This document shows, piece after piece, positions 1-57,719 of a stretch of 57,719 bases of DNA. Under the pieces are notes generated by a model. It saw only the letters and a list, made by a program, of their open reading frames with translations, had not been told where the DNA came from and did not search any database. The DNA comes from Bernardetia sp. (lineage in GTDB: Bacteria > Bacteroidota > Bacteroidia > Cytophagales > Bernardetiaceae), in assembly GCF_020630935.1 (NCBI RefSeq), contig NZ_JAHDIG010000027.1:1-57719 (forward strand), in the 5' to 3' direction. Both the position numbers and the translations under genes were made by a program. How positions within the stretch are numbered: the stretch's first letter is position 1; every line of letters begins with the position of its first letter.

Positions 1-1
1 G

Positions 2-1171
2 GTAAAAGAAAAACAACAAGAAAATGACAATTTAATAAGACGACTGCAAAAAGATTTGTCTCGTATGCTCAATAAAAGTACCTATTCTAATGACCTAACT
101 GTAGATGTTCCTTCTGGAGAAGTAATTGTTAGTTTGGAAGCAAAATCCAATGTAAGCGTAGATTTTGTATTACAATACTTGGTTACAAATGTATATTGGA
201 ATCCAATTTATGATTTTAGAGCAGAAGAAGTAGGTAAACCTATGCAAATTTCATATAGAGCGCATGTCAATCAAACAACAGGCATAGACTGGAAAGACAT
301 AAAATTAACCCTTTCTACAGCAGACCCAACTCAAAGTACTGAGATACCTGAATTTTATGCTCAACACTTGAAAATTTATCAGCCTATTGCAATGGCTGGA
401 TATGCTGCTGGAGTTCAATCATCCTATAAAAAAAAAGAAAGTGTAGAAGAAGATGCTAGTTGGGACGATGGAGATTGGGGAGATGATGATGAGTTAGAAG
501 AAGCAAAAGCAGAGTCTATTGCTGATAATACTACGGTTAAGGAGACGGCTTTAGCTTCCGAATTTGAAATAAAACTGCCTTATACAATTCTCTCTGATGG
601 CAGAAAACAACTGGTAGAAGTTTCCAATATCGATGTAGATACAGATTATCAGTACACTGTTTTTGCAGGAAAGCAAAAGGAAGGTTTCCTAATGGCAAAT
701 CTTTCTGACTGGCAGCAATATCAACTTGTTTCGGGAGATGTCAATATTTATTTTGAAAATAAATTTGTGGGCAAGAGCTATCTTGATACACAAGATTCTG
801 GAGATACATTAGCTGTCTCTTTAGGAAAGGATAGCCGAATTGTAGCTGAAAAAATCACACTTAAAGACAAAAACAAACGTAAATTTATTGGTTCAAATGT
901 AAAAGAAGCAAAGGCTTACGAAGTTATTGTTAAAAATAATTTGAGTCGCAAAGTAAATGTAAAAGTAATAGACCAAATTCCTCTTTCTATGGATAGCCGA
1001 ATTGAAGTCGAAACAGAAAATCTAAGTGGAGGGCAACTCAATAGCCGAACAGGGCAAGTCATTTGGAATACAGAACTTTCTGCTTCTGATTCTAAGACCT
1101 TTAAATTGGAATACACTATCAAATATCCGAAAGGAAAACAGTTAGAAACTAATTTTGTGGAAACTAACTAA
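2..1171 (+). CDS. DUF4139 domain protein (mucoidy inhibitor MuiA-like), 5' partial
   Basis: The reading frame is open from the first complete codon at base 2, so the N-terminus lies outside the window. What remains matches the C-terminal DUF4139 domain of the MuiA-like family: a beta-rich segment with WNPIYDFRAE and QTTGIDWKDIKLTLSTADP, and a terminal part ending in LEYTIKYP. An acidic, low-complexity insertion (around the run SWDDGDWGDDDELEE) divides the domain. The family usually carries an N-terminal DUF4140 domain and coiled coil, which would sit upstream; the first residues visible are charged and coil-like. The role is unknown; members are often exported or envelope-associated. A TTG or ATG at 56-65 could be mistaken for a start, but the frame continues upstream. 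Confidence 0.85.
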   Translation, partial: VKEKQQENDNLIRRLQKDLSRMLNKSTYSNDLTVDVPSGEVIVSLEAKSNVSVDFVLQYLVTNVYWNPIYDFRAEEVGKPMQISYRAHVNQTTGIDWKDIKLTLSTADPTQSTEIPEFYAQHLKIYQPIAMAGYAAGVQSSYKKKESVEEDASWDDGDWGDDDELEEAKAESIADNTTVKETALASEFEIKLPYTILSDGRKQLVEVSNIDVDTDYQYTVFAGKQKEGFLMANLSDWQQYQLVSGDVNIYFENKFVGKSYLDTQDSGDTLAVSLGKDSRIVAEKITLKDKNKRKFIGSNVKEAKAYEVIVKNNLSRKVNVKVIDQIPLSMDSRIEVETENLSGGQLNSRTGQVIWNTELSASDSKTFKLEYTIKYPKGKQLETNFVETN

Positions 1172-1185
1172 ATTATTTTGATGTT

Positions 1186-2004
1186 ATGCTAAAACTCACC
1201 CAAAATAGCTCAGAAATTTTAGAGCTTTCTATCAACTATGCCAAAAATTTTTTAGTAGTTGCCTTTTTTGTAGCACTTGCTTTTATGGTCGTTCTTGCCT
1301 TTGCTTACGAACACATTTCTTTAGAGGCTAATCTTTCAAAAGATACACTCAAAACAAGTCATTTTAGGTTTTTTAGTGGTTTCAAAACAAAAGAGTTTCG
1401 TCTATCTTCTATTAGAAAAATAGATTTAGGAAGTAGTAGTTCGAAAATGAGAAGCCAAAAGTATAATTATGAAAATCCTATCTTGATTTTGAATAATGGC
1501 GAACAAATAAAATTATTAAGTGGCAAAAGACAGGTGGGTTTTAGCTCTAGCTTTACAGAAGAGTTTAATCGCTTTTTGCAACAAAGAAACCAAACTTCTT
1601 TCAAAACAACAGAAAGGTATTTTGGCGTTTTGTCTGCTATCATTTTGATTCCGACAGGGATAGTTATTCTAATTCTTTTGGCTTTAGGTTTTTTTGTAGG
1701 GAATACGAATTATATTTTTGATAAGAATAAAAATCAATACTTTGTTAAATATTCTTCGCCTCTAAAACAAAATAAACAAGGAAATTTATCAGAAATTAAA
1801 AATATATTGCTACTCAAAAAAGTAGAACATCCTACCTTTGATTATCAAGCAGGACTGCATTTGGAGCTTTCCAATCACAAGACAATTATGATAATTACAT
1901 CTGCCGAACTTTCTTCGAATCCACCCACTGAAAAGGCTATACGACTAAAACAAAATGCAGAAAAAATGGCTCATTTTTTAAATGTTGAGGTAAAGCAAAA
2001 ATAG
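1186..2004 (+). CDS. Hypothetical membrane protein with two transmembrane helices
   Basis: A 272-residue protein starting 14 bases after the DUF4139 stop, so probably co-transcribed with it. Hydrophobic helices lie near residues 22-44 (FLVVAFFVALAFMVVLAFAY) and 148-172 (AIILIPTGIVILILLALGFF). Each helix is followed by a soluble, beta-rich stretch of roughly 100 residues; the first includes ILILNNGEQIKLLSGKR, and both have the look of PH-like membrane-adjacent domains. No catalytic motif is visible and I do not recognise a named family. Position next to DUF4139 suggests an envelope role, which is only inference. Confidence 0.7.
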   Translation: MLKLTQNSSEILELSINYAKNFLVVAFFVALAFMVVLAFAYEHISLEANLSKDTLKTSHFRFFSGFKTKEFRLSSIRKIDLGSSSSKMRSQKYNYENPILILNNGEQIKLLSGKRQVGFSSSFTEEFNRFLQQRNQTSFKTTERYFGVLSAIILIPTGIVILILLALGFFVGNTNYIFDKNKNQYFVKYSSPLKQNKQGNLSEIKNILLLKKVEHPTFDYQAGLHLELSNHKTIMIITSAELSSNPPTEKAIRLKQNAEKMAHFLNVEVKQK

Positions 2005-2352
2005 TGTTTTTATAGCTTGTTGAACAGATTTTATGGGTGTACGACAAATTTCCCTGTTTATAAAACATTCAATATTTCGTTGCGCTGCAACTCTATTTTT
2101 TGTGCTTTTTTATTCTACCAACCAGAACGTTGCTCTGCAACTTGTATTGTATAAAGGTAGAAATGTCAGCTACTTTAAGCTGAAAGCTAATAAAAATGTG
2201 TTTTTTGTAAAAAAAGCATAGAAAAAGTTGCAGCGCAACATCCTATTTGTAGAGTGGATTATGATAGTTTATTTGAGAGTTGCAGCGCAACGAAATGTAA
2301 AGGGTATTTTTTTGCTATAAAACAAAAAGGGATTTTGGTCGTATATCTGATT
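2005..2352. other. Intergenic region holding a cluster of GTTGC/GCAAC palindromic repeats
   Basis: 348 bases between two convergent genes. It contains four 13-bp copies of GTTGCGCTGCAAC-type sequence: 2079-2091, 2129-2141 (one mismatch), 2227-2239 and 2279-2291, the last two in opposite orientation to the first. The outermost copies form a 21-bp perfect inverted repeat (2074-2094 with 2276-2296). A 62-codon reading frame at 2033-2221 runs across the repeats and looks like noise. The block probably folds into a large stem-loop and may serve as terminator for the two convergent genes; there is no clear T-tract terminator. Confidence 0.7.
2074..2296. repeat. 21-bp inverted repeat enclosing internal copies
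   Basis: Arms 2074-2094 and 2276-2296 are exact reverse complements over 21 bp, with core GTTGCGCTGCAAC on the left and GTTGCAGCGCAAC on the right. Two further copies of the core lie inside (2129-2141 and 2227-2239), so alternative pairings are possible. No target duplication is obvious outside the arms. It resembles a BIME/REP-like cluster more than a transposon. Confidence 0.75.
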
Positions 2353-5070
2353 TTATCTTCTATCTCTCCAGTTATTTCTACGGTTGAGTTTCAAGTCTTG
2401 TAGAAGTGTTGATTTTACACGTAAATCTAAGGTATAACCACGACGAAAGCCTACTGGTGTCCAACTGACACGCAATTCCCAACAATGTAAATCTCTATGA
2501 ATGTTGAAAGTAGCATCCGAAATTTCATTTAGCTCTAAGTCATAACTTGCATTATAGCTCACTTTCCATCTAGGTGTAACATTAACATCACCATTAAAAG
2601 ACAAGTTTTGACTAGCATCTCCTTTTATTAGCCCTGTTTGTCTGTAATTCCAGTTGTAGGAAAGACTGATTGACCAAGGCACATCAAAATCTACATAGAG
2701 GTTTCTGTTCTGATTAATAAAATCCAAATCGGCTTGAGAAATAGCTTCATTACTTGCCTCATCTTCATTATCACTTTTAAATCCGTCTGCTGAAAGTGAA
2801 GTATTTAATGAAATACCTAGTGTATTGAGCGTTCCGATACTCAAACCTTCTTGCCAAGCAAATCTATTTATTCTGCGTTGCTGACTAACTTCTCCTGTAA
2901 GAGAGTCTCTTACTAAAACATCGTACTGATAAGGGTCTATGGAAGCTCTGATATTTACTCCAATCTTATTTTTGAAAAGAGAAGTTCTCATGTTTGCACC
3001 AATGTTGCTCAAATTGAAGGAGTCAGCTGCTAAATTATAGGCTGTAGAAAAGTCAAAACTATCTAAGATTTTTAGTTTCTCATCTTTTCCTTCTTTGTTT
3101 TCTACTTTTGCTTCTAATGTATTTCTAAGAGAAAAAGAAACTGTTCCAGACTCTCCAGCAGAAGGCGAACCATAAATGCCATTCATACGAGGGATACGCT
3201 GTGTTGTGCCATCTTCGCTTATCTGTACCTCTTGATAAAAACCAAAACGAGGGTCGCTAAAGTCGGGTTGATAGCTTAGGGAGATAGTCGGAATCATTGT
3301 ATGACGCAACGCCTTAAATTTCTGACTTTTAAATAAAAAAGTAGAGTAGAAAGTAGTTGTAAAGTCTATTGAAGCATTGTAAGAATAAAAATGTGAAAAG
3401 CCCTGTTCTGTAGTAGTTCGGACAGTATCTTTTTGAATCCACTCATACGAGTTTTTGCTACCATAAAATACTTGATTGAAATTAGCACTAGGGTTCATCT
3501 TGAAATAACGCAAAAAAGTAACCGAAGTAGAAAGAGGAATAGCATGTTTAAATCCCCATTTTAAATTGTCAAGTATTTCTGGGACATTGGCAAAATCGAA
3601 GGCAAGTGTGTCGTTAGTGCTTCTTTGGTCGGAAGGAACTTTAAAATTTCCTTTGATACTACTTTGAAGAAGGTTTGAAACTTCTGCTTGTCCATCTAAA
3701 CGATAAGAAAGTCCGAGTTGAGCAAGTGGTGATTGAGAGTTTTTGACTAATTTTCGAAGTGGAAAAATACGATTCATGCTCAAATTGGCTTGAGATGAAA
3801 CATTGGTTATCTTAGATTGTAAGTTTTGGTTGTGGCGAAGACTTCCAGAAAAAACAAAAGGCGTTCCTGTAAATGTTTTGCTATAATTAACCCCTGAATT
3901 GACAGAAGCCTGTGTATAGTCGTTTGGATTGAAGGAATTTCGCTCATTAAATTGTGAGGTCATGATATTTACATTAGCTGAAAATGAAGACGAACCTCTT
4001 GACTTTGGTGTATGCGACCACGTAAGGCGAAAATCATTGCTAGTACTCTCGTCAATTCCTCTTTCTTCGGCTCTGATAGTATTCATTCTAAAGTCGAAAT
4101 TACCATCATAATAATATCGTTTTTTGTATCGGCTACGCACAGATGCACCATAAACCCCTTTTGAGTAAGCTTCGCCTAAAAAAGTAAGGTCTATGTGGTC
4201 GCTTATAGCCCAATAATATCCTCCATCTCTAAGAAAAAAACCACGTTCTTGAGTTTCTCCATAACTAGGAACAATAATTCCAGAAGTACGAGTTTTGGGA
4301 ACAGGCAAAATTCCGAAAGGAAATCCAACAGGAGTTGGAATATCCATAATCTCTAACTGAAAAGGTCCTGAAACAATTTGTTTGTTTTCTATTACTTTTA
4401 ATTTTTTTGAGCGAATGCGAAAGTGTGGATGCGAAGTGTTTTGGCAAGTAGTATATGAGCCTTCCACACCATTCAAATTTCCTTCTGCATCACGTTTTCC
4501 TTTCTCTAGCAATAAAAAACCTTCGCCTTCTTTCTTTACAATCTCACTTACTACGGCTCTTTCGCTTACAAAATTATATCTTATTTTTTTTGCTTTATAT
4601 TCATCGTCGCCCTGTTTGAAAACAGGTGTTTCGGTCAGCTTTCCCAAAGAATCTTCCAAACCTGTTGCTGTTAGTTCATTGGTGTTCCAATCTAAAGCAA
4701 TTCTATTTGATTTAAGATTGATATTAGTATAGTCTATTTCAGCTTTGTTGTAAAGTGTTATGCTCTGTGTTTTGAAGTCATATTTTATCGAATCTGTTGC
4801 TGAATATTTTACAATAGCTGTAAAATCTCCACTAGCAGCAGGACGACCTAGCGTGTCAGCTTCTTCAGCTTTTTCTAAGGAATCTAAGGCAGTTTGCTGT
4901 TTTAGTGCATTGAGTTTGTTCAAACTATCTAATGAAATAGTCAGAGGTTTGATGTCTTGAGCAACTGCTGAAAAACCAGAAAATAAACTAATCGTAAAAC
5001 AGAAAATAAATAAAATTCTAAAACGCATAAAACTTTTATAAATAATTCGAAGAAGAAAGCGTACTGTCAT
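2353..5070 (-). CDS. LptD-like outer-membrane LPS-assembly protein
   Basis: A 905-residue protein of the Bacteroidota LptD-like family, expected to form the outer-membrane beta-barrel that inserts lipopolysaccharide. After a signal peptide ending near FSAVAQ, an OstA/LptA-like N-terminal beta-jellyroll runs from about residue 85 to 250 (SITLYNKAEIDYTNINLKS, RIALDWNTNELTATG). Then comes the conserved GVEGSYTTCQNTSHPHFRI and VGFPFGILPVPKTRTSGI block, then a long barrel rich in aromatic and serine strands. Two starts are possible: the ATG at 5070, giving a 14-residue basic extension, or the internal ATG at 5028 (MRFRILFIFCF), which gives a more standard signal peptide. It is transcribed alone. 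Family assignment is firm; the exact start is not. Confidence 0.9.
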   Translation of the reverse strand: MTVRFLLRIIYKSFMRFRILFIFCFTISLFSGFSAVAQDIKPLTISLDSLNKLNALKQQTALDSLEKAEEADTLGRPAASGDFTAIVKYSATDSIKYDFKTQSITLYNKAEIDYTNINLKSNRIALDWNTNELTATGLEDSLGKLTETPVFKQGDDEYKAKKIRYNFVSERAVVSEIVKKEGEGFLLLEKGKRDAEGNLNGVEGSYTTCQNTSHPHFRIRSKKLKVIENKQIVSGPFQLEIMDIPTPVGFPFGILPVPKTRTSGIIVPSYGETQERGFFLRDGGYYWAISDHIDLTFLGEAYSKGVYGASVRSRYKKRYYYDGNFDFRMNTIRAEERGIDESTSNDFRLTWSHTPKSRGSSSFSANVNIMTSQFNERNSFNPNDYTQASVNSGVNYSKTFTGTPFVFSGSLRHNQNLQSKITNVSSQANLSMNRIFPLRKLVKNSQSPLAQLGLSYRLDGQAEVSNLLQSSIKGNFKVPSDQRSTNDTLAFDFANVPEILDNLKWGFKHAIPLSTSVTFLRYFKMNPSANFNQVFYGSKNSYEWIQKDTVRTTTEQGFSHFYSYNASIDFTTTFYSTFLFKSQKFKALRHTMIPTISLSYQPDFSDPRFGFYQEVQISEDGTTQRIPRMNGIYGSPSAGESGTVSFSLRNTLEAKVENKEGKDEKLKILDSFDFSTAYNLAADSFNLSNIGANMRTSLFKNKIGVNIRASIDPYQYDVLVRDSLTGEVSQQRRINRFAWQEGLSIGTLNTLGISLNTSLSADGFKSDNEDEASNEAISQADLDFINQNRNLYVDFDVPWSISLSYNWNYRQTGLIKGDASQNLSFNGDVNVTPRWKVSYNASYDLELNEISDATFNIHRDLHCWELRVSWTPVGFRRGYTLDLRVKSTLLQDLKLNRRNNWRDRR

Positions 5071-5204
5071 ATATAACTAAACAACGCTGTAAAAATACAT
5101 CGAAAAGACGGTGCAAAGGTAACAAACGAAACGCTTTTACTCTATTTTAACTCTGATTTAATAGTATTTAATGCTTGAAAAATTTCCGTTTATCTGTTCT
5201 TAAT

Positions 5205-5252
5205 AAAAAAAGCCTTCCATTTAACTCTTATCAAGAGAAAATAGAAGACTTT
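5205..5252 (-). terminator. Rho-independent terminator of the small gene 5316-5609
   Basis: On the minus strand, AAAGTCTTCTATTT (5252-5239) pairs along all 14 positions with AAATGGAAGGCTTT (5222-5209), counting G-U pairs. A second small hairpin sits in the loop and a T-tract follows. It lies just downstream of the minus-strand gene ending at 5316 and upstream of lptD. Confidence 0.75.
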
Positions 5253-5315
5253 AGAAAGTGATAAATAGATAAATTTGGTGATTTTATTTTTGTAGGTGAT
5301 TGTCTTATGATTTTT

Positions 5316-5609
5316 TTATATAACATATACATACAAAGCTTTCCAAACTGATTGTTGTGGTTCTTTATATTCCCAACGCATTCCTTTTTTTTCAAAATAG
5401 TTAGCAATTTTTTGTGCTTCTTCTTCTGTTGTAGCCTCCCAACAAATCCACGTTTTTGGCTTTCCTAATTCTCTTTTTGTAGCCACTGGATTGGCTGTAA
5501 CACCAATACACATATTTTTATATTTTTTCTTCCAAAATAAAAGTACACGTTCTTTACGGTAATCTGCTTCACGTTCAATGGCTTTTGCGATTCTTTGTAA
5601 CTTGCTCAT
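5316..5609 (-). CDS. Small hypothetical protein, 97 aa
   Basis: A basic, lysine-rich cytoplasmic protein with no signal peptide or membrane segment. It begins MSKLQRIAKAIEREADYRKE (helical) and continues into a beta-alpha-beta-like stretch with TWICWEATTEEEAQKIANYF and ending ALYVYVI. The composition and alternating helix/strand pattern look like a genuine small folded domain, and it has its own terminator. I do not recognise a family. It is separated from lptD by about 245 bases and is probably monocistronic. Confidence 0.65.
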   Translation of the reverse strand: MSKLQRIAKAIEREADYRKERVLLFWKKKYKNMCIGVTANPVATKRELGKPKTWICWEATTEEEAQKIANYFEKKGMRWEYKEPQQSVWKALYVYVI

Positions 5610-5835
5610 ACTTCTAAATATTTATTGTTGATAAGATGTTGTAGTTAAGATAATTAGATAAATTTTGTCTCTTTATCTTCTTATTATATTACAAATATAG
5701 AAGCGCAGACCGTAAAGGATTTGAGGTCTAAAATTTTCTTCATATTTTTTCTTTATGAAATATGATATAATGGCGTAGATTTTGGCTATTTGTGATATAA
5801 CGTATTGATAACTGCATCATAATCAGGAAAATAGA

Positions 5836-6720
5836 ATGAAACCATTAAAAATTTTTGCCAGTCTAATTGTCTTTATATTTCTAGTTGGTATAGTGGCTTT
5901 TAGTTTTATTGAAAGGAAAACTGTTCCTATCAAAGAAGTCAAAGCGTCTGAAAAAGGGGGTATTACAAAAACAAAAACCATAGATAAAATCGGACAAATT
6001 CCTGTTCCACAAGGATATAGTAGAAAACAGGAGTCTAGTGATTCTTTCGGATACTATCTTCGCAATATTTTATTGAAGCCAAAAGGCTCTCCAGTCAAGT
6101 TATATAGTGGAGAATATAAAAATTACCAACAAGTGCATTATAGAGTACTTGATATTTCAGTAGGAAAGCGAGATTTACAACAATGTGCTGATGCTGTAAT
6201 GCGTCTTCGTGCTGAATATTTACTCAACACAAACCAAAAAGACAAAATTTCATTCAACTACACAAGTGGAGATGCTGCTATATATCAAAAATGGGCAACT
6301 GGCTACCGTCCAACGATTAAAGGAAATAAAGTCAGTTGGAGTTTGAAAGCTAAAGCAGATACAAGTTATTCCAACTTTTTAAAATACATGGATAACGTTT
6401 TTATGTATGCAGGTTCGGCTTCGCTGAGCAAAGAGCTAAAGTCAAAAAAGATTCAAGATATTGAGATAGGAGATGTTCTGATACAGGGAGGTTTTCCTGG
6501 ACATGCTGTTTTGGTGGTAGATGTAGCAATGGATTCTCTGACCAACAAGAAAATATTCCTGCTTGCTCAAAGCTATATGCCAGCTCAAGATATTCATATT
6601 TTGAAGAATTTTAATAATGAGACATTAAGTCCGTGGTATGAAATTCCAAGTATTCCCAATGAAAATATCATAACTCCAGAATGGATATTCTCACAAGAGG
6701 ATTTAAAAACTTTTGAATAA
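5836..6720 (+). CDS. DUF4846 domain-containing protein
   Basis: A 294-residue protein with an N-terminal hydrophobic segment (residues 4-25) that acts as signal peptide or membrane anchor, so the rest is probably periplasmic. The DUF4846 family pattern is clear: IPVPQGYSRK, QCADAVMRLRAEYLL, ISFNYTSGDAAIYQKWATG, VFMYAGSASLSKEL, VLIQGGFPGHAVLVVDVA, FLLAQSYMPAQDIHILKN and a final TPEWIF. The biochemical function of the family is unknown; the conserved GGFPGHAVLVVD block and its preceding Gly-Asp resemble NlpC/P60 or papain-like cysteine peptidase folds around a conserved His, but no matching nucleophile is evident, so this is only a suggestion. Confidence 0.85.
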   Translation: MKPLKIFASLIVFIFLVGIVAFSFIERKTVPIKEVKASEKGGITKTKTIDKIGQIPVPQGYSRKQESSDSFGYYLRNILLKPKGSPVKLYSGEYKNYQQVHYRVLDISVGKRDLQQCADAVMRLRAEYLLNTNQKDKISFNYTSGDAAIYQKWATGYRPTIKGNKVSWSLKAKADTSYSNFLKYMDNVFMYAGSASLSKELKSKKIQDIEIGDVLIQGGFPGHAVLVVDVAMDSLTNKKIFLLAQSYMPAQDIHILKNFNNETLSPWYEIPSIPNENIITPEWIFSQEDLKTFE

Positions 6721-6838
6721 TTTTTATAAAGAAAAATGCGATTTCAAATTGCTTATCCGTCTTTGATTTCATTGTTTAAAAACTTATATTGCTATTTCAA
6801 AATACTTCTTTACTTCTGTTACAAACACAAAAATCATT

Positions 6839-7960
6839 ATGCAAGCAAAAAATTTTCATGCAGATTCATTTTCATCTCTAGAAAGGCAACTCCAAGAATA
6901 TGCAGCAGTAGATTTTGACCCCACATTAGCCTTTGTGTTTGCTTCTGTAGCTCACGACATAGATGCTATTTCAAGTCTATTTAAAAAATATGATATTGAG
7001 TTAGTAGGTTGCACTACTTCTGGAGAGTTTGTCAATGGAGAGGTAAGTGATGAGTCTATGGCTGTTTTGCTTTTGGATATGAAAAAGGAGAGTTTTTTTA
7101 TTTATCTAGCAGAGGAAGAAGACACTGTTTTGGCAGCTAAAACGGCAACAGAAGCAGCAAAAGAAAAGTTTGAGAATCTCGCTCTTATTGTTTTCTCTGG
7201 AGGACTAGACACGAATGGAGACGATATTATTAAAGGAGTAAATGAAGTGGGAAACTATCCTCTTTTTGGAGGAATGGCTGGAGACGACCTCAAAATGCAA
7301 GCCTCTTATGTTTTTTCAAATAATAAAAAATCGGATAAAGCTCTTTTATTTTTAGCTATTGATAAAGATAAGGTAGATATAGCAGGACTTGCCACAAGTG
7401 GTTGGAAAGCTGTCGGAACGCCAAAGATTGCTACTAGAGCAGAAGGAAATATTCTTTACACTATTGATGGAGAACCAGCTTTAGACGTATTTTTAAAATA
7501 TTTTGATATTCCTACACCTTCCGACCGCCGTAAGGACGTAGTAGCAGAAGTGGGAATGAAATACCCTCTACAACTACAAAGAGATGGCTACACTACTCTG
7601 CGTGCGCCACTTATGGCAAATGACGAAGGCGCACTTATTTTAGCTGGAGAAGTACCAGAAGGCTCTTCTATGCTTTTTTCTATGCCTCCAGATTTTGATG
7701 TGATAGATCAATCTGTAGAAGATTTAGGAATTTTGAAGGATAATTATCCAGAAGCTGATGCAGTAATTTTAGTTTCTTGTGCTGCTCGCCAAGCTGCTTT
7801 AGGCCCTATGATTGAAGGCGAATTAGAAGGACTTCAACAACTTTGGAATGCTCCACTTATCGGTTTCTTTTCGTATGGAGAAATCGGAACAATAAATGGA
7901 GCAAGTGTTTGTGATTTACACAATGAAACCGTTTCTCTTATTCTTTTGAAAGAAAAGTAA
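6839..7960 (+). CDS. FIST domain sensory protein
   Basis: 373 residues containing FIST N (about 25-220) and FIST C (about 225-350) domains. Diagnostic stretches are IELVGCTTSGEFVNGEVSD, LALIVFSGGLDTNGDDII, PLFGGMAGDD, YTIDGEPALDVFLKYF, AVILVSCAARQAALG and APLIGFFSYGEIG. FIST domains are predicted intracellular sensors of small ligands, possibly amino acids, and are commonly fused to or encoded beside signal-transduction output modules. The gene starts 119 bases after the previous one and is followed 74 bases later by a SpoIIE phosphatase, its likely partner (inference). No membrane segment. Confidence 0.9.
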   Translation: MQAKNFHADSFSSLERQLQEYAAVDFDPTLAFVFASVAHDIDAISSLFKKYDIELVGCTTSGEFVNGEVSDESMAVLLLDMKKESFFIYLAEEEDTVLAAKTATEAAKEKFENLALIVFSGGLDTNGDDIIKGVNEVGNYPLFGGMAGDDLKMQASYVFSNNKKSDKALLFLAIDKDKVDIAGLATSGWKAVGTPKIATRAEGNILYTIDGEPALDVFLKYFDIPTPSDRRKDVVAEVGMKYPLQLQRDGYTTLRAPLMANDEGALILAGEVPEGSSMLFSMPPDFDVIDQSVEDLGILKDNYPEADAVILVSCAARQAALGPMIEGELEGLQQLWNAPLIGFFSYGEIGTINGASVCDLHNETVSLILLKEK

Positions 7961-8034
7961 AATATAAAGTCTATTTATCAAAAATGCCTACCTTAATTAA
8001 TTAATCATTTTTTTATTTATTACAGTAATTAGGT

Positions 8035-9165
8035 TTGAGTTTAGCTAAACATCTTGAAAAAATTCTTGCTTTTGTTCCTAAAGGTTCTCTTCCAGATGAA
8101 CAGGAAAAAGAGTTGTCTCAACTTTTAAAAAAAGTAGAACGTGAGATGAAAATGACCGAATTCAAATATGAAAAAACAGCTAGAGATAAAAAAACATTAG
8201 AAAAACTATTGGCAGAAACGATAAACGAACTAGAAGCTAAAAATAATAATTTAGCAGAAACAAATGCACAACTTATTTCTATGGAAGAAGAGTTGCGTCA
8301 AAACTCAGAAGAGTTACGAGTGCTTAATGAAAGACTAGAAGAAAGAGTAGAGCAAGCTGTTTCAGACATAGAACGTCAAAAAGAGCTTTTAGAAGTCAAG
8401 AATAAGCACATAATGGGTAGTATCAATTATGCCAAGCGTATTCAAAAAGCAATGCTACTTTCTGAAGATGAAATAGCAACTATTTTCCCAAATAGTTTTG
8501 TGTTTTTTTCTCCAAAGGATATTGTTTCTGGCGATTTTTATTGGTTTACACGATTGGGAGAATATCGTTTTGTAGCCGTAATAGACTGTACTGGACATGG
8601 TGTTCCAGGAGCTTTTATGAGCTTAATTCTTAATGATGGTTTGAATGAAATAGTTAAGTTCCGAAAAGTGGTAGAGCCAGCAAAAATTTTAGAAGAGTTA
8701 CATATTTATGTAATCAATGCACTTAGGCAAAGAGGAAGTTCAAACCGAGATGGAGCAGATATGTCTTTGTGTGTTGTGAATGATGTACATCACACACTTA
8801 CTTATGCAGGCGCACGACAAAACCTCGTTTTTTTTAGAGGTAATAAACTCATTGAAGTTAAAGCTGATAGAAAATCTATTGGTGGTTATATAAAAAATAA
8901 AAACGAAGTCAAATTTATTTCTCACGTTGTAGATTTATCTTCTTGTAAAGACTCCTATTTTTACCTTGCTTCGGATGGCTTTGCCGACCAGTTTGGAGGA
9001 GAAAATGGAGGGAAACTCTTACGACAGAACTTTAAAAAGAAACTTCAAAGTATTTGTAATTTAGCTTGCAAAGTGCAGAAAAAAGAACTCAAAAAATACT
9101 ATCAAAATTGGAAAGGAGAAGAAGACCAAATAGATGATGTATTAGTAATTGGTTTTCAAGCCTAA
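8035..9165 (+). CDS. PP2C-type SpoIIE phosphatase with N-terminal coiled coil
   Basis: A 376-residue cytoplasmic protein. Residues 1-130 form a long coiled coil, after which IMGSINYAKRIQKAML leads into the SpoIIE/PP2C catalytic domain: SPKDIVSGDFYWF, FVAVIDCTGHGVPGAFMSL, RDGADMSLCVVN, YLASDGFADQFGG and DQIDDVLVIGFQA, which keep the metal-binding Asp residues. It should dephosphorylate a phospho-Ser/Thr protein, perhaps an anti-sigma-antagonist or kinase-linked target. The start is a TTG: an in-frame stop at 8026 and the first internal ATG about 37 codons on make TTG the best choice. It follows the FIST gene in the same direction. Confidence 0.88.
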   Translation: MSLAKHLEKILAFVPKGSLPDEQEKELSQLLKKVEREMKMTEFKYEKTARDKKTLEKLLAETINELEAKNNNLAETNAQLISMEEELRQNSEELRVLNERLEERVEQAVSDIERQKELLEVKNKHIMGSINYAKRIQKAMLLSEDEIATIFPNSFVFFSPKDIVSGDFYWFTRLGEYRFVAVIDCTGHGVPGAFMSLILNDGLNEIVKFRKVVEPAKILEELHIYVINALRQRGSSNRDGADMSLCVVNDVHHTLTYAGARQNLVFFRGNKLIEVKADRKSIGGYIKNKNEVKFISHVVDLSSCKDSYFYLASDGFADQFGGENGGKLLRQNFKKKLQSICNLACKVQKKELKKYYQNWKGEEDQIDDVLVIGFQA

Positions 9166-9176
9166 AGAAAAAGAAT

Positions 9177-9962
9177 ATGAAAACTCTATTATTTATTGTT
9201 TTTTTTCTAATGACTTTCTTTGTTTATGATGTTCAAACCCAAGTAGATTCTGATTTTATAAAGCCGTGGAACGACAAAGAAAAGCCTATAATCATCGATG
9301 TTTATTGCAAAAATGATTATACCATAGAGCAAATCAAAAAAGAAAAACGCATAAAAGGAATTATCCATAAACTTTCAGAACAAGACAGCAATATTTTTTA
9401 TCAGCGAAGAAAACAAGCCTACCAAAATAATTTACTTTTTGGTTCGTATTGGCTGCCCAAACACAATACAGATGGAAAAAAACAAGCTGATGATTATCTC
9501 AAAATGGTGGGGAAAGATTATATCAAGAAAGAGTTTTTGGCTTTAGATTTTGAAATGCACAAAACGACTAAAGAGTTTATTTCTCCTCATAATGCTTATC
9601 TTTTTGTAACAAGAATTTATGAAAAAACAGGACGCTATCCTCACATCTATTCTTCAAGAAGCAATCTTAAAAAGCTAGAAAACTCACTCTACCAACATGT
9701 TTTTAAGAAATGTAAATTATGGATAATTGCCCTCACAGACGATGGAGATATTTCTGAAACTTTTATACCAACCAAAAAATCAAAAAAAATATGGACAACC
9801 TATTCCCTTTGGCAATTTGGTTGTGAGATGAACTGCTGCAAAGATGAAAATGACACAACAAAAAAGCCTTGTTTTTACAAAGTAGATGATTTTGATTGTG
9901 GAATAGACTACAATATTTTCAATGGTAATGAGAAAGAACTTGTTATAAGTTGGAACTCCTAA
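9177..9962 (+). CDS. Secreted glycoside hydrolase family 25 (lysozyme-like)
   Basis: 261 residues with a signal peptide (MKTLLFIVFFLMTFFVYDVQ). The mature part follows the GH25 N-acetylmuramidase pattern: IIIDVYCKND (first catalytic Asp strand), IKGIIHKLSEQ, FGSYWLPK, FLALDFEMH (the Asp-x-Glu catalytic pair), TGRYPHIYSS, LWIIAL, TYSLWQFG and DDFDCGIDYNIFNG. It probably hydrolyses peptidoglycan glycan strands in the periplasm. It starts 11 bases after the SpoIIE phosphatase stop, so probably shares its transcript. The C-terminal Cys-rich MNCCKDEND loop is unusual. Confidence 0.82.
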   Translation: MKTLLFIVFFLMTFFVYDVQTQVDSDFIKPWNDKEKPIIIDVYCKNDYTIEQIKKEKRIKGIIHKLSEQDSNIFYQRRKQAYQNNLLFGSYWLPKHNTDGKKQADDYLKMVGKDYIKKEFLALDFEMHKTTKEFISPHNAYLFVTRIYEKTGRYPHIYSSRSNLKKLENSLYQHVFKKCKLWIIALTDDGDISETFIPTKKSKKIWTTYSLWQFGCEMNCCKDENDTTKKPCFYKVDDFDCGIDYNIFNGNEKELVISWNS

Positions 9963-10176
9963 TATTAAAATACCTCAAAAAGTAACGCTATATAGGAATA
10001 TCTCTTGTCAGAAAAACTACCTTTGATACAATTAAGAATTAAAAAATAATAATTATGACCTGTGAAATGAGATAATTTTATTTAAGTGATTGATTTTTAA
10101 TTAGTTATAAAGTGTGATTGCTACTCTCTTTCTTTCTTCTTCTGTCATTTTCAAAAAAAGCAATTTTATTTTTTCT

Positions 10177-11106
10177 ATGAACACTTCTACAAAAAATCCT
10201 CTTGTATTGTCTTGGTTTTTACTGATTTTGCTTGCTCTTATTTGGGGAAGTTCTTTTATTTTGATGAAGCGAGGACTGGTTGTTTTTTCGCCTTTAGAAA
10301 TTGGTGCGCTGCGTATGTCGGCTGCTTTTGTGGCATTGTTGCCGTTTGCTATTGTACACGCCCGAAAAATTCCTAAATCTAAATGGAAATATTTACTGGT
10401 TTCTGGGCTTGTGGGTAATGCTATTCCTGCTGTTCTTTTTCCACTTGCTCAAACTCAACTTTTAAGTTCAGTTACAGGAGTTCTGAACGCACTTACTCCC
10501 CTTTTTACAGTAATGGTAGGCGCACTTTTTTTTAGCCAAAAGTTAAAATATAAACAATTAATAGGTTTAGGAGTAGCATTTTTTGGCGCAGGACTTTTGA
10601 GCATTGCTAAAAAAGGAGGAGGTTTTGGAGATATTAATGCGTATGTTTTGCTAGTAGTGTTGGCAGCTTTTTTTTATGCTATTAGTTTGAATGTAATTAA
10701 AGATAAACTCTCTGAAATCCCTTCTTTTCCGATTGCTTCTTGTGCCTTTCTTACCGTTGGTATTCCTTCTCTTTTATATCTATTTTTGGGCACACCTTTT
10801 CTTTCTCACTTTGAAGAAGCCAGTGCAGTTACTTTACAGACTACTGTAGTTCCAAGTATTATTACAGTTTGGAAGTCTCTTTTTTACATTGTCATTTTGG
10901 GCGTGATAGGAACTGCTTTTGCACTCATTATTTTTAATAAAGTCATTCAACTCAATGACGCTGTTTTTGCCAGTACGGTAACTTATCTTATTCCTATTGT
11001 GGCTATATTTTGGGGTGTAGTGGATGATGAACCTTTACAAACCGAGCATTTTATAGGAATGGCAATGATTATTTTTGGTGTTTTTGTGGCTAATAGGTGG
11101 AAGTAA
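10177..11106 (+). CDS. EamA/DMT-family transporter
   Basis: A 309-residue integral membrane protein with ten predicted helices and two EamA repeats. The first begins LILLALIWGSSFILMKRG and contains LNALTPLFTVMVG; the second ends TVTYLIPIVAIFWGVVDDEP and MIIFGVFVANRWK. The family exports small metabolites, often amino acids or nucleobases; the substrate cannot be read from sequence. The frame is open upstream to a GTG at 10114, but the ATG at 10177 (MNTSTKNPLVLSW) places the first helix normally and is preferred. Confidence 0.88.
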   Translation: MNTSTKNPLVLSWFLLILLALIWGSSFILMKRGLVVFSPLEIGALRMSAAFVALLPFAIVHARKIPKSKWKYLLVSGLVGNAIPAVLFPLAQTQLLSSVTGVLNALTPLFTVMVGALFFSQKLKYKQLIGLGVAFFGAGLLSIAKKGGGFGDINAYVLLVVLAAFFYAISLNVIKDKLSEIPSFPIASCAFLTVGIPSLLYLFLGTPFLSHFEEASAVTLQTTVVPSIITVWKSLFYIVILGVIGTAFALIIFNKVIQLNDAVFASTVTYLIPIVAIFWGVVDDEPLQTEHFIGMAMIIFGVFVANRWK

Positions 11107-11351
11107 ATACTCTAATAAAATTTAAACACTATATTTCAAAAGTATGAGATACATAAAATATAAACATCAAGAAAAAGAAAATGCCAATCTGCCATACTGA
11201 CACAAAAAAATAAAATTCCTGCTTTGGCAAATATATTGCCTTTTTGATAGCATATATTAAAGCAAATAATAGTTTTCTCTTGAAATAGTTTGCTTTAGCA
11301 TTCCCAAAGACATTTCATTATCTAAAAATAAAATCAAAAATATACGTAGTT

Positions 11352-11960
11352 ATGAACACGAATAATCCAGAAAACGAAACTACAAACAAGCAGACAGAAG
11401 AAAATTTGAATACAGAAGCACAGACTGAATCTACTTCGGACACTTCGGCAGAAACAAACGAAGAGACAACAGCCAAAACTGACAATGGGACAGAAGAAGC
11501 GACTCCAGATTATCATGCAGAGCTTTTAGAGCTAAAAGACAAGCACTTACGTCTTTATTCAGAGTTTGAAAACTTCCGTCGTCGTACAGCAAAAGAAAAA
11601 ATTGAGCATACACAACTTGCCAATAAAAATATGATGGCTGCACTTATTCCAGTTTTGGATGATTTTCAGCGTGCAGAGACTTCTATCGACCAAGCAGAAG
11701 ATGAAGATAAGAAGGCTGATATTGCTTTGGATGCTATCGGAATACTTCAAAAACGTTTCCGTACAGTTTTAGAACAACAAGGACTTAAAGAAATGGAATC
11801 TCCTATCGGTCAGCCACTAGATACAGATATTCATGAGGCTATCACTACTACACCAGCACCTTCTGAAGAGTTTAAAGGCAAAATCGTCGACCAAGTAGAG
11901 AAAGGATATTATTTGAACGATAAAGTAGTTCGCTTTGCTAAAGTAGTTGTAGGTTCGTAA
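11352..11960 (+). CDS. grpE: GrpE nucleotide exchange factor
   Basis: 202 residues. The first 55 are a disordered Asn/Thr/Glu-rich tail, followed by the long dimerising helix (LLELKDKHLRLYSEFENFRR, KEKIEHTQLANKNMMAALIPVLDDFQRA) and the beta-domain with GLKEMESPIGQPLDTDIHEA and KGYYLNDKVVRFAKVVV. GrpE releases ADP from DnaK. It is followed 87 bases later by dnaJ in the classic heat-shock order; dnaK is not in the window. Expression is probably heat-inducible by family convention; I could not define the promoter. Confidence 0.95.
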   Translation: MNTNNPENETTNKQTEENLNTEAQTESTSDTSAETNEETTAKTDNGTEEATPDYHAELLELKDKHLRLYSEFENFRRRTAKEKIEHTQLANKNMMAALIPVLDDFQRAETSIDQAEDEDKKADIALDAIGILQKRFRTVLEQQGLKEMESPIGQPLDTDIHEAITTTPAPSEEFKGKIVDQVEKGYYLNDKVVRFAKVVVGS

Positions 11961-12047
11961 TTTTGCAGACCATTAAAAAAAAGCAACTTCAATTAGGAAA
12001 AATTAAAGACACTTTACTAAAGCTATACTAAACAAGCATTACCTGTT

Positions 12048-13199
12048 ATGAGCAAGAGAGATTTTTACGAAGTTTTGGGTGTTTCACGCAACGCTTCTCC
12101 AGAAGAAATAAAGAAAGCCTATCGAAAAATTGCGATTAAATATCACCCCGACAAAAATCCGGGAGATGCAGCAGCCGAAGAAAAATTTAAAGAAGCAGCC
12201 GAAGCCTACGATGCTTTGGGCAACCCAGATAAAAAAGCAAGATACGACCGTTTCGGACACCAAGGTATGAATGGTGGTGGAGGTGGTGGCTTCCAAAGTG
12301 CTGATGATATTTTTTCTCATTTCGGAGACATCTTTGGTGGTGGCTTCGGAGGGGGAGGAGGTTCTCCTTTCGATGATATTTTTGGTGGAGGCAGAGGACA
12401 ACGCCAAAAGAAAGGTTCTTCTGTACGTATTAAGCTCAAACTTACGCTTCAAGAAATAGCTAATGGTGTAGAGAAAAAAATAAAAATCAAACGCCAAGTT
12501 TTGTGTGATACTTGCGATGGCTCTGGCGCAAAAGATGCTTCTTCGAAAGAAACTTGTAAGCAGTGTAACGGAAACGGACAAGTAAGACGTGTTACCAACA
12601 CCATGCTTGGGCAAATGGTAACGACGGCAGCCTGTCCTTCTTGTAACGGACAAGGAACTATTATTACTGCACCTTGTAAGTCGTGTAGTGGCGAGGGTGT
12701 GCAGATGAAAGAAGAAGTAACAGAAATCAAACTCCCAGCAGGAATTGAAGACGGAATGCAGCTTTCAATGGCTGGAAAAGGTAACTATCCACCACGAGGA
12801 GGTGTTGCAGGCGATTTGCTTATCTTGATTGAAGAAGAAGAACACGAACACCTCAAAAGAGAAGGTAAAAACGTTCATTACGATTTGTGTATTAGCTTCC
12901 CAGATGCTGTTTTGGGTACGACTGTCGAAGTGCCGACGATTGATGGCAGCGTAAAAGTTCCGATAGAAGCAGGTACGCAAGGAGGAAAAATATTAAGACT
13001 AAGAGGAAAAGGAATACGTCCTTACAACACCTACGAAACAGGCGACCAACTCATTCACGTTAATGTTTGGATTCCTCAAAAACTCTCTAAAGACGAGCGT
13101 AAGGAAATGGAAAAACTCAAAAAATCAGAAAATTTTGCTCCTGATTTAGAAAATCAAGACCGTTCGTTTTTTGATAAAGTAAGAGAATTTTTTCATTAG
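12048..13199 (+). CDS. dnaJ: Chaperone DnaJ (type I Hsp40)
   Basis: 383 residues with all type I elements: J domain (1-70) with the YHPDKNPGD loop that activates DnaK, a Gly/Phe-rich linker (75-115), a zinc-binding region with four CxxCxGxG modules ([32 protein letters not shown]), and the C-terminal substrate-binding domains ([18 protein letters not shown]). Encoded directly after grpE and closed by a strong terminator. Confidence 0.97.
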
Positions 13200-13216
13200 A
13201 AAAATATAACCCTTTT

Positions 13217-13254
13217 AAAAATAGAGTTTCAATTTTTTGGAACTCTATTTTTTT
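13217..13254 (+). terminator. Terminator of grpE-dnaJ
   Basis: AAAAATAGAGTT pairs with AACTCTATTTTT across a short AT-rich loop and is followed by a T-tract. It begins 18 bases after the dnaJ stop. Confidence 0.8.
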
Positions 13255-13369
13255 GTTCTATAGTGTAGAAATAAATACTTATTCTAAGCGTATCATCGTT
13301 AGTTTTTTAACCTTTCTACATTATACTCGCTTACATCAGCATAACTTTATCTATAACTACGTGTAAAAT

Positions 13370-14320
13370 ATGAAAAGTCAAATATTACTATTAATCCTTA
13401 TAGGTATAACCCAATCAGTTTTGGCACAAGTTGGAAATGAAAAGAGTATAATTGTCAGGAATAAAGTCAAAGAGTCTTTTGAAAAACATCGTCTTACTGG
13501 CTCAAACTCTGATTGTACTACGATTATAGAGAAATACGACAAGAATGGAAATACCATTGAGTGGAAGATGGGTAGAATGGAGGCTGTAAGTATAGGGCAT
13601 AAATACGATGAAAATGATAATTTAATCCTAACCTATTGGATAGATAAATCAGATAATGTTTATTATGATTCTACTATTTATAGATACGACCAACATGGCA
13701 CATTAATCCAAAGAAACGAAGAAGTCTTTAAAAATACTTATGATTCAGCCTCACAGCTGATAAAACAAACCAGTAAAGGCAAAAACAGAGATGGAGATAT
13801 TATCAAAGAGACAAAAATTATGGACTGGACGAGTTTTGGGAAAATAAAAACCAAAACTATTAAAACTGAAATGCTTGATACCACCAATCGATTGGATTAC
13901 AAAGTATTAGACACTTATCGTAAAGAATACGAATACCATAAAAATATCAACATAGCAAAAGAAATACATTATAAAAACGATACCATAATAAATACAATTT
14001 CCTACAAATACGATGTAGCTAATAGGCTGATTGATAAAAGAGAGAAAGATATTGAAGAGATAAGCAATATTAATTATATGACGTTTAGAGGAAAAAATAA
14101 ACCAAAAAACATTACAGAATTAATTACAAAAATTTCATACAACAAAGACGGTTCTATAAAAGAAAAATACACTCATTTTTTTGACCCTTGTATGAGTTTA
14201 AACAATCATTATTTATTCAAGCACTTTTACAAAAAGAGTGGACTGTTGGAAAAAGTTGATGTGTACGAAGAAGATAATTTAATTTTTACAATTAGTTATG
14301 AGTATAAATATTTTGAGTGA
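13370..14320 (+). CDS. Secreted YD/RHS-like repeat protein
   Basis: 316 residues with a signal peptide (MKSQILLLILIGITQSVLAQ). The mature part is built of degenerate YD/RHS-type beta-hairpins: IIEKYDKNGNTIEWK, HKYDENDNLILTYW, YRYDQHGTLIQRNE, SYKYDVANRLIDKRE, SYNKDGSIKEKY. These form small beta-sheet ribbons, often on secreted or surface proteins. It is much shorter than true RHS toxins and has no toxin or DPXG cleavage motif. The following gene starts at the base after its stop codon, so they form a two-gene operon. Confidence 0.7.
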   Translation: MKSQILLLILIGITQSVLAQVGNEKSIIVRNKVKESFEKHRLTGSNSDCTTIIEKYDKNGNTIEWKMGRMEAVSIGHKYDENDNLILTYWIDKSDNVYYDSTIYRYDQHGTLIQRNEEVFKNTYDSASQLIKQTSKGKNRDGDIIKETKIMDWTSFGKIKTKTIKTEMLDTTNRLDYKVLDTYRKEYEYHKNINIAKEIHYKNDTIINTISYKYDVANRLIDKREKDIEEISNINYMTFRGKNKPKNITELITKISYNKDGSIKEKYTHFFDPCMSLNNHYLFKHFYKKSGLLEKVDVYEEDNLIFTISYEYKYFE

Positions 14321-14848
14321 ATGAAAACACTAAATCCTCTTTCAAAATTTCTCTTATCGATATTGCTCATCCTCACAAGTTGCGCCAGCCACAGCAGAAT
14401 AAACCCAAACAATTACACAAAAGAGAGTAAAAAAATACCAACTACTTATGGAAGCCAACCTACTATTCTTGTTTTTTTGTTGGAAACGAATTTAAAAAAT
14501 CCTGTTTGGATAAGCAGAGTACAAAGAGATAGCAAACAGCAAATTAATGAGATTTTTCCACGCTACTATAAAGGCAAATATAAAATAGTGAGTTCGTACG
14601 GAGAGTTTGATAAATATGAGGATATTTCTTTGCATAGATACGTTGTACACTACAAAGTTATTTTTCCTACACAAAATAGCAGAGATGGGCAGTATAGCCC
14701 TAATTATGGGGACGACAAATATCAAATTTTTATAGAAGATATCACTACTGCCCTGCATTATGAACCCTCTGTAATAACTTCTGATTATGAAGGTTTACTA
14801 AAAGTCTTTGGAGAGGCTTTAGAAAAAGAAAGAGACAGGACGGAATAA
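14321..14848 (+). CDS. Hypothetical lipoprotein
   Basis: 175 residues with a type II signal peptide: LSILLILTSCASH gives a lipobox with Cys 21. The mature domain has alternating strands (PTILVFLLE, YKIVSSYGEF, RYVVHYKVIFP) and a repeated Tyr/Asp pattern, but no catalytic motif that I recognise. The ATG abuts the TGA of the YD-repeat gene, indicating translational coupling and a shared envelope role. The symporter gene on the other strand ends two bases beyond its stop. Confidence 0.7.
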   Translation: MKTLNPLSKFLLSILLILTSCASHSRINPNNYTKESKKIPTTYGSQPTILVFLLETNLKNPVWISRVQRDSKQQINEIFPRYYKGKYKIVSSYGEFDKYEDISLHRYVVHYKVIFPTQNSRDGQYSPNYGDDKYQIFIEDITTALHYEPSVITSDYEGLLKVFGEALEKERDRTE

Positions 14849-14849
14849 A

Positions 14850-16145
14850 TTACTCCCCATCCAATCTTTCATTTTCAGATTTGGCGACCAAAATAGAAAC
14901 GCTTGCATCACCTGTAACATTCACTACCGTACGGCACATATCCAAGAGCCTATCTACTCCCAAAATAAGATTGATACCATCCGAAGGAATTTTTGCCTGT
15001 TGCAAAACAATAATCAACATCAAAATTCCTGCTCCTGGAACGGCAGCAGCTCCGACAGAAGCAAGTGTAGCTGTCAAGACAATGCCGAGTTGTTCTACTA
15101 AGGTCAATTCCATTCCGTAGGCTTGTGCAATAAAAAGAGCAGCTACACCTTGATATAAACTTGTTCCGTCCATATTTACAGTTGCTCCAACAGGCAAAAC
15201 AAAACTTACAATCTGCTTCGGAACGCCTAAAAACTTGTTTACTCGTTCCATCGTAACAGGCAGCGTGGCAGCACTAGAACTGGTAGAAAATGCCAAAAGC
15301 TGTGCAGGAGCAATACCATTGAAAAATTGTAGTGGGTTGTAACGAGCAAAAATCATTAGAATTACTATGTAAAAAACAATCATTAGAAGCAATCCCAAAA
15401 CGACCGTCAGACAGTAGATTCCTACCACTTTGAAAAGCTCAACTACTTTGTTTAAATCTCCTTCTGCAAAATCTACAATCAAGAATGCAAGCAATGAAAA
15501 AACACCATAAGGCGCAAAGAGCATCAGAATTTCGACTATTTTTATGACCAAATCATTGAGCGCATCGAAGCCCTTTTTTATCATTTCTCCTTTCTTAAAA
15601 TCTATCATAACTAAAGCCACTCCAAACAAAACAGCAAAAAATATCACTTGAAGCATATTTTGGTTATTAGTAGCTGCTGCTACTACATTATCTGGAACAA
15701 TGTCAATAATAGGCTGCAACGGACTAGCTTCTTTTACATCTTTGGCAGCTTTTTGTTTTGAGGCTGTTTTCTCTGCATATTTTTGAGCAAATTCGGCTCT
15801 TTTTTCTTCTGAAAAAGCCTTCCCTGGTTGGATGACATTTGCTAAAACGAGTCCGATAGAAATCGCTACAACGGTCGTAATCAGATAAATCAGTATGGTT
15901 CGGCTACCCAAACGAGAGAGTTTTGAAATATCACTCATACTTGCAATTCCTTGTATTAGAGAAATAAATACTAAAGGCATTGCAATCATTTTCAAAGAAT
16001 TGACAAAAATCTTTCCCCACGGCTGCACCCAGTCGTTTACAAAACCACTCCAACCCATCAGAACGGCAGCTATTCCGAAAACAACGCCTAGTATCATTCC
16101 GATAATAATTTGCCAGTGGAGAGCGAGTTTGAACGACTTTTTCAT
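14850..16145 (-). CDS. Dicarboxylate/glutamate:cation symporter (DAACS family)
   Basis: A 431-residue inner-membrane transporter with eight helices and two re-entrant hairpins. The two signatures are present: LLAFSTSSSAATLPVTMERV in hairpin 1 and GATVNMDGTSLYQGVAALF in helix 7, followed by VPGAGILMLIIVL. These bind substrate and cations in GltPh-like carriers. A charged loop (residues 118-142, KAFSEEKRAEFAQK) is extended relative to GltP. Substrate could be glutamate, aspartate or C4-dicarboxylates. Transcribed alone on the minus strand. Confidence 0.93.
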   Translation of the reverse strand: MKKSFKLALHWQIIIGMILGVVFGIAAVLMGWSGFVNDWVQPWGKIFVNSLKMIAMPLVFISLIQGIASMSDISKLSRLGSRTILIYLITTVVAISIGLVLANVIQPGKAFSEEKRAEFAQKYAEKTASKQKAAKDVKEASPLQPIIDIVPDNVVAAATNNQNMLQVIFFAVLFGVALVMIDFKKGEMIKKGFDALNDLVIKIVEILMLFAPYGVFSLLAFLIVDFAEGDLNKVVELFKVVGIYCLTVVLGLLLMIVFYIVILMIFARYNPLQFFNGIAPAQLLAFSTSSSAATLPVTMERVNKFLGVPKQIVSFVLPVGATVNMDGTSLYQGVAALFIAQAYGMELTLVEQLGIVLTATLASVGAAAVPGAGILMLIIVLQQAKIPSDGINLILGVDRLLDMCRTVVNVTGDASVSILVAKSENERLDGE

Positions 16146-16352
16146 AGTATTTGTATATCTAAATATAGGTTTTACAGAATTTTATTAAAATAGATTCCAA
16201 ATATAGGTTGGTTTTGATTAAACAACAAACGACTGAATTGATAATTAAAAATTAATAATCAACAATTAGATTAAACTCAGAGCAAATAAAATTATCAATT
16301 TTGATAGAATAAGCGTAATTTTGCAGTTTAAAATGGAAATGTATTTATGTAG

Positions 16353-16372
16353 AGATAAGGCTTGCCTTATCT
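16353..16372. repeat. 20-bp perfect palindrome before the PTPS gene
   Basis: AGATAAGGC and GCCTTATCT are exact complements around a central TT. It ends 13 bases before the PTPS start codon, so the transcript leader could carry a hairpin close to the ribosome-binding region. It belongs to a class of compact palindromes seen several times in this window. Confidence 0.6.
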
Positions 16373-16385
16373 AAATAAGAAAAAT

Positions 16386-16811
16386 ATGGTTTATTTGTGT
16401 AGAAAAGAACATTTTTGCGCTTCCCACCGATTATTTAATCCTGCTTGGGACGATGAGAGAAATAAAGAAGAGTTCGGTATTTGTTCGAATCCGTATTTTC
16501 ATGGACACAATTTTGAGCTGACTGTAAAAGTAAAGGGAAAGATTAATCCAGATACAGGCTGCGTGTTAGACTTGAAAAAACTAGGAAAACTAATACGAAC
16601 TGAAATCATAGATAAAGTCGACCACAAGAATCTTAATATAGAAGTAGAGTTTCTAAAAAATAAAATTCCTTCGTGTGAAATTGTGATTATGGAGTTTTGG
16701 AAAATTCTTGCACCTAAAGTACAAGAGATTTCAGATAATAATGCTGTTTTGCACTCTCTTACGCTTTTCGAAACAGAAAAGAATTATGTAGAGTATTTTG
16801 GAGAGGAATAG
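16386..16811 (+). CDS. 6-pyruvoyl-tetrahydropterin synthase / QueD-like
   Basis: 141 residues. Zinc-binding histidines sit in FCASHRLFNP and in FHGHNFEL; the catalytic Cys is in GICSNPYFHGHN; further family blocks are CVLDLKKLGKLI, VDHKNLN and the Glu-containing CEIVIMEFWKIL. The enzyme converts 7,8-dihydroneopterin triphosphate either to 6-pyruvoyl-tetrahydropterin or, as QueD, to 6-carboxy-tetrahydropterin for queuosine; the sequence alone does not decide. The ATG at 16386 (MVYLCRKEHF) is chosen over a TTG eight codons upstream, which lies within the palindrome. Confidence 0.88.
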   Translation: MVYLCRKEHFCASHRLFNPAWDDERNKEEFGICSNPYFHGHNFELTVKVKGKINPDTGCVLDLKKLGKLIRTEIIDKVDHKNLNIEVEFLKNKIPSCEIVIMEFWKILAPKVQEISDNNAVLHSLTLFETEKNYVEYFGEE

Positions 16812-16823
16812 ACTTTTTTGTAA

Positions 16824-16842
16824 AACAGTCTTCTAGACTGTT
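16824..16842. repeat. Small palindrome after the PTPS gene
   Basis: AACAGTCT and AGACTGTT are 8-bp arms around TCT, 13 bases after the stop codon. There is no T-tract immediately after, so it is a weak terminator or a member of the compact palindrome class. Confidence 0.5.
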
Positions 16843-17025
16843 AGCAGAACCTAGTAATTACATATTTTATATTCAGACAAGATATCTGAACTACATTTGC
16901 AACAAGCAAAATTTCCCCTTTCAATTCTAAGATTTATATGTAGTTTTGTAGAAAATTGTACGAAAACATATTCTAATCCATTAAAAACGGAATATTCACC
17001 CATACAGCAAAACTTCATAGTTCTT

Positions 17026-18576
17026 ATGCAAAAGAAAATTAAATCTGCGCTCATTTCAGTATTTTACAAAGACGGCTTAGAACCTCTTTTACAAACGCTT
17101 GCCAGTCAAGGTGTTACTATTTACTCTACTGGAGGAACACAAAAGTTTATTGAAGAGCAAGGCATTTCAGTAGCTCGTGTTGAAGACCTAACATCCTACC
17201 CTTCTATTTTTGGAGGACGAGTAAAAACGCTTCATCCAAAAGTTTTTGGAGGAATTTTGCACCGTCGTGAGTTAGATAGCGATGTTGAGGAAGCAAAAAA
17301 ATACGAAATTCCAGAAATCGATTTGGTAATTGTAGATTTATATCCTTTTGAGGAAACAGTAAAGTCTGGCGCATCGGAAGATGAGATTATTGAAAAAATC
17401 GATATTGGAGGAATTGCCCTTATTCGTGCTGCTGCCAAAAACTACAATGATGTCGTAATTCTTTCAGACAAAAAAGATTATCCACTGCTCAATCAGATTC
17501 TAAAAGAGCAAAACGGAACAACAAATTTAGAAACGAGAAGAAATTTTGCTAAAAAGGCATTCAATACCAGTTCGCACTACGATACAGCGATTTTCAAGCA
17601 TCTTGACCAAATACATACACAAGGAAATGATGTGAGTTTAGTTTTTAAAGAAAGTATTAAAGAAGGAAGAGCCTTGAGATATGGAGAAAATCCACATCAG
17701 AGAGGCTATTTTTATGGAGATTTGGAAGCACTTTTTGAGCAGCTCAACGGAAAAGAACTCTCTTACAACAACCTTGTAGATATTGATGCAGCTGTTGCTT
17801 TGATTGATGATTTTGAAGATTCTAAAGACGAAACGCCAGCTTTTGCTATCCTAAAACACACCAATGCTTGTGGAATGGCAACAGGAAAAACAGTAGCTGA
17901 AGCCTATAAAAAAGCCTTTGCTGCTGATACGCTCTCTGCTTTTGGTGGCGTTTTGATTACTAATTCGGAAGTCGATAAAGCTGCTGCCGAGGCGATGCAT
18001 GATTTGTTTTTTGAAGTTCTGATAGCTCCAAATTTTACACAGGAAGCTCTAGAAGTTCTTACTCAAAAGAAAAATCGTATTCTTTTGAAACGAAAAGATG
18101 TTGCTTTTCCTCATATTCATTTCAAAACACTTTTAAATGGTGTTATTTCACAAGATGCTGATAAGAAACAAGAAACAAAGAAAGACCTTAAAACAGTAAC
18201 TAAAAAAGCTCCGACAAATGAGCAAGTAAATGCCCTTCTTTTTGCTAACAAATTGGTAAAACACACTAAATCAAATACGATTATTCTTGCCGTAGAGGGA
18301 CAACTTTTAGCTAGTGGGGTGGGGCAGACTTCTCGTGTAGATGCACTCAAACAAGCCATTGCAAAAGCAAAAGTATTTGGGTTTGACTTGAAAGGTGCTG
18401 TGATGGCTTCTGATGCTTTTTTTCCTTTTCCAGATTGTGTAGAGATTGCAGCGAGTGAAGGAATTAGTGCTGTTATCCAACCTGGTGGGTCTATCAAAGA
18501 CCAAGATTCTATCGATATGTGTGATAAAAATGGAATGGCGATGGTCTTGACAGGAACTAGACATTTCAAACATTAA
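17026..18576 (+). CDS. purH: Bifunctional AICAR transformylase / IMP cyclohydrolase
   Basis: 516 residues from the ATG at 17026 (MQKKIKSALISVFYKDG). The frame extends 43 codons further upstream without family similarity. The N-terminal MGS/IMP-cyclohydrolase domain shows YSTGGTQKFI, GGRVKTLHPKVFGGIL and IDLVIVDLYPF. The AICAR transformylase domain shows RYGENPHQRG, LSYNNLVDIDAA, ILKHTNACGMA, SDAFFPFPDCVE and VIQPGGSIKDQDSI. It catalyses the last two steps of de novo purine synthesis. Length and motifs are complete. It stands alone rather than in a pur operon, and I saw no purine riboswitch-like structure upstream. Confidence 0.96.
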   Translation: MQKKIKSALISVFYKDGLEPLLQTLASQGVTIYSTGGTQKFIEEQGISVARVEDLTSYPSIFGGRVKTLHPKVFGGILHRRELDSDVEEAKKYEIPEIDLVIVDLYPFEETVKSGASEDEIIEKIDIGGIALIRAAAKNYNDVVILSDKKDYPLLNQILKEQNGTTNLETRRNFAKKAFNTSSHYDTAIFKHLDQIHTQGNDVSLVFKESIKEGRALRYGENPHQRGYFYGDLEALFEQLNGKELSYNNLVDIDAAVALIDDFEDSKDETPAFAILKHTNACGMATGKTVAEAYKKAFAADTLSAFGGVLITNSEVDKAAAEAMHDLFFEVLIAPNFTQEALEVLTQKKNRILLKRKDVAFPHIHFKTLLNGVISQDADKKQETKKDLKTVTKKAPTNEQVNALLFANKLVKHTKSNTIILAVEGQLLASGVGQTSRVDALKQAIAKAKVFGFDLKGAVMASDAFFPFPDCVEIAASEGISAVIQPGGSIKDQDSIDMCDKNGMAMVLTGTRHFKH

Positions 18577-18582
18577 TTCTCA

Positions 18583-18664
18583 AACCGTCGTTGAGGTCAG
18601 TCAGAACCATCAATGATGTAATGTGATTTCAACCATAAGTAAACATTGTGTTTTGCTTATGGTT
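18583..18664. repeat. Repeat AACCGTCGTTGAGG plus hairpin after purH
   Basis: The 14-mer AACCGTCGTTGAGG at 18583-18596 recurs exactly at 54626-54639. Downstream, AACCATAAG (18631-18639) pairs with CTTATGGTT (18656-18664), with partial pairing inside the loop. The hairpin could terminate purH transcription although no clean T-tract follows. Confidence 0.55.
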
Positions 18665-18744
18665 GGTTCAGTTTAAACATTCATTTCACTATATTGAATT
18701 ATAATTAGCTATACTGAATACTTATTTGGCTTTGCTAATTCGTA

Positions 18745-18786
18745 ATTCGTAATTAGCTTCGCTGATTATCCCATAATTCGTAATTG
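18745..18786. repeat. Dispersed repeat with AATTAGCTTCGCTGATT core, copy 1
   Basis: A 23-bp stretch at 18745-18767, containing the self-complementary core AATTAGCTTCGCTGATT (7-bp arms with one G-U pair around TTC), is identical to 32867-32889. Both copies are followed a few bases on by ATAATT(C/T)GTAATTG. It directly precedes the rfbD start codon. Confidence 0.7.
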
Positions 18787-18789
18787 ACA

Positions 18790-19662
18790 ATGATTTTAGT
18801 AACAGGAGCAAACGGACAACTTGGACAAGAACTTCAAGCCCTTCAAAAAGCCTATCCCTTCGAATTTCACTTTACAGATACTGATAAGCTAGATATTACA
18901 CACACCAACCGTGTAAACGAGCTTTTCGATCTCCAACATTTTGATTATTGCATCAATGCAGCAGCTTATACAGCCGTAGATGCTTCTGAAAATGATAAAC
19001 TTTCGGCGTATGAAGTTAATGTAGTCGGAACGACCAATCTTGCCAAAGCCTGTGAAAAACATGGGGTTCGTCTGATTCATATCTCTACAGATTTTGTTTT
19101 TGATGGTAATAAATGTACGCCCTACACAGAAGCAGATGAGCCTAATCCTAAAGGAGTATATGGCACTTCCAAATGGCAGGGAGAAAAAAATATCTTACAA
19201 CATAATCCACACACTATTATTTTGCGTACGGCTTGGTTGTATTCTAGCTTTGGAAAGAATTTTCTCAAAACAATGCTTTCTTTAGCTGACAAAAATCCTT
19301 TAAACGTTGTCTATGACCAAGTAGGAAGTCCAACGTATGCAAGAGATTTAGCTAATGCTATTCTACAAATTATCTTGAAACTAGAAGAAAAACGTTTTGT
19401 AGAACCACATCTTTGGGGAACATACCATTATTCTAACGAAGGCATAGCTAGTTGGTACGACTTTGCCCACGCTATTTTCGAACTCTCTAAGCAAACAAAA
19501 GATAAAAAAGTAAATCTACAACCTATTCGTTCTGCACAGTTTCCAACCTCAGCCGAACGTCCTTCGTATAGTGTATTAGATAAACAAAAAATCAAAGAGC
19601 ATTTTGATATTGAAATCCCTCATTGGAGAGATGCCTTGAAACGATGTTTGAAGAAGGTATAA
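18790..19662 (+). CDS. rfbD: dTDP-4-dehydrorhamnose reductase
   Basis: 290 residues of the extended SDR fold. MILVTGANGQLGQEL is the NADPH-binding glycine motif; ISTDFVFDG and VYGTSKWQGEK give the Thr and the Tyr-x3-Lys catalytic residues; RTAWLYSSFGKNF and ERPSYSVLDKQK are typical of RfbD/RmlD. It reduces dTDP-4-keto-L-rhamnose to dTDP-L-rhamnose for cell-surface polysaccharide. The other rml genes are absent from the window. The ATG at 18790 is chosen over a TTG two codons upstream. It follows repeat DNA, so it probably has its own promoter. Confidence 0.93.
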   Translation: MILVTGANGQLGQELQALQKAYPFEFHFTDTDKLDITHTNRVNELFDLQHFDYCINAAAYTAVDASENDKLSAYEVNVVGTTNLAKACEKHGVRLIHISTDFVFDGNKCTPYTEADEPNPKGVYGTSKWQGEKNILQHNPHTIILRTAWLYSSFGKNFLKTMLSLADKNPLNVVYDQVGSPTYARDLANAILQIILKLEEKRFVEPHLWGTYHYSNEGIASWYDFAHAIFELSKQTKDKKVNLQPIRSAQFPTSAERPSYSVLDKQKIKEHFDIEIPHWRDALKRCLKKV

Positions 19663-19666
19663 TATA

Positions 19667-19724
19667 ACAGGGTTGAAATGACAGGGTTAAAACCCTGTCT
19701 AATTCACGCAAAGTGAAACCCTGT
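19667..19724. repeat. Nested ACAGGGTT/AACCCTGT palindromes
   Basis: ACAGGGTT occurs at 19667-19674 and 19681-19688 and its complement AACCCTGT at 19691-19698 and 19717-19724. TTCAC-GCAAA-GTGAA (19703-19717) forms another hairpin between them. The 58-bp unit fills the rfbD to 19739 gap. It is REP-like and may act as terminator or mRNA-stability element. Confidence 0.7.
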
Positions 19725-19738
19725 TCTTATAAAAAACT

Positions 19739-20638
19739 ATGCCCACCCACAAAATAAATCTCCATTCTAAAGAACACCAAGATTTTCTAGCCCAAAATAG
19801 AAAAGACCCTATTACTGGAGATACTATTTTGGCAGGCGATGAAGTTGTGTTTTGTGCTGGCTGTAAGTCTGTTTTTCTGAAAGATACATGGGAATATTTG
19901 CGTGGGCAGCATTGTGAGCAGAATGAAACATTGATAGAGTTTCCTCTTAGTGCTAACTCTATTCAGTTACAAAAAAGTGAAAAGCTCTTATTTTATAGCT
20001 ATCTCACATCAAAAGACAACAGTTTTAGTAATATCCCAAACATAGATAGAGACACTTGGAAATATAGAGGGACACCACAACCTCAAAATACAATAAGTTT
20101 TTCAATATATGTAGTTGCTCTTATTTCTGTTTTCGTAGGGATAACTGGTGCTATGGTATATAATAACCCTTTGTTTGTCCTTGCTCTGGTTATATTTTTG
20201 GCAGTGCTTTTTGTTATCAAACATTTCTATGCCAGTGTAAATGCACACGAGATTAATACATTTCATAATAATTTTAATAGTGAAGTTTTCTATATTTCTA
20301 ATAAAAGTATAGGATTTAGTACCAAATATGGAGTAGAGGATTATACTTCTAGCTTTGCTGATATTGCATCACTCTCTTTTGACTTTTCACAGTTTAGCAG
20401 TTTCTCATCAAAGATTGGCAATTGTACTATTACTAATACAGGAGGGAGAAAAGTAAAGTTTTATATAAACTATTTTGAAATGACGGAAAATGATAGCTTT
20501 CTAAAAACATTGCATTTCTTAAATCAAGAATATAACATCAGTATTGATATCACAACCAACAGTAGAAAAAATAGAGACGAAGCAGAACGTTTTATAAGTC
20601 GTAATGATTCTAAAATCAATTTTTCATTTGTAGAGTAA
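19739..20638 (+). CDS. RING-like zinc-knuckle, two-TM, PH-like protein, copy 1
   Basis: 299 residues in three parts. Residues 10-65 are a small cysteine module, DPITGDTILAGDEVVFC-A-GC followed by a conserved Trp and His58-Cys59; the spacing resembles a prokaryotic RING/treble-clef finger with its first Cys pair lost, leaving one probable zinc site (C39, C42, H58, C59). Residues about 120-165 form two membrane helices. The C-terminal 110 residues (SEVFYISNKSIGFSTKYGVE, GRKVKFYINYFE) look like a bacterial PH-like domain. The next gene, 15 bases on, is a paralogue, and a third lies at 54006-54521. Function unknown. The protein should be membrane-bound with both soluble domains in the cytoplasm (inference). 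Confidence 0.75.
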   Translation: MPTHKINLHSKEHQDFLAQNRKDPITGDTILAGDEVVFCAGCKSVFLKDTWEYLRGQHCEQNETLIEFPLSANSIQLQKSEKLLFYSYLTSKDNSFSNIPNIDRDTWKYRGTPQPQNTISFSIYVVALISVFVGITGAMVYNNPLFVLALVIFLAVLFVIKHFYASVNAHEINTFHNNFNSEVFYISNKSIGFSTKYGVEDYTSSFADIASLSFDFSQFSSFSSKIGNCTITNTGGRKVKFYINYFEMTENDSFLKTLHFLNQEYNISIDITTNSRKNRDEAERFISRNDSKINFSFVE

Positions 20639-20653
20639 CTATTTTAAGTTAGT

Positions 20654-21535
20654 ATGCACACTCACAAAATCAATCCCAATCTCAAAGAACATAAAGGCTT
20701 TTTAGCTCAGAATAGAAAAGACCCCATTACTGGAGACACTATTTTGGCAGGAGATGAAGTTGTGTTTTGTGAGAGTTGTAAATCTGTTTTTCTAAAAGAT
20801 ACATGGGAGTATTTAGGTAAGCAGCATTGTTGTCAAAGTGAAACATTAATTAAAATTCCACTATCTAAAGAATTATTATTATCTACTGAAGAAGATATTT
20901 TCTTTTATGCTTATTTATTTAATGGTAGAGGAAGTTCTATTCCAAAGTTAAATGAAAAATGGACTACAACAGAGAGAAAACTTTCACAAGTCCAGTTTTT
21001 TTTTGATGGAATATATATACCCATTATCTCTTGGGTAATTTTCGTAGTAGAATTATTCCTAGCTAGTTTCAATGAAAATCCATTACTTTTTATAGCTGGA
21101 GTAACATTAGCTTTTACCACTCTTCTATTTGGTAATATACATGATAAAATATATGGTAGAAGGCTAACTACAATACACAAATACTTTAAAAATGAAGTAT
21201 TCTTTTTCTCTAAAAAAGGAATTGGACTCAGTAGTAATTATGGAATAAAAGAGTACACACTAAATACTGATTATATAAAATCAATAGAATTCAAGTTTTC
21301 TGTAAATTCAAACAGTTACTGTATCATTACTAATAAAGATAACTTTACAACAAAGTTTTATATCAACAATTTATTTAAAGAAAACAATAGTAAAGAATTT
21401 TTAGAAGCAATAGATAAGTTGAATCACTTATTTTCTATTCCAATTCATTTAGAAATAGGTAAACATCCACGTTATCAAACAGCCATAGATTTTGTAAATT
21501 CCACTGAGAGCAATATCACTTTTGAAATTAAATAA
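20654..21535 (+). CDS. RING-like zinc-knuckle, two-TM, PH-like protein, copy 2
   Basis: 293 residues, a tandem paralogue of the preceding gene with the same three-part plan. The first 60 residues are nearly identical (KDPITGDTILAGDEVVFC, then SCKSVFLKDTWEYL and HCCQSETL), whereas the linker, the two membrane helices (about 118-165) and the C-terminal PH-like part (NEVFFFSKKGIGLSSNYGIK, NFTTKFYINNLF) have diverged strongly. The pattern fits an old duplication in which the zinc knuckle is under constraint or has been homogenised by gene conversion. Same operon as copy 1, closed by a strong terminator. Confidence 0.75.
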   Translation: MHTHKINPNLKEHKGFLAQNRKDPITGDTILAGDEVVFCESCKSVFLKDTWEYLGKQHCCQSETLIKIPLSKELLLSTEEDIFFYAYLFNGRGSSIPKLNEKWTTTERKLSQVQFFFDGIYIPIISWVIFVVELFLASFNENPLLFIAGVTLAFTTLLFGNIHDKIYGRRLTTIHKYFKNEVFFFSKKGIGLSSNYGIKEYTLNTDYIKSIEFKFSVNSNSYCIITNKDNFTTKFYINNLFKENNSKEFLEAIDKLNHLFSIPIHLEIGKHPRYQTAIDFVNSTESNITFEIK

Positions 21536-21566
21536 GAGATGGTATCAAGACAAATCAAATTTGAAA

Positions 21567-21619
21567 AAAAAGATTGGACATTATCTCATAATAAAATAGA
21601 GACTATGTCCAATCTTTTT
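21567..21619. terminator. Bidirectional terminator between convergent genes
   Basis: AAAAAGATTGGACAT (21567-21581) and ATGTCCAATCTTTTT (21605-21619) are perfect 15-bp arms with A- and T-runs at the outer ends. They serve the paralogue operon and probably the convergent hydrolase gene. Confidence 0.85.
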
Positions 21620-21716
21620 GCTTAGTTCTTGAAATTTGTCCCCCAATTTTTGGGTTTATTAGAATTTTAATCCTTTTGTATTTCTGACAGCAGAACTGCA
21701 TCAAATCGTTGGGTTA

Positions 21717-22784
21717 TTAGGCTATGCCGTTCAAAAACTCATGAAATTTTTTATCAAAAACATCAGGTTTTTCTATGTAAGGACTATGTCCTGTATCTTC
21801 AATAACAAATTCGGTATAATTACCTCCATTTTGCTTGTATTGTTCCAATACATATCTAGTTTGGCTTACCATAGGTTGAGGAGGAAATACTTTCTCTCCA
21901 GGATAATTTGGGATTACACCCATTTTTCCCAATGTTCCCAAGTCAAATAGTGAGTTATCTGATACAATTTGGTCATCTGAACCTCGTACCCATAGTATTG
22001 GAGGTTTAGAAGTGCTATTCAAAAAATTAGATATAGTATCCTTTATATATTTAGGAGAAGCCGAGTTGATAGAACCATACTTGCCTGGAGCGACAAAAGG
22101 ATAATTGCTAGAAGGAATAAAATCCCCTGGATATTTGTTCTCTCCTACCTTTTGACTCAGCAATCCGTCTAATAATTCCTCTTCACTCTCAGGTCGAAAT
22201 GGAGGTTTCCAGTAGAAGCTGTTCATTACTATTCTAGGAGATGCCTGAGGATTGTCTGTGCTTTTATCATTTTGTGCTATTAAGTTTGCAAATTCAGGAT
22301 TCACAATTCCCCCACCCGAGCCAGCAAAATCAGGAAAACAAGGAGTTCCTTTTTCGTCTTTTGTTCCTCCAAAGCCAAAAGGAGAGCCAGGGTTGATGAG
22401 CGTGGCAGATAAAACCTGTTCGCTATATTTTGCTATTAGAGAAAATATAAAAGCTCCTCCTAGTGAGTGTCCTACAATATGATATTTTTTTATATCTAGC
22501 TTTTCTAATAGGGCTTGCAAATCTTCTACCCAATCACTCATGCCTTTGGTAGCATCTATAAGTACATCTTGTGTATCTCCATATCCTCTTAGGTCTGGCG
22601 CAATTCCTCTGAATTTTTCATCTAAAGCATTCATAGTTCCTTTCCAATAGACTGATGAAGAAGCATTTCCATGTATAAAAACTACTGTTTGGCTTGCTTT
22701 ACTTTGCGTCTCTAAATAACTGATTTGTAATCGTGAGGTTTGAATAGATTTTCTTTCCATGTTTAAGAGTTTGTGTATTTTCAT
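21717..22784 (-). CDS. Alpha/beta hydrolase
   Basis: 355 residues. TVVFIHGNASSSVYWK is the oxyanion-hole strand and loop, DLRGYGDT follows, GHSLGGAFIF carries the nucleophile Ser, WVRGSDDQIVS carries the catalytic Asp and EDTGHSPYIEKPDVF the His. It is about 80 residues longer than the minimal fold because of a Gly/Pro/Asn-rich cap (residues 140-250). No signal peptide. A second ATG eight codons in (22760, MERKSIQTSR) is an equally good start. The substrate is unknown; epoxide hydrolase, haloperoxidase and esterase subfamilies share this pattern. Confidence 0.85.
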   Translation of the reverse strand: MKIHKLLNMERKSIQTSRLQISYLETQSKASQTVVFIHGNASSSVYWKGTMNALDEKFRGIAPDLRGYGDTQDVLIDATKGMSDWVEDLQALLEKLDIKKYHIVGHSLGGAFIFSLIAKYSEQVLSATLINPGSPFGFGGTKDEKGTPCFPDFAGSGGGIVNPEFANLIAQNDKSTDNPQASPRIVMNSFYWKPPFRPESEEELLDGLLSQKVGENKYPGDFIPSSNYPFVAPGKYGSINSASPKYIKDTISNFLNSTSKPPILWVRGSDDQIVSDNSLFDLGTLGKMGVIPNYPGEKVFPPQPMVSQTRYVLEQYKQNGGNYTEFVIEDTGHSPYIEKPDVFDKKFHEFLNGIA

Positions 22785-23021
22785 TGTGGTACTTTGTAAG
22801 TAACATAAAGCTTGGGTAAAGAGATAAGCCTACAATTACTACGTTTGATTTCATACTCCTAAATTTACATGAAATATTTGGTAATAATAATAAAAAACCA
22901 AATAAAAATTGGATTTTGGTTTGATATTTGAATATTTATTTATAAGTTGCGTTTAAATGAAATTTTATTTCGCAGACCTACTTTCATAATCTACTCTTAC
23001 TCTTTTCTAATTTATTATTCT

Positions 23022-23708
23022 ATGAGAAAAACATTGTTTTCTACTTGCTTACTCACTACTTTACTTATACTTTCATCAGCTTTTACTTCTTCAAATTCTC
23101 TTTCTTTAGGTGGTGGAGAAGAAAAATTTGTTCCTAAAACAAATGTAGCTTCCAAACTTCTATCAGATAGATGTTCTCACAATCGTTCAGCAGATGCCAA
23201 TATCACACACGTAATGCTTCATTTTTGTAGCAATGCAGCTCAAAACCCAACCAACCCATACAATTTAAAAGATATTCTAAATATATTTGAAACCTACAAA
23301 GTTTCAGCACATTATATTATTGATAGAGAGGGAGTTATTCATCACTTAGTCAATGAAAACCGTGCAGCTCACCACGCAGGAAAAGGACATTTGTCGCACG
23401 AAGCTCATCGCCACAACGACCTCAATGGGCGTTCGATAGGAATAGAAATGATGGCTATCGGAACACAATCTGAAATGTCAAAATTTATTTCTACGGCTTC
23501 TTACTCAAAAATAGATAAAAATGATATTGGTTTTACAGAAGCACAATATAAAGCGTTAGACCGTTTGTTAAAAGATATTGAAAGCCGTCATACAGATATT
23601 AGCCACGACCGTCAGCATATTGTAGGACACGACGAATATGCACCTTCACGTCGTAGCGACCCAGGAAGTTTATTTGATTGGGCAAAAATTGGTTTGGCAG
23701 CAAACTAA
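23022..23708 (+). CDS. Secreted N-acetylmuramoyl-L-alanine amidase (AmpD/PGRP-like)
   Basis: 228 residues from the ATG at 23022, with signal peptide MRKTLFSTCLLTTLLILSS. The Amidase_2 domain shows ITHVMLHFCSNA (first zinc His), SAHYIIDREGVIHHLV, AAHHAGKG, RSIGIEMMAIG (structural Glu) and IVGHDEYAPSRRSDPG (second zinc His and the Asp-Pro-Gly end). It should cleave the bond between MurNAc and the stem peptide in the periplasm, for wall recycling or remodelling. The frame is open 25 codons upstream, but the signal peptide fixes the start. Confidence 0.9.
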   Translation: MRKTLFSTCLLTTLLILSSAFTSSNSLSLGGGEEKFVPKTNVASKLLSDRCSHNRSADANITHVMLHFCSNAAQNPTNPYNLKDILNIFETYKVSAHYIIDREGVIHHLVNENRAAHHAGKGHLSHEAHRHNDLNGRSIGIEMMAIGTQSEMSKFISTASYSKIDKNDIGFTEAQYKALDRLLKDIESRHTDISHDRQHIVGHDEYAPSRRSDPGSLFDWAKIGLAAN

Positions 23709-23742
23709 AAAATAATAGAAAAGAAAGAGAGTTATACCATCT

Positions 23743-23779
23743 AAAAAGGTCTAAATTCATTGTGAATTTAGACCTTTTT
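23743..23779. terminator. Bidirectional terminator between amidase and DinB genes
   Basis: AAAAAGGTCTAAATTC and GAATTTAGACCTTTTT form a perfect 16-bp stem with loop ATTGT, followed by T's in both directions. The two convergent genes end on either side. Confidence 0.9.
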
Positions 23780-23792
23780 TATTGTGTTTGTT

Positions 23793-24398
23793 TTAGGCAA
23801 CAAGTTCTTTTGTGTTTTTCAAGATATTTTCAATCTGTAAGAAATGTCTTATCTGATGGTTAATTACAAAACGAAACGTGTCTCCTAAGTTAAATTTTAG
23901 AAGGGGAATGGTAAGAGAAACCTTTGTTTTATTAAGATTTATATTCTTTGATTTTTCTAAGAGACGTATAAATTCATTTTGGTCATCTATAAATGTTTCT
24001 AATACTTTTCTATTTACACCACTATGAATAGGGTCTTTGTCTTTGAAAGTTGTCATTTTATTGATTTGTCCAGCTTTTTTTCCTGTTTGGTTGGGAAGCA
24101 TAGAGTTGGCAGAATAGTTTCCTAAAAAGCCACTTTTGAAAATATAATTGTCTATACTTTTCTTATCCATCTTTTTATTTGTATCCATTTTGGCATCAAT
24201 TCGCTTTTCTATTTCCTCCAAATAAAATTCGCTGTATCTGTTTAAATGTTCTATACATTCTAAAACTGTCCAGCTTTCTGAATGTGGTCTTTCGTTTAGC
24301 TCATCATCGGAGAGGTTGTTCAGATGTTCTGCTTTCCCTAAAATAGTTCTTATTTCTCCTATCAAATTTTGTGTTAGTTCTGATGCTGCTATTTTCAT
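23793..24398 (-). CDS. DinB superfamily protein
   Basis: 201 residues forming the DinB/YfiT four-helix bundle. Family features are ERPHSESWTVLECIEHLNRY (first metal His), a middle His/Asp-containing stretch (KDKDPIHSG) and FRFVINHQIRHFLQIENIL (His-x3-His). Members bind a divalent metal; some are thiol-dependent transferases and many are of unknown role. Despite the name, SOS control cannot be assumed: no LexA-like box was seen. Monocistronic, divergent from the PARG-like gene. Confidence 0.85.
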   Translation of the reverse strand: MKIAASELTQNLIGEIRTILGKAEHLNNLSDDELNERPHSESWTVLECIEHLNRYSEFYLEEIEKRIDAKMDTNKKMDKKSIDNYIFKSGFLGNYSANSMLPNQTGKKAGQINKMTTFKDKDPIHSGVNRKVLETFIDDQNEFIRLLEKSKNINLNKTKVSLTIPLLKFNLGDTFRFVINHQIRHFLQIENILKNTKELVA

Positions 24399-24714
24399 AA
24401 TAATTAGATTTTAATGGTTTGAATATCAATGATTTACTACAAAAATACAGACTGTATAACTTCAAAACATTGATTCAAATCAAGAATTTTATTTTGATAC
24501 AGAAAAACAATAAGGAAACTAAAAGTAATGGAAAGTCTGTTAGTTGGAAAAATAAATATAAAATTTTAGAGTACTGTATATGAGATAAAAAGTTGTTGGT
24601 GTCGCTACACTAAAAAAAACAACTAATGGTGTTTTTTTCCTATTTTCTGAGTCACAGAACAGCAAATATCTATTGATGTCCAGTACGCTAACAAAATTCA
24701 TATAACAGATAAAA
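24399..24714. other. Divergent intergenic region, dinB-like to PARG-like
   Basis: 316 bases without a convincing gene. It must hold promoters for two divergent genes. The only structure seen is an imperfect hairpin at 24592-24625 (AGTTGTT with AACAACT, with GTGT-CGCT-ACAC inside) about 90 bases before the PARG-like start. No conserved regulator site could be assigned. Confidence 0.5.
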
Positions 24715-25539
24715 ATGCAAAAATCCAAACGAATAGCCATTGCCAAAGATACTGTCAAGATAATTGAAGATGGTTTTTATATCAATCAAAAAAACAAAAA
24801 AGTAGATATCTCTGAGATTCAAAAATATTCTCAACTAAATTCAGAGCTTTTTGAAGAGGAAGATAATTCAATGCTAAAAGAACATTATCAGCCATTGCCA
24901 AATAATATTACAAAATTTTCTACTCAAAATGAGTCAGTAATGGTTGTGATTGACAATTTTCTGAAAGAGAAAAAAGCCCCTGTTTTTTGTCTAAATTTTG
25001 CTTCTGCTAAAAATATAGGAGGTGGATTTCTGACAGGCGCACAGGCACAAGAAGAATCGATTGCACGAGTAACAGGACTTAGTGCGTGCTGCTTTGAGTT
25101 TTTTGATGAATATTATCAGTTTCATCGTGGGAGAAAAACGATGCTATACACCGACACAATGATTTATTCTCCAGATGTTCCAATTTTTAAAAACGATGAA
25201 GGAGAATATTTAGATACGCCTCAAAAGATAAGCATTCTGACTTCGGCTGCCGTCAATGCTGGTGTAGTGCGAAGGCAAGAACCCAAACGAATTGATAAAA
25301 TCATTCCTACGATGTATCAGCGCACTGAAAAAGTCTTGGCGATTGCTCATCAAAAAGGATATAAATATTTAGTTTTGGGAGCGTGGGGCTGTGGTGTTTT
25401 TCAAAACATTCCTATCGATATTGCTACTATCTTCCACGAGCTTCTGACTGGAAAATTTGAAAACTGCTTTGAAGAAGTCGTCTTTGCCATCAAGACCAAT
25501 CAAGAAAAAATAATCAGTCCTTTTGAAAAATATTTCTAA
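24715..25539 (+). CDS. Microbial PARG-like macrodomain protein (TIGR02452 family)
   Basis: 274 residues. The catalytic signature of bacterial poly(ADP-ribose) glycohydrolases is present: CLNFASAKNIGGGFLTGAQ, then AQEESIARVTGL, i.e. GGG followed by the Gln-Glu-Glu with the catalytic Glu. Further family blocks are LYTDTMIYSPDVPIF, ILTSAAVNAG and LVLGAWGCGVFQN. It should remove ADP-ribose or poly(ADP-ribose) from proteins or nucleic acid. No ADP-ribosyltransferase, toxin or NAD-related gene adjoins it. Its stop overlaps the stop of the convergent gene by four bases. Confidence 0.87.
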   Translation: MQKSKRIAIAKDTVKIIEDGFYINQKNKKVDISEIQKYSQLNSELFEEEDNSMLKEHYQPLPNNITKFSTQNESVMVVIDNFLKEKKAPVFCLNFASAKNIGGGFLTGAQAQEESIARVTGLSACCFEFFDEYYQFHRGRKTMLYTDTMIYSPDVPIFKNDEGEYLDTPQKISILTSAAVNAGVVRRQEPKRIDKIIPTMYQRTEKVLAIAHQKGYKYLVLGAWGCGVFQNIPIDIATIFHELLTGKFENCFEEVVFAIKTNQEKIISPFEKYF

Positions 25540-26240
25540 TACGATAGCTTTTCTTTTTTAAGAAACTCAAATCCATTGCCTTTCCACTCATAAACAATTC
25601 TCATAAAATGGGAAGGCTCTTCTTCACTTTTCACTTCTGATAATAAATCATATTCAAAAATGAGTTTTTTATCTTTGATATTATAATAAACATTAATTTC
25701 CAACGTATTGTCCAAATCGTATTTTGGAGTAGAATAAGATAATTTTTTATCTGCTTTATATATTCTGCCAAACCTTGATGATTTATTTTCAATAATTAGC
25801 CAACTTGCTGTTACTGAAGAAATATAATATACTGATGATACTTTTTCTTCTTTATTTTCTAAGATAAGATAATTTCTTTGCTGTTTATTTTTTGATAGAT
25901 TATGTATTTCCACAACATTACCGTAATCACCTCCCCTAATTTCTATGAGTTCTGCATTTGTATCTAAAACATGAAGATACGATTTTGAAATGCTAGTAAA
26001 ATAAGCAAAATGAGCATCTCCTGTAAAAGTGAAGAGTTTGAGTAAAGAATCGGAAGAATAAATTACTTTTCCATCAAAGTATTGTTCCTCGTAATCTTCT
26101 ATGTCAAATTCTTGATTATTCAAATTTTCTAAATAGAAGTTAATTTGCTCTTGGTCTGTAAGAGTTTGAGATAAGGCAGTTTCTTTCAAGAGAAATGAAA
26201 AAACGAAGACAAGAGGAAATACAAAAGATATTAGTTTCAT
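25536..26240 (-). CDS. Secreted hypothetical protein
   Basis: 234 residues with signal peptide MKLISFVFPLVFVFSFLLKE and Ser-Gln cleavage region. The mature part is beta-rich, with regularly spaced strands such as GKVIYSSDSLLKLFTFTGD, NYLILENKEEK and LIFEYDLL, finishing MRIVYEWKGNGFEFLKKEKL. This ending is common in secreted Bacteroidota proteins that look like a truncated propeller or lipocalin-like sheet. Its ATG overlaps the upstream phosphatase-like stop (ATGA), so the two are translationally coupled. No function assigned. Confidence 0.65.
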   Translation of the reverse strand: MKLISFVFPLVFVFSFLLKETALSQTLTDQEQINFYLENLNNQEFDIEDYEEQYFDGKVIYSSDSLLKLFTFTGDAHFAYFTSISKSYLHVLDTNAELIEIRGGDYGNVVEIHNLSKNKQQRNYLILENKEEKVSSVYYISSVTASWLIIENKSSRFGRIYKADKKLSYSTPKYDLDNTLEINVYYNIKDKKLIFEYDLLSEVKSEEEPSHFMRIVYEWKGNGFEFLKKEKLSY

Positions 26241-26563
26241 AAGAAGACTTCAATTTTTTCAGTCAGAATTTCGATAAGCTCTTCATCCATATATTCATAT
26301 TCGTCTGGAATATGTAGAACTTCGATTGTTGGAATTTCTAAGTGAGAGTATAGCTTTTTGATTTTCTGTTTTTGGTCTTTTTCCATTACCAAAATCAAAT
26401 TTGCCCACTCAACATCTTTCTCGGTGATTTTACGATTACTCTTCGGACTCACTCCCACCGAACGAACGGCAAAACGATTGTCATTTTTAAAAATGAATTC
26501 GGCTGTTCGGCTGCGTTTTTTGTTTTTACCACAAACCACTAAAAAATTGGGTCTTTCTTTCAT
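26237..26563 (-). CDS. Low-molecular-weight protein tyrosine phosphatase-like protein
   Basis: 108 residues. FLVVCGKNKKRSRTAEFIF contains Cys-x5-Arg-Ser, the phosphate-binding loop of the LMW-PTP fold, and SVGVSPKSNRKIT plus WANLILVMEKDQ match the rest of the sheet. It is shorter than classical LMW-PTPs (about 150) because the C-terminus is cut. The usual general-acid Asp-Pro-Tyr is replaced by IPDEYEYMDEEL, a form typical of a Bacteroidota subfamily. Activity is plausible but unproven. It overlaps the secreted gene downstream by four bases. Confidence 0.78.
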   Translation of the reverse strand: MKERPNFLVVCGKNKKRSRTAEFIFKNDNRFAVRSVGVSPKSNRKITEKDVEWANLILVMEKDQKQKIKKLYSHLEIPTIEVLHIPDEYEYMDEELIEILTEKIEVFL

Positions 26564-26566
26564 TAT

Positions 26567-27289
26567 TTATTTACTAATTCCATAAAAAAGAGTGAAAAAG
26601 GCAGAGGGATAGATTTGTTTGTTTTCTGCTAGTCCCATAATCTCAATTTCTTTTGAATAAGCATCTATCATCATCCCAGCTTCAAATCCGACTTGTGAGC
26701 CTTTGAAGGCACTAAACTCTAGTGCAAGAGAGGTCTTTAGGCTTGCTCCTAATTGAATATTTGCATCTGTAAGGCGTTGTGCAAAAGAGCCTGTTCCCAC
26801 AACAGCTTCAAATGAAGTGTGTACTTCTGGGTCGTACTGTTCTGTTCTGATAGTTTCATTTGCAAACTGATAATCAATAATATAGGGCGCAACTATTCCG
26901 ATGGTTGGTCCTATAGCTCCGATAGCATTGACTTGTATTCCACGCTCTTCTGCCTTTCTAAACAGAACAAATTCTCTACCATATTGAGGACGCAAAACAT
27001 AGAGGAAATTACGCTTTCCTGGAGTGAAAAACTCTCCTGTTATTCTGCTGGCTCTGCGCTGCTCTTTTGGGTGTCTAACATCTACCAACTCTAAGGAAAA
27101 ACTATGATACATTGTTTCTGTAATTGCTTTTGAATAACGAAAAGCAAAACCTCCGATAAGCCCAGACTGTGTGTTTAGATTCAGACCATACACAAATTGA
27201 GTTTCATAGCTAAAATCATCTGTATTATTCTGTGAGAATGAAGAAAAGCTAAACAATAAGGCAAGTAAAAGTAATGTGAAAAATTTCAT
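26567..27289 (-). CDS. Secreted outer-membrane beta-barrel-like protein
   Basis: 240 residues with signal peptide MKFFTLLLLALLFSFSSFSQ. The mature sequence has alternating amphipathic strands (SGLIGGFAFRYSKAI, SFSLELVDVRHPKEQ, AVVGTGSFAQRL, NIQLGASLKTSLALEF, SAFFTLFYGISK) and ends in an aromatic-rich strand, as expected of an outer-membrane barrel. RPQYGREFVLFRK is conserved in many Bacteroidota homologues as I recall them. Role unknown. It starts the three-gene minus-strand group with the phosphatase-like and secreted genes, three bases upstream of the first. Confidence 0.68.
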   Translation of the reverse strand: MKFFTLLLLALLFSFSSFSQNNTDDFSYETQFVYGLNLNTQSGLIGGFAFRYSKAITETMYHSFSLELVDVRHPKEQRRASRITGEFFTPGKRNFLYVLRPQYGREFVLFRKAEERGIQVNAIGAIGPTIGIVAPYIIDYQFANETIRTEQYDPEVHTSFEAVVGTGSFAQRLTDANIQLGASLKTSLALEFSAFKGSQVGFEAGMMIDAYSKEIEIMGLAENKQIYPSAFFTLFYGISK

Positions 27290-27544
27290 ATAATAAATGA
27301 TTGTGGTTTTAGAGGTATAGTTGCCACTGACGAGATATAACTTCTTATAAATGAATTAAATTAATAATCGGAAAAGTAATTTTGTTATTACACAACTTAG
27401 AAACTATCATTGTGTTTGTTGAGTACATAAAATACTATGAAGCTATCAAATTTCACTAAAAATTAAAGAAATAGAATAGTATTTGCTTATTTTGCTACAA
27501 AATATAGCCTGTCTAACCCTTATATAAATAAAAATAGAACTACT

Positions 27545-28129
27545 ATGATGTGTAAAGTTAATCATTTTTGTAAATTTTTTGCTTTTGTTGTCTGTCTTTC
27601 ATTATATGGTAAAGTCTTGGGGCAAACAGTTATTTCTGATGAAGAACGCAAATTATTTACTACCATAGAAAGTTTTGAACCACTGGGAATTATCTATGAA
27701 AATGCAAGTGCTGGTGAGGAGATAGAAAAGGAAGATTATGGCGATGGTTCTTTGCTATACACTTATGAATTTGAAGATGCTGACTTGTGGTTACACGAAC
27801 TTTTATGGGTAGAATCTTCTGCACAGGCAGCTAACTTTACGTATGAAGCATACGGAGAAGCCAGTAAAACTTACCTTTCAGAAGGACTTCAACTTTCAGC
27901 CTTTAGAGTATTGCCCCTCTCTAATGTAAATGCCGATGTCGTAGTAGCAGATGTGTATAATGAAAGTCAAAAGAAAGTGGGAGCTATTGTTCGTTTTAAG
28001 GAAAGAAATGTTAGTGGAATGTTGATTATGATAGGAATTGATTTTCAAGAACAAGTAATGACAAAGTTCCTAAACACAGAAATACAACAAATGAGCAAGA
28101 CGTGTTCAGAACTTTCTCTTTGGAAATAG
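27545..28129 (+). CDS. Secreted hypothetical protein
   Basis: 194 residues with signal peptide (KFFAFVVCLSLYGKVLGQ). The mature protein is acidic and contains FEPLGIIYENASAGEEIEKE, LLYTYEFEDADLWLHELLW, and VVVADVYNESQKKVGAIVRF followed by MLIMIGI, probably an alpha/beta sheet. No known family recognised. It is convergent with the large PAS protein gene, with only 17 bases between the stop codons, and has no obvious terminator of its own. Confidence 0.62.
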   Translation: MMCKVNHFCKFFAFVVCLSLYGKVLGQTVISDEERKLFTTIESFEPLGIIYENASAGEEIEKEDYGDGSLLYTYEFEDADLWLHELLWVESSAQAANFTYEAYGEASKTYLSEGLQLSAFRVLPLSNVNADVVVADVYNESQKKVGAIVRFKERNVSGMLIMIGIDFQEQVMTKFLNTEIQQMSKTCSELSLWK

Positions 28130-28146
28130 AAAGCCAATCATTTTAT

Positions 28147-31100
28147 TTACAAATCATTTTGAGAAATAATACTTGGGTCAATGATAAAAAAGTCTATACA
28201 TTCTTTTCCATTAAAATCTACCTTTTGAGCATATTCCCAAACCGTTTTGATTTTCTTATCCTTCGTAACTACTCTGAATGAAGCCGAATAACTATCACTT
28301 TTAGCTAGTTTTTCTTTTGTAACCTGTGCTAGTTTTGGTATATCTTCTTTGTGGATGAAGCCACCAAATCCGTTCTTTTTTATAAAATTAGCATCATAAC
28401 CAATCAGCTCTTCTCCAAACTCATTGACATATACAATGTCTAATTTTTTTCCTAAAGTAGCACGCCCTACAAGTGCTGGAATTTCGTCTAAAATACTAAG
28501 TAGAGATTCTAAAAATTTTTCTCTTTGTTCTAGTTCTACTTGGTTTTTTTCTAGCTCATCTATATTTTTCTGAATGAGCTTTTCTTGTTGCTTTTGTGTG
28601 GTAATGTCATCACTCACTGCTGTTATTTTTGTAACCTCATTGTTTTGGTCGTGTATAGGAATATAGAAAGTTTTGAGGAAAATAATAGAACCATCTGCTG
28701 CTTTGACTTTTACTATTCGCTCAGTATAATCTCCTTCTATGGTTTCTTTCCAAAGATGTTCGAAGGTTTCATTTCCTTCCAATTCTTCAAAATCTGAATA
28801 GCTATGTCCGATGACTTCAGACTCGTCGTATCCCGTAATTTTTTCACATAGTTCATTGACACTTAAAATCGTTCCTTTCTCATCAAAATCAATAATAACA
28901 TTGAAGTCATTAATAAAATTGTGAAAATCTTTAAACTCTTTTGTCTTACGGTCTAATTCTTCTTGCGTGTTTTGTAAATATTCCATACTGATACGCATTT
29001 CTTCTTCTTGAGCCGTCATTTGCTCCAATAGGTTTTCAAGCTCTATTTGTTGTTTTTTAGATTCAGTAACATCATAGCTGAGTTTTGTAACCTTAGCAAG
29101 CTCATTTTTTGAATTAAGCGTCGGAGTATAACTTCCTCTTACCCAAACTGTTTTTCCTGTGCTATACATTCGTTTGAATGTTCCTTCAACAGTTTCTCCT
29201 TGACGTAATTTTTTCCATAAATCTAAATATTCTTCAGTAAGAACTGTTCCTTTTTCTACTAAATCAGAGTGATATTTTCCTTCTAAATCTTCTTTTTTCT
29301 CATAGCCCATAATCTTCAAAAAGTTTTCATTGACTTGAAGAATCTGTCCTTCGCTATCCATTTCTAACATTGCTACTGAATTATCAATAGCTCGTAATTG
29401 TTCTTGATTCTGACGACTTACTGTTGTTGCTTTTTCCCTAGCTTCTTCAGTTTCTTTGAGTAGGCGTTTGAGCCTAGCATCTTGCTTCATTTGGCGAGTG
29501 ATATTGAGACCAATAGCAATATATTTGTAGATTTGCTCATTTTTATCTCGTACAGGAGCAATAGTTAGGTCAATCCACGCAGAACTTTTATCTGGTCGTT
29601 TGTTTTTAAAGACCAAATGTCCGATTTCTCCGAGCTGAACTTGCGCCCAAACTCGTTCCCAAGACTGTAAGTGTTCTTTATCATCTATAAGTTGTGCTAG
29701 TTTTATTCCATCCAAATCATCTTCATATCTGCGTATAGCATCAGAAACTCGTTCATTAGATGAGATAATTCTTCCTTGTGTATCTAATTGAATAAGCAAA
29801 GCAGAAAGATTGAGAGCTTCTAACTGCGCTGTAACCTCATTTTTTATATATTCTGTCTCACGCATCTGCTTGGCAAGTTCTTCTTGTGTACTGGTCAGTT
29901 CTTCTACATTTTGACGCATTTCTTCTTCTTGTGAGGCAATTTGTTCTGCATATTCTTGAGATTCCTCTAACAAACGCTTATTGTCTTCTTGTGAGCGAAG
30001 GGCTATCATAGTAGCAGCAATACGGCTTGAAATTTCCTCTAAGAAGCTACGTTCGTGTTGAGACAAAGGACGTAAAAGAGCAATTTCCAACACTCCTACC
30101 AAATTTTCACGAAGTTGTAGTGGCAAAAGCATCAGACCTTGTGGAGGAGCTTCGCCAATAGCAGATTTTATCTTAAAGAAATGAGGAGGAGGGTTTTTAA
30201 GGTAAATAGGGTCTTTAGATTCGGCAACCTGCCCCACTAAGCCATCTCCAATGAGAATTTTTTGGTCTAGCTTTTCTATATCATCATACGCATACGCTGC
30301 TGTGGCTTTCAGATAAGGTTCGTGTTTGAAAGAATCTTTATGTAAAGAATAAAAAATGCCTTGATGCGCTCCTAAATACGAAACGACTTTGTTCAGAACT
30401 TGTTGAGAAAGCATAGTAATAGATTCACTAGAAACCAAAATGTCACTAATTTGTGCTACTCCATCACTTCGCCATTTGTTTAGTCTTTCGTTTTCTACAA
30501 ATGATTTCAAGCTATTTCTCATATTCAGAAGAGCTTCTCCCATTACATCGTTTTCAGCAGGAACAAACTCTGAATCTAGCTCACCTTCTGCAATCTTATT
30601 GGCAAATGCCAAATTGCCCGAAAAATTGAGTTGTTCGTTGAGGTAAATCTTATTTCTTGCATCTTGGTCGGTTTGTTTTTTCAAATAGCCAGCAAAAAAT
30701 ATGGCTACAAAAAGCTCTGCAGCTCCTAACAGGCAGCCAAAAAAGGCTACTTGTGAATCTAAGTTTTCTACATTGAGGAAATATTCTTTTATGTTAGCTT
30801 GTCCGAATACGCTATATAAAGCAAAGCAAATCAAAATATAAGCCCCTATAAGTGAGGCATAAAAAACCAAAATACGCCAATTCTGATAAAATACTAAGAC
30901 CGTAAGCGTAATAAAAAATACGAATTGAATATAAAAAGCTCCCTGCAACTGTATCAAATATACTACGCCCATCATTGCCAAAACAGCCGTCAGGACATAA
31001 CGAGCATCTTGTGGCATTACAAAACGCTTAATCAGATGATAAGCAAAGAAAGCCCCCAAACTAGGCAGAAATAAATATACTTGAACAAATTCTTGATAAA

Positions 31101-31245
31101 AAACAGCTAAAACAAGGCTAAATGCCAAATAAACGATAAGAAAGCGTTCCATTATTGTATCTATATAATGAAACGTTTCCTCTTCATAAGCCTCTAAAAG
31201 TTCTTCGTCTGGGACAAAATTTTCTACACTAATATGCTGCTTCAT
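28147..31245 (-). CDS. Membrane multi-PAS/GAF sensor without an output domain
   Basis: 1032 residues. Residues about 32-205 form six membrane helices. A HAMP-like linker (NKIAEGELDSEFVPAENDVM) follows, then a GAF domain (about 265-415, with GDGLVGQVAESKDPIYL and QGLMLLPLQLRENLVGVLEIAL). A coiled coil (QEEEMRQNVEELTSTQEEL) leads into four PAS/PAC units near 475-590, 615-735, 775-895 and 915-1025, separated by further coiled coils. The protein ends right after the last PAS. There is no histidine-kinase, GGDEF, EAL, methyl-accepting or PP2C domain. It may signal through a partner; the function is therefore unknown. Confidence 0.85.
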   Translation of the reverse strand: MKQHISVENFVPDEELLEAYEEETFHYIDTIMERFLIVYLAFSLVLAVFYQEFVQVYLFLPSLGAFFAYHLIKRFVMPQDARYVLTAVLAMMGVVYLIQLQGAFYIQFVFFITLTVLVFYQNWRILVFYASLIGAYILICFALYSVFGQANIKEYFLNVENLDSQVAFFGCLLGAAELFVAIFFAGYLKKQTDQDARNKIYLNEQLNFSGNLAFANKIAEGELDSEFVPAENDVMGEALLNMRNSLKSFVENERLNKWRSDGVAQISDILVSSESITMLSQQVLNKVVSYLGAHQGIFYSLHKDSFKHEPYLKATAAYAYDDIEKLDQKILIGDGLVGQVAESKDPIYLKNPPPHFFKIKSAIGEAPPQGLMLLPLQLRENLVGVLEIALLRPLSQHERSFLEEISSRIAATMIALRSQEDNKRLLEESQEYAEQIASQEEEMRQNVEELTSTQEELAKQMRETEYIKNEVTAQLEALNLSALLIQLDTQGRIISSNERVSDAIRRYEDDLDGIKLAQLIDDKEHLQSWERVWAQVQLGEIGHLVFKNKRPDKSSAWIDLTIAPVRDKNEQIYKYIAIGLNITRQMKQDARLKRLLKETEEAREKATTVSRQNQEQLRAIDNSVAMLEMDSEGQILQVNENFLKIMGYEKKEDLEGKYHSDLVEKGTVLTEEYLDLWKKLRQGETVEGTFKRMYSTGKTVWVRGSYTPTLNSKNELAKVTKLSYDVTESKKQQIELENLLEQMTAQEEEMRISMEYLQNTQEELDRKTKEFKDFHNFINDFNVIIDFDEKGTILSVNELCEKITGYDESEVIGHSYSDFEELEGNETFEHLWKETIEGDYTERIVKVKAADGSIIFLKTFYIPIHDQNNEVTKITAVSDDITTQKQQEKLIQKNIDELEKNQVELEQREKFLESLLSILDEIPALVGRATLGKKLDIVYVNEFGEELIGYDANFIKKNGFGGFIHKEDIPKLAQVTKEKLAKSDSYSASFRVVTKDKKIKTVWEYAQKVDFNGKECIDFFIIDPSIISQNDL

Positions 31246-31504
31246 TCTGGTTATTTAATTCTTGTGCGTATTTTGAAAAGTTAATTTACAATTTCATTTT
31301 TTTAGTTCAAAATGAAAAGAGCTCTTTCCGTATTCATTTTCGATAAAATATTTTTACAAGTTGAATAAAACAGTTTTTGCTCTACTTCCTTTTTAGAAGT
31401 ATCAAAAAATAGCTACTTTTTTTACATAATTCTGAACAAGAAACCGTACTTTTGAGTAGCTATACTTTACAAATCATTATAAACTCATATTCTTATTTTT
31501 TTAT

Positions 31505-32761
31505 ATGACTGACGTACTTATCATTGGAGGAGGAGTAGCTGGACTTACGGCTGCTAGAAATTTACATCAAAGAGGACTTTCTGTCAAAGTTATTGAGGCT
31601 ACCGACCGAGTAGGGGGAAGAGTAAAGACAGACATAGTAAATGGTTTTCGTTTAGACAGAGGTTTCCAAGTACTATTGACAGCCTACCCAGAAGCACAAA
31701 AAGCTCTCAATTACTCAAAACTACAACTTCGAACCATTGATGCAGGTGCGCTCTTACACACAGACAAAGGAATTTTTGAGTTTGCAGACCCTTTTAGAAG
31801 TCCAGAAAAAACACTTTCTACGCTTGCCAATCCCATAGGTACGTGGGCAGATAAGCTCCGTATGCTTTTGGTCAAGACGGAAATAAATGGAAAAGATTTA
31901 CACGAAATTTTTACACAACCCGAAACTTCTACGTATCAAGCTCTAAGGCAAAATTATAAATTTAAAAGCTCTTTGATAGAACAGTTTTTAAATCCTTTTT
32001 TGGCAGGTATTTTTTTAGAAAAAGATTTAGAAACTTCAAATAGAATGTTTGATTTTGTTTTTCAGATGTTTTCTAATGGAAAAGGGGCTGTTCCTGCACT
32101 TGGAATGGAAGAAATTCCTCGCCAGTTAGCTAATGTTTTGTCTGACCATGCTATCATTACAAACGAAAGAGTAGTTTCTGTCAATAAAAATGTAGCTACT
32201 ACAGAAAGTGGAAATGAATTTGAAGCAAGAAGCATTTTGATAGCCACAGAAAATAATGAGTTTTCACAATCGTATAGAGCTAACTTAACAAAAAATACAC
32301 AGACTAGAGGAACAACAAATCTCTATTTTTCGATGGATAAATCTATTGTGAGAAGACCTGTTTTGTGTCTAAATTCTTTGGAAAACAGATTAGTAAATAA
32401 TTTTGTTGTGATGAGCGATATTTCTTCTGATTATGCTCCGATTGATAAATCTTTGCTTTCAGTTTCTATTATTACAGACGATGAAAATAAAGACTTCACA
32501 GAAGAAGAACTCATAGAAAAAACACGACGAGAACTTAGTCTTTGGTATGGAACTCACGCCTACGAATGGGAATTTTTGAAATCTTATGCTATTCCACATG
32601 CCTTGCCTAACCAAAACTCTGTCAGACATACGCCATCAGTAGATGATTTGAAAATTCATGATGGTTTATACCGTTGTGGCGATTATCTTCTCAATGGCTC
32701 GCTCAATGCTGCTATGCGTTCTGGACGTTTGGTAGCACAACTTATTGGCGACGAGATATAA
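31505..32761 (+). CDS. FAD-dependent amine-oxidase-type oxidoreductase
   Basis: 418 residues. The N-terminus has the dinucleotide-binding VLIIGGGVAGLTAARNL, followed by KVIEATDRVGGRVKTD (adenosine ribose-binding acidic residue and GG motif) and FRLDRGFQVLLTAYPEA. The C-terminus closes the FAD site with IHDGLYRCGDYLLNGSLNAA. It resembles protoporphyrinogen oxidase, monoamine oxidase and carotenoid desaturase relatives; the substrate is not decidable. No phytoene synthase or other carotenoid gene is in the window. Monocistronic. Confidence 0.88.
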   Translation: MTDVLIIGGGVAGLTAARNLHQRGLSVKVIEATDRVGGRVKTDIVNGFRLDRGFQVLLTAYPEAQKALNYSKLQLRTIDAGALLHTDKGIFEFADPFRSPEKTLSTLANPIGTWADKLRMLLVKTEINGKDLHEIFTQPETSTYQALRQNYKFKSSLIEQFLNPFLAGIFLEKDLETSNRMFDFVFQMFSNGKGAVPALGMEEIPRQLANVLSDHAIITNERVVSVNKNVATTESGNEFEARSILIATENNEFSQSYRANLTKNTQTRGTTNLYFSMDKSIVRRPVLCLNSLENRLVNNFVVMSDISSDYAPIDKSLLSVSIITDDENKDFTEEELIEKTRRELSLWYGTHAYEWEFLKSYAIPHALPNQNSVRHTPSVDDLKIHDGLYRCGDYLLNGSLNAAMRSGRLVAQLIGDEI

Positions 32762-32866
32762 TTTATCTTTATAGCTGAATGTGAAAAAAACAGAGGCGTA
32801 AATTTCCCATAAATAACTGAGAACTAAAATTTTATTAGCTCAAGATTAGCTATGCAGAATGAAATA

Positions 32867-32911
32867 ATTCGTAATTAGCTTCGCTGATTTTACAGTTCAT
32901 AATTTGTAATT
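32867..32911. repeat. Dispersed repeat with AATTAGCTTCGCTGATT core, copy 2
   Basis: Identical to 18745-18767 over 23 bp and followed by a near match of the same flank (ATAATTTGTAATTG). It lies between the FAD oxidoreductase and the following hydrolase, about 90 bases before the hydrolase start. Confidence 0.7.
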
Positions 32912-33002
32912 GGCTCATTAAAGCAAAACGATACATAATTTTTAGTAAATTTGTCGTTTTAAAACTATATCTAATCTCATTTTAAGGTTTAATTCTGCAC
33001 GC

Positions 33003-33779
33003 ATGAAAATAAAAGAAAAAGGAGGATACCAATATATAGATGAAGGCGAAGGTGAAGTGCTTTTGCTTTTACATGGGCTTTTTGGAGAGATGAGTAACTG
33101 GGAAGGCGTAGTAGCTCATTTTTCTAAAAATTATAGGGTACTTATACCTATGATGCCAATTTACACTATTTCTCTTCGCAAAGCGCATTTGGAAGGTCTT
33201 ATCGATTTTGTAGAAGGGTTTGTAAAGATGGAGGAGTTGAAAGACCTCACATTGGTAGGTAATTCTTTAGGAGGGCATTTGGCTCTTATTTTTGCTCTTC
33301 GTAATAAAGACATCTCTAAAAGAATGGTCTTGACAGGTAGTTCAGGGCTTTTCGAAAATGGTATGGGAGGTTCTTTTCCTAAGCGTGGAAACTACGAATA
33401 CATAAAAGAAAAAGTAGAATATACATTTCATGACCCAAAAGTTGCAACGAAAGAGCTAGTAGATGACGTATTCGAAGTAACAAATAACAATGCAAAGTGC
33501 TTGCGTATGATTACGATTGCTCGTTCGGCACAGCGCAATAATATGGCTAAAGAGATTCCACAGATAAATATTCCGACACTGTTAGTTTGGGGATTGAACG
33601 ATACGATTACTCCTCCTCCTGTTGCCCATGAGTTTCATAGGCTGTTGAGAAATAGTCAGCTTCGTTTTATTGACAAGTGTGGGCATGCTCCGATGATGGA
33701 ACACTCTGCTATCTTTAATGCGTACTTCGACGACTTTTTAAAAAATAATCCGTTAGAAAAGACAGCCTACATGGTTTAA
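33003..33779 (+). CDS. Alpha/beta hydrolase
   Basis: 258 residues of compact alpha/beta-hydrolase fold. LLLLHGLFGEMSNWEG is the oxyanion strand and loop; LVGNSLGGHLAL carries the Ser nucleophile; LLVWGLNDTITPPPVA the Asp; FIDKCGHAPMMEHSAIF the His. No signal peptide. The cap is short, as in esterases and meta-cleavage-product hydrolases. It lies between single genes, so context gives no substrate. Confidence 0.87.
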   Translation: MKIKEKGGYQYIDEGEGEVLLLLHGLFGEMSNWEGVVAHFSKNYRVLIPMMPIYTISLRKAHLEGLIDFVEGFVKMEELKDLTLVGNSLGGHLALIFALRNKDISKRMVLTGSSGLFENGMGGSFPKRGNYEYIKEKVEYTFHDPKVATKELVDDVFEVTNNNAKCLRMITIARSAQRNNMAKEIPQINIPTLLVWGLNDTITPPPVAHEFHRLLRNSQLRFIDKCGHAPMMEHSAIFNAYFDDFLKNNPLEKTAYMV

Positions 33780-34051
33780 TAAAAAATAAACTTGTAGTTT
33801 ACACACATTGCAAGTAAAAAAAATCTAAACATTGATATTGAACCTTCTTTTGTATTAAAAATGCTTCTTTGTAAAGAGGATTTAACTAAATATAATGGCT
33901 TTTCTAAGCAAATTAGCATACAAATTGTTGTTCTATTTCATAGCAAGATGATTATATTTATAAATAATCAAACAAAATTATTTATATTGTTTTGGACAAA
34001 GATAAATAATTAGGGCTTTGCTATCTATTGCTTTATCCAAAAACAACCACT

Positions 34052-34750
34052 ATGACTGATACTTTTAATTCTACTACTTCTGTGATGGTCGCTGCCGACC
34101 TCATCAATGAAATGATACCTCCTTTAAAGGGTAACGATAGTGTAAGGAAAGCACTAAACTGGATGGATGCTTTTCGTATTACACAACTTCCTGTCGTTGA
34201 GGATAATGTGTATAAAGGCATTATCACAGAAGATATGCTCTATGAGATAAATAATCCAGAAGCAACTATCGACTCTGTTGAGCCATTTTATGAAGATGTT
34301 TTTGTAAGCGAAGAACAACATTTCTATGATGTGATGCGTCTTGCAACAGACCACAACTTGCGTATTATTGCAGTTTTGGATTTGAGTAATTTCTTTGTAG
34401 GAGTAATAACAGTAAGAGATACGTTGGCAGCCTTTGCTCGTACGTTTGCCAGCCAAAGTGCAGGGGCAATTATTGTCTTGTCAATGAATTATAGAGATTA
34501 TTCTCTTTCTCATATTAGCCGTCTGATAGAAGAAAATAATACCAAAATTTTGAGTAGTTATGTAGATACAGACCCTTATGACCACAATCTTATCAAACTC
34601 ACTTTAAAATTAGATAAAACAGAACTCAATGCTATTTTAGCAACCTTAGAGCGTTTTGAATATCGTGTGATTGCTAAGTTTCAAGAAAATCCAGATGCAG
34701 ATATTCAGAAAGAACGCCTAGATATGTTCTTTAGATATTTTGATATATAA
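34052..34750 (+). CDS. Tandem CBS-domain protein
   Basis: 232 residues from the ATG at 34052 (MTDTFNSTTSV). Two CBS motifs span about residues 10-125 (SVRKALNWMDAFRITQLPVV, YKGIITEDMLYEI, then IIAVLDLSNFFVGVITVRD). CBS pairs bind adenine nucleotides such as AMP, ATP or SAM. The C-terminal 90 residues (AGAIIVLSMNYRDYSLSHIS, LIKLTLKLDKTELNAILATL) look like an ACT-like regulatory fold. It has no enzyme domain, so it probably senses nucleotide state and regulates a partner. Well-isolated, with a palindrome and terminator just downstream. Confidence 0.88.
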   Translation: MTDTFNSTTSVMVAADLINEMIPPLKGNDSVRKALNWMDAFRITQLPVVEDNVYKGIITEDMLYEINNPEATIDSVEPFYEDVFVSEEQHFYDVMRLATDHNLRIIAVLDLSNFFVGVITVRDTLAAFARTFASQSAGAIIVLSMNYRDYSLSHISRLIEENNTKILSSYVDTDPYDHNLIKLTLKLDKTELNAILATLERFEYRVIAKFQENPDADIQKERLDMFFRYFDI

Positions 34751-34768
34751 ATAATATATCTTGCCATT

Positions 34769-34786
34769 GTCGGTGTCTCCACCGAC
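34769..34786. repeat. GTCGGTG/CACCGAC palindrome
   Basis: Seven-base perfect arms around TCTC, 18 bases after the CBS gene stop and before its terminator. It is one of the compact intergenic palindromes of this genome. Confidence 0.5.
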
Positions 34787-34812
34787 GATAATTTAACAAC
34801 ACAAAAAATTAT

Positions 34813-34847
34813 GAAAAGCATTTTTCAAATCAAGGAAAATGCTTTTC
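34813..34847 (+). terminator. Terminator of the CBS-domain gene
   Basis: GAAAAGCATTTTTC pairs with GGAAAATGCTTTTC over 14 bp with one G-U pair, in a T-rich context. It covers an upstream ATG of the next frame, supporting the later start of the DUF3857 gene at 34890. Confidence 0.75.
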
Positions 34848-34889
34848 GTATTTAATAATTTTAGTCAATATAAATCTCCAATTTTTTAC

Positions 34890-36896
34890 ATGAAAAAAAA
34901 TAAATTCAGTGTACTTTCAATAACCTTACTTGCATCTTTTTTATTATCCTTTTCAGCTTGGGCAGATAAAGATAATCACGAATATGCCAATTATGACTGG
35001 GAGGAAAATAGAGAAAGAAACGAAATTCCTGCTCACTTGAAAGATGAAGTTTCAATCGTTTTTTTAGATAAAAATATGATAGAATATTTTTATTCACCTT
35101 CAGATGACCAAGTGATTCTATACAAAACACACCATGCTATTCGCTGGCTAGGAAGTACAGATGCTGTTGAGCGTTTTAATGCCATTTTTATTCCTCTAGG
35201 AGAGGGAACTTTAGAAAAACTAAAGGTTCGTTCTATTTCTCCAAATGGAAAAGTGGTCATTTCAAACCAAGACGAACTCAAGGAAATAAAAGATGAAGAA
35301 TCTGGAAGAGGTTATAAAATGTTTGCTATTGAAGGGATTGAAAAAGGGAGCGAAATCGAATATTTTTATACGACAAAAGAGACTGTTTTTGGTGGAAATC
35401 AAGAAGGAAGAGAATTTCTGCAAACAGGAACGCCCACTAAAAATGTGCATTTTGAACTTATTACACCCTCTTTTTTGCAATTTGAAGCTAAGAGTTATAA
35501 CGGTTTGCCAGATGCCGAGCTAAAAGAAGACACAAACAGCGAAAAAACTATTCAAACCATTAAACTAGATAGTGTTGCGCCACTTCTAGGAGAACCATTT
35601 GCTTATGCAGACCCTAACAGAATGCGAGTAGATTACAAACTGGCGTATAATTTGGCAGCTAGTTCGAATCAGCGTTTTTATACGTGGTCGGATGCAGCAC
35701 GACAGATTTACAGTGTTTTTTGCCAAACTAGAGACAAAAAAGAAGAAAAAGCTCTTAAAAAAATATATAAAGAAATAGGCATAAAAGGTAAAGAATCAGA
35801 AGAAGAACGTATCAGAAAAATAGAAAATTATCTGAAAGTCAAAGTGCAAGGGACAGAGTCTCCAACGCCAGCCTTTTCAAACATTGAAGAAATAGAAAAG
35901 TCTAAAATTGCAAACGAGCGTGGACTTGTACGCCTCTTTACAACGCTTTTTGAACTGGCAGAAGTAGATTACGAACTTATTCTGACAAGCGATAGAAGTG
36001 AAGTCAGATTTGATGGCGATTTTGATTATTGGGGCAATATGCGTGAGTTTTTAATTTATTTTCCGAATACAAAAAAATATCTTTCACCTGCCACTCCTTT
36101 ATACCGTTACGGAATTGTACCAGATACGTGGACGGCAACCGATGGACTTTTTATTCGTCGAATGAAAGTAGGAGACAATGTTTTTGGAATGGGAACAGTC
36201 AGAAAAATACAACCCCTTGAAGGCGATAAAAATTTCAGCAATATCAATTTAAAAATGAAGTTCAATGAAGATATGGACGCTGTGAAAGCTGATTTAAAAT
36301 ATAGTTTTGGAGGACTTTCTGCTGTTGGTATTCAGCCAATTATTCCTTATTTGTCTGGAGAAAAGCGTGATGAAATGTTAGAAAATGTTTTGAGAGGGCT
36401 TTCAGAAGATGCAGAATTTGAGAATATTGAGTTAGAAAATGAAAAAATGAACACCGACCTTTTAGAAAATGAGTTTGCTATCAAAACTAACTTTGAATCG
36501 AAGTCGTGGATAGAAAAGGCAGGAAATAAATATCTCTTCACTATTGGAAAATGTATCGGTCCTCAATCGGAACTCTACCAAGAAAAGGAGCGAAAACTAG
36601 CTGTAGAGAACGGACACAACCGTATTTATGACAGAACATTAGTCTTTGATATTCCAGAAGGCTACACAGTCAAAAACTTAGATGATTTGAAACTCAATGT
36701 TGTCTTTGATGACGGTGGAAAGAAAAATTGTGGTTTTGTTTCAGATTACAAACAAGAAGGAAATACTATAACTGTAGATATTTTTGAGTATTACTATGAG
36801 ATTTATCTTCCTTTAGAAGATTTTGAAGAGTACAGAAAAGTCATCAATGCAGCAGCCGATTTTAATAAAATTGTATTGGTGCTAGAAAAGGAGTAA
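34890..36896 (+). CDS. DUF3857 exported protein (transglutaminase-like architecture)
   Basis: 668 residues from the ATG at 34890, with signal peptide MKKNKFSVLSITLLASFLLS ending AWA. The first 200 residues match DUF3857 (YKTHHAIRWLGSTDAVERFN, YKMFAIEGIEKGSEIEYFY). A transglutaminase-like middle (LYRYGIVPDTWTATDGLFI, with ERGLVRLFTTLFELAEVDYE) lacks an obvious catalytic Cys, so it may be inactive. The C-terminal 180 residues are beta-rich. Such proteins in Bacteroidota are periplasmic or surface-exposed and usually of unknown role. It ends 51 bases before a convergent gene, with a hairpin between. Confidence 0.82.
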   Translation: MKKNKFSVLSITLLASFLLSFSAWADKDNHEYANYDWEENRERNEIPAHLKDEVSIVFLDKNMIEYFYSPSDDQVILYKTHHAIRWLGSTDAVERFNAIFIPLGEGTLEKLKVRSISPNGKVVISNQDELKEIKDEESGRGYKMFAIEGIEKGSEIEYFYTTKETVFGGNQEGREFLQTGTPTKNVHFELITPSFLQFEAKSYNGLPDAELKEDTNSEKTIQTIKLDSVAPLLGEPFAYADPNRMRVDYKLAYNLAASSNQRFYTWSDAARQIYSVFCQTRDKKEEKALKKIYKEIGIKGKESEEERIRKIENYLKVKVQGTESPTPAFSNIEEIEKSKIANERGLVRLFTTLFELAEVDYELILTSDRSEVRFDGDFDYWGNMREFLIYFPNTKKYLSPATPLYRYGIVPDTWTATDGLFIRRMKVGDNVFGMGTVRKIQPLEGDKNFSNINLKMKFNEDMDAVKADLKYSFGGLSAVGIQPIIPYLSGEKRDEMLENVLRGLSEDAEFENIELENEKMNTDLLENEFAIKTNFESKSWIEKAGNKYLFTIGKCIGPQSELYQEKERKLAVENGHNRIYDRTLVFDIPEGYTVKNLDDLKLNVVFDDGGKKNCGFVSDYKQEGNTITVDIFEYYYEIYLPLEDFEEYRKVINAAADFNKIVLVLEKE

Positions 36897-36908
36897 AAAT
36901 TTTTGATG

Positions 36909-36940
36909 CAGAATGGTTTATTTTTACGTAAACCATTCTG
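36909..36940. terminator. Hairpin between convergent genes
   Basis: CAGAATGGTTTA (36909-36920) and TAAACCATTCTG (36929-36940) are perfect 12-bp arms. There is no long T-tract on either side, but the position between two stop codons suggests a bidirectional terminator. Confidence 0.65.
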
Positions 36941-36947
36941 TGTTAGA

Positions 36948-37529
36948 TTATCTTTGTTTTTCTCCTAACTTATATATTTGTTCTAGCCATTTTTTACGCT
37001 GTTTTTGTGTGGATGTTTTTACGATTCCAATATAAGTTGTTTTAACAGGCTTGACTCCACAAAATTCAAGGGTATTTTTCTTTAATTGTTTTGTACTAGG
37101 TTGCCCATTAATAAACTTATAGTACCAAGTTGGTTGGTCTAATGTAGTGATAATGTGTGCTGTTTTACCTTTTAAAAGTTTATCCCAAAAAATAGAGTTT
37201 TCTCTGTATGCAAAGGCAAATGTTGGTAGAAATACCCTATCAATAAATCCTTTTAAAATAGCAGGTAAACCTCCCCACCAAACAGGATGTATCCAAACCA
37301 AATGCTCTGCCCATTTTATTTTTTCCCAAGCTTCTAATAAGTCAGGTTCTAATACAGTTCTCTTTTGATAACCATACTGTAGATTAGGATTAAAATTTAA
37401 CTCTGAAATAATGATTTCTTTAATTTCTGCTTGAGAACTTTCTGCTCCTGTTTTATAGGCTGCTGCAATTCCAAAGTTAAATGAATCTTTGTTTGGATGC
37501 CCATTTATAATCAAAATTTTCTTACTCAT
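36948..37529 (-). CDS. NAD(P)H oxidoreductase, flavodoxin-like fold
   Basis: 193 residues of the KefF/MdaB/NQO1-type family. ILIINGHPNKDSFNFGIAAA is the FMN phosphate loop region, and LVWIHPVWWGGLPAILKGFI with DRVFLPTFAFAY is the conserved dimer and substrate region. It should reduce quinones or act as an electrophile-responsive reductase with FMN and NAD(P)H. It is followed by a Crp-type regulator reading the same way upstream (84 bases apart), which may control it (inference). Confidence 0.9.
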   Translation of the reverse strand: MSKKILIINGHPNKDSFNFGIAAAYKTGAESSQAEIKEIIISELNFNPNLQYGYQKRTVLEPDLLEAWEKIKWAEHLVWIHPVWWGGLPAILKGFIDRVFLPTFAFAYRENSIFWDKLLKGKTAHIITTLDQPTWYYKFINGQPSTKQLKKNTLEFCGVKPVKTTYIGIVKTSTQKQRKKWLEQIYKLGEKQR

Positions 37530-37613
37530 TTGTCTATTTTTTAGTCTAATTGATTTATTATTTTATAATAAACAAAGGTAGAAAAGAGCTTAATTAGGCT
37601 ATAGGACAAATGT

Positions 37614-38180
37614 CTAAAACACAACTTCCTTTCGTATTCTGCTCAAATGTCTTTGTGTTATTCCTAAGTAAGAAGCTAAATAGTGTAGTGGAATTTCTTG
37701 TATATATTGAGGTTGGTTTTCAATTAAGTCTCTATATCTTTCAGCAGCATTATCTTTTTGAAGTTGATAAATTCTTTTTTCTAACTCAATATACTGTTGT
37801 TCAGCTATGATTTTATACATCTTTAGCCAGTTTATACTATGCTTTGCAAAATTATCTAGTGTATTTTTGGAAATTACCAGCAACTCAGCATTTGTAATAG
37901 CCTGTATATTTTCAGAAGTAGCTTCTTCTGTAATAAATGAAGAATAAGCAGCTATGAAGTTAGCAGGAAACATAATACAATAAGTAAACTCTTCGCCTTT
38001 ATTTGTAGTATAAAACGAACGAAATGTACCCGAATTTATAAAAGCAATTTCATTGCATACTTCACCTTCACGAATAAAAAAATCAGATTTATTTAATTTC
38101 TTTCTAACAGTATTTTGTACAAAATCATTAATTTCTTTTTCTGAAAGAATACCAAAAGAATTGAGGAATTTTTTAACCAT
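37614..38180 (-). CDS. Crp/Fnr-family transcriptional regulator
   Basis: 188 residues from the ATG at 38180 (MVKKFLNSFGILSEKE); a further ATG eight codons upstream is less typical. Residues about 20-115 are the cyclic-nucleotide-binding beta-roll (SDFFIREGEVCNEIAFINSG), followed by the dimer helix and a C-terminal winged helix (IPLHYLASYLGITQRHLSRI). The Cys residues do not match an Fe-S Fnr. Homologues in Bacteroidota often lie next to a flavodoxin-type oxidoreductase, as here. The ligand is unknown. Confidence 0.88.
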   Translation of the reverse strand: MVKKFLNSFGILSEKEINDFVQNTVRKKLNKSDFFIREGEVCNEIAFINSGTFRSFYTTNKGEEFTYCIMFPANFIAAYSSFITEEATSENIQAITNAELLVISKNTLDNFAKHSINWLKMYKIIAEQQYIELEKRIYQLQKDNAAERYRDLIENQPQYIQEIPLHYLASYLGITQRHLSRIRKEVVF

Positions 38181-38300
38181 ATAATCTAACAATGATATTT
38201 GCAATTATCTTGATATTACTCTATTGAGCTGACCTAAATAGAAAATAAAATCAGTCTTGCAGAAAAACATTAGGGTAAAATAGTTTTTATTTTAATACAA

Positions 38301-38336
38301 CAAACCACTTTTACAGGTCATTATAAAAGTGGTTTG
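38301..38336. terminator. Hairpin between the AIM24-like and Crp genes
   Basis: CAAACCACTTTTA and TAAAAGTGGTTTG form a 13-bp perfect stem. It lies downstream of the minus-strand AIM24-like gene and 120 bases upstream of the Crp start, with T-rich sequence on both sides. Confidence 0.7.
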
Positions 38337-38417
38337 TTTTCTATTGATAAGAAACACTTATGATGCTTTATGCTCTATAAATATTCTCTTTTGAAAATTA
38401 AAGTTTATTTACCAAAA

Positions 38418-39185
38418 TTAATCTCCTCCCAAAAGTCCACCTAAAGAAGTTGCTTTTGAAGTAGCCTTACTCATTGGAGAAAGTGCTTGAACGAGTTTAG
38501 AAATTGGCATAGATTGTAGCCAAACTTTTCCAGTTCCACTAAGCGTAGCTAAAAACAAGCCTTCACCACCCAAAAACATAGATTTTAGGTTTCCTGCTCG
38601 TTGAATGTCCATCGAAATGCCTTCTTCAAAAGCCACGATACAGCCTGTATCTACTTTTAGCGTTTCGCCATTGAGTTCTTTTTCAATGATTGTTCCTCCA
38701 GCATGGAAAAATGCCATTCCATCACCTTGTAATTTCTGCATGATGAACCCTTCGCCACCAAAAAATCCAGAACCAAAACGACGATTAAGGTGTACTGAAA
38801 TTTTTGTTCCTAATGCAGCACAAAGAAAACTATCTTTCTGAACGATAAGCGTACTATTGTTGCAAGCTGAAAGCTGAACAGGTGTAACCGTTCCAGGGTA
38901 AGGAGCTGAAAAAGCTACTCGTCCTTTTCCACTTCCTCGCTGCGTGAAGTGTGTCATGAAAAGTGATTCGCCTGTTATCATTCTTGCGCCTGCCGACATA
39001 AGTTTACCAAAAATGCCTTGTTCTGGTTCAGAGCCATCGCCCATTTTGGTTTCGAAAGCTATATTTTCTTCCATGTAGAGCATTGCTCCAGCTTCTGCAA
39101 TGACCGTTTCGTTAGGGTCTAATTCTACTTCTACAATTTGAATATCGTTTCCGATAATAGTATAATCTATCTCGTGAGATTTCAT
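38418..39185 (-). CDS. AIM24/TIGR00266-family protein
   Basis: 255 residues. The family pattern is clear: [88 protein letters not shown] and [20 protein letters not shown]. The fold is a trimeric beta-helix/tubby-like barrel with several Gly-rich turns. The bacterial function is unsettled; the yeast relative AIM24 is mitochondrial. No signal peptide or helix. Monocistronic, with a hairpin terminator downstream. Confidence 0.9.
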
Positions 39186-39266
39186 AAGGAAAAAATGTTT
39201 TTTAATAAGTGAATTTTTAAAAATGAATTTTAACTTTCAAAAAATACGGATTTTGTCTTTTAAAAG

Positions 39267-39303
39267 CAAAAAGCGTTTTAGATTTATTCTAAAACGCTTT
39301 TTG
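39267..39303 (-). terminator. Terminator of ffh
   Basis: CAAAAAGCGTTTTAG (39267-39281) and CTAAAACGCTTTTTG (39289-39303) are perfect 15-bp arms around ATTTATT, followed on the minus strand by a run of T's. It lies 43 bases after the ffh stop. Confidence 0.88.
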
Positions 39304-39345
39304 AATATTTAATTAATCGTTAATCACTTAACATTAATAACTATA

Positions 39346-40683
39346 TTATCTTCCTCGCTTCATCATTTTAGCTAGTTTTTTATTTCCACCTGGTCCTTGG
39401 AATTGGTTCATCTTACGCATCATTTTACGCATTTCACCAAACTGCTTGATAAGGTTGTTTACTTCTTGGATAGTACGTCCACTACCAGCAGCCAAACGAC
39501 GACGACGACTTCCATCTAAAACATCTGGATTTGCTTTTTCGTAAGGAGTCATTGAATTGATAATAGCTTCAATCGGACGGAACGCATCATCATCAATTTC
39601 AAAATCTTTCATTTTTGAGCCAATGCCTGGAAGCATTCCAACTAGGTCTTTAATGTTACCCATTTTCTTGATTTGCTCAATTTGAGAGATAAAGTCATTG
39701 AAATCAAACTGATTTTTACGGATTTTCTTATTGATTCTTCTTGCCTCATCTTCATCATACGCCTGCTGCATTCTATCAACGAGGGAAAGAACGTCTCCCA
39801 TTCCCAAGATACGCTGTGCCATACGGTCTGGATAGAAAGCATCAATTCCGTCTATCTTTTCACTCGTACCTATGAATTTAATTGGCTTATCTACCACTCT
39901 ACGGATAGAAAGGGCAGCACCACCACGAGAATCACCATCTAATTTTGTAAGCACTACACCATCATAATCGATGCGTTCGTTGAATATTTTTGCAGTCGTA
40001 ACAGCATCCTGTCCTGTCATAGCATCCACTACAAAAAGAGTTTCAGTAGGATTCAGAACTTTTTTCATTTCTGAAATCTCTGTCATAAGAGATTCATCGA
40101 TTGCCAAACGACCTGCCGTATCGACGATAATTATTTTTTTTCCTGTGTCTTTACCGTGTCTGATAGCATTTTCTGCAATCTGAACAGGGTTATTATTTTC
40201 TGGCTCTGCATAGACTTCAATATCAATTTGCTCTGCCAATGTTTTTAACTGGTCAATCGCAGCAGGACGGTACACGTCACAGGCTGCTAAAAGAACTTGA
40301 CGACCTTGTTTTTTGAGGTGGTTAGCAAGTTTTGCAGTAAAAGTAGTCTTACCAGCACCATTCAGACCTGCCACCAAAATAATAGAAGGATTCCCAGAAA
40401 GATTCATTTCCTTACGTTCCCCACCCATTAGTTGAGTAAGTTTGTCATAGACAATCTTTGTAAAAAGTTCCCCTGGTTTTACAGCAATCAAGACTTCACG
40501 TCCGTAAGCCTCATCTTTAATTTCGTCTGTAACCGTTTTGGCTACTTTATAATCTACGTCGGCATCTACTAGCGCACGACGAATTTCTTTAATAGTGGTT
40601 GCTACGTTTACTTCTGTAATTCTTCCTTCGCCTTTCAGCGATTTCATAGCTTTGTCTAAACGAGCCGTTAAATTATCTAACAT
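39346..40683 (-). CDS. ffh: Signal recognition particle GTPase Ffh
   Basis: 445 residues. The N domain (1-95) leads into the G domain with P-loop GLNGAGKTTFTAKLANHLKK, CDVYRPAAIDQLK, VDTAGRLAIDESL and TKLDGDSRGGAALS, then the Met-rich M domain (330-445) that binds signal peptides and 4.5S RNA (RTIQEVNNLIKQFGEMRKMM). It targets nascent membrane and secreted proteins to FtsY and SecYEG. The P-loop reads GLNGAGKTT where most homologues have GLQGSGKTT, a conservative variation. Monocistronic. Confidence 0.97.
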   Translation of the reverse strand: MLDNLTARLDKAMKSLKGEGRITEVNVATTIKEIRRALVDADVDYKVAKTVTDEIKDEAYGREVLIAVKPGELFTKIVYDKLTQLMGGERKEMNLSGNPSIILVAGLNGAGKTTFTAKLANHLKKQGRQVLLAACDVYRPAAIDQLKTLAEQIDIEVYAEPENNNPVQIAENAIRHGKDTGKKIIIVDTAGRLAIDESLMTEISEMKKVLNPTETLFVVDAMTGQDAVTTAKIFNERIDYDGVVLTKLDGDSRGGAALSIRRVVDKPIKFIGTSEKIDGIDAFYPDRMAQRILGMGDVLSLVDRMQQAYDEDEARRINKKIRKNQFDFNDFISQIEQIKKMGNIKDLVGMLPGIGSKMKDFEIDDDAFRPIEAIINSMTPYEKANPDVLDGSRRRRLAAGSGRTIQEVNNLIKQFGEMRKMMRKMNQFQGPGGNKKLAKMMKRGR

Positions 40684-40774
40684 ATCTAAAAAGCGATTGT
40701 ATTTTTTCTATTAAAAGTGGAATTTCTTTGCTAAAAAGTTTTCAACACACAAAGGTACAGAAAAACAAGGAATA

Positions 40775-40835
40775 AATGAATTGATAATTGATAATTGATG
40801 TTTAATAATGGCTTATGCCATTGATTATCAATTTT
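40775..40835. repeat. AT-rich palindrome upstream of ffh
   Basis: Nested inverted repeats: TTGATAAT with ATTATCAA outside, and AATGGC-TTAT-GCCATT inside. It lies between ffh and the next minus-strand gene, so it may terminate that gene. A related AT-rich repeat is present at about 16230-16270. Confidence 0.5.
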
Positions 40836-40864
40836 TTAGGAATAAAAATAGGATTAAAATAATT

Positions 40865-41452
40865 TTAAATAGACTTAAATTCTATGTGTGTCATAACCCT
40901 TGAATCTCCAGTGAGATTGTCTTTATAAATATCTTCTTCGTAAATGTATAAAAACTCTTTTTTTTCTTCTGCTTCAAAATTTTTGACCTGTTTTGTAATT
41001 TCTGAAATGGTGTTGTTTATCGGTTGCCAATCTGAATCTTTTTCTAAACTTGCATCCCACCAACTTAGCGAAATACTGACAGCAGAGTTTAAAGTAAGTT
41101 TATAAGTAGTTCCATCTCTTCCTCCCTCTCCAAAAATTTGAGTTTGTGGAAAGGGCGTATTTTTGATTTTATTTTCTATTTCTTTGAAAGTAGTTTCTGA
41201 AAGTATGCCTGTTTCCTTTCTAAAAAGTAGAGATAATTTAATATTACTTTCTGTTAGCTCTTCATCTTTCGTTTCGACTATCGTATTTTTTACCCAATGA
41301 TAAGACCCATAATATTTGTAAAATGAAATACCAAAATCCTTATAAAAAGTCGGAAAACAGAATAGGACAATATTCCCTCTTTCTTGATTTTGAATATCTT
41401 CCAGAGATTGGTAGATGATTCTATTTCGTTCTACATAAAGATTTTTGTACAT
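40865..41452 (-). CDS. Hypothetical protein, 195 aa
   Basis: Cytoplasmic, no signal peptide. Visible features are an N-terminal RNRIIYQSLEDIQNQERGNI, the strand GNIVLFCFPTFYKDFGISF, and C-terminal FLYIYEEDIYKDNLTG. Composition and strand pattern suggest an alpha/beta sheet. I do not recognise a family. It is the last of four small minus-strand genes, 9 bases after the next one, so they probably form one transcript. Confidence 0.6.
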   Translation of the reverse strand: MYKNLYVERNRIIYQSLEDIQNQERGNIVLFCFPTFYKDFGISFYKYYGSYHWVKNTIVETKDEELTESNIKLSLLFRKETGILSETTFKEIENKIKNTPFPQTQIFGEGGRDGTTYKLTLNSAVSISLSWWDASLEKDSDWQPINNTISEITKQVKNFEAEEKKEFLYIYEEDIYKDNLTGDSRVMTHIEFKSI

Positions 41453-41461
41453 CTAAAATTT

Positions 41462-41875
41462 TTATTTCATATTTTTCCATTCCTTAAAACGCATATCCAA
41501 TACTTTGGCTACTTTCTCATAATTTTCCCACGTATCTTCTACCAAGTACATACATTCGTATTGTGGAAATATTTTTCTGTAATCTTCAATATAGTTTCCT
41601 CCTCCGTAATAGGCTTTCGTAAATTTTTGCGCTTCCTCATTGAGCATTTCATCAGAAACAACACCGTCCCAAATTTCACTAAAAATGCAGCAAGAAATAG
41701 AGCGTTGTAGTAGATTTCGAATTTGCAAACCTGCCTCATCTTCAAAATCTTCGCTTGCGAGGTCATTAGTAACAATCCAACTCAAAAATATTCCAATATG
41801 TGTATGGGCGTGTTCGATAGAGAGTTCCATAAACTCTTCTTTATCTATGTGGGAATTAGCTTGGTCGTAGAGCAT
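41462..41875 (-). CDS. DUF7832-like small acidic protein
   Basis: 137 residues. ELSIEHAHTHIGIFLSWIV and YRKIFPQYECMYLVEDTWEN, followed by YEKVAKVLDMRFKEW, match a family of small acidic proteins, now called DUF7832 as far as I recall, often found near polymorphic-toxin and immunity genes. The family call is from memory and moderate. A toxin gene is not visible next to it. Co-directional with its neighbours. Confidence 0.6.
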   Translation of the reverse strand: MLYDQANSHIDKEEFMELSIEHAHTHIGIFLSWIVTNDLASEDFEDEAGLQIRNLLQRSISCCIFSEIWDGVVSDEMLNEEAQKFTKAYYGGGNYIEDYRKIFPQYECMYLVEDTWENYEKVAKVLDMRFKEWKNMK

Positions 41876-41911
41876 TTGTTATAGTTTTAAAATTTAAGTA
41901 AGTAAATATTT

Positions 41912-42430
41912 TTACAAAGACATATCATAATATTTTATGAACATTTCTTTGATGAGTTCTTCTAAGTTTTCTTCAGTTTCTATGTGTTTTTTGTTGAGGA
42001 GGAGGTAGGCACTGTTTGTAGAGCTTTTTCTGTGGAAAAATTTGTTTGGAGAAAAACAGCGTAACATAACTTTACTATATACTTTAAATCTTTTAGACAT
42101 TGCTACCTCTTCGTCTTCTGAATTTGCACCTATAAAACCAAACAAGGAAAGGTCATTTTTCTGATATAACCAAAACATTATTTCGATATTTGTAGAAATT
42201 ACACGAGCTACATCATTAAATCCACTCAATAACTGGTATTTTTTATCTGAATTCTCATGATTCTTTAAATAAAATTTTACTACAAACACTAAGTTTTCAT
42301 ACTCTTCTACTCTTACAATATATCTATGATTGAAGCGACATTTGAAAGCAAATTTATGTAGTTTGTTGAAAGGCTCTGTTTTCGTTTTAGTATGACCTAA
42401 GTAGTTAAACTTGTAAGGAGTATTAAACAT
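41912..42430 (-). CDS. Hypothetical protein, 172 aa
   Basis: Basic cytoplasmic protein with MFNTPYKFNYLGHTKTKTEP at the start, then YIVRVEEYENLVFVVKFYLK, LLSGFNDVARVISTNIEIMF, LSLFGFIGANSEDEEVAMSK and a closing STNSAYLLLNKKHIETEENL. Similar proteins occur as stand-alone genes in Bacteroidota; no function is known to me. Its ATG overlaps the previous stop by one base (TAATG), so it is translationally coupled to the membrane-protein gene upstream. Confidence 0.6.
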   Translation of the reverse strand: MFNTPYKFNYLGHTKTKTEPFNKLHKFAFKCRFNHRYIVRVEEYENLVFVVKFYLKNHENSDKKYQLLSGFNDVARVISTNIEIMFWLYQKNDLSLFGFIGANSEDEEVAMSKRFKVYSKVMLRCFSPNKFFHRKSSTNSAYLLLNKKHIETEENLEELIKEMFIKYYDMSL

Positions 42431-42927
42431 TATATTCTATATTTGTAAACAGATGGACGTTCTTTCCACATCTCTTCTTCTGAAATAGATTCAAACAAAT
42501 CTCCTTCTTTAGTTGGTCTATCTAGTTTTTCAAATTCTTTTTTGACTTTTTTACAGTACCATTCAAAAGGCTTATAAATTAGTCGTATTGGGTAGAAAAT
42601 AAAATATCTTATTTTACTTATTTCCTTTAACTTAGTAAAGATAATTTCATTTTCCTTAGCAATAGGCAAGGCTTCATCGTAAGCTATTCTGCTTTGTCTG
42701 TATTCTTCGGCACTTTTGAAGTTGATTTTTTCAGCATAGCTTTTACGTATCATAAAAAATGCAATTAGAGCAACTATCCAAAAAGCAAAATATAAAATAG
42801 GAAAAAACAGAATAGCCAAAACAACCACTACAACATCTTTAAAATATTTGGATATATTATTTTCTATAAATAATGAATCAATAGTTTTTAATAAACTATG
42901 CGATAATTCTAATGGTGCAGTATTCAT
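42430..42927 (-). CDS. Hypothetical membrane protein, 165 aa
   Basis: Starts MNTAPLELSHSLLKTIDSLF and has one or two hydrophobic helices near residues 25-55 (DVVVVVLAILFFPILYFAFW). The C-terminal two thirds is charged (YAEKINFKSAEEYRQSRIAY), probably cytoplasmic. No family recognised. First gene of the four-gene group; coupled to the next by a one-base overlap. Confidence 0.6.
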   Translation of the reverse strand: MNTAPLELSHSLLKTIDSLFIENNISKYFKDVVVVVLAILFFPILYFAFWIVALIAFFMIRKSYAEKINFKSAEEYRQSRIAYDEALPIAKENEIIFTKLKEISKIRYFIFYPIRLIYKPFEWYCKKVKKEFEKLDRPTKEGDLFESISEEEMWKERPSVYKYRI

Positions 42928-42984
42928 AAATGAATTGGTTTGTTCAACATCTTAAACCGTAATTCAATACTTAAAGTTTTTTAC

Positions 42985-43022
42985 AAAAATAAGTAGCCTA
43001 TAAATTATATAAGCTACTTATT
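42985..43022 (-). terminator. Terminator of the fused E1 gene
   Basis: AATAAGTAGC (42988-42997) and GCTACTTATT (43013-43022) form a 10-bp stem. On the minus strand the second arm is followed by a T-rich tract, and the hairpin starts 34 bases after the E1 stop. Confidence 0.72.
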
Positions 43023-43055
43023 AAAATTTTCAGCAAAAATCAGTCTAAAAAATGA

Positions 43056-45491
43056 TTAATAGAGTTCTGGGAAATCTTGTGGATTAAACTCGTGCATCAA
43101 AGTATAAGCTGCTTCTGTGATGTCTTCCGGATTTGGCTTAGAGAAATAATCGCCATCTGTTGCGTAAGCTGGACGGTGGTCGTGTGCCGAAACACAAACA
43201 GGCTTAGAATCTAAGAAACGATACGCATTTTGCTCATCTAGAACTTTTTGCATCATGTAGGCTGTTCCACCACCTTCTACATCTTCGTCAGCAAAAATAA
43301 CACGGTTGGTCTTCTTGATAGATTCCAAAATGATATGATGACGGTCAAACGGAAGAAGTGTCTGAACATCAATTACTTCTATATCTACGCCTAGTTTCTC
43401 TAGCTGCTCGGCTGCTTCCATCACAATTCTGCACATAGAACCGTAGGTAACAACTGTAACATCTTTTCCTTCTCTCAAAATTTCTGGAACACCCAAAGGA
43501 ACAGTAAATTCTCCTACGTTATCTGGTGTTTTTTCTTTCAAACGGTAGCCATTCAGACATTCAATAATAAGTGCTGGGTCATCAGATTTGAGCATAGTGT
43601 TGTAAAAACCTGCTGCCTGTGTCATATCACGAGGTACTAAAACATACATTCCACGAAGCGCACCTAAAATAGTTCCGATAGGCGAACCTGCATGCCAAAT
43701 TCCTTCCAAACGGTGTCCACGAGTACGGACAATGAGTGGTGCTTTTTGTCCAGCTTTCGTACGGTAACGCAAACAAGCCAAATCATCTGACAAAATTTGC
43801 AAACCATAAAGCAAATAATCTAAATATTGAATTTCAGCAATCGGACGCAATCCACGCATTGCCATTCCAATTCCTTGTCCCATAATGGTTGCTTCACGGA
43901 TACCTGTATCTGTGATTCTGCTTTCTCCAAACTTCTCTTGCAGACCTGCAAAGGCTTGGTTTACGTCTCCAATTTTACCCACATCCTCTCCAAAGGCAAC
44001 TACCAAAGGATTTTTCTCAAATGCTTCAATAAAACATGCTTGCAATACTTCTCTTCCATCTACTACTGGACTATCCTCTGAATAAGTAGGTTTTACTTCT
44101 TCTACATTCAAAGCAGAAAGTTCTGTTTCAGAATACAAGTGTGAGTTATAACGGTCGTAATTTTCTTCTTTTGTTCTGTCAATGAAAAGTTTTAAATCTA
44201 CACGAACAGGGTTTTCAAGCTCATTTTTGAGTGTTCGGAGTGCAGCTTTTACGGCTTTAGTTGTATCCAGACGCATTGCATTGAGCGTAGTTTTGAGCGT
44301 CTTATGGATGTCTAATAATTCATTTTTAATATTTTGGTTAGAAGACTGATTAGCTGCTCTTTCTATCAAATTTAGGGCTTCATCTTGGTCTTTTTGCATA
44401 TCTTCATTGAAGATTTTCCAAGCATGATTTCTTGCGTCTCTAGCTCTTGCAAAAGCATCTTTTTCTATTTTATCTAGTTCTTCTTCTGTCGAAATTCCTT
44501 CTGAGAGAATCCATTTACGCATTTGCAACAAACAATCGTATTCTTTTTCCCACTCCAAACGCTCTTTTGGCTTATAACGAGTATGCGAACCCGAAGTAGA
44601 GTGTCCTTGTGGCTGTGTAACTTCTTCTACATGAATCAGAACAGGCTGATGTTCGGTACGAGAAAGGTTGGCTGCTTTTACATAAACTCGGCAAAGTTCA
44701 GCATAATCCCACGCTTTTACTTTGATGATTTCATAGCCTTTATGATTTTCGTCTCTTTGGAAACCAGATAAGACTTCCGAAATACTTTCTTTTGTAGTTT
44801 GATATTTTTTAGGAACAGAAATTCCATAGCCATCATCCCAAACCGACATTACTACTGGCACTTGAAGCACGCCCATAGCATTTATCGCCTCCCAAAAAAG
44901 TCCTTCCGAAGTAGAAGCATCACCGATTGTTCCAAAAGCTACTTCATTTCCATTTTTTGAAAATTTAGTGTATTCTGATAAAATATCAGCATTTTGGCGA
45001 TAGGTTTTTGAAGCGAGTGCCAATCCTACCAAACGAGGCATTTGTCCTGCTGTTGGAGAAATATCTGCACTTGAATTATATTGTTCTGTAAGGTTTTTCC
45101 AATCTCCGTTCTCATCTATTGAACGAGTAGCAAAGTGTCCATTCATCTGGCGACCTGCCGAAGCTGGGTCAGCTTCTAGGTCTGTATGAGCATATAACTG
45201 TGCAAAATACTGCTCTAAAGTAATTTCTTCTAAAGCAAGCATAAAGGTTTGGTCTCGGTAATAACCCGAACGAAAATCTCCTTTTTGAAACGCCTTTGCC
45301 ATCGCAATCTGAGGAACTTCTTTTCCATCTCCAAAAATTCCGAATTTGGCTTTCCCTGCAAATACTTCTTTTCGTCCTAAAAGACTGGCATTTCGGCTTT
45401 CCCAACCGATACGATAGTGTTTCAAGACTTCTTTTGTATCAAAACTTGTATTTGTAGGCGTAGATTCTTTTAGCGTTTCTTTTGTCTGCAT
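43056..45491 (-). CDS. Fused alpha/beta E1 of a 2-oxoacid dehydrogenase complex
   Basis: 811 residues in one chain. The alpha part (1-400) has the ThDP-binding GTIGDASTSEGLFWEAINAM, VMSVWDDGYGISVPKKYQ and the phospho-loop-like HSTSGSHTRYK. A helical linker follows. The beta part (480-811) shows VVAFGEDVGKIGDVNQAFAG, TDTGIREATIMGQGIGMAM, EIQYLDYLLYGLQI, AGSPIGTILGAL and VIFADEDVEGGGTAYMM. Fused E1 proteins are typical of Bacteroidota and are usually called 2-oxoisovalerate dehydrogenase. The E2 and E3 genes are not in the window. Substrate not decided by sequence. Confidence 0.92.
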   Translation of the reverse strand: MQTKETLKESTPTNTSFDTKEVLKHYRIGWESRNASLLGRKEVFAGKAKFGIFGDGKEVPQIAMAKAFQKGDFRSGYYRDQTFMLALEEITLEQYFAQLYAHTDLEADPASAGRQMNGHFATRSIDENGDWKNLTEQYNSSADISPTAGQMPRLVGLALASKTYRQNADILSEYTKFSKNGNEVAFGTIGDASTSEGLFWEAINAMGVLQVPVVMSVWDDGYGISVPKKYQTTKESISEVLSGFQRDENHKGYEIIKVKAWDYAELCRVYVKAANLSRTEHQPVLIHVEEVTQPQGHSTSGSHTRYKPKERLEWEKEYDCLLQMRKWILSEGISTEEELDKIEKDAFARARDARNHAWKIFNEDMQKDQDEALNLIERAANQSSNQNIKNELLDIHKTLKTTLNAMRLDTTKAVKAALRTLKNELENPVRVDLKLFIDRTKEENYDRYNSHLYSETELSALNVEEVKPTYSEDSPVVDGREVLQACFIEAFEKNPLVVAFGEDVGKIGDVNQAFAGLQEKFGESRITDTGIREATIMGQGIGMAMRGLRPIAEIQYLDYLLYGLQILSDDLACLRYRTKAGQKAPLIVRTRGHRLEGIWHAGSPIGTILGALRGMYVLVPRDMTQAAGFYNTMLKSDDPALIIECLNGYRLKEKTPDNVGEFTVPLGVPEILREGKDVTVVTYGSMCRIVMEAAEQLEKLGVDIEVIDVQTLLPFDRHHIILESIKKTNRVIFADEDVEGGGTAYMMQKVLDEQNAYRFLDSKPVCVSAHDHRPAYATDGDYFSKPNPEDITEAAYTLMHEFNPQDFPELY

Positions 45492-45887
45492 AACTTTAGA
45501 TAGCTTAATTTTATTAAATTATAATTTATGTGTGTTTGTTCCAGTAGAGGTATCATTGCATCAGACCCTACGAGTTTTTACTAATTTGAGGGTCTTGTTT
45601 AAATGTGATGCTTACAAATTTAACAAACTAGAGGCATATTTGGAAATCTAAAATTTTCATAAAACTGTGCTTTTGTAAAGTCTTCATTTTGAGAGGTTTG
45701 TGTTTTTCAATACCTTTTGTATGCTTTTAATCCTATTTTATTCTCTTTTGTTTGGCAGATAGTAAGAAATACAGAAGAGATTTGAACAATGTGTCAGAAT
45801 AAGAAATTATAGACTTTTATACCAAAAAAAGCTATTTTACCCTTTAAAATCTAACTGCTTCAATTTTATTTATCCCCTTTATCAATT
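45492..45887. other. Divergent intergenic region, E1 to GDSL gene
   Basis: 396 bases with no convincing gene. It contains a hairpin repeat at 45563-45595 (AGACCCT with AGGGTCT, 7-bp arms), 72 bases upstream of the E1 start, whose minus-strand end resembles the hairpin upstream of mltG. The rest is AT-rich and must carry two divergent promoters. Confidence 0.55.
45563..45595. repeat. AGACCCT/AGGGTCT hairpin, copy 1
   Basis: Arms AGACCCT (45563-45569) and AGGGTCT (45589-45595). The minus-strand sequence AAAACTCGTAGGGTCT resembles AAAACTCTTAGGGTCT at 48669-48684, one mismatch in 16. It belongs to the same dispersed family. Confidence 0.55.
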
Positions 45888-46786
45888 ATGTTCAAAATAT
45901 TTCCATTCTTTTTATTCTTTGTTTGTACAGTATGTTTAGCTTCTTGTATGACACAGAAATCAGTAGATAAAGACTCTAAAGAAATTGCTAAAATAAATTA
46001 CCTTGCTCTAGGCGACTCCTATACTATCGGAGAAAGTGTAAAAATAAGAGAGCGTTATCCTGTACAGCTTGCTGAAAGAATTGAATTTTTATCAAAAAAT
46101 AATCAAGATAAAAACAAAATTTATTTTGAAGTAGGGTAAACGCACGAAACTTTTTATACTAGCTCACTTAGCTTTAAATAAACTTTACTTGTCAGAGTAA
46201 TATAAATAATCAAAGTAAAAAAGAGCTTCTATTTGATTTAAATGGCTATACTTTTTTTTCGTGCGTTTACCCTAATTTTGAAGAACCCAAAATCATTGCA
46301 AAAACAGGTTGGACATGCGAAGAACTCTTGACAGCGATTCGTTTGGCAGAACAACGAAAAGACTTAAAACAAAAATATGACATTGTATCTCTTCTCATTG
46401 GAGTAAACGACCAATACGATGGAGAAGATAGCACGAAATATGAACAACGTTTTGAAAAACTATTGCAAAAGGCAATTAGTTTGGCTGCAAAAGATGCTTC
46501 AAAAGTATTTGTGATTTCAATTCCAGATTACGGAATGACAGATTTTGCCAAAAGTAAAAATTTGGATACTCAAAAAATAGCTAGTGAGATAGATTATTAT
46601 AATAGAATAAATAAACAGATTTCACTGAAATACAAAGTAAAATATTTTGACATAACGCCAATTTCAAGAAAAGCAGCTCAAGACAAAACGCTCATTGCTA
46701 GTGATGGACTTCATCCTTCTGGGCAGATGTATAAAGAATGGGTAGATTTGATGGCAAAAGACGTGATGAAGATGCTTAACAAATAA
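45888..46786 (+). pseudogene. SGNH/GDSL hydrolase lipoprotein, disrupted by a MITE-like insertion
   Basis: The N-terminal piece (45888-46139, 83 aa) has a lipoprotein signal (CTVCLASC lipobox) and catalytic block I YLALGDSYTIGESVKI. The C-terminal piece (resuming in frame after 46283; its first possible start is the TTG at 46328) carries block III LLIGVNDQYDG and block V LIASDGLHPSGQMYKEW with the Asp and His. Excising 46132-46274 plus one copy of the 9-bp duplication joins the halves in frame as FEEPKIIAKTGWTCEELL, the expected sequence between blocks. The gene probably encoded an envelope-bound esterase and is now unlikely to make an active enzyme. The absence of other lesions suggests a recent event. 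Confidence 0.88.
46132..46274. mobile_element. 143-bp MITE-like element with 18-bp TIRs and 9-bp TSD
   Basis: The ends are perfect inverted repeats: TAGGGTAAACGCACGAAA (46132-46149) and TTTCGTGCGTTTACCCTA (46257-46274). ATTTTGAAG is present directly outside both ends (46123-46131 and 46275-46283), a 9-bp target-site duplication. The interior is AT-rich with no reading frame, so mobility would depend on a transposase supplied elsewhere. A 9-bp duplication is compatible with several insertion-sequence families (for example IS4, IS256, ISAs1); the parent is not identified. No second copy was seen in the window. Confidence 0.9.
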
Positions 46787-46792
46787 AGAATT

Positions 46793-47527
46793 CTAAATCA
46801 GATTAGATTCTAGTCTTTGTTGTTCTAAGTTTTTTTGAAAAAATAGCTTTTTACTATCCAAATCAAAACACAAAAGTTTGCCATAGCCTTGTGCTGCAAA
46901 ATCATAAAAAACTGCTCCATTATCAAGGCAGATAACTTTAGAATTATTTTGTATAGCGTATTGAATATCAATCAGTGGAGTAGGCTGATGTCCAAAGATT
47001 ATGGCTTTAGATTTGGCAAGTTCTTCATCATAAAAAACATCACGTAACCATAACATTTCTTCGAAGTCTTGAAAAGGATTTTCGGCATCGAAATTAAATC
47101 CTGCATGAACCAAAAAATAATCTTCTAACTCAATATAGAAATACAGATTTTTTAAGAATGTGTGATATTTTTCTTCTATCTGTCCTGTATGATGTAGCAA
47201 GTTTTCAAGTTTGTAGGCTTTATGAAAAATAAGAGGATTTTCTGGGTATTCTTCTATACTTTCTAAAAGTGTTTGTTCGTGATTTCCTCGTAGTAAAAAA
47301 ATAGTATATCCTTCTGATTCAAGCCTTAGAATCTCGTCAATTACTCCTTTGCTATCAATACCTTTATCGATATAATCTCCTAAGAAAAACAATACGTCAT
47401 CTTTTGTCAGATTGATTTTTTGGAGTAAAGCACGAAAGGTAGAAGAGCAGCCATGTATATCTGGTATGACTAATCTTCTACCTTTGGTTTGTTTAGAATC
47501 TGTAGCTATTTTGAAAGGAAAATTCAT
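46793..47527 (-). CDS. PPP-type metallophosphoesterase
   Basis: 244 residues. The two-metal phosphoesterase blocks are all present: LVIPDIHGCSSTFRALL, FFLGDYIDKGIDSKGVIDEI, FLLRGNHEQTLLE, FLVHAGFNF and IIFGHQPTPLI, the serine/threonine phosphatase arrangement of the PPP superfamily. Substrates could be phosphoproteins or dinucleoside tetraphosphates (ApaH-like). Its ATG overlaps the mltG stop by one base (TAATG), so it is translationally coupled to mltG. Confidence 0.9.
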   Translation of the reverse strand: MNFPFKIATDSKQTKGRRLVIPDIHGCSSTFRALLQKINLTKDDVLFFLGDYIDKGIDSKGVIDEILRLESEGYTIFLLRGNHEQTLLESIEEYPENPLIFHKAYKLENLLHHTGQIEEKYHTFLKNLYFYIELEDYFLVHAGFNFDAENPFQDFEEMLWLRDVFYDEELAKSKAIIFGHQPTPLIDIQYAIQNNSKVICLDNGAVFYDFAAQGYGKLLCFDLDSKKLFFQKNLEQQRLESNLI

Positions 47528-48606
47528 TATTTAATTCCTCTCTCATTCAATGCTCTGTGATAACGTCTTGCATTGGCTTCATGTTCTGCATTTGTTTTGG
47601 CAAAAGCGTGATAGCCAGATAAGTCTTCTTTTGCACAGAAAAATATATACTCGTGATTTTCTGCATTCAAAACAGCATTTAATCCAGAAATAGATGGTAA
47701 GCGAATTGGAGCAGGAGGCAAACCAGCATATTTATACGTATTGAATGGCGATTCGATTTCTTTATGGCTATTCAAGACCCTTTTGATAGTAAAATCTTTG
47801 TGAGCAAAAACAAGTGTTGGGTCAGCTTGTAAGAGCATTTCTTTTTCCAAACGATTCAAGTAAACACCTGCTACACGAGGTTTTTCATCAGCATAACGAG
47901 TTTCTGCATCTACAATAGAAGCCAAAATAGCTACTTCTTTTTGAGAAAGTCCTTTTGCTTTAGCTAACTCTTTTCGTTTGTCTGTCCAAAATTTATCATA
48001 TTCTTTTTTCATTCTCTCCACTACTTCCTCTTTTGTAGCTGTCCAGTACATTTCGTAGGTATTGGGAATGAACATAGAGATAAAATTGTCCTTGTCAAAA
48101 CCAAACTCTTTTGCTGTGCTTTCATCTTGCAAATAAGTAGCAAACTCTGCTGAATCTAGTTCTAAGTTGTTTGTTATTTTTCCTGCAAGGTCTGTTAAGA
48201 AACGCAAGTTTTGGTTAAAGGTAACATTTACAGGAGCTTGATTTCCAGAACGAAGTTGGCGTACAAAATCAATCGTATTTGTTTTTGGAGTAAGAATATA
48301 ACGCCCTGCTTTTACATTATCTACATATCCTAGCCACTTTGAAAATACGCCAAAAGCAACAGGGTGTTGAATTGTCCCTTCTGTACGGAGTTTCTTGGCA
48401 AGTTCGTCATATTTCATTCCTTTTGGAATGTACAAAACTTGTTCTTTTGCTCCTTTTTGAGTCAAGACATTTGGAGTATATGCCATCTGATAAATGTAAT
48501 AGCTTGTCGCAATCACAAAAACAGATAAGCCTGCAAATACGCCTAAAATTATCTTATATTTTAAACTGATTTTACCTTTCGAATTGTCTTTGTTTGAAGT
48601 AGCCAT
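47527..48606 (-). CDS. mltG: Endolytic murein transglycosylase MltG
   Basis: 359 residues. One N-terminal membrane helix (YKIILGVFAGLSVFVIATSY), then a LysM-like segment (LYIPKGMKYDELAKKLRTEG) and the YceG catalytic domain: GLSQKEVAILASIVDAETRY, PRVAGVYLNRLEKEMLLQ, ADPTLVFAHKD and GLPPAPIRLPSISGLNAVLN. MltG cleaves nascent peptidoglycan strands near the inner membrane. The usual IVExET reads IVDAET here; the second Glu of the pair is retained. A hairpin repeat stands 24 bases upstream of the start codon. Confidence 0.94.
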   Translation of the reverse strand: MATSNKDNSKGKISLKYKIILGVFAGLSVFVIATSYYIYQMAYTPNVLTQKGAKEQVLYIPKGMKYDELAKKLRTEGTIQHPVAFGVFSKWLGYVDNVKAGRYILTPKTNTIDFVRQLRSGNQAPVNVTFNQNLRFLTDLAGKITNNLELDSAEFATYLQDESTAKEFGFDKDNFISMFIPNTYEMYWTATKEEVVERMKKEYDKFWTDKRKELAKAKGLSQKEVAILASIVDAETRYADEKPRVAGVYLNRLEKEMLLQADPTLVFAHKDFTIKRVLNSHKEIESPFNTYKYAGLPPAPIRLPSISGLNAVLNAENHEYIFFCAKEDLSGYHAFAKTNAEHEANARRYHRALNERGIK

Positions 48607-48629
48607 GATACTCTAATCTTTGTTTGATT

Positions 48630-48684
48630 AGACCCTAAGGGTTTTTGAACTGACAAGTCAGCGAAGCTAAAACTCTTAGGGTCT
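48630..48684. repeat. 16-bp-stem AGACCCT hairpin upstream of mltG
   Basis: AGACCCTAAGGGTTTT (48630-48645) and AAAACTCTTAGGGTCT (48669-48684) pair with one G-U. The loop contains TCAGCGAAGCTAA (48658-48670), the complement of the dispersed TTAGCTTCGCTGA family. A T-tract follows on the plus strand only, so it looks like a terminator for transcription opposite to both neighbouring genes. It ends close to the preceding gene, whose readthrough it may still reduce. Confidence 0.7.
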
Positions 48685-48687
48685 TTT

Positions 48688-49179
48688 TTATTTTTTAATT
48701 TCTGTATTCAAATACCCTTTGCGACGGATAACTGTTTCAACAAATTTTACTTCATTTTCAGATTTGAAAATGTTGAAAGGAAAGTACAAAAATTCAAATT
48801 TTGAGAGATAAAGAACAAAAGCGTCTTCTCTTTTTTCTACCTTAATAACTCTATCCCACTTGATTTCTGAACCACGTTTGGCATCTATCATCATCATGAT
48901 GCGTTTGCTATTGATGTCGTAGGCATATTTTTCAAAAAGTGGTTTTGACTTTTCGTGCATCGTAAGTCCTTTAAACTGAATGTACCAAAAAAGAAGATAC
49001 AGACCAGACAATGTAATTGCTACGCCTAAGCCCCAACCCCACAAGCCAAAGGCAAGAAAAATAAGAAATATAGCAGGGGGAATAAGCCAAGCCCACCACC
49101 ATTCTTTTAAGGCATTTACAAATGAAATTTTGACGTAAACATCTGGGTCTAATTTATATTTTTTTGTTTTGACAATCAT
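48688..49179 (-). CDS. YcxB-like membrane protein
   Basis: 163 residues. Two hydrophobic helices (about 28-70, WAWLIPPAIFLIFLAFGLWG and VAITLSGLYLLFWYIQF), then a soluble C-terminal domain (SEIKWDRVIKVEKREDAFVL, YLSKFEFLYFPFNIF, VIRRKGYL) with the PH/YcxB-type pattern of W-x-x-hydrophobic strands. Members are of unknown function. Located upstream of mltG on the same strand, separated by a hairpin. Confidence 0.68.
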   Translation of the reverse strand: MIVKTKKYKLDPDVYVKISFVNALKEWWWAWLIPPAIFLIFLAFGLWGWGLGVAITLSGLYLLFWYIQFKGLTMHEKSKPLFEKYAYDINSKRIMMMIDAKRGSEIKWDRVIKVEKREDAFVLYLSKFEFLYFPFNIFKSENEVKFVETVIRRKGYLNTEIKK

Positions 49180-49452
49180 AGAAAAATGAATTCAGAATGA
49201 ATTTTTTTATAATTTGAATCACTATTTTAATTTGACTGCAAAATTAAGCAAAATAAAATAAAAACAAGGGAAAAGACTTACTCTTTCCTACTCTTGTTGA
49301 GCTTTCATTTCGGATGGCTGTAAAAGGTTAAAGTTTTAGTAGGTTTGTGGTAGCACTTTTTTTGTTTGTCTTATTTCTTTAGAATATTAGCAAAGGTATA
49401 AATAATAGAAATATGGATTTTATAGAATACATTGTAAATCTTTTTAAAAGAA

Positions 49453-49635
49453 ATGCTGGTCTATTTCGGCATAATCATATTCATATATTGGTTATTTTTT
49501 GTTTCTTGGAAAGAAAAGAAAAAAGATTTTCAAGGAAAAGTAACTTATTTTAATTCTTTCAAAAAGGAAGTTATAGATGATAAAACTGAAGAGAAAGAAG
49601 AAAATACACAATCAAATAATAACGAAAAAGAGTAG
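49453..49635 (+). CDS. Small single-pass membrane protein, 60 aa
   Basis: MLVYFGIIIFIYWLFFVSWK is one hydrophobic helix followed by a charged tail (QGKVTYFNSFKKEVIDDKTE) ending in Glu/Asn. The codon pattern and the position directly before a perfect bidirectional terminator favour a real gene, but it is small and no family is known. An overlapping frame from 49413 is less convincing. Confidence 0.5.
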   Translation: MLVYFGIIIFIYWLFFVSWKEKKKDFQGKVTYFNSFKKEVIDDKTEEKEENTQSNNNEKE

Positions 49636-49710
49636 AGACTGAGAAAGTAGTTACTACTAACTTTTGCGTTTATGAGTATTTTTCTCTGCTCCTTCTCAAC
49701 TGCCAAAAAC

Positions 49711-49763
49711 GAAAAAACAAAAACAGGAAAAGAGACTAGCTCTTTCCCTGTTTTTGTTTTTTC
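49711..49763. terminator. Bidirectional terminator with 24-bp stem
   Basis: The 24-base arms 49711-49734 and 49740-49763 pair with a single mismatch around ACTAG; the inner stem is CAGGAAAAGAG with CTCTTTCCCTG and the outer part is A/T-rich, giving T-tracts in both directions. It lies between the 60-aa membrane protein and the convergent Spy-like gene. Confidence 0.9.
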
Positions 49764-49764
49764 C

Positions 49765-50241
49765 TTAATGGTCGTCTTCATCATCATCTGGCAGGCGATG
49801 CCCTCCTCGGTTGGCGAGTTCTTTCAAGAGCATTCTTCTAAATTGCCTTTCGGTATGATAGAGTTCTCTTATTTTTTCTACTGAAATGACAGTTTTAAAT
49901 TTTTCAAAGTAGAGTTTTTCTAAAGCTACTTCCTGCTCACGCAGTTCAAAAGATTTTTTGAATGAGGCTTCTAATGCAGAGCCTGTAAGGTTTCTGCTTC
50001 CTTTTCTGTTGTCTTTGAGTTGTCTTTTTATACTCTCTCTTTTTTCAGAAAATTCATTATAAATAGGAAAAAACTTGGCTGCCTCATCCGAAGAAAGATT
50101 GAGGTTTTGAGTAATCATGGCTACTCGCATAGCTTTGAGCTGTTCACTCATTTCCTCTCCCCCTCGTTTTCCTCTTTGAGCAAAGGCTGTTAAAGAAGTG
50201 AAGAGAAAAAATATAAAAGCGATATAGAATTTATTTTTCAT
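49765..50241 (-). CDS. Spy/CpxP-like periplasmic protein
   Basis: 158 residues with signal peptide MKNKFYIAFIFFLFTSLTAF ending AQ. The mature part is almost entirely helical and charged (KAMRVAMITQNLNLSSDEAA, FFPIYNEFSEKRESIKRQLK, REQEVALEKLYFEKFKTVIS), like Spy/CpxP and heavy-metal sensor-type proteins. It ends in an acidic tail after His/Arg. It follows the anti-sigma gene by 104 bases, a common arrangement in Bacteroidota in which the ECF regulon contains such a chaperone-like protein. The region between carries a CCACAGAG-type repeat. Confidence 0.75.
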   Translation of the reverse strand: MKNKFYIAFIFFLFTSLTAFAQRGKRGGEEMSEQLKAMRVAMITQNLNLSSDEAAKFFPIYNEFSEKRESIKRQLKDNRKGSRNLTGSALEASFKKSFELREQEVALEKLYFEKFKTVISVEKIRELYHTERQFRRMLLKELANRGGHRLPDDDEDDH

Positions 50242-50282
50242 AGATTTTGATAGTTTGTCTTTGTTGTATAGTATAATTTATG

Positions 50283-50309
50283 AACCACAGAGTTAAAAGA
50301 GAACACAGA
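50283..50309. repeat. ACCACAGAG ... ACACAGAG short direct repeats
   Basis: ACCACAGAG (50283-50291) and ACACAGAG (50302-50309) lie 11 bases apart in the 104-base gap before the Spy-like gene. Strings of this kind are scattered through intergenic regions of many bacteria; meaning unknown. Confidence 0.35.
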
Positions 50310-50345
50310 GAAAACGGTATTTCATTTACCACTTACTATTTTAAT

Positions 50346-50846
50346 TTAAAGATATTCCTCTTCCAACATCAAGTCTAAAGATTCATTATCAATAGAATTA
50401 AGGTCAGATTCTTCCAAGACATCATTTATTTCTAAAGTAGAGTTTTGGGGTATAAAACTAATAAGTTCTGTTTCAGAAATATCTTCATTTAATAAGAAAT
50501 TACTGATTTGCTCTGTTGGAATGGCTGAAAAATCTAGCTGTTTTTCTGAAACGGCAAGTGTTTTTTCTTCCTCATTGTTTGTCTCATATTTATAAACTCC
50601 AAAGGTAGCCACCAAAAGTAAAAGTAATGTCGCAGCAATTCCCATAATTTGAGGTTTTACCCAAAAAGAAGTGGCTTTATTTTCTGATTGAATAGAAATA
50701 GATGTTGCTTCTTTTTGCTCCTCTTGCTTCTCACTGTTTTTTTCTAACTCTTCTATTTGAGCGTATATTTTACTAGACAGAGCTTCAAAATGCGCCTCGT
50801 CTGGTATTTTGAAGGGGTGTTTTTTAGGTATATCATCTAATTTCAT
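50346..50846 (-). CDS. Single-pass anti-sigma-factor-like protein
   Basis: 166 residues. The N-terminal 65 residues are cytoplasmic (MKLDDIPKKHPFKIPDEAHF, EALSSKIYAQIEELEKNSEK), followed by one helix near residues 72-91 (MGIAATLLLLLVATFGVYKY) and a periplasmic acidic tail. No zinc HxxxCxxC motif is visible. Its position 19 bases after a sigma factor makes it the probable cognate regulator (inference). Confidence 0.75.
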   Translation of the reverse strand: MKLDDIPKKHPFKIPDEAHFEALSSKIYAQIEELEKNSEKQEEQKEATSISIQSENKATSFWVKPQIMGIAATLLLLLVATFGVYKYETNNEEEKTLAVSEKQLDFSAIPTEQISNFLLNEDISETELISFIPQNSTLEINDVLEESDLNSIDNESLDLMLEEEYL

Positions 50847-50865
50847 AGCACGTCTTGATTTAATT

Positions 50866-51450
50866 TTATTGGTAATGTTCTTTTAAATAGGCTTCAATTT
50901 TTTTAGTAGCTAAATGATAAGATGCCTTCAATGCACCGACAGATGTATCTACTATCTGTGAAATATCTTCATACTTCATCTCATCAAAATATTTCATATT
51001 GAAGACCAAACGCTGTTTGTCTGGCAGAGTCAAAAGTGCTTTTTGAAGAGCTTGCTGTACTTCTTCTCCAGAAAACTGTTCATCACTTTCTAAATTTCTC
51101 ATTAGTTCTTCAGAAGTTTCATTCATCTGAAGTCCATATTTTTTCTTTTTTCGTTCTAAAAAACGCAGTGTTTCGTTGGTCGCAATTCTATAAATCCAAG
51201 TATAGAGTTTAGATTCATTTTTAAATTTGTCGATGTTTTTCCACACCTTAACAAAAGTTTCTTGCAACAAATCATCTGTATCGTCTGCACTGATCACCAT
51301 TTTTCTAATATGTGAATAAATGGCTCGCCTGTGTAGGCGCATAATTCCATCAAAGGCAATCGTACGCTGCTTAGAGTTTGTGTTCGGATTTTGTAACTGC
51401 TCAATCCAAATCTGTTCCTGTTCTGCTTGATATGGAATCGTTTCTGACAA
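50866..51450 (-). CDS. ECF-type RNA polymerase sigma factor
   Basis: 194 residues. Sigma region 2 has AIYSHIRKMVISADDTDDLL and QETFVKVWKNIDKFKNESKL, TWIYRIATNETLRFLERKKK; region 4 has LLTLPDKQRLVFNMKYFDEM, KYEDISQIVDTSVGALKASY, HLATKKIEAYL. This is the SigW-like ECF group common in Bacteroidota. It heads the sigma, anti-sigma, Spy-like set and probably governs an envelope-stress response, including its own operon. Divergent from the membrane protein at 51726, which could also be a target. Confidence 0.92.
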   Translation of the reverse strand: MSETIPYQAEQEQIWIEQLQNPNTNSKQRTIAFDGIMRLHRRAIYSHIRKMVISADDTDDLLQETFVKVWKNIDKFKNESKLYTWIYRIATNETLRFLERKKKKYGLQMNETSEELMRNLESDEQFSGEEVQQALQKALLTLPDKQRLVFNMKYFDEMKYEDISQIVDTSVGALKASYHLATKKIEAYLKEHYQ

Positions 51451-51725
51451 AGAAAAAAGTTAAGTTAGTTATTAATAATTAATGGTTTTGTCTATTAGAC
51501 ACAAGTTTTTAAGAAAGGTTTAATTTGATGTCAAAAAAAGTATAAAAAGGCAGAAAAAATGTTTTTAGAGTAGGTTTTGAATGCCTATTTGTTAGTAATA
51601 ATCAAAGTTAAAGTTAGATTTTTTTAAACAAAGGTGTTCTGAAAGTGTTATATAAGCAAGAATTTCAACTAACAGAGTTCATTTTTTTACAACTCAATTT
51701 TTTTAACTAAAACCTATTTTTTATT

Positions 51726-52373
51726 ATGGCAGAGATTAAAATTAAAAAGAAAACCCCAATTGTTCCTTGGATATTAGGACTTATTTTACTCGCAGCAGTA
51801 CTTGGAGGTGTTTATTTTGCATTTCAAGTAGATGATATTTACGAGAAAAATAATGATAATGTGGCTATGGCAGATGAATTGCCAGACAATGAAATTACCC
51901 CAGTAGATGATGCAACAGTAGTAGGAACAGAACTTATTCCTTTAGAAGTAAATACTTTTGTGGCTTTTGCAAACGAAGAAAATGGTTATGAAGAAGACGC
52001 AGAAATGGGTGTTCACCACGAATATACAGGTAAATCGCTTCGTTATATGGGAGATGCTATTGTAGCGCTTGCAGAGCAGAAAGGAATGACAGATGAAATC
52101 AATGCAAAAGCATTACACAGTGATTTGGATGCAGCAGCAGATGATATTCAAAAAAACTGGAAGGAAACTGACCATGCAGACCATATTAGAGCAGCTTTTT
52201 TGAAAGTAAGCACAGCTTTAAATAAATTAGCTTATACATCTAATGACACAAATTTAAAGAAGGAAGCTAGAGATATTGACCCAAATACATTGACTTTAAA
52301 TCAGAAGTCTGATGTTAAGGAGTTTATTGACAAGACTGCAATGGTAATGCAGAAAATTGCTATGGAAGAATAG
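51726..52373 (+). CDS. Membrane-anchored hypothetical protein, 215 aa
   Basis: Basic N-terminus, one helix at about 13-32 (VPWILGLILLAAVLGGVYFA), then an acidic periplasmic part rich in helix (LRYMGDAIVALAEQKGMTDE, INAKALHSDLDAAADDIQKN, HADHIRAAFLKVSTALNKLA). A Glu/Asp-rich linker separates helix and domain. No family recognised. It is followed 68 bases later by the PRC-barrel gene, so both may be co-expressed. Confidence 0.65.
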   Translation: MAEIKIKKKTPIVPWILGLILLAAVLGGVYFAFQVDDIYEKNNDNVAMADELPDNEITPVDDATVVGTELIPLEVNTFVAFANEENGYEEDAEMGVHHEYTGKSLRYMGDAIVALAEQKGMTDEINAKALHSDLDAAADDIQKNWKETDHADHIRAAFLKVSTALNKLAYTSNDTNLKKEARDIDPNTLTLNQKSDVKEFIDKTAMVMQKIAMEE

Positions 52374-52440
52374 AAGGTTTTTTGAAAAATAAATTACCAA
52401 AACCATTTATCTCATTTTTTAAACTTTATTTTTAATTATT

Positions 52441-52965
52441 ATGGCAGACAAAACAGATAATACAGTAGATTTCTATGATGAAATCACTTTAGAAAGATTA
52501 GAAGACCTTAGTGGTTATGAAATAGCTGACGGCTACGATAATGTAGTAGGTTGGAAAGTAATAGCTGATAAAGAGTTTAGAGTAGGAAAAGTAAGAGGAT
52601 TAATAGCTTCAAAAGAGCTAGGAAGAATCTTATATTTAGATGTTGCAGTAGATGAAAGTCTTCGCAAAGCAGGAGGTGTACATAAACACATCGTTGTTCC
52701 CATCGGACTTGTTAAACTCAAAGAAGATTTAGAAATCGTACAGATAGACTCTATTGATGCAGATGCTTTCATTGACTATCCACATTATGATGGTTCAGAT
52801 ATTGATGTCGACTACGAACGCCTTATACATGAATATTACGAAAAACATTCAAAGGTAGAATTACAACCTTATGTTGGGCGTGAAGCAGCAGATTATAGCG
52901 AGGCTACTAAATATGATAACAAAACCATGTACGGTAGTAGATTCCTAAGAGGTGCAGAATTCTAG
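52441..52965 (+). CDS. PRC-barrel domain protein
   Basis: 174 residues. Residues about 25-110 form the PRC barrel (VVGWKVIADKEFRVGKVRGL, IASKELGRILYLDVAVDESL, HKHIVVPIGLVKLKEDLEIV). The remainder is acidic and Tyr-rich (EADAFI-type stretch IDADAFIDYPHYDG, then YERLIHEYYEKH). PRC-barrel proteins act as stress- or assembly-linked adaptors; some are RimM-like, many are photosynthesis-unrelated stress proteins, as presumably here. Ends with a good terminator. Confidence 0.85.
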   Translation: MADKTDNTVDFYDEITLERLEDLSGYEIADGYDNVVGWKVIADKEFRVGKVRGLIASKELGRILYLDVAVDESLRKAGGVHKHIVVPIGLVKLKEDLEIVQIDSIDADAFIDYPHYDGSDIDVDYERLIHEYYEKHSKVELQPYVGREAADYSEATKYDNKTMYGSRFLRGAEF

Positions 52966-52994
52966 GAAGTGTAAAAAACTTATTGTACAGATAC

Positions 52995-53032
52995 AAAAAA
53001 CCTTGTTTCAGAAAAATGAAATAAGGTTTTTT
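52995..53032 (+). terminator. Terminator of the PRC-barrel gene
   Basis: AAAAAACCTTGTTTCA (52995-53010) pairs with TGAAATAAGGTTTTTT (53017-53032) over 16 bp with one G-U; a T-tract follows. Confidence 0.85.
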
Positions 53033-53053
53033 TTGTGCAAATAACTTTGTACT

Positions 53054-53995
53054 TTGCGTAAAAAAAGCGTTTTGGAAAATCTACTCCTTATTTTTATTTG
53101 TCTGGTTCTAGGATTTGTTTTAAAACAGATTCCTTCCTTTCCAAAAGATTCCTACAAAGGAATAAATACTTACATTATTTGGGTGGCTTTGCCTTGCTTG
53201 GCTCTAGTTTATATTCCAAAGTTGGAGTTTTCCTTATCACTCATTTGGCTAGCTGCAATGGCTTGGGTAGTTTTTGGGTTAAGCATTCTGTTCTTTAGAG
53301 GACTTTCAACGTTATTTGGTTGGAATAGACAAATTGAAGGTTCTTTGGTATTGGCGTGTGGACTTTGTAATACTTCTTTTGTTGGTTTCCCCTTACTAGA
53401 ATTTTTATATAATTCACAAGAACCTTTACAATACGCTATTGTATGTGACCAAGCTGGTTCATTTTTGGTGGTGGCAACAGTTGGTGTTATTGTGGCGATG
53501 AACTATGCTGGAGAAAAATCTTCATCAAAAATAATTTTAAAAAAACTCTTTTATTTCCCTCCTTTTATAGCTTTTTTGGTAGCTCTACTATTGATTCCAT
53601 TTGAAGGAGTAGAACATATTAGCACAACATTGGAAGCAGTTTTGAAAACCCTAGCACAGCCACTTGTTGTTCTAGCTATTTTTTCTGTTGGGCTTCAAAT
53701 AGAGTTTAATAAAGAAAACTTTAGTTTAATAAATCCTTTCTTTTTTGGCTTGCTTTACAAACTTTTTGTAGCTCCTTTAGCTATTTATGGTTTGTATTTG
53801 ATTGTTTTTACAGAAAAAAATATGGCTTTCGACGTTGGGGTTTTAGAAGCTGCTATGGCTCCTATGGTAACAGGCGTTTTGCTTGCACAAGAATATGACC
53901 TCAATCCAAAATTAGGAGGCTTTTTGTTAGCGATTGGTATTCCAGTTTCTATTGGAAGTGTTTATTTATGGTTTTTATTTTTGAATAGTATTTAG
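53054..53995 (+). CDS. AEC-family (auxin efflux carrier-type) transporter
   Basis: 313 residues, about ten helices. GCNTSF-type motif reads CGLCNTSFVGFPLLEFLY; further features are AIVCDQAGSFLVVATVGVIV, LAQPLVVLAIFSVGLQIEFN and AAMAPMVTGVLLAQEYDLNP. These carriers move carboxylates or small metabolites. The start is taken as the TTG at 53054, just after an in-frame stop (53042), because no ATG occurs before the first helix; a TTG six codons later is the alternative. Ten bases separate its stop from the convergent paralogue gene. Confidence 0.88.
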   Translation: MRKKSVLENLLLIFICLVLGFVLKQIPSFPKDSYKGINTYIIWVALPCLALVYIPKLEFSLSLIWLAAMAWVVFGLSILFFRGLSTLFGWNRQIEGSLVLACGLCNTSFVGFPLLEFLYNSQEPLQYAIVCDQAGSFLVVATVGVIVAMNYAGEKSSSKIILKKLFYFPPFIAFLVALLLIPFEGVEHISTTLEAVLKTLAQPLVVLAIFSVGLQIEFNKENFSLINPFFFGLLYKLFVAPLAIYGLYLIVFTEKNMAFDVGVLEAAMAPMVTGVLLAQEYDLNPKLGGFLLAIGIPVSIGSVYLWFLFLNSI

Positions 53996-54005
53996 AAAGG
54001 GTAAG

Positions 54006-54521
54006 CTAATTTAAGAGCTTCATTATTTCATTTTTTAGGAAGCTGAAAAAATTGAGAAAGCTAGACTTTATCCAAATCAAAATTATATATATAAAAGGAG
54101 CAAAAATACCTAGAGATAGAAGTGTCCCAAAATTAATATTATGGTCAAGCAAATAGATAAAATAAATACATCCAAAGGCAGACCCAACAAATGCAAAAAC
54201 ATCAAACGATAATGTGTTTTCTTCTGTCGTTTCTGTTTTCCTTGTTGCAGCTACTGAATGAGTTTTAATTTTTTCAAAATCTTCTTCTTTTTGGGAAACT
54301 ACGATGTTTTGAGTTTGGGGTAGTTCTTTCAGCGTTTCATTCTGTCCACAGTGCGATTTACCAATATATTCCCAAGAGCTTAATAAAAATACAGATTTAC
54401 AGCTTGCACAAATCACCACCTCATTATTTGCTGCGATAGCATCAAGAGAAATTGGGTCTATACGATTTTCAGATAAAAAATCAGCGTGTTTTATTTTTTC
54501 CAGTCTATGTATATGCAACAT
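54006..54521 (-). CDS. RING-like zinc-knuckle, two-TM protein, short copy 3
   Basis: 171 residues, related to the two proteins at 19.7-21.5 kb. The knuckle is conserved (FLSENRIDPISLDAIAANNE, VVICASCKSVFLLSSWEYIG, HCGQNETLKEL) with its single probable zinc site, and two membrane helices follow (FVGSAFGCIYFIYLLDHNIN and LLSLGIFAPFIYIILIWIKS). The C-terminal PH-like domain of the other two is missing: the protein ends about 15 residues after the second helix. No downstream fragment of that domain was seen. Whether the missing part reflects truncation or subfunctionalisation is unknown. Confidence 0.72.
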   Translation of the reverse strand: MLHIHRLEKIKHADFLSENRIDPISLDAIAANNEVVICASCKSVFLLSSWEYIGKSHCGQNETLKELPQTQNIVVSQKEEDFEKIKTHSVAATRKTETTEENTLSFDVFAFVGSAFGCIYFIYLLDHNINFGTLLSLGIFAPFIYIILIWIKSSFLNFFSFLKNEIMKLLN

Positions 54522-55013
54522 TGAATTATGATTGTGAGATGGTTTGACAATAGGTACGAGCTTTGATAAAAATAGGATTTACATTTCTACAAAGAAACTC
54601 TGAAGTTGTTTAAGAATGAAAAAATAACCGTCGTTGAGGCTCAAAATGCAGCACTCAACGAGGATAAACTTCCCTAAACGACGGTTCTAAACCTCGTTTA
54701 CGGTTGAGAAAATACATTAGCTTCGCTCACTTTCAGGTCTTAAACAACTTTTCTAAGCATAAGTATTTACACCAAAATAAAAATTAAACTACACCTAAAA
54801 ATTGCATTGGTACTGGTCTGACCTAATTGGAATAAGGTCAGTTTCGTAGAGCAAACCGATAAAATAAGGGCAAAACTATTACTAGCCGAATAGATTTAGG
54901 TTGTATAGATTTGCTAGGTTTTTGTGTGTAGTTTTATTTTGTAAATATGTTTTAAAAAAAGTTGCTTATTTTGTGGCATCTTTTGTTTTATAAATTGAAC
55001 CTAATCTAAGTGT
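54522..55013. other. 492-base intergenic region with a palindromic element
   Basis: No gene is visible. It holds the complex inverted-repeat element at 54603-54750, a small CTGACC/GGTCAG inverted repeat (54818-54823 with 54836-54841), and AT-rich sequence before the nucleosidase start. Promoters of two divergent genes must lie here. Confidence 0.6.
54603..54750. repeat. 148-bp palindromic element with 13-bp terminal inverted repeats
   Basis: AAGTTGTTTAAGA (54603-54615) and TCTTAAACAACTT (54738-54750) are perfect inverted ends. Inside, AACCGTCGTT (54626-54635) pairs with AACGACGGTT (54677-54686), or CGTTGAG (from 54632) with CTCAACG (to 54659), so two folds compete. The 14-mer AACCGTCGTTGAGG recurs after purH (18583), and TTAGCTTCGCT (54717-54727) is the core of another dispersed repeat. 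No target duplication was seen. Confidence 0.65.
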
Positions 55014-55958
55014 ATGAATAAGTTATCTCAAATAGCTTTTGTGTTTTTATGTAGTTTTTTCAGTCTGATTTGTTTCTTTGGAGTAGCACAAACAGCATCC
55101 GATATTGAAAAAAATGCAGATGAAGGAAAGAAAAATGAACTCTCTGCTCGCCAAAGACAAGAACTTAAAAATCCGAATCGTAAACCTTTTACAGCAGTGA
55201 TTGGAGCTATGCAAGTAGAGGTAGATTTATTTAAACTCAAAGTGCATCCCAAAAGAGATACCGTTATTATGGGAGTTACTTTTACAGTAGGCAAGATGCG
55301 TACTCGTGATGTAGTGGTGGTAAAATCGGGTATCGGAAAAGTAAATTCTGCTATGACAGCTGCCCTTTTATTAGAACATTTTAATCCAACAGAAGTAATT
55401 TTTACTGGAATTGCTGGAGGAATAGATGCAGAATTATTACCTGGGGATATTGTAGTAGGCGAACGAGCAGCCCAACACGATTTCGGACAACTTACCACCG
55501 AGGGCATAACTGTTTGGAAAACCTTTGACTACGACGAGACTTCAAACCCACTATTTTTTCCTTGTGATTCCTTACTCATAGCAAAAACACAAGAAGCAGG
55601 CGATAAAGCAAGAATAAAATTTATCAGAACCTACGATGCCAAGCGAAAACCAACCATCAACACAGGGACAATCGTTACAGGAGATGTTTTTGTAGCCTCT
55701 ACACAATTCAAAAACCGTTTGGAGAAAGAATTTGAAGCCAAAGCCGTAGAAATGGAAGGAGGAGCAGTGGCTCAAGTGTGTTATCAGCAAGGAGTGCCTT
55801 TTGTAATTATCAGAAGTATTAGCGATACAGCCGATGAAAATGCAGCCAAACTCTATAAAAAATTTCTCAAAGTAGCATCATTTAATGCAGCACACTTAGT
55901 AAGTGAACTTATTTTTCTACTTGAAAAAGAAAACAAGAAGATAAACAAAACAGAATAG
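55014..55958 (+). CDS. Exported MTA/SAH nucleosidase-like protein
   Basis: 314 residues with a signal peptide (FVFLCSFFSLICFFGVAQ) before the nucleosidase domain, which begins near residue 60. Catalytic residues of 5'-methylthioadenosine/S-adenosylhomocysteine nucleosidase are kept: VIGAMQVEVDLF (Glu), VVVVKSGIGKVNSAMTAA, FTGIAGGIDAELLPGDIVVG, AVEMEGGAVAQVC (Glu) and IIRSISDTADENA (Asp). The enzyme cleaves the adenine-ribose bond; cytoplasmic MTAN is usual. Export would place it in the periplasm. A linker rich in Lys/Asn joins the two parts. An alternative family member could be a nucleoside hydrolase-like phosphorylase of the same fold. Confidence 0.88.
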   Translation: MNKLSQIAFVFLCSFFSLICFFGVAQTASDIEKNADEGKKNELSARQRQELKNPNRKPFTAVIGAMQVEVDLFKLKVHPKRDTVIMGVTFTVGKMRTRDVVVVKSGIGKVNSAMTAALLLEHFNPTEVIFTGIAGGIDAELLPGDIVVGERAAQHDFGQLTTEGITVWKTFDYDETSNPLFFPCDSLLIAKTQEAGDKARIKFIRTYDAKRKPTINTGTIVTGDVFVASTQFKNRLEKEFEAKAVEMEGGAVAQVCYQQGVPFVIIRSISDTADENAAKLYKKFLKVASFNAAHLVSELIFLLEKENKKINKTE

Positions 55959-56037
55959 TAATAAAAGGATGATAAAGATAATTTGATTAAATTGCTCGCT
56001 CATAATTTAATTATTCTATCACAAACTCAAATTTACA

Positions 56038-56463
56038 ATGAAAAAAATGGCTATGTTGGCTTTAGCAGCTTCAATGATGTTTGCTTGTCAGTCTGAAAAA
56101 AAGGAGAATGTAGAAGAAACTCCAAATGAAGAAATCGAACTTTTAGCAGAGGAAACCCTCGTAGATGAAACTTCACAAACTACTGAAGAGACCTCACAGG
56201 AAGAAATATATACTGTTCGTGGACAGCTTGTAAGTATGACAGAAGCCGATGAGACAGGTCAAGTAACAGTAACTCTAAATCATGAAGCTATCCCAGACGT
56301 AATGATGGCGATGCAAATGGATTTTAAAGCTGATGCTGCCGTTGTAGCAGAACTTGCAGCAGAAGATAAAGGTACTTTTGAAATAACTAAAACTGAAGAA
56401 GGATTTCTCATAAAAAGTGCAACCAAACTGCCAGCCGAAACGGAGCTTACATTGAAAAAATAA
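56038..56463 (+). CDS. Hypothetical lipoprotein, 141 aa
   Basis: Lipoprotein signal MKKMAMLALAASMMFACQS with Cys 17. An acidic, Glu/Thr-rich spacer (residues 18-60) precedes a small domain (IYTVRGQLVSMTEADETGQV, TVTLNHEAIPDVMMAMQMDF) that resembles the copper-binding CusF/Cus-like or OB-type fold: a beta-barrel with Met-rich MMAMQMDF motif. Function is not certain; a Cu or other metal-binding role is a suggestion only. Ends at a bidirectional terminator. Confidence 0.7.
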   Translation: MKKMAMLALAASMMFACQSEKKENVEETPNEEIELLAEETLVDETSQTTEETSQEEIYTVRGQLVSMTEADETGQVTVTLNHEAIPDVMMAMQMDFKADAAVVAELAAEDKGTFEITKTEEGFLIKSATKLPAETELTLKK

Positions 56464-56475
56464 TTGCTACAACAT

Positions 56476-56505
56476 AAATCCTATGGTTTTTATATCATAG
56501 GATTT
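56476..56505. terminator. Bidirectional terminator at two convergent stops
   Basis: AAATCCTATG (56476-56485) and CATAGGATTT (56496-56505) form a 10-bp stem followed by T's. The end overlaps the stop region of the minus-strand acetyltransferase gene at 56490. Confidence 0.8.
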
Positions 56506-57035
56506 TTTATTTCATACAAAACACAAGTTTCTAGTCTTTTATCGTCTTTCAAAGCTGGATGTTTAAAATCCTTTACATGCTGCATTCCAATTTTTTCCAT
56601 CACACGAATAGATTTTTGATTAATTTTTGGAGCAACGGATTTTATAGCATCTAAACCTTTTTCCTCAAAGGCAAATTCTAAGCATCGTTTTGCACCTTCA
56701 CTTGCATAGCCTTTTCCCCAGTATTTTTTATCTAATCGCCAGCCAATATCTACGCAAGGCGTAAAATCTGCTTCAAAATTTTGTTCTGCTATGCCAATAA
56801 AGCCAATAAACTCATTTGTTTCTAGCTCATCCACAGCGAAATAACAAAAACCATATTTCTCAAACTGGCTTGTCATTTTTTCTATCAAGGCTTCAGTTTG
56901 CTCTAAAGAAGGTAAGAATGGAAAAAACTCCATGACTTCTTTATCAGAATTGAGCTTGAAAAGTTTTTCTGTATCAGAGGGAAGCCAATTTCTAAAACCT
57001 AATCTTTTAGATGTAAAAATATATTTGTTATTCAA
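56490..57035 (-). CDS. GNAT-family N-acetyltransferase (RimJ/RimL-like)
   Basis: 181 residues. FTSKRLGFRNWLPSDTEKLF is the N-terminal motif, FCYFAVDELETNEFIGFIGI the central strand, VDIGWRLDKKYWGKGYASEG the acetyl-CoA pyrophosphate loop region (with Q/R-x-x-G-x-G/A-type spacing), then AKRCLEFAFEEKG and NQKSIRVMEKIGMQHVKDFK. It transfers an acetyl group from acetyl-CoA to a small amine or protein N-terminus; the acceptor is unknown. Convergent with the lipoprotein gene. Confidence 0.9.
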   Translation of the reverse strand: MNNKYIFTSKRLGFRNWLPSDTEKLFKLNSDKEVMEFFPFLPSLEQTEALIEKMTSQFEKYGFCYFAVDELETNEFIGFIGIAEQNFEADFTPCVDIGWRLDKKYWGKGYASEGAKRCLEFAFEEKGLDAIKSVAPKINQKSIRVMEKIGMQHVKDFKHPALKDDKRLETCVLYEIKNPMI

Positions 57036-57079
57036 AGTAAAGTGGTTTTTTGTGAAACTCTATTTTGGTTAATTTTGCA

Positions 57080-57100
57080 CTTGTAGCTCATTCTTTAGAA
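57080..57100. repeat. Direct repeat CTTGTAGCTCATTCTTTAGA flank 1 of ferredoxin gene
   Basis: The 21-base string at 57080-57100 matches 57530-57550 at 18 of 21 positions and is followed by AATCAGCGTAGCTAAT (57110-57125), a variant of the dispersed TTAGCTTCGCTGA repeat. The pair brackets the ferredoxin gene. Confidence 0.5.
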
Positions 57101-57171
57101 TTACGAAGTAATCAGCGTAGCTAATGAGAAACATAAAAGAAAAAGTATATCAAGACAAAAGTAAAAATAAA

Positions 57172-57522
57172 ATGGCATTAAAAATTACAGATGCATGTAT
57201 AAATTGTGGAGCTTGTCAGATAGAATGCCCTAATAACGCAATTTATGAAGGAGCGCAAAATTGGTCGTTTGCAGAGGGAACAAATTTAAAGCAAGTAGAA
57301 ACCGAAGACGGAGAAATTTTGGATGCTCATAAGGAAAATGAGCCTTTAGATGATTTTATTTATTATATCGTAGCTGATAAGTGTACAGAATGCAAAGGTT
57401 TTCATGACGAACCTCAATGCGCTTTTGTTTGTCCAGCAGATTGTTGTGTGCCAGATGAAAACTTTCCAGAAACCGAAGAAGAATTACTATTGAAAAAGGC
57501 GTGGTTACACGAGGATAAATAA
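57172..57522 (+). CDS. 2[4Fe-4S] ferredoxin
   Basis: 116 residues from the ATG at 57172 (MALKITDACINCGACQ). An N-terminal cluster motif Cys-x2-Cys-x2-Cys-x3-Cys lies in CINCGACQIECPN and a second set of cysteines near CTECKGFHDEPQCAFVCPAD, the arrangement of the bacterial 4Fe-4S ferredoxin family with an extra loop. It carries electrons between oxidoreductases. The frame is open 16 codons upstream (ATG at 57124), but that segment lies in repeat DNA, so the 57172 start is preferred. Confidence 0.9.
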   Translation: MALKITDACINCGACQIECPNNAIYEGAQNWSFAEGTNLKQVETEDGEILDAHKENEPLDDFIYYIVADKCTECKGFHDEPQCAFVCPADCCVPDENFPETEEELLLKKAWLHEDK

Positions 57523-57529
57523 TTTGCTC

Positions 57530-57581
57530 CTTGTAGCTTACTCTTTAGAGTGAGAAAATTGTATGTTAGACTTCAGTCTAA
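57530..57581. repeat. Palindromes after the ferredoxin gene
   Basis: CTTACTCT-TT-AGAGTGAG (57537-57554, allowing one G-U) and TTAGACT-TC-AGTCTAA (57566-57581) follow the ferredoxin stop, and the first overlaps the direct repeat at 57530-57550. They are compact two-base-loop palindromes that may act as terminator. Confidence 0.5.
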
Positions 57582-57640
57582 TTCAAAATATGAGCAAGAC
57601 AACTTGTATATTTTTTTATCATCCCTAATTTATAAATTCT

Positions 57641-57719
57641 ATGAAATATGTTCTGTTCATAATTTTAATTTTAGGCTTCTCCTATCTGTTGCTTATGATG
57701 AAAACATTGATTAAGATTC
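57641..57719 (+). CDS. Start of a possible membrane protein, 3' partial
   Basis: An ATG at 57641 opens a frame to the window end: MKYVLFIILILGFSYLLLMM then Lys/Thr/Leu. It is a hydrophobic N-terminus (signal peptide or helix), too short to assign. It might be a small hypothetical or the start of a secreted protein. Confidence 0.4.
   Translation, partial: MKYVLFIILILGFSYLLLMMKTLIKI

What the first reader, a model, noticed from the sequence alone, without database searches (positions are those of the whole stretch)
46132..46274. 143-bp MITE-like element with perfect 18-bp inverted ends and a 9-bp target duplication
Ends TAGGGTAAACGCACGAAA and TTTCGTGCGTTTACCCTA match perfectly; ATTTTGAAG flanks both sides. 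There is no reading frame inside, and intact duplication suggests a recent transposition. The ends do not match any insertion sequence that I can name.
Basis: partly seen in the sequence, partly recalled or inferred. Interest (0 to 1): 0.75.

Follow-up and report, generated by a model that had tools for sequence, protein, structure and literature searches.

The report
ISAs1-driven 143-bp MITE in Bernardetia
A tiny piece of parasitic DNA that cannot move by itself has recently jumped into, and broken, a lipase-like gene of a bacterium, most likely carried there by the enzyme of a larger jumping element (ISAs1 family) that has the same ends.

Summary
The MITE interpretation holds. The same genome has five more full copies (three identical, two 98.6% identical), each in a different exact 9-bp duplication. 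The family matches in 6 of 7 genomes of the genus (inferred to be Bernardetia), with 87 left ends in one of them, and one copy splits a phage structural gene. The 18-bp end was found in 6 of 390 sampled genomes of the order, all in this genus.

The driver is most likely an ISAs1-family insertion sequence. A 1174-bp element with identical 18-bp ends and an ISAs1 transposase (broken by two stops) lies in a sister species. The window's genome has 13 contig ends that look like the two ends of the same kind of IS; two left/right pairs share an exact 9-mer. Its interior is missing from the assembly, so no intact transposase with these ends was seen.

The window copy breaks a GDSL-lipase-like gene; 5 of 5 homologues in the genus lack the insert. 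This is a new member of a known kind, close in design to MITEAba12. The papers I looked into showed no ISAs1-driven MITE.

The parts
46123..46131 (.). left copy of the 9-bp target duplication ATTTTGAAG
46132..46274 (+). 143-bp MITE (28.7% GC), one of 6 full-length copies in this genome
46132..46149 (+). left 18-bp terminal inverted repeat TAGGGTAAACGCACGAAA
   Evidence: identical to both ends of a 1174-bp ISAs1-family IS
46150..46256 (+). 107-bp non-coding core, without clear similarity to the IS just inside its ends
46257..46274 (-). right 18-bp terminal inverted repeat, perfect match to the left
46275..46283 (.). right copy of the 9-bp target duplication ATTTTGAAG
45888..46139 (+). 5' part of the broken GDSL-lipase-like gene; the frame runs into the MITE and stops at TAA 46137-46139
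46284..46786 (+). 3' part of the same gene (listed as a separate ORF 46328-46786); Pfam Lipase_GDSL_2 E 7.7e-15

Best explanation
The element is a MITE: a non-autonomous miniature transposon of 143 bp. It moves when the transposase of a co-resident ISAs1-family insertion sequence binds its 18-bp ends, cuts it out or copies it, and inserts it into AT-rich target DNA with 9-bp staggered cuts, which leaves the 9-bp direct repeat. Shown by sequence: the ends shared with the IS, the duplications, the multiple copies and the empty sites. Inferred: that the genome's own ISAs1 transposase is intact and acts in trans on the MITE, and the chemistry of the reaction. The window copy is a recent insertion that interrupted a GDSL-lipase-like gene.
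For: Six full copies in the own genome, four identical, all six with different exact 9-bp duplications. Of 28 distinct full-length elements that I delimited in five genomes and one viral contig, 27 have an exact 9-bp duplication. A 1174-bp IS with both 18-bp ends identical to the MITE's carries a transposase matching NCBIfam NF033564 (ISAs1 family), E 5.3e-97 over model positions 1-312 of 314, read through two stops. In the own genome 7 contig ends carry TAGGGTAAACGCACGAAA with one kind of inner sequence, and 6 carry TAGGGTAAACGCATGAAA with sequence 83% identical to the right end of that IS. Of 42 left/right contig pairs, two share an exact 9-mer and a third 8 of 9. Empty site: without the insert and one 9-bp copy the gene is one 248-aa frame that aligns with 5 of 5 uninterrupted homologues. 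The end TAGGGTAAACGCAYGAAA occurs in 6 of 390 sampled genomes of the order, all in this genus.
Against: No intact transposase with these exact ends was seen in what I searched (7 genus genomes). In the own genome the IS interior is missing and the only ISAs1 match is a decayed fragment at C34. The G002 copy has two stops and no target duplication. Just inside the 18-bp ends the MITE does not resemble the IS (at most 8 of 18 positions match at 19-36), so it is not a simple internal deletion of it. Seven of the 13 IS-like contig ends found no duplication partner. G002_b lacks a duplication, and so does the degenerate 128-bp copy at C11. Movement itself was not observed.
Confidence: 0.92

Rival explanations
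1. The MITE is driven by a transposase of another IS family that happens to use the same ends.
For: The own genome has three DDE_Tnp_1 matches, none of them at the place of its one ISAs1 match, and no intact ISAs1 transposase is assembled there.
Against: The only element I saw with the same 18-bp ends on both sides of a transposase is ISAs1 family. The own genome's IS-like ends match that IS at its right end (83% over 52-53 bp) and its left end (13 of 18 positions just inside the repeat).
Confidence: 0.05
2. The element is a conserved functional repeat (structured RNA or regulatory hairpin) kept by selection, and mobility is secondary.
For: It folds far better than shuffles (single-stranded DNA, z -6.5). 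Length stays 142-144 bp in 26 of 28 delimited elements (the others: one of 160 bp, one of 146 bp with a run of N) although subfamilies are only about 75% identical. Six pairs of the predicted fold changed on both sides and stayed paired, against a shuffle mean of 2.3 (1 of 500 as high) and 1-2 in slid controls.
Against: 18 of the 42 pairs are the inverted ends themselves. All six double changes come from the two near-identical rows of the window's genome, so they amount to one comparison, and six other inner pairs break in the same two rows (alignment, counts). No Rfam match. Homologous sites of the window copy are empty in relatives.
Confidence: 0.03

Closest known systems
MITEAba12 of Acinetobacter (PMC6382973, abstract and passages seen)
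   Same: 113 bp, 16-bp inverted ends, AT rich, no gene, 9-bp duplications, ends shared with a co-resident full-length IS, similarity to the IS confined to the ends, many genomes of one genus, a possible burst, disruption of a host gene.
   Different: Driver is ISAba12 (IS5 family by my recollection); insertion into hns was found in a laboratory strain; ends differ at one position; only 40% of 90 copies had duplications.
ISAs1-family insertion sequences (passages in PMC11946415: 14-22-bp ends starting CAGGG, 10-bp repeats; PMC6305408: ISArsp11, 1306 bp, ends CAGGGCT..., 10-bp repeat)
   Same: The driver's transposase scores as ISAs1; ends start TAGGG; a sister ISAs1 in G006 (1162 bp) starts TAGGGCAACCGTAC and sits in a 10-bp duplication.
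   Different: The MITE has no transposase; its ends start T, not C; its duplication is 9 bp.
BrickBuilt and other MITEs of Porphyromonas gingivalis (PMC4596501, passages seen)
   Same: MITEs of a Bacteroidota species whose ends match or resemble resident IS elements.
   Different: The matching ISs are IS5 family; BrickBuilt contains a minisatellite and its duplications vary in length.

Membership tests
MITE (non-autonomous miniature transposon) | short (50-1000 bp), AT-rich, no coding capacity | tested here: met
   143 bp, 28.7% GC, no ORF of 60 aa or more inside
MITE (non-autonomous miniature transposon) | terminal inverted repeats and target duplications of constant length | tested here: met
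   perfect 18-bp ends; exact 9-bp duplications at 6 of 6 full copies in the own genome and 27 of 28 delimited elements overall
MITE (non-autonomous miniature transposon) | several near-identical copies at unrelated sites | tested here: met
   6 full copies in the own genome; 87 left ends in G005; 28 of 28 delimited elements have different left flanks
MITE driven by an ISAs1-family IS | same ends as a full-length IS of that family | tested here: met
   18 of 18 bases identical to both ends of the 1174-bp IS in G002
MITE driven by an ISAs1-family IS | the IS makes target duplications of the same length | tested here: met
   two exact 9-bp pairs and one 8 of 9 among 42 pairs of IS-end contigs of the own genome, the rest unpaired; the G002 copy has none; a sister ISAs1 in G006 shows 10 bp
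MITE driven by an ISAs1-family IS | intact transposase in the same cell | tested here: inconclusive
   IS interior absent from the assembly; only ends and a decayed relative seen
MITE driven by an ISAs1-family IS | transposition in trans by that transposase | not testable with these tools
   needs a bench assay

The most novel reading that the evidence does not exclude
The MITE family moves between Bernardetia species, partly on phages, faster than the hosts diverge, and its core is kept at about 143 bp with a conserved fold because the transposase or the host uses that shape. For: in G005 versus G006 the MITEs are on average 94.8% identical, and in G005 versus G002 94.1%, while a housekeeping gene is 89.0% and 89.5% and the interrupted gene 80.3% and 81.0% identical; one copy sits in a phage structural gene. 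Against: pairs with G001 show no such excess (MITE means 87-90%, housekeeping gene 89-90%); the G000 subfamily (72-77%) is more diverged than the housekeeping gene (85-87%) and about as diverged as the lipase gene (75-81%); two genes are a thin yardstick; the fold evidence is one comparison.
Probability: 0.18. Interest if true: 0.45.

Novelty: new member of a known kind. Interest (0 to 1): 0.3.

Why it matters
It adds a clean, probably recently active MITE family to a little-studied genus and ties it to the ISAs1 family, for which the papers I looked into showed no MITE. It explains a pseudogene in the window and probably some of the contig breaks in these draft genomes, and it offers a natural substrate (18-bp ends, 143 bp) for studying ISAs1 transposition. 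For general biology it is ordinary.

Tried and rejected
Rejected: chance inverted repeat (multiple copies). Conserved part of the gene (0 of 5 homologues). Simple internal-deletion derivative of the IS (no clear similarity just inside the ends). Known RNA family (none at E up to 1 in 45500-47200). Promoter or terminator carried by the MITE: the simple scan of 45900-46500 found none, but that scan does not cover Bacteroidota promoters. Similar DNA in the phage and plasmid collections: no match. The viral contig as independent evidence of phage spread: G005 contig C408 is 100% identical to it over 3534 and 727 bp on both sides of a short stretch inside the same MITE, so it is the same insertion seen twice, in a phage sequence binned with that organism. 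ISfinder could not be searched. Fold support for a functional core: inconclusive.

Corrected on checking: I first took C408 to end inside the MITE; it spans it. Confidence was lowered from 0.93 to 0.92 for the unpaired IS ends, rival 1 raised from 0.04 to 0.05 to match, and the novel case lowered from 0.20 to 0.18 for the G001 comparisons.

Counting notes: the 28 full-length elements were delimited from loci at hand, not from all copies; G005 has 87 left ends but only 10 of its elements were delimited, and only 4 of them are in the alignment. The 28 include one 160-bp element with a largely different core and one with a run of N. The target list holds 27; I left out G002_b (no duplication) before that count. 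The degenerate C11 copy and truncated matches (L117, L122, L125, L126, L127) were left out of the 28. The in-ORF count is 8 of 27; by hand it is 9 of 27. One search allowed 2 mismatches and missed one diverged G001 copy; its 87 left ends may include doubled or artefactual contig ends. Two of the 11 papers (PMC11298459, PMC11428868) and two of the 3 (PMC6807381, PMC4361730) were not opened; the rest were seen as passages only.

Full report
Bases 46132-46274 are bounded by perfect 18-bp inverted repeats and flanked by ATTTTGAAG on both sides. In the window the 18-mer occurs nowhere else even with 3 mismatches, and 0 of 100 shuffles gave two matches. No ORF of 60 aa or more lies inside.

Copies in the own genome. 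G000 (4.75 Mb, 153 contigs) has 6 full-length copies: four identical (C3, C27, C35, C40) and two with the same two substitutions (C6, C88). All six have different, exact 9-bp duplications. A degenerate 128-bp relative (68% identical, no 9-bp duplication) is at C11:26265-26392. Identical copies with intact duplications suggest recent movement.

The driver. The same 18-mer, with up to one mismatch, also occurs singly at 13 contig ends of G000. Each holds 49-55 bases of element (the 18-mer included) of one of two kinds, 7 ends of one and 6 of the other. I read these as the left and right ends of a repeated element lost to assembly. In sister genome G002 a complete 1174-bp element, C1:2123020-2124193, has both 18-bp ends identical to the MITE. 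Its transposase frame, broken by two stops, matches NF033564 (ISAs1 family transposase) at E 5.3e-97, positions 1-312 of 314. Its first and last pieces also match separately (first 172.3 bits; last 63.7 bits, below the cut-off of 70), and Pfam gives DDE_Tnp_1_assoc and DDE_Tnp_1. The 6 right-end contigs of G000 are 83% identical to the right end of this IS over 52-53 bp. The left ends agree with its left end at 13 of 18 positions just inside the repeat. Of 42 left/right contig pairs of G000, two share an exact 9-mer next to the ends and a third shares 8 of 9; 4 left and 3 right ends stay without a partner. This supports 9-bp duplications by this IS. The IS interior is not in the G000 assembly; the only ISAs1 match there is a decayed fragment. 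The G002 copy has no target duplication. A sister ISAs1 in G006 (1162 bp, 372-codon open frame, ends TAGGGCAACCGTAC...) sits in a 10-bp duplication. Passages in two papers describe ISAs1 elements with ends starting CAGGG and 10-bp repeats (PMC11946415; PMC6305408).

Distribution. Named genome contigs with two exact ends at MITE distance are Bernardetia sp. MAG-102 (4 of 13 stretches) and Flexibacter sp. CG_4_10_14_3_um_filter_32_15 (9 of 13). Contig lengths and positions equate these with G006 and G005, which the tool places in the window's genus. I therefore infer Bernardetia (Cytophagales). The end TAGGGTAAACGCAYGAAA occurs in 6 of 390 genomes sampled from the order, all in this genus, where 6 of 7 have it. 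The MITE matches in the same 6 of 7: G004 has only fragments and G003 nothing. G005 has 87 left ends specific to the MITE, against 6, 2, 2, 1 and 6 in G000, G001, G002, G004 and G006 and none in G003 (up to 2 mismatches). Of 28 full-length elements that I delimited, 27 have exact 9-bp duplications and all have different left flanks. The G000 copies form a subfamily 72-77% identical to the rest.

Targets. Without the element, 8 of 27 insertion points lie in an ORF of 100 aa or more, against a mean of 20.8 (sd 2.0; 0 of 200 draws as low) for random points in the same flanks. The 60 bp around insertions are 25% GC against 32% for the flanks. Either the element prefers AT-rich intergenic DNA or selection removed genic hits; this cannot be separated here. 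The duplications show a weak preference for T at position 2 (17 of 27) and C or T at position 9 (21 of 27).

The gene hit in the window. The MITE interrupts a GDSL-lipase-like gene (Lipase_GDSL_2, E 7.7e-15 for the 3' part); that it encodes a lipoprotein is my reading of its N-terminus, from no call. The frame stops at 46137-46139, bases 6-8 of the MITE. Without the insert and one duplication copy the frame is 248 aa and aligns with 5 of 5 homologues in G002-G006, none of which carries an insert. G001 has no match to this gene.

The phage copy. One stretch in the viral collection holds the exact end; it carries a 144-bp copy with an exact 9-bp duplication. It splits a virion structural gene: the two sides match positions 3-169 and 363-750 of phrog_15220, and the empty-site frame is 942 aa. 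A neighbouring protein with weak tape-measure matches is 100% identical to one in G005 contig C408, and C408 is identical to the viral contig on both sides of a short stretch within the same MITE. It is one insertion, seen twice. Integration into a chromosome was not shown.

Horizontal spread is possible, not shown. G005 and G006 MITEs are on average 94.8% identical (24 comparisons) and G005 and G002 94.1% (8), while the gene of the 811-aa ORF (E1-type dehydrogenase by my reading) is 89.0% and 89.5% and the lipase gene 80.3% and 81.0% identical. Pairs with G001 show no such excess, G002 and G006 are close in everything (MITE mean 94.0%, genes 97.3% and 95.9%), and G000 MITEs are more diverged than the dehydrogenase gene and about as diverged as the lipase gene.

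Does the core do anything? The strand folds well (z -6.5). In the alignment of 17 copies 95.9% of cells pair (shuffles 93.4%), and 6 pairs changed on both sides (shuffle mean 2.3, 1 of 500 as high; slid controls 1-2). But the ends account for 18 of 42 pairs, the double changes all come from the two G000 rows, and six other inner pairs break in those rows. I call this inconclusive.

Literature. Searches for ISAs1 with MITE (11 papers), with 'miniature inverted-repeat transposable' (2) and with 'non-autonomous' (7) gave no ISAs1-driven MITE in the passages I read. Two listed papers were not opened, and the passages of PMC5756416 report three Aeromonas MITEs without saying what drives them, so the absence is not firm. 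The Anabaena paper lists an ISAs1 element and MITEs that its authors could not match to any IS (PMC3542288). The closest design is MITEAba12. Papers naming Bernardetia (10) or Flexibacter litoralis (9) have no transposon study of this genus in their titles (listings only).

Verdict: a real MITE, probably recently active, whose driver is most likely an ISAs1-family IS; a new member of a well-known kind.

Noticed in passing
L086 6088-6231 (IMG/VR contig) and G005:C408:7876: A MITE copy splits a phage virion structural gene (phrog_15220); the same insertion is seen in both assemblies.
   Followed up: partly
G005:C422:24600-24687: Two MITE left ends face each other within 88 bp: a left-left palindrome or an assembly artefact.
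   Followed up: no
L064:2382-2541 (G001): A 160-bp element with nearly the same ends and an exact 9-bp duplication but a largely different core: possibly a second MITE type of the same IS.
   Followed up: no
L033:1501-1628 (G000:C11:26265-26392): Degenerate 128-bp relative without a 9-bp duplication: perhaps an older generation of the same family.
   Followed up: partly
L088:1373-2534 (G006:C88): ISAs1-family IS with an uninterrupted transposase frame, ends TAGGGCAACCGTAC... and a 10-bp duplication: a sister of the driver.
   Followed up: partly
G005 (460 contigs): Of 43 MITE left ends on the minus strand, 38 lie within 100 bp of a contig start: the expansion probably contributes to the fragmentation of this MAG.
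   Followed up: partly
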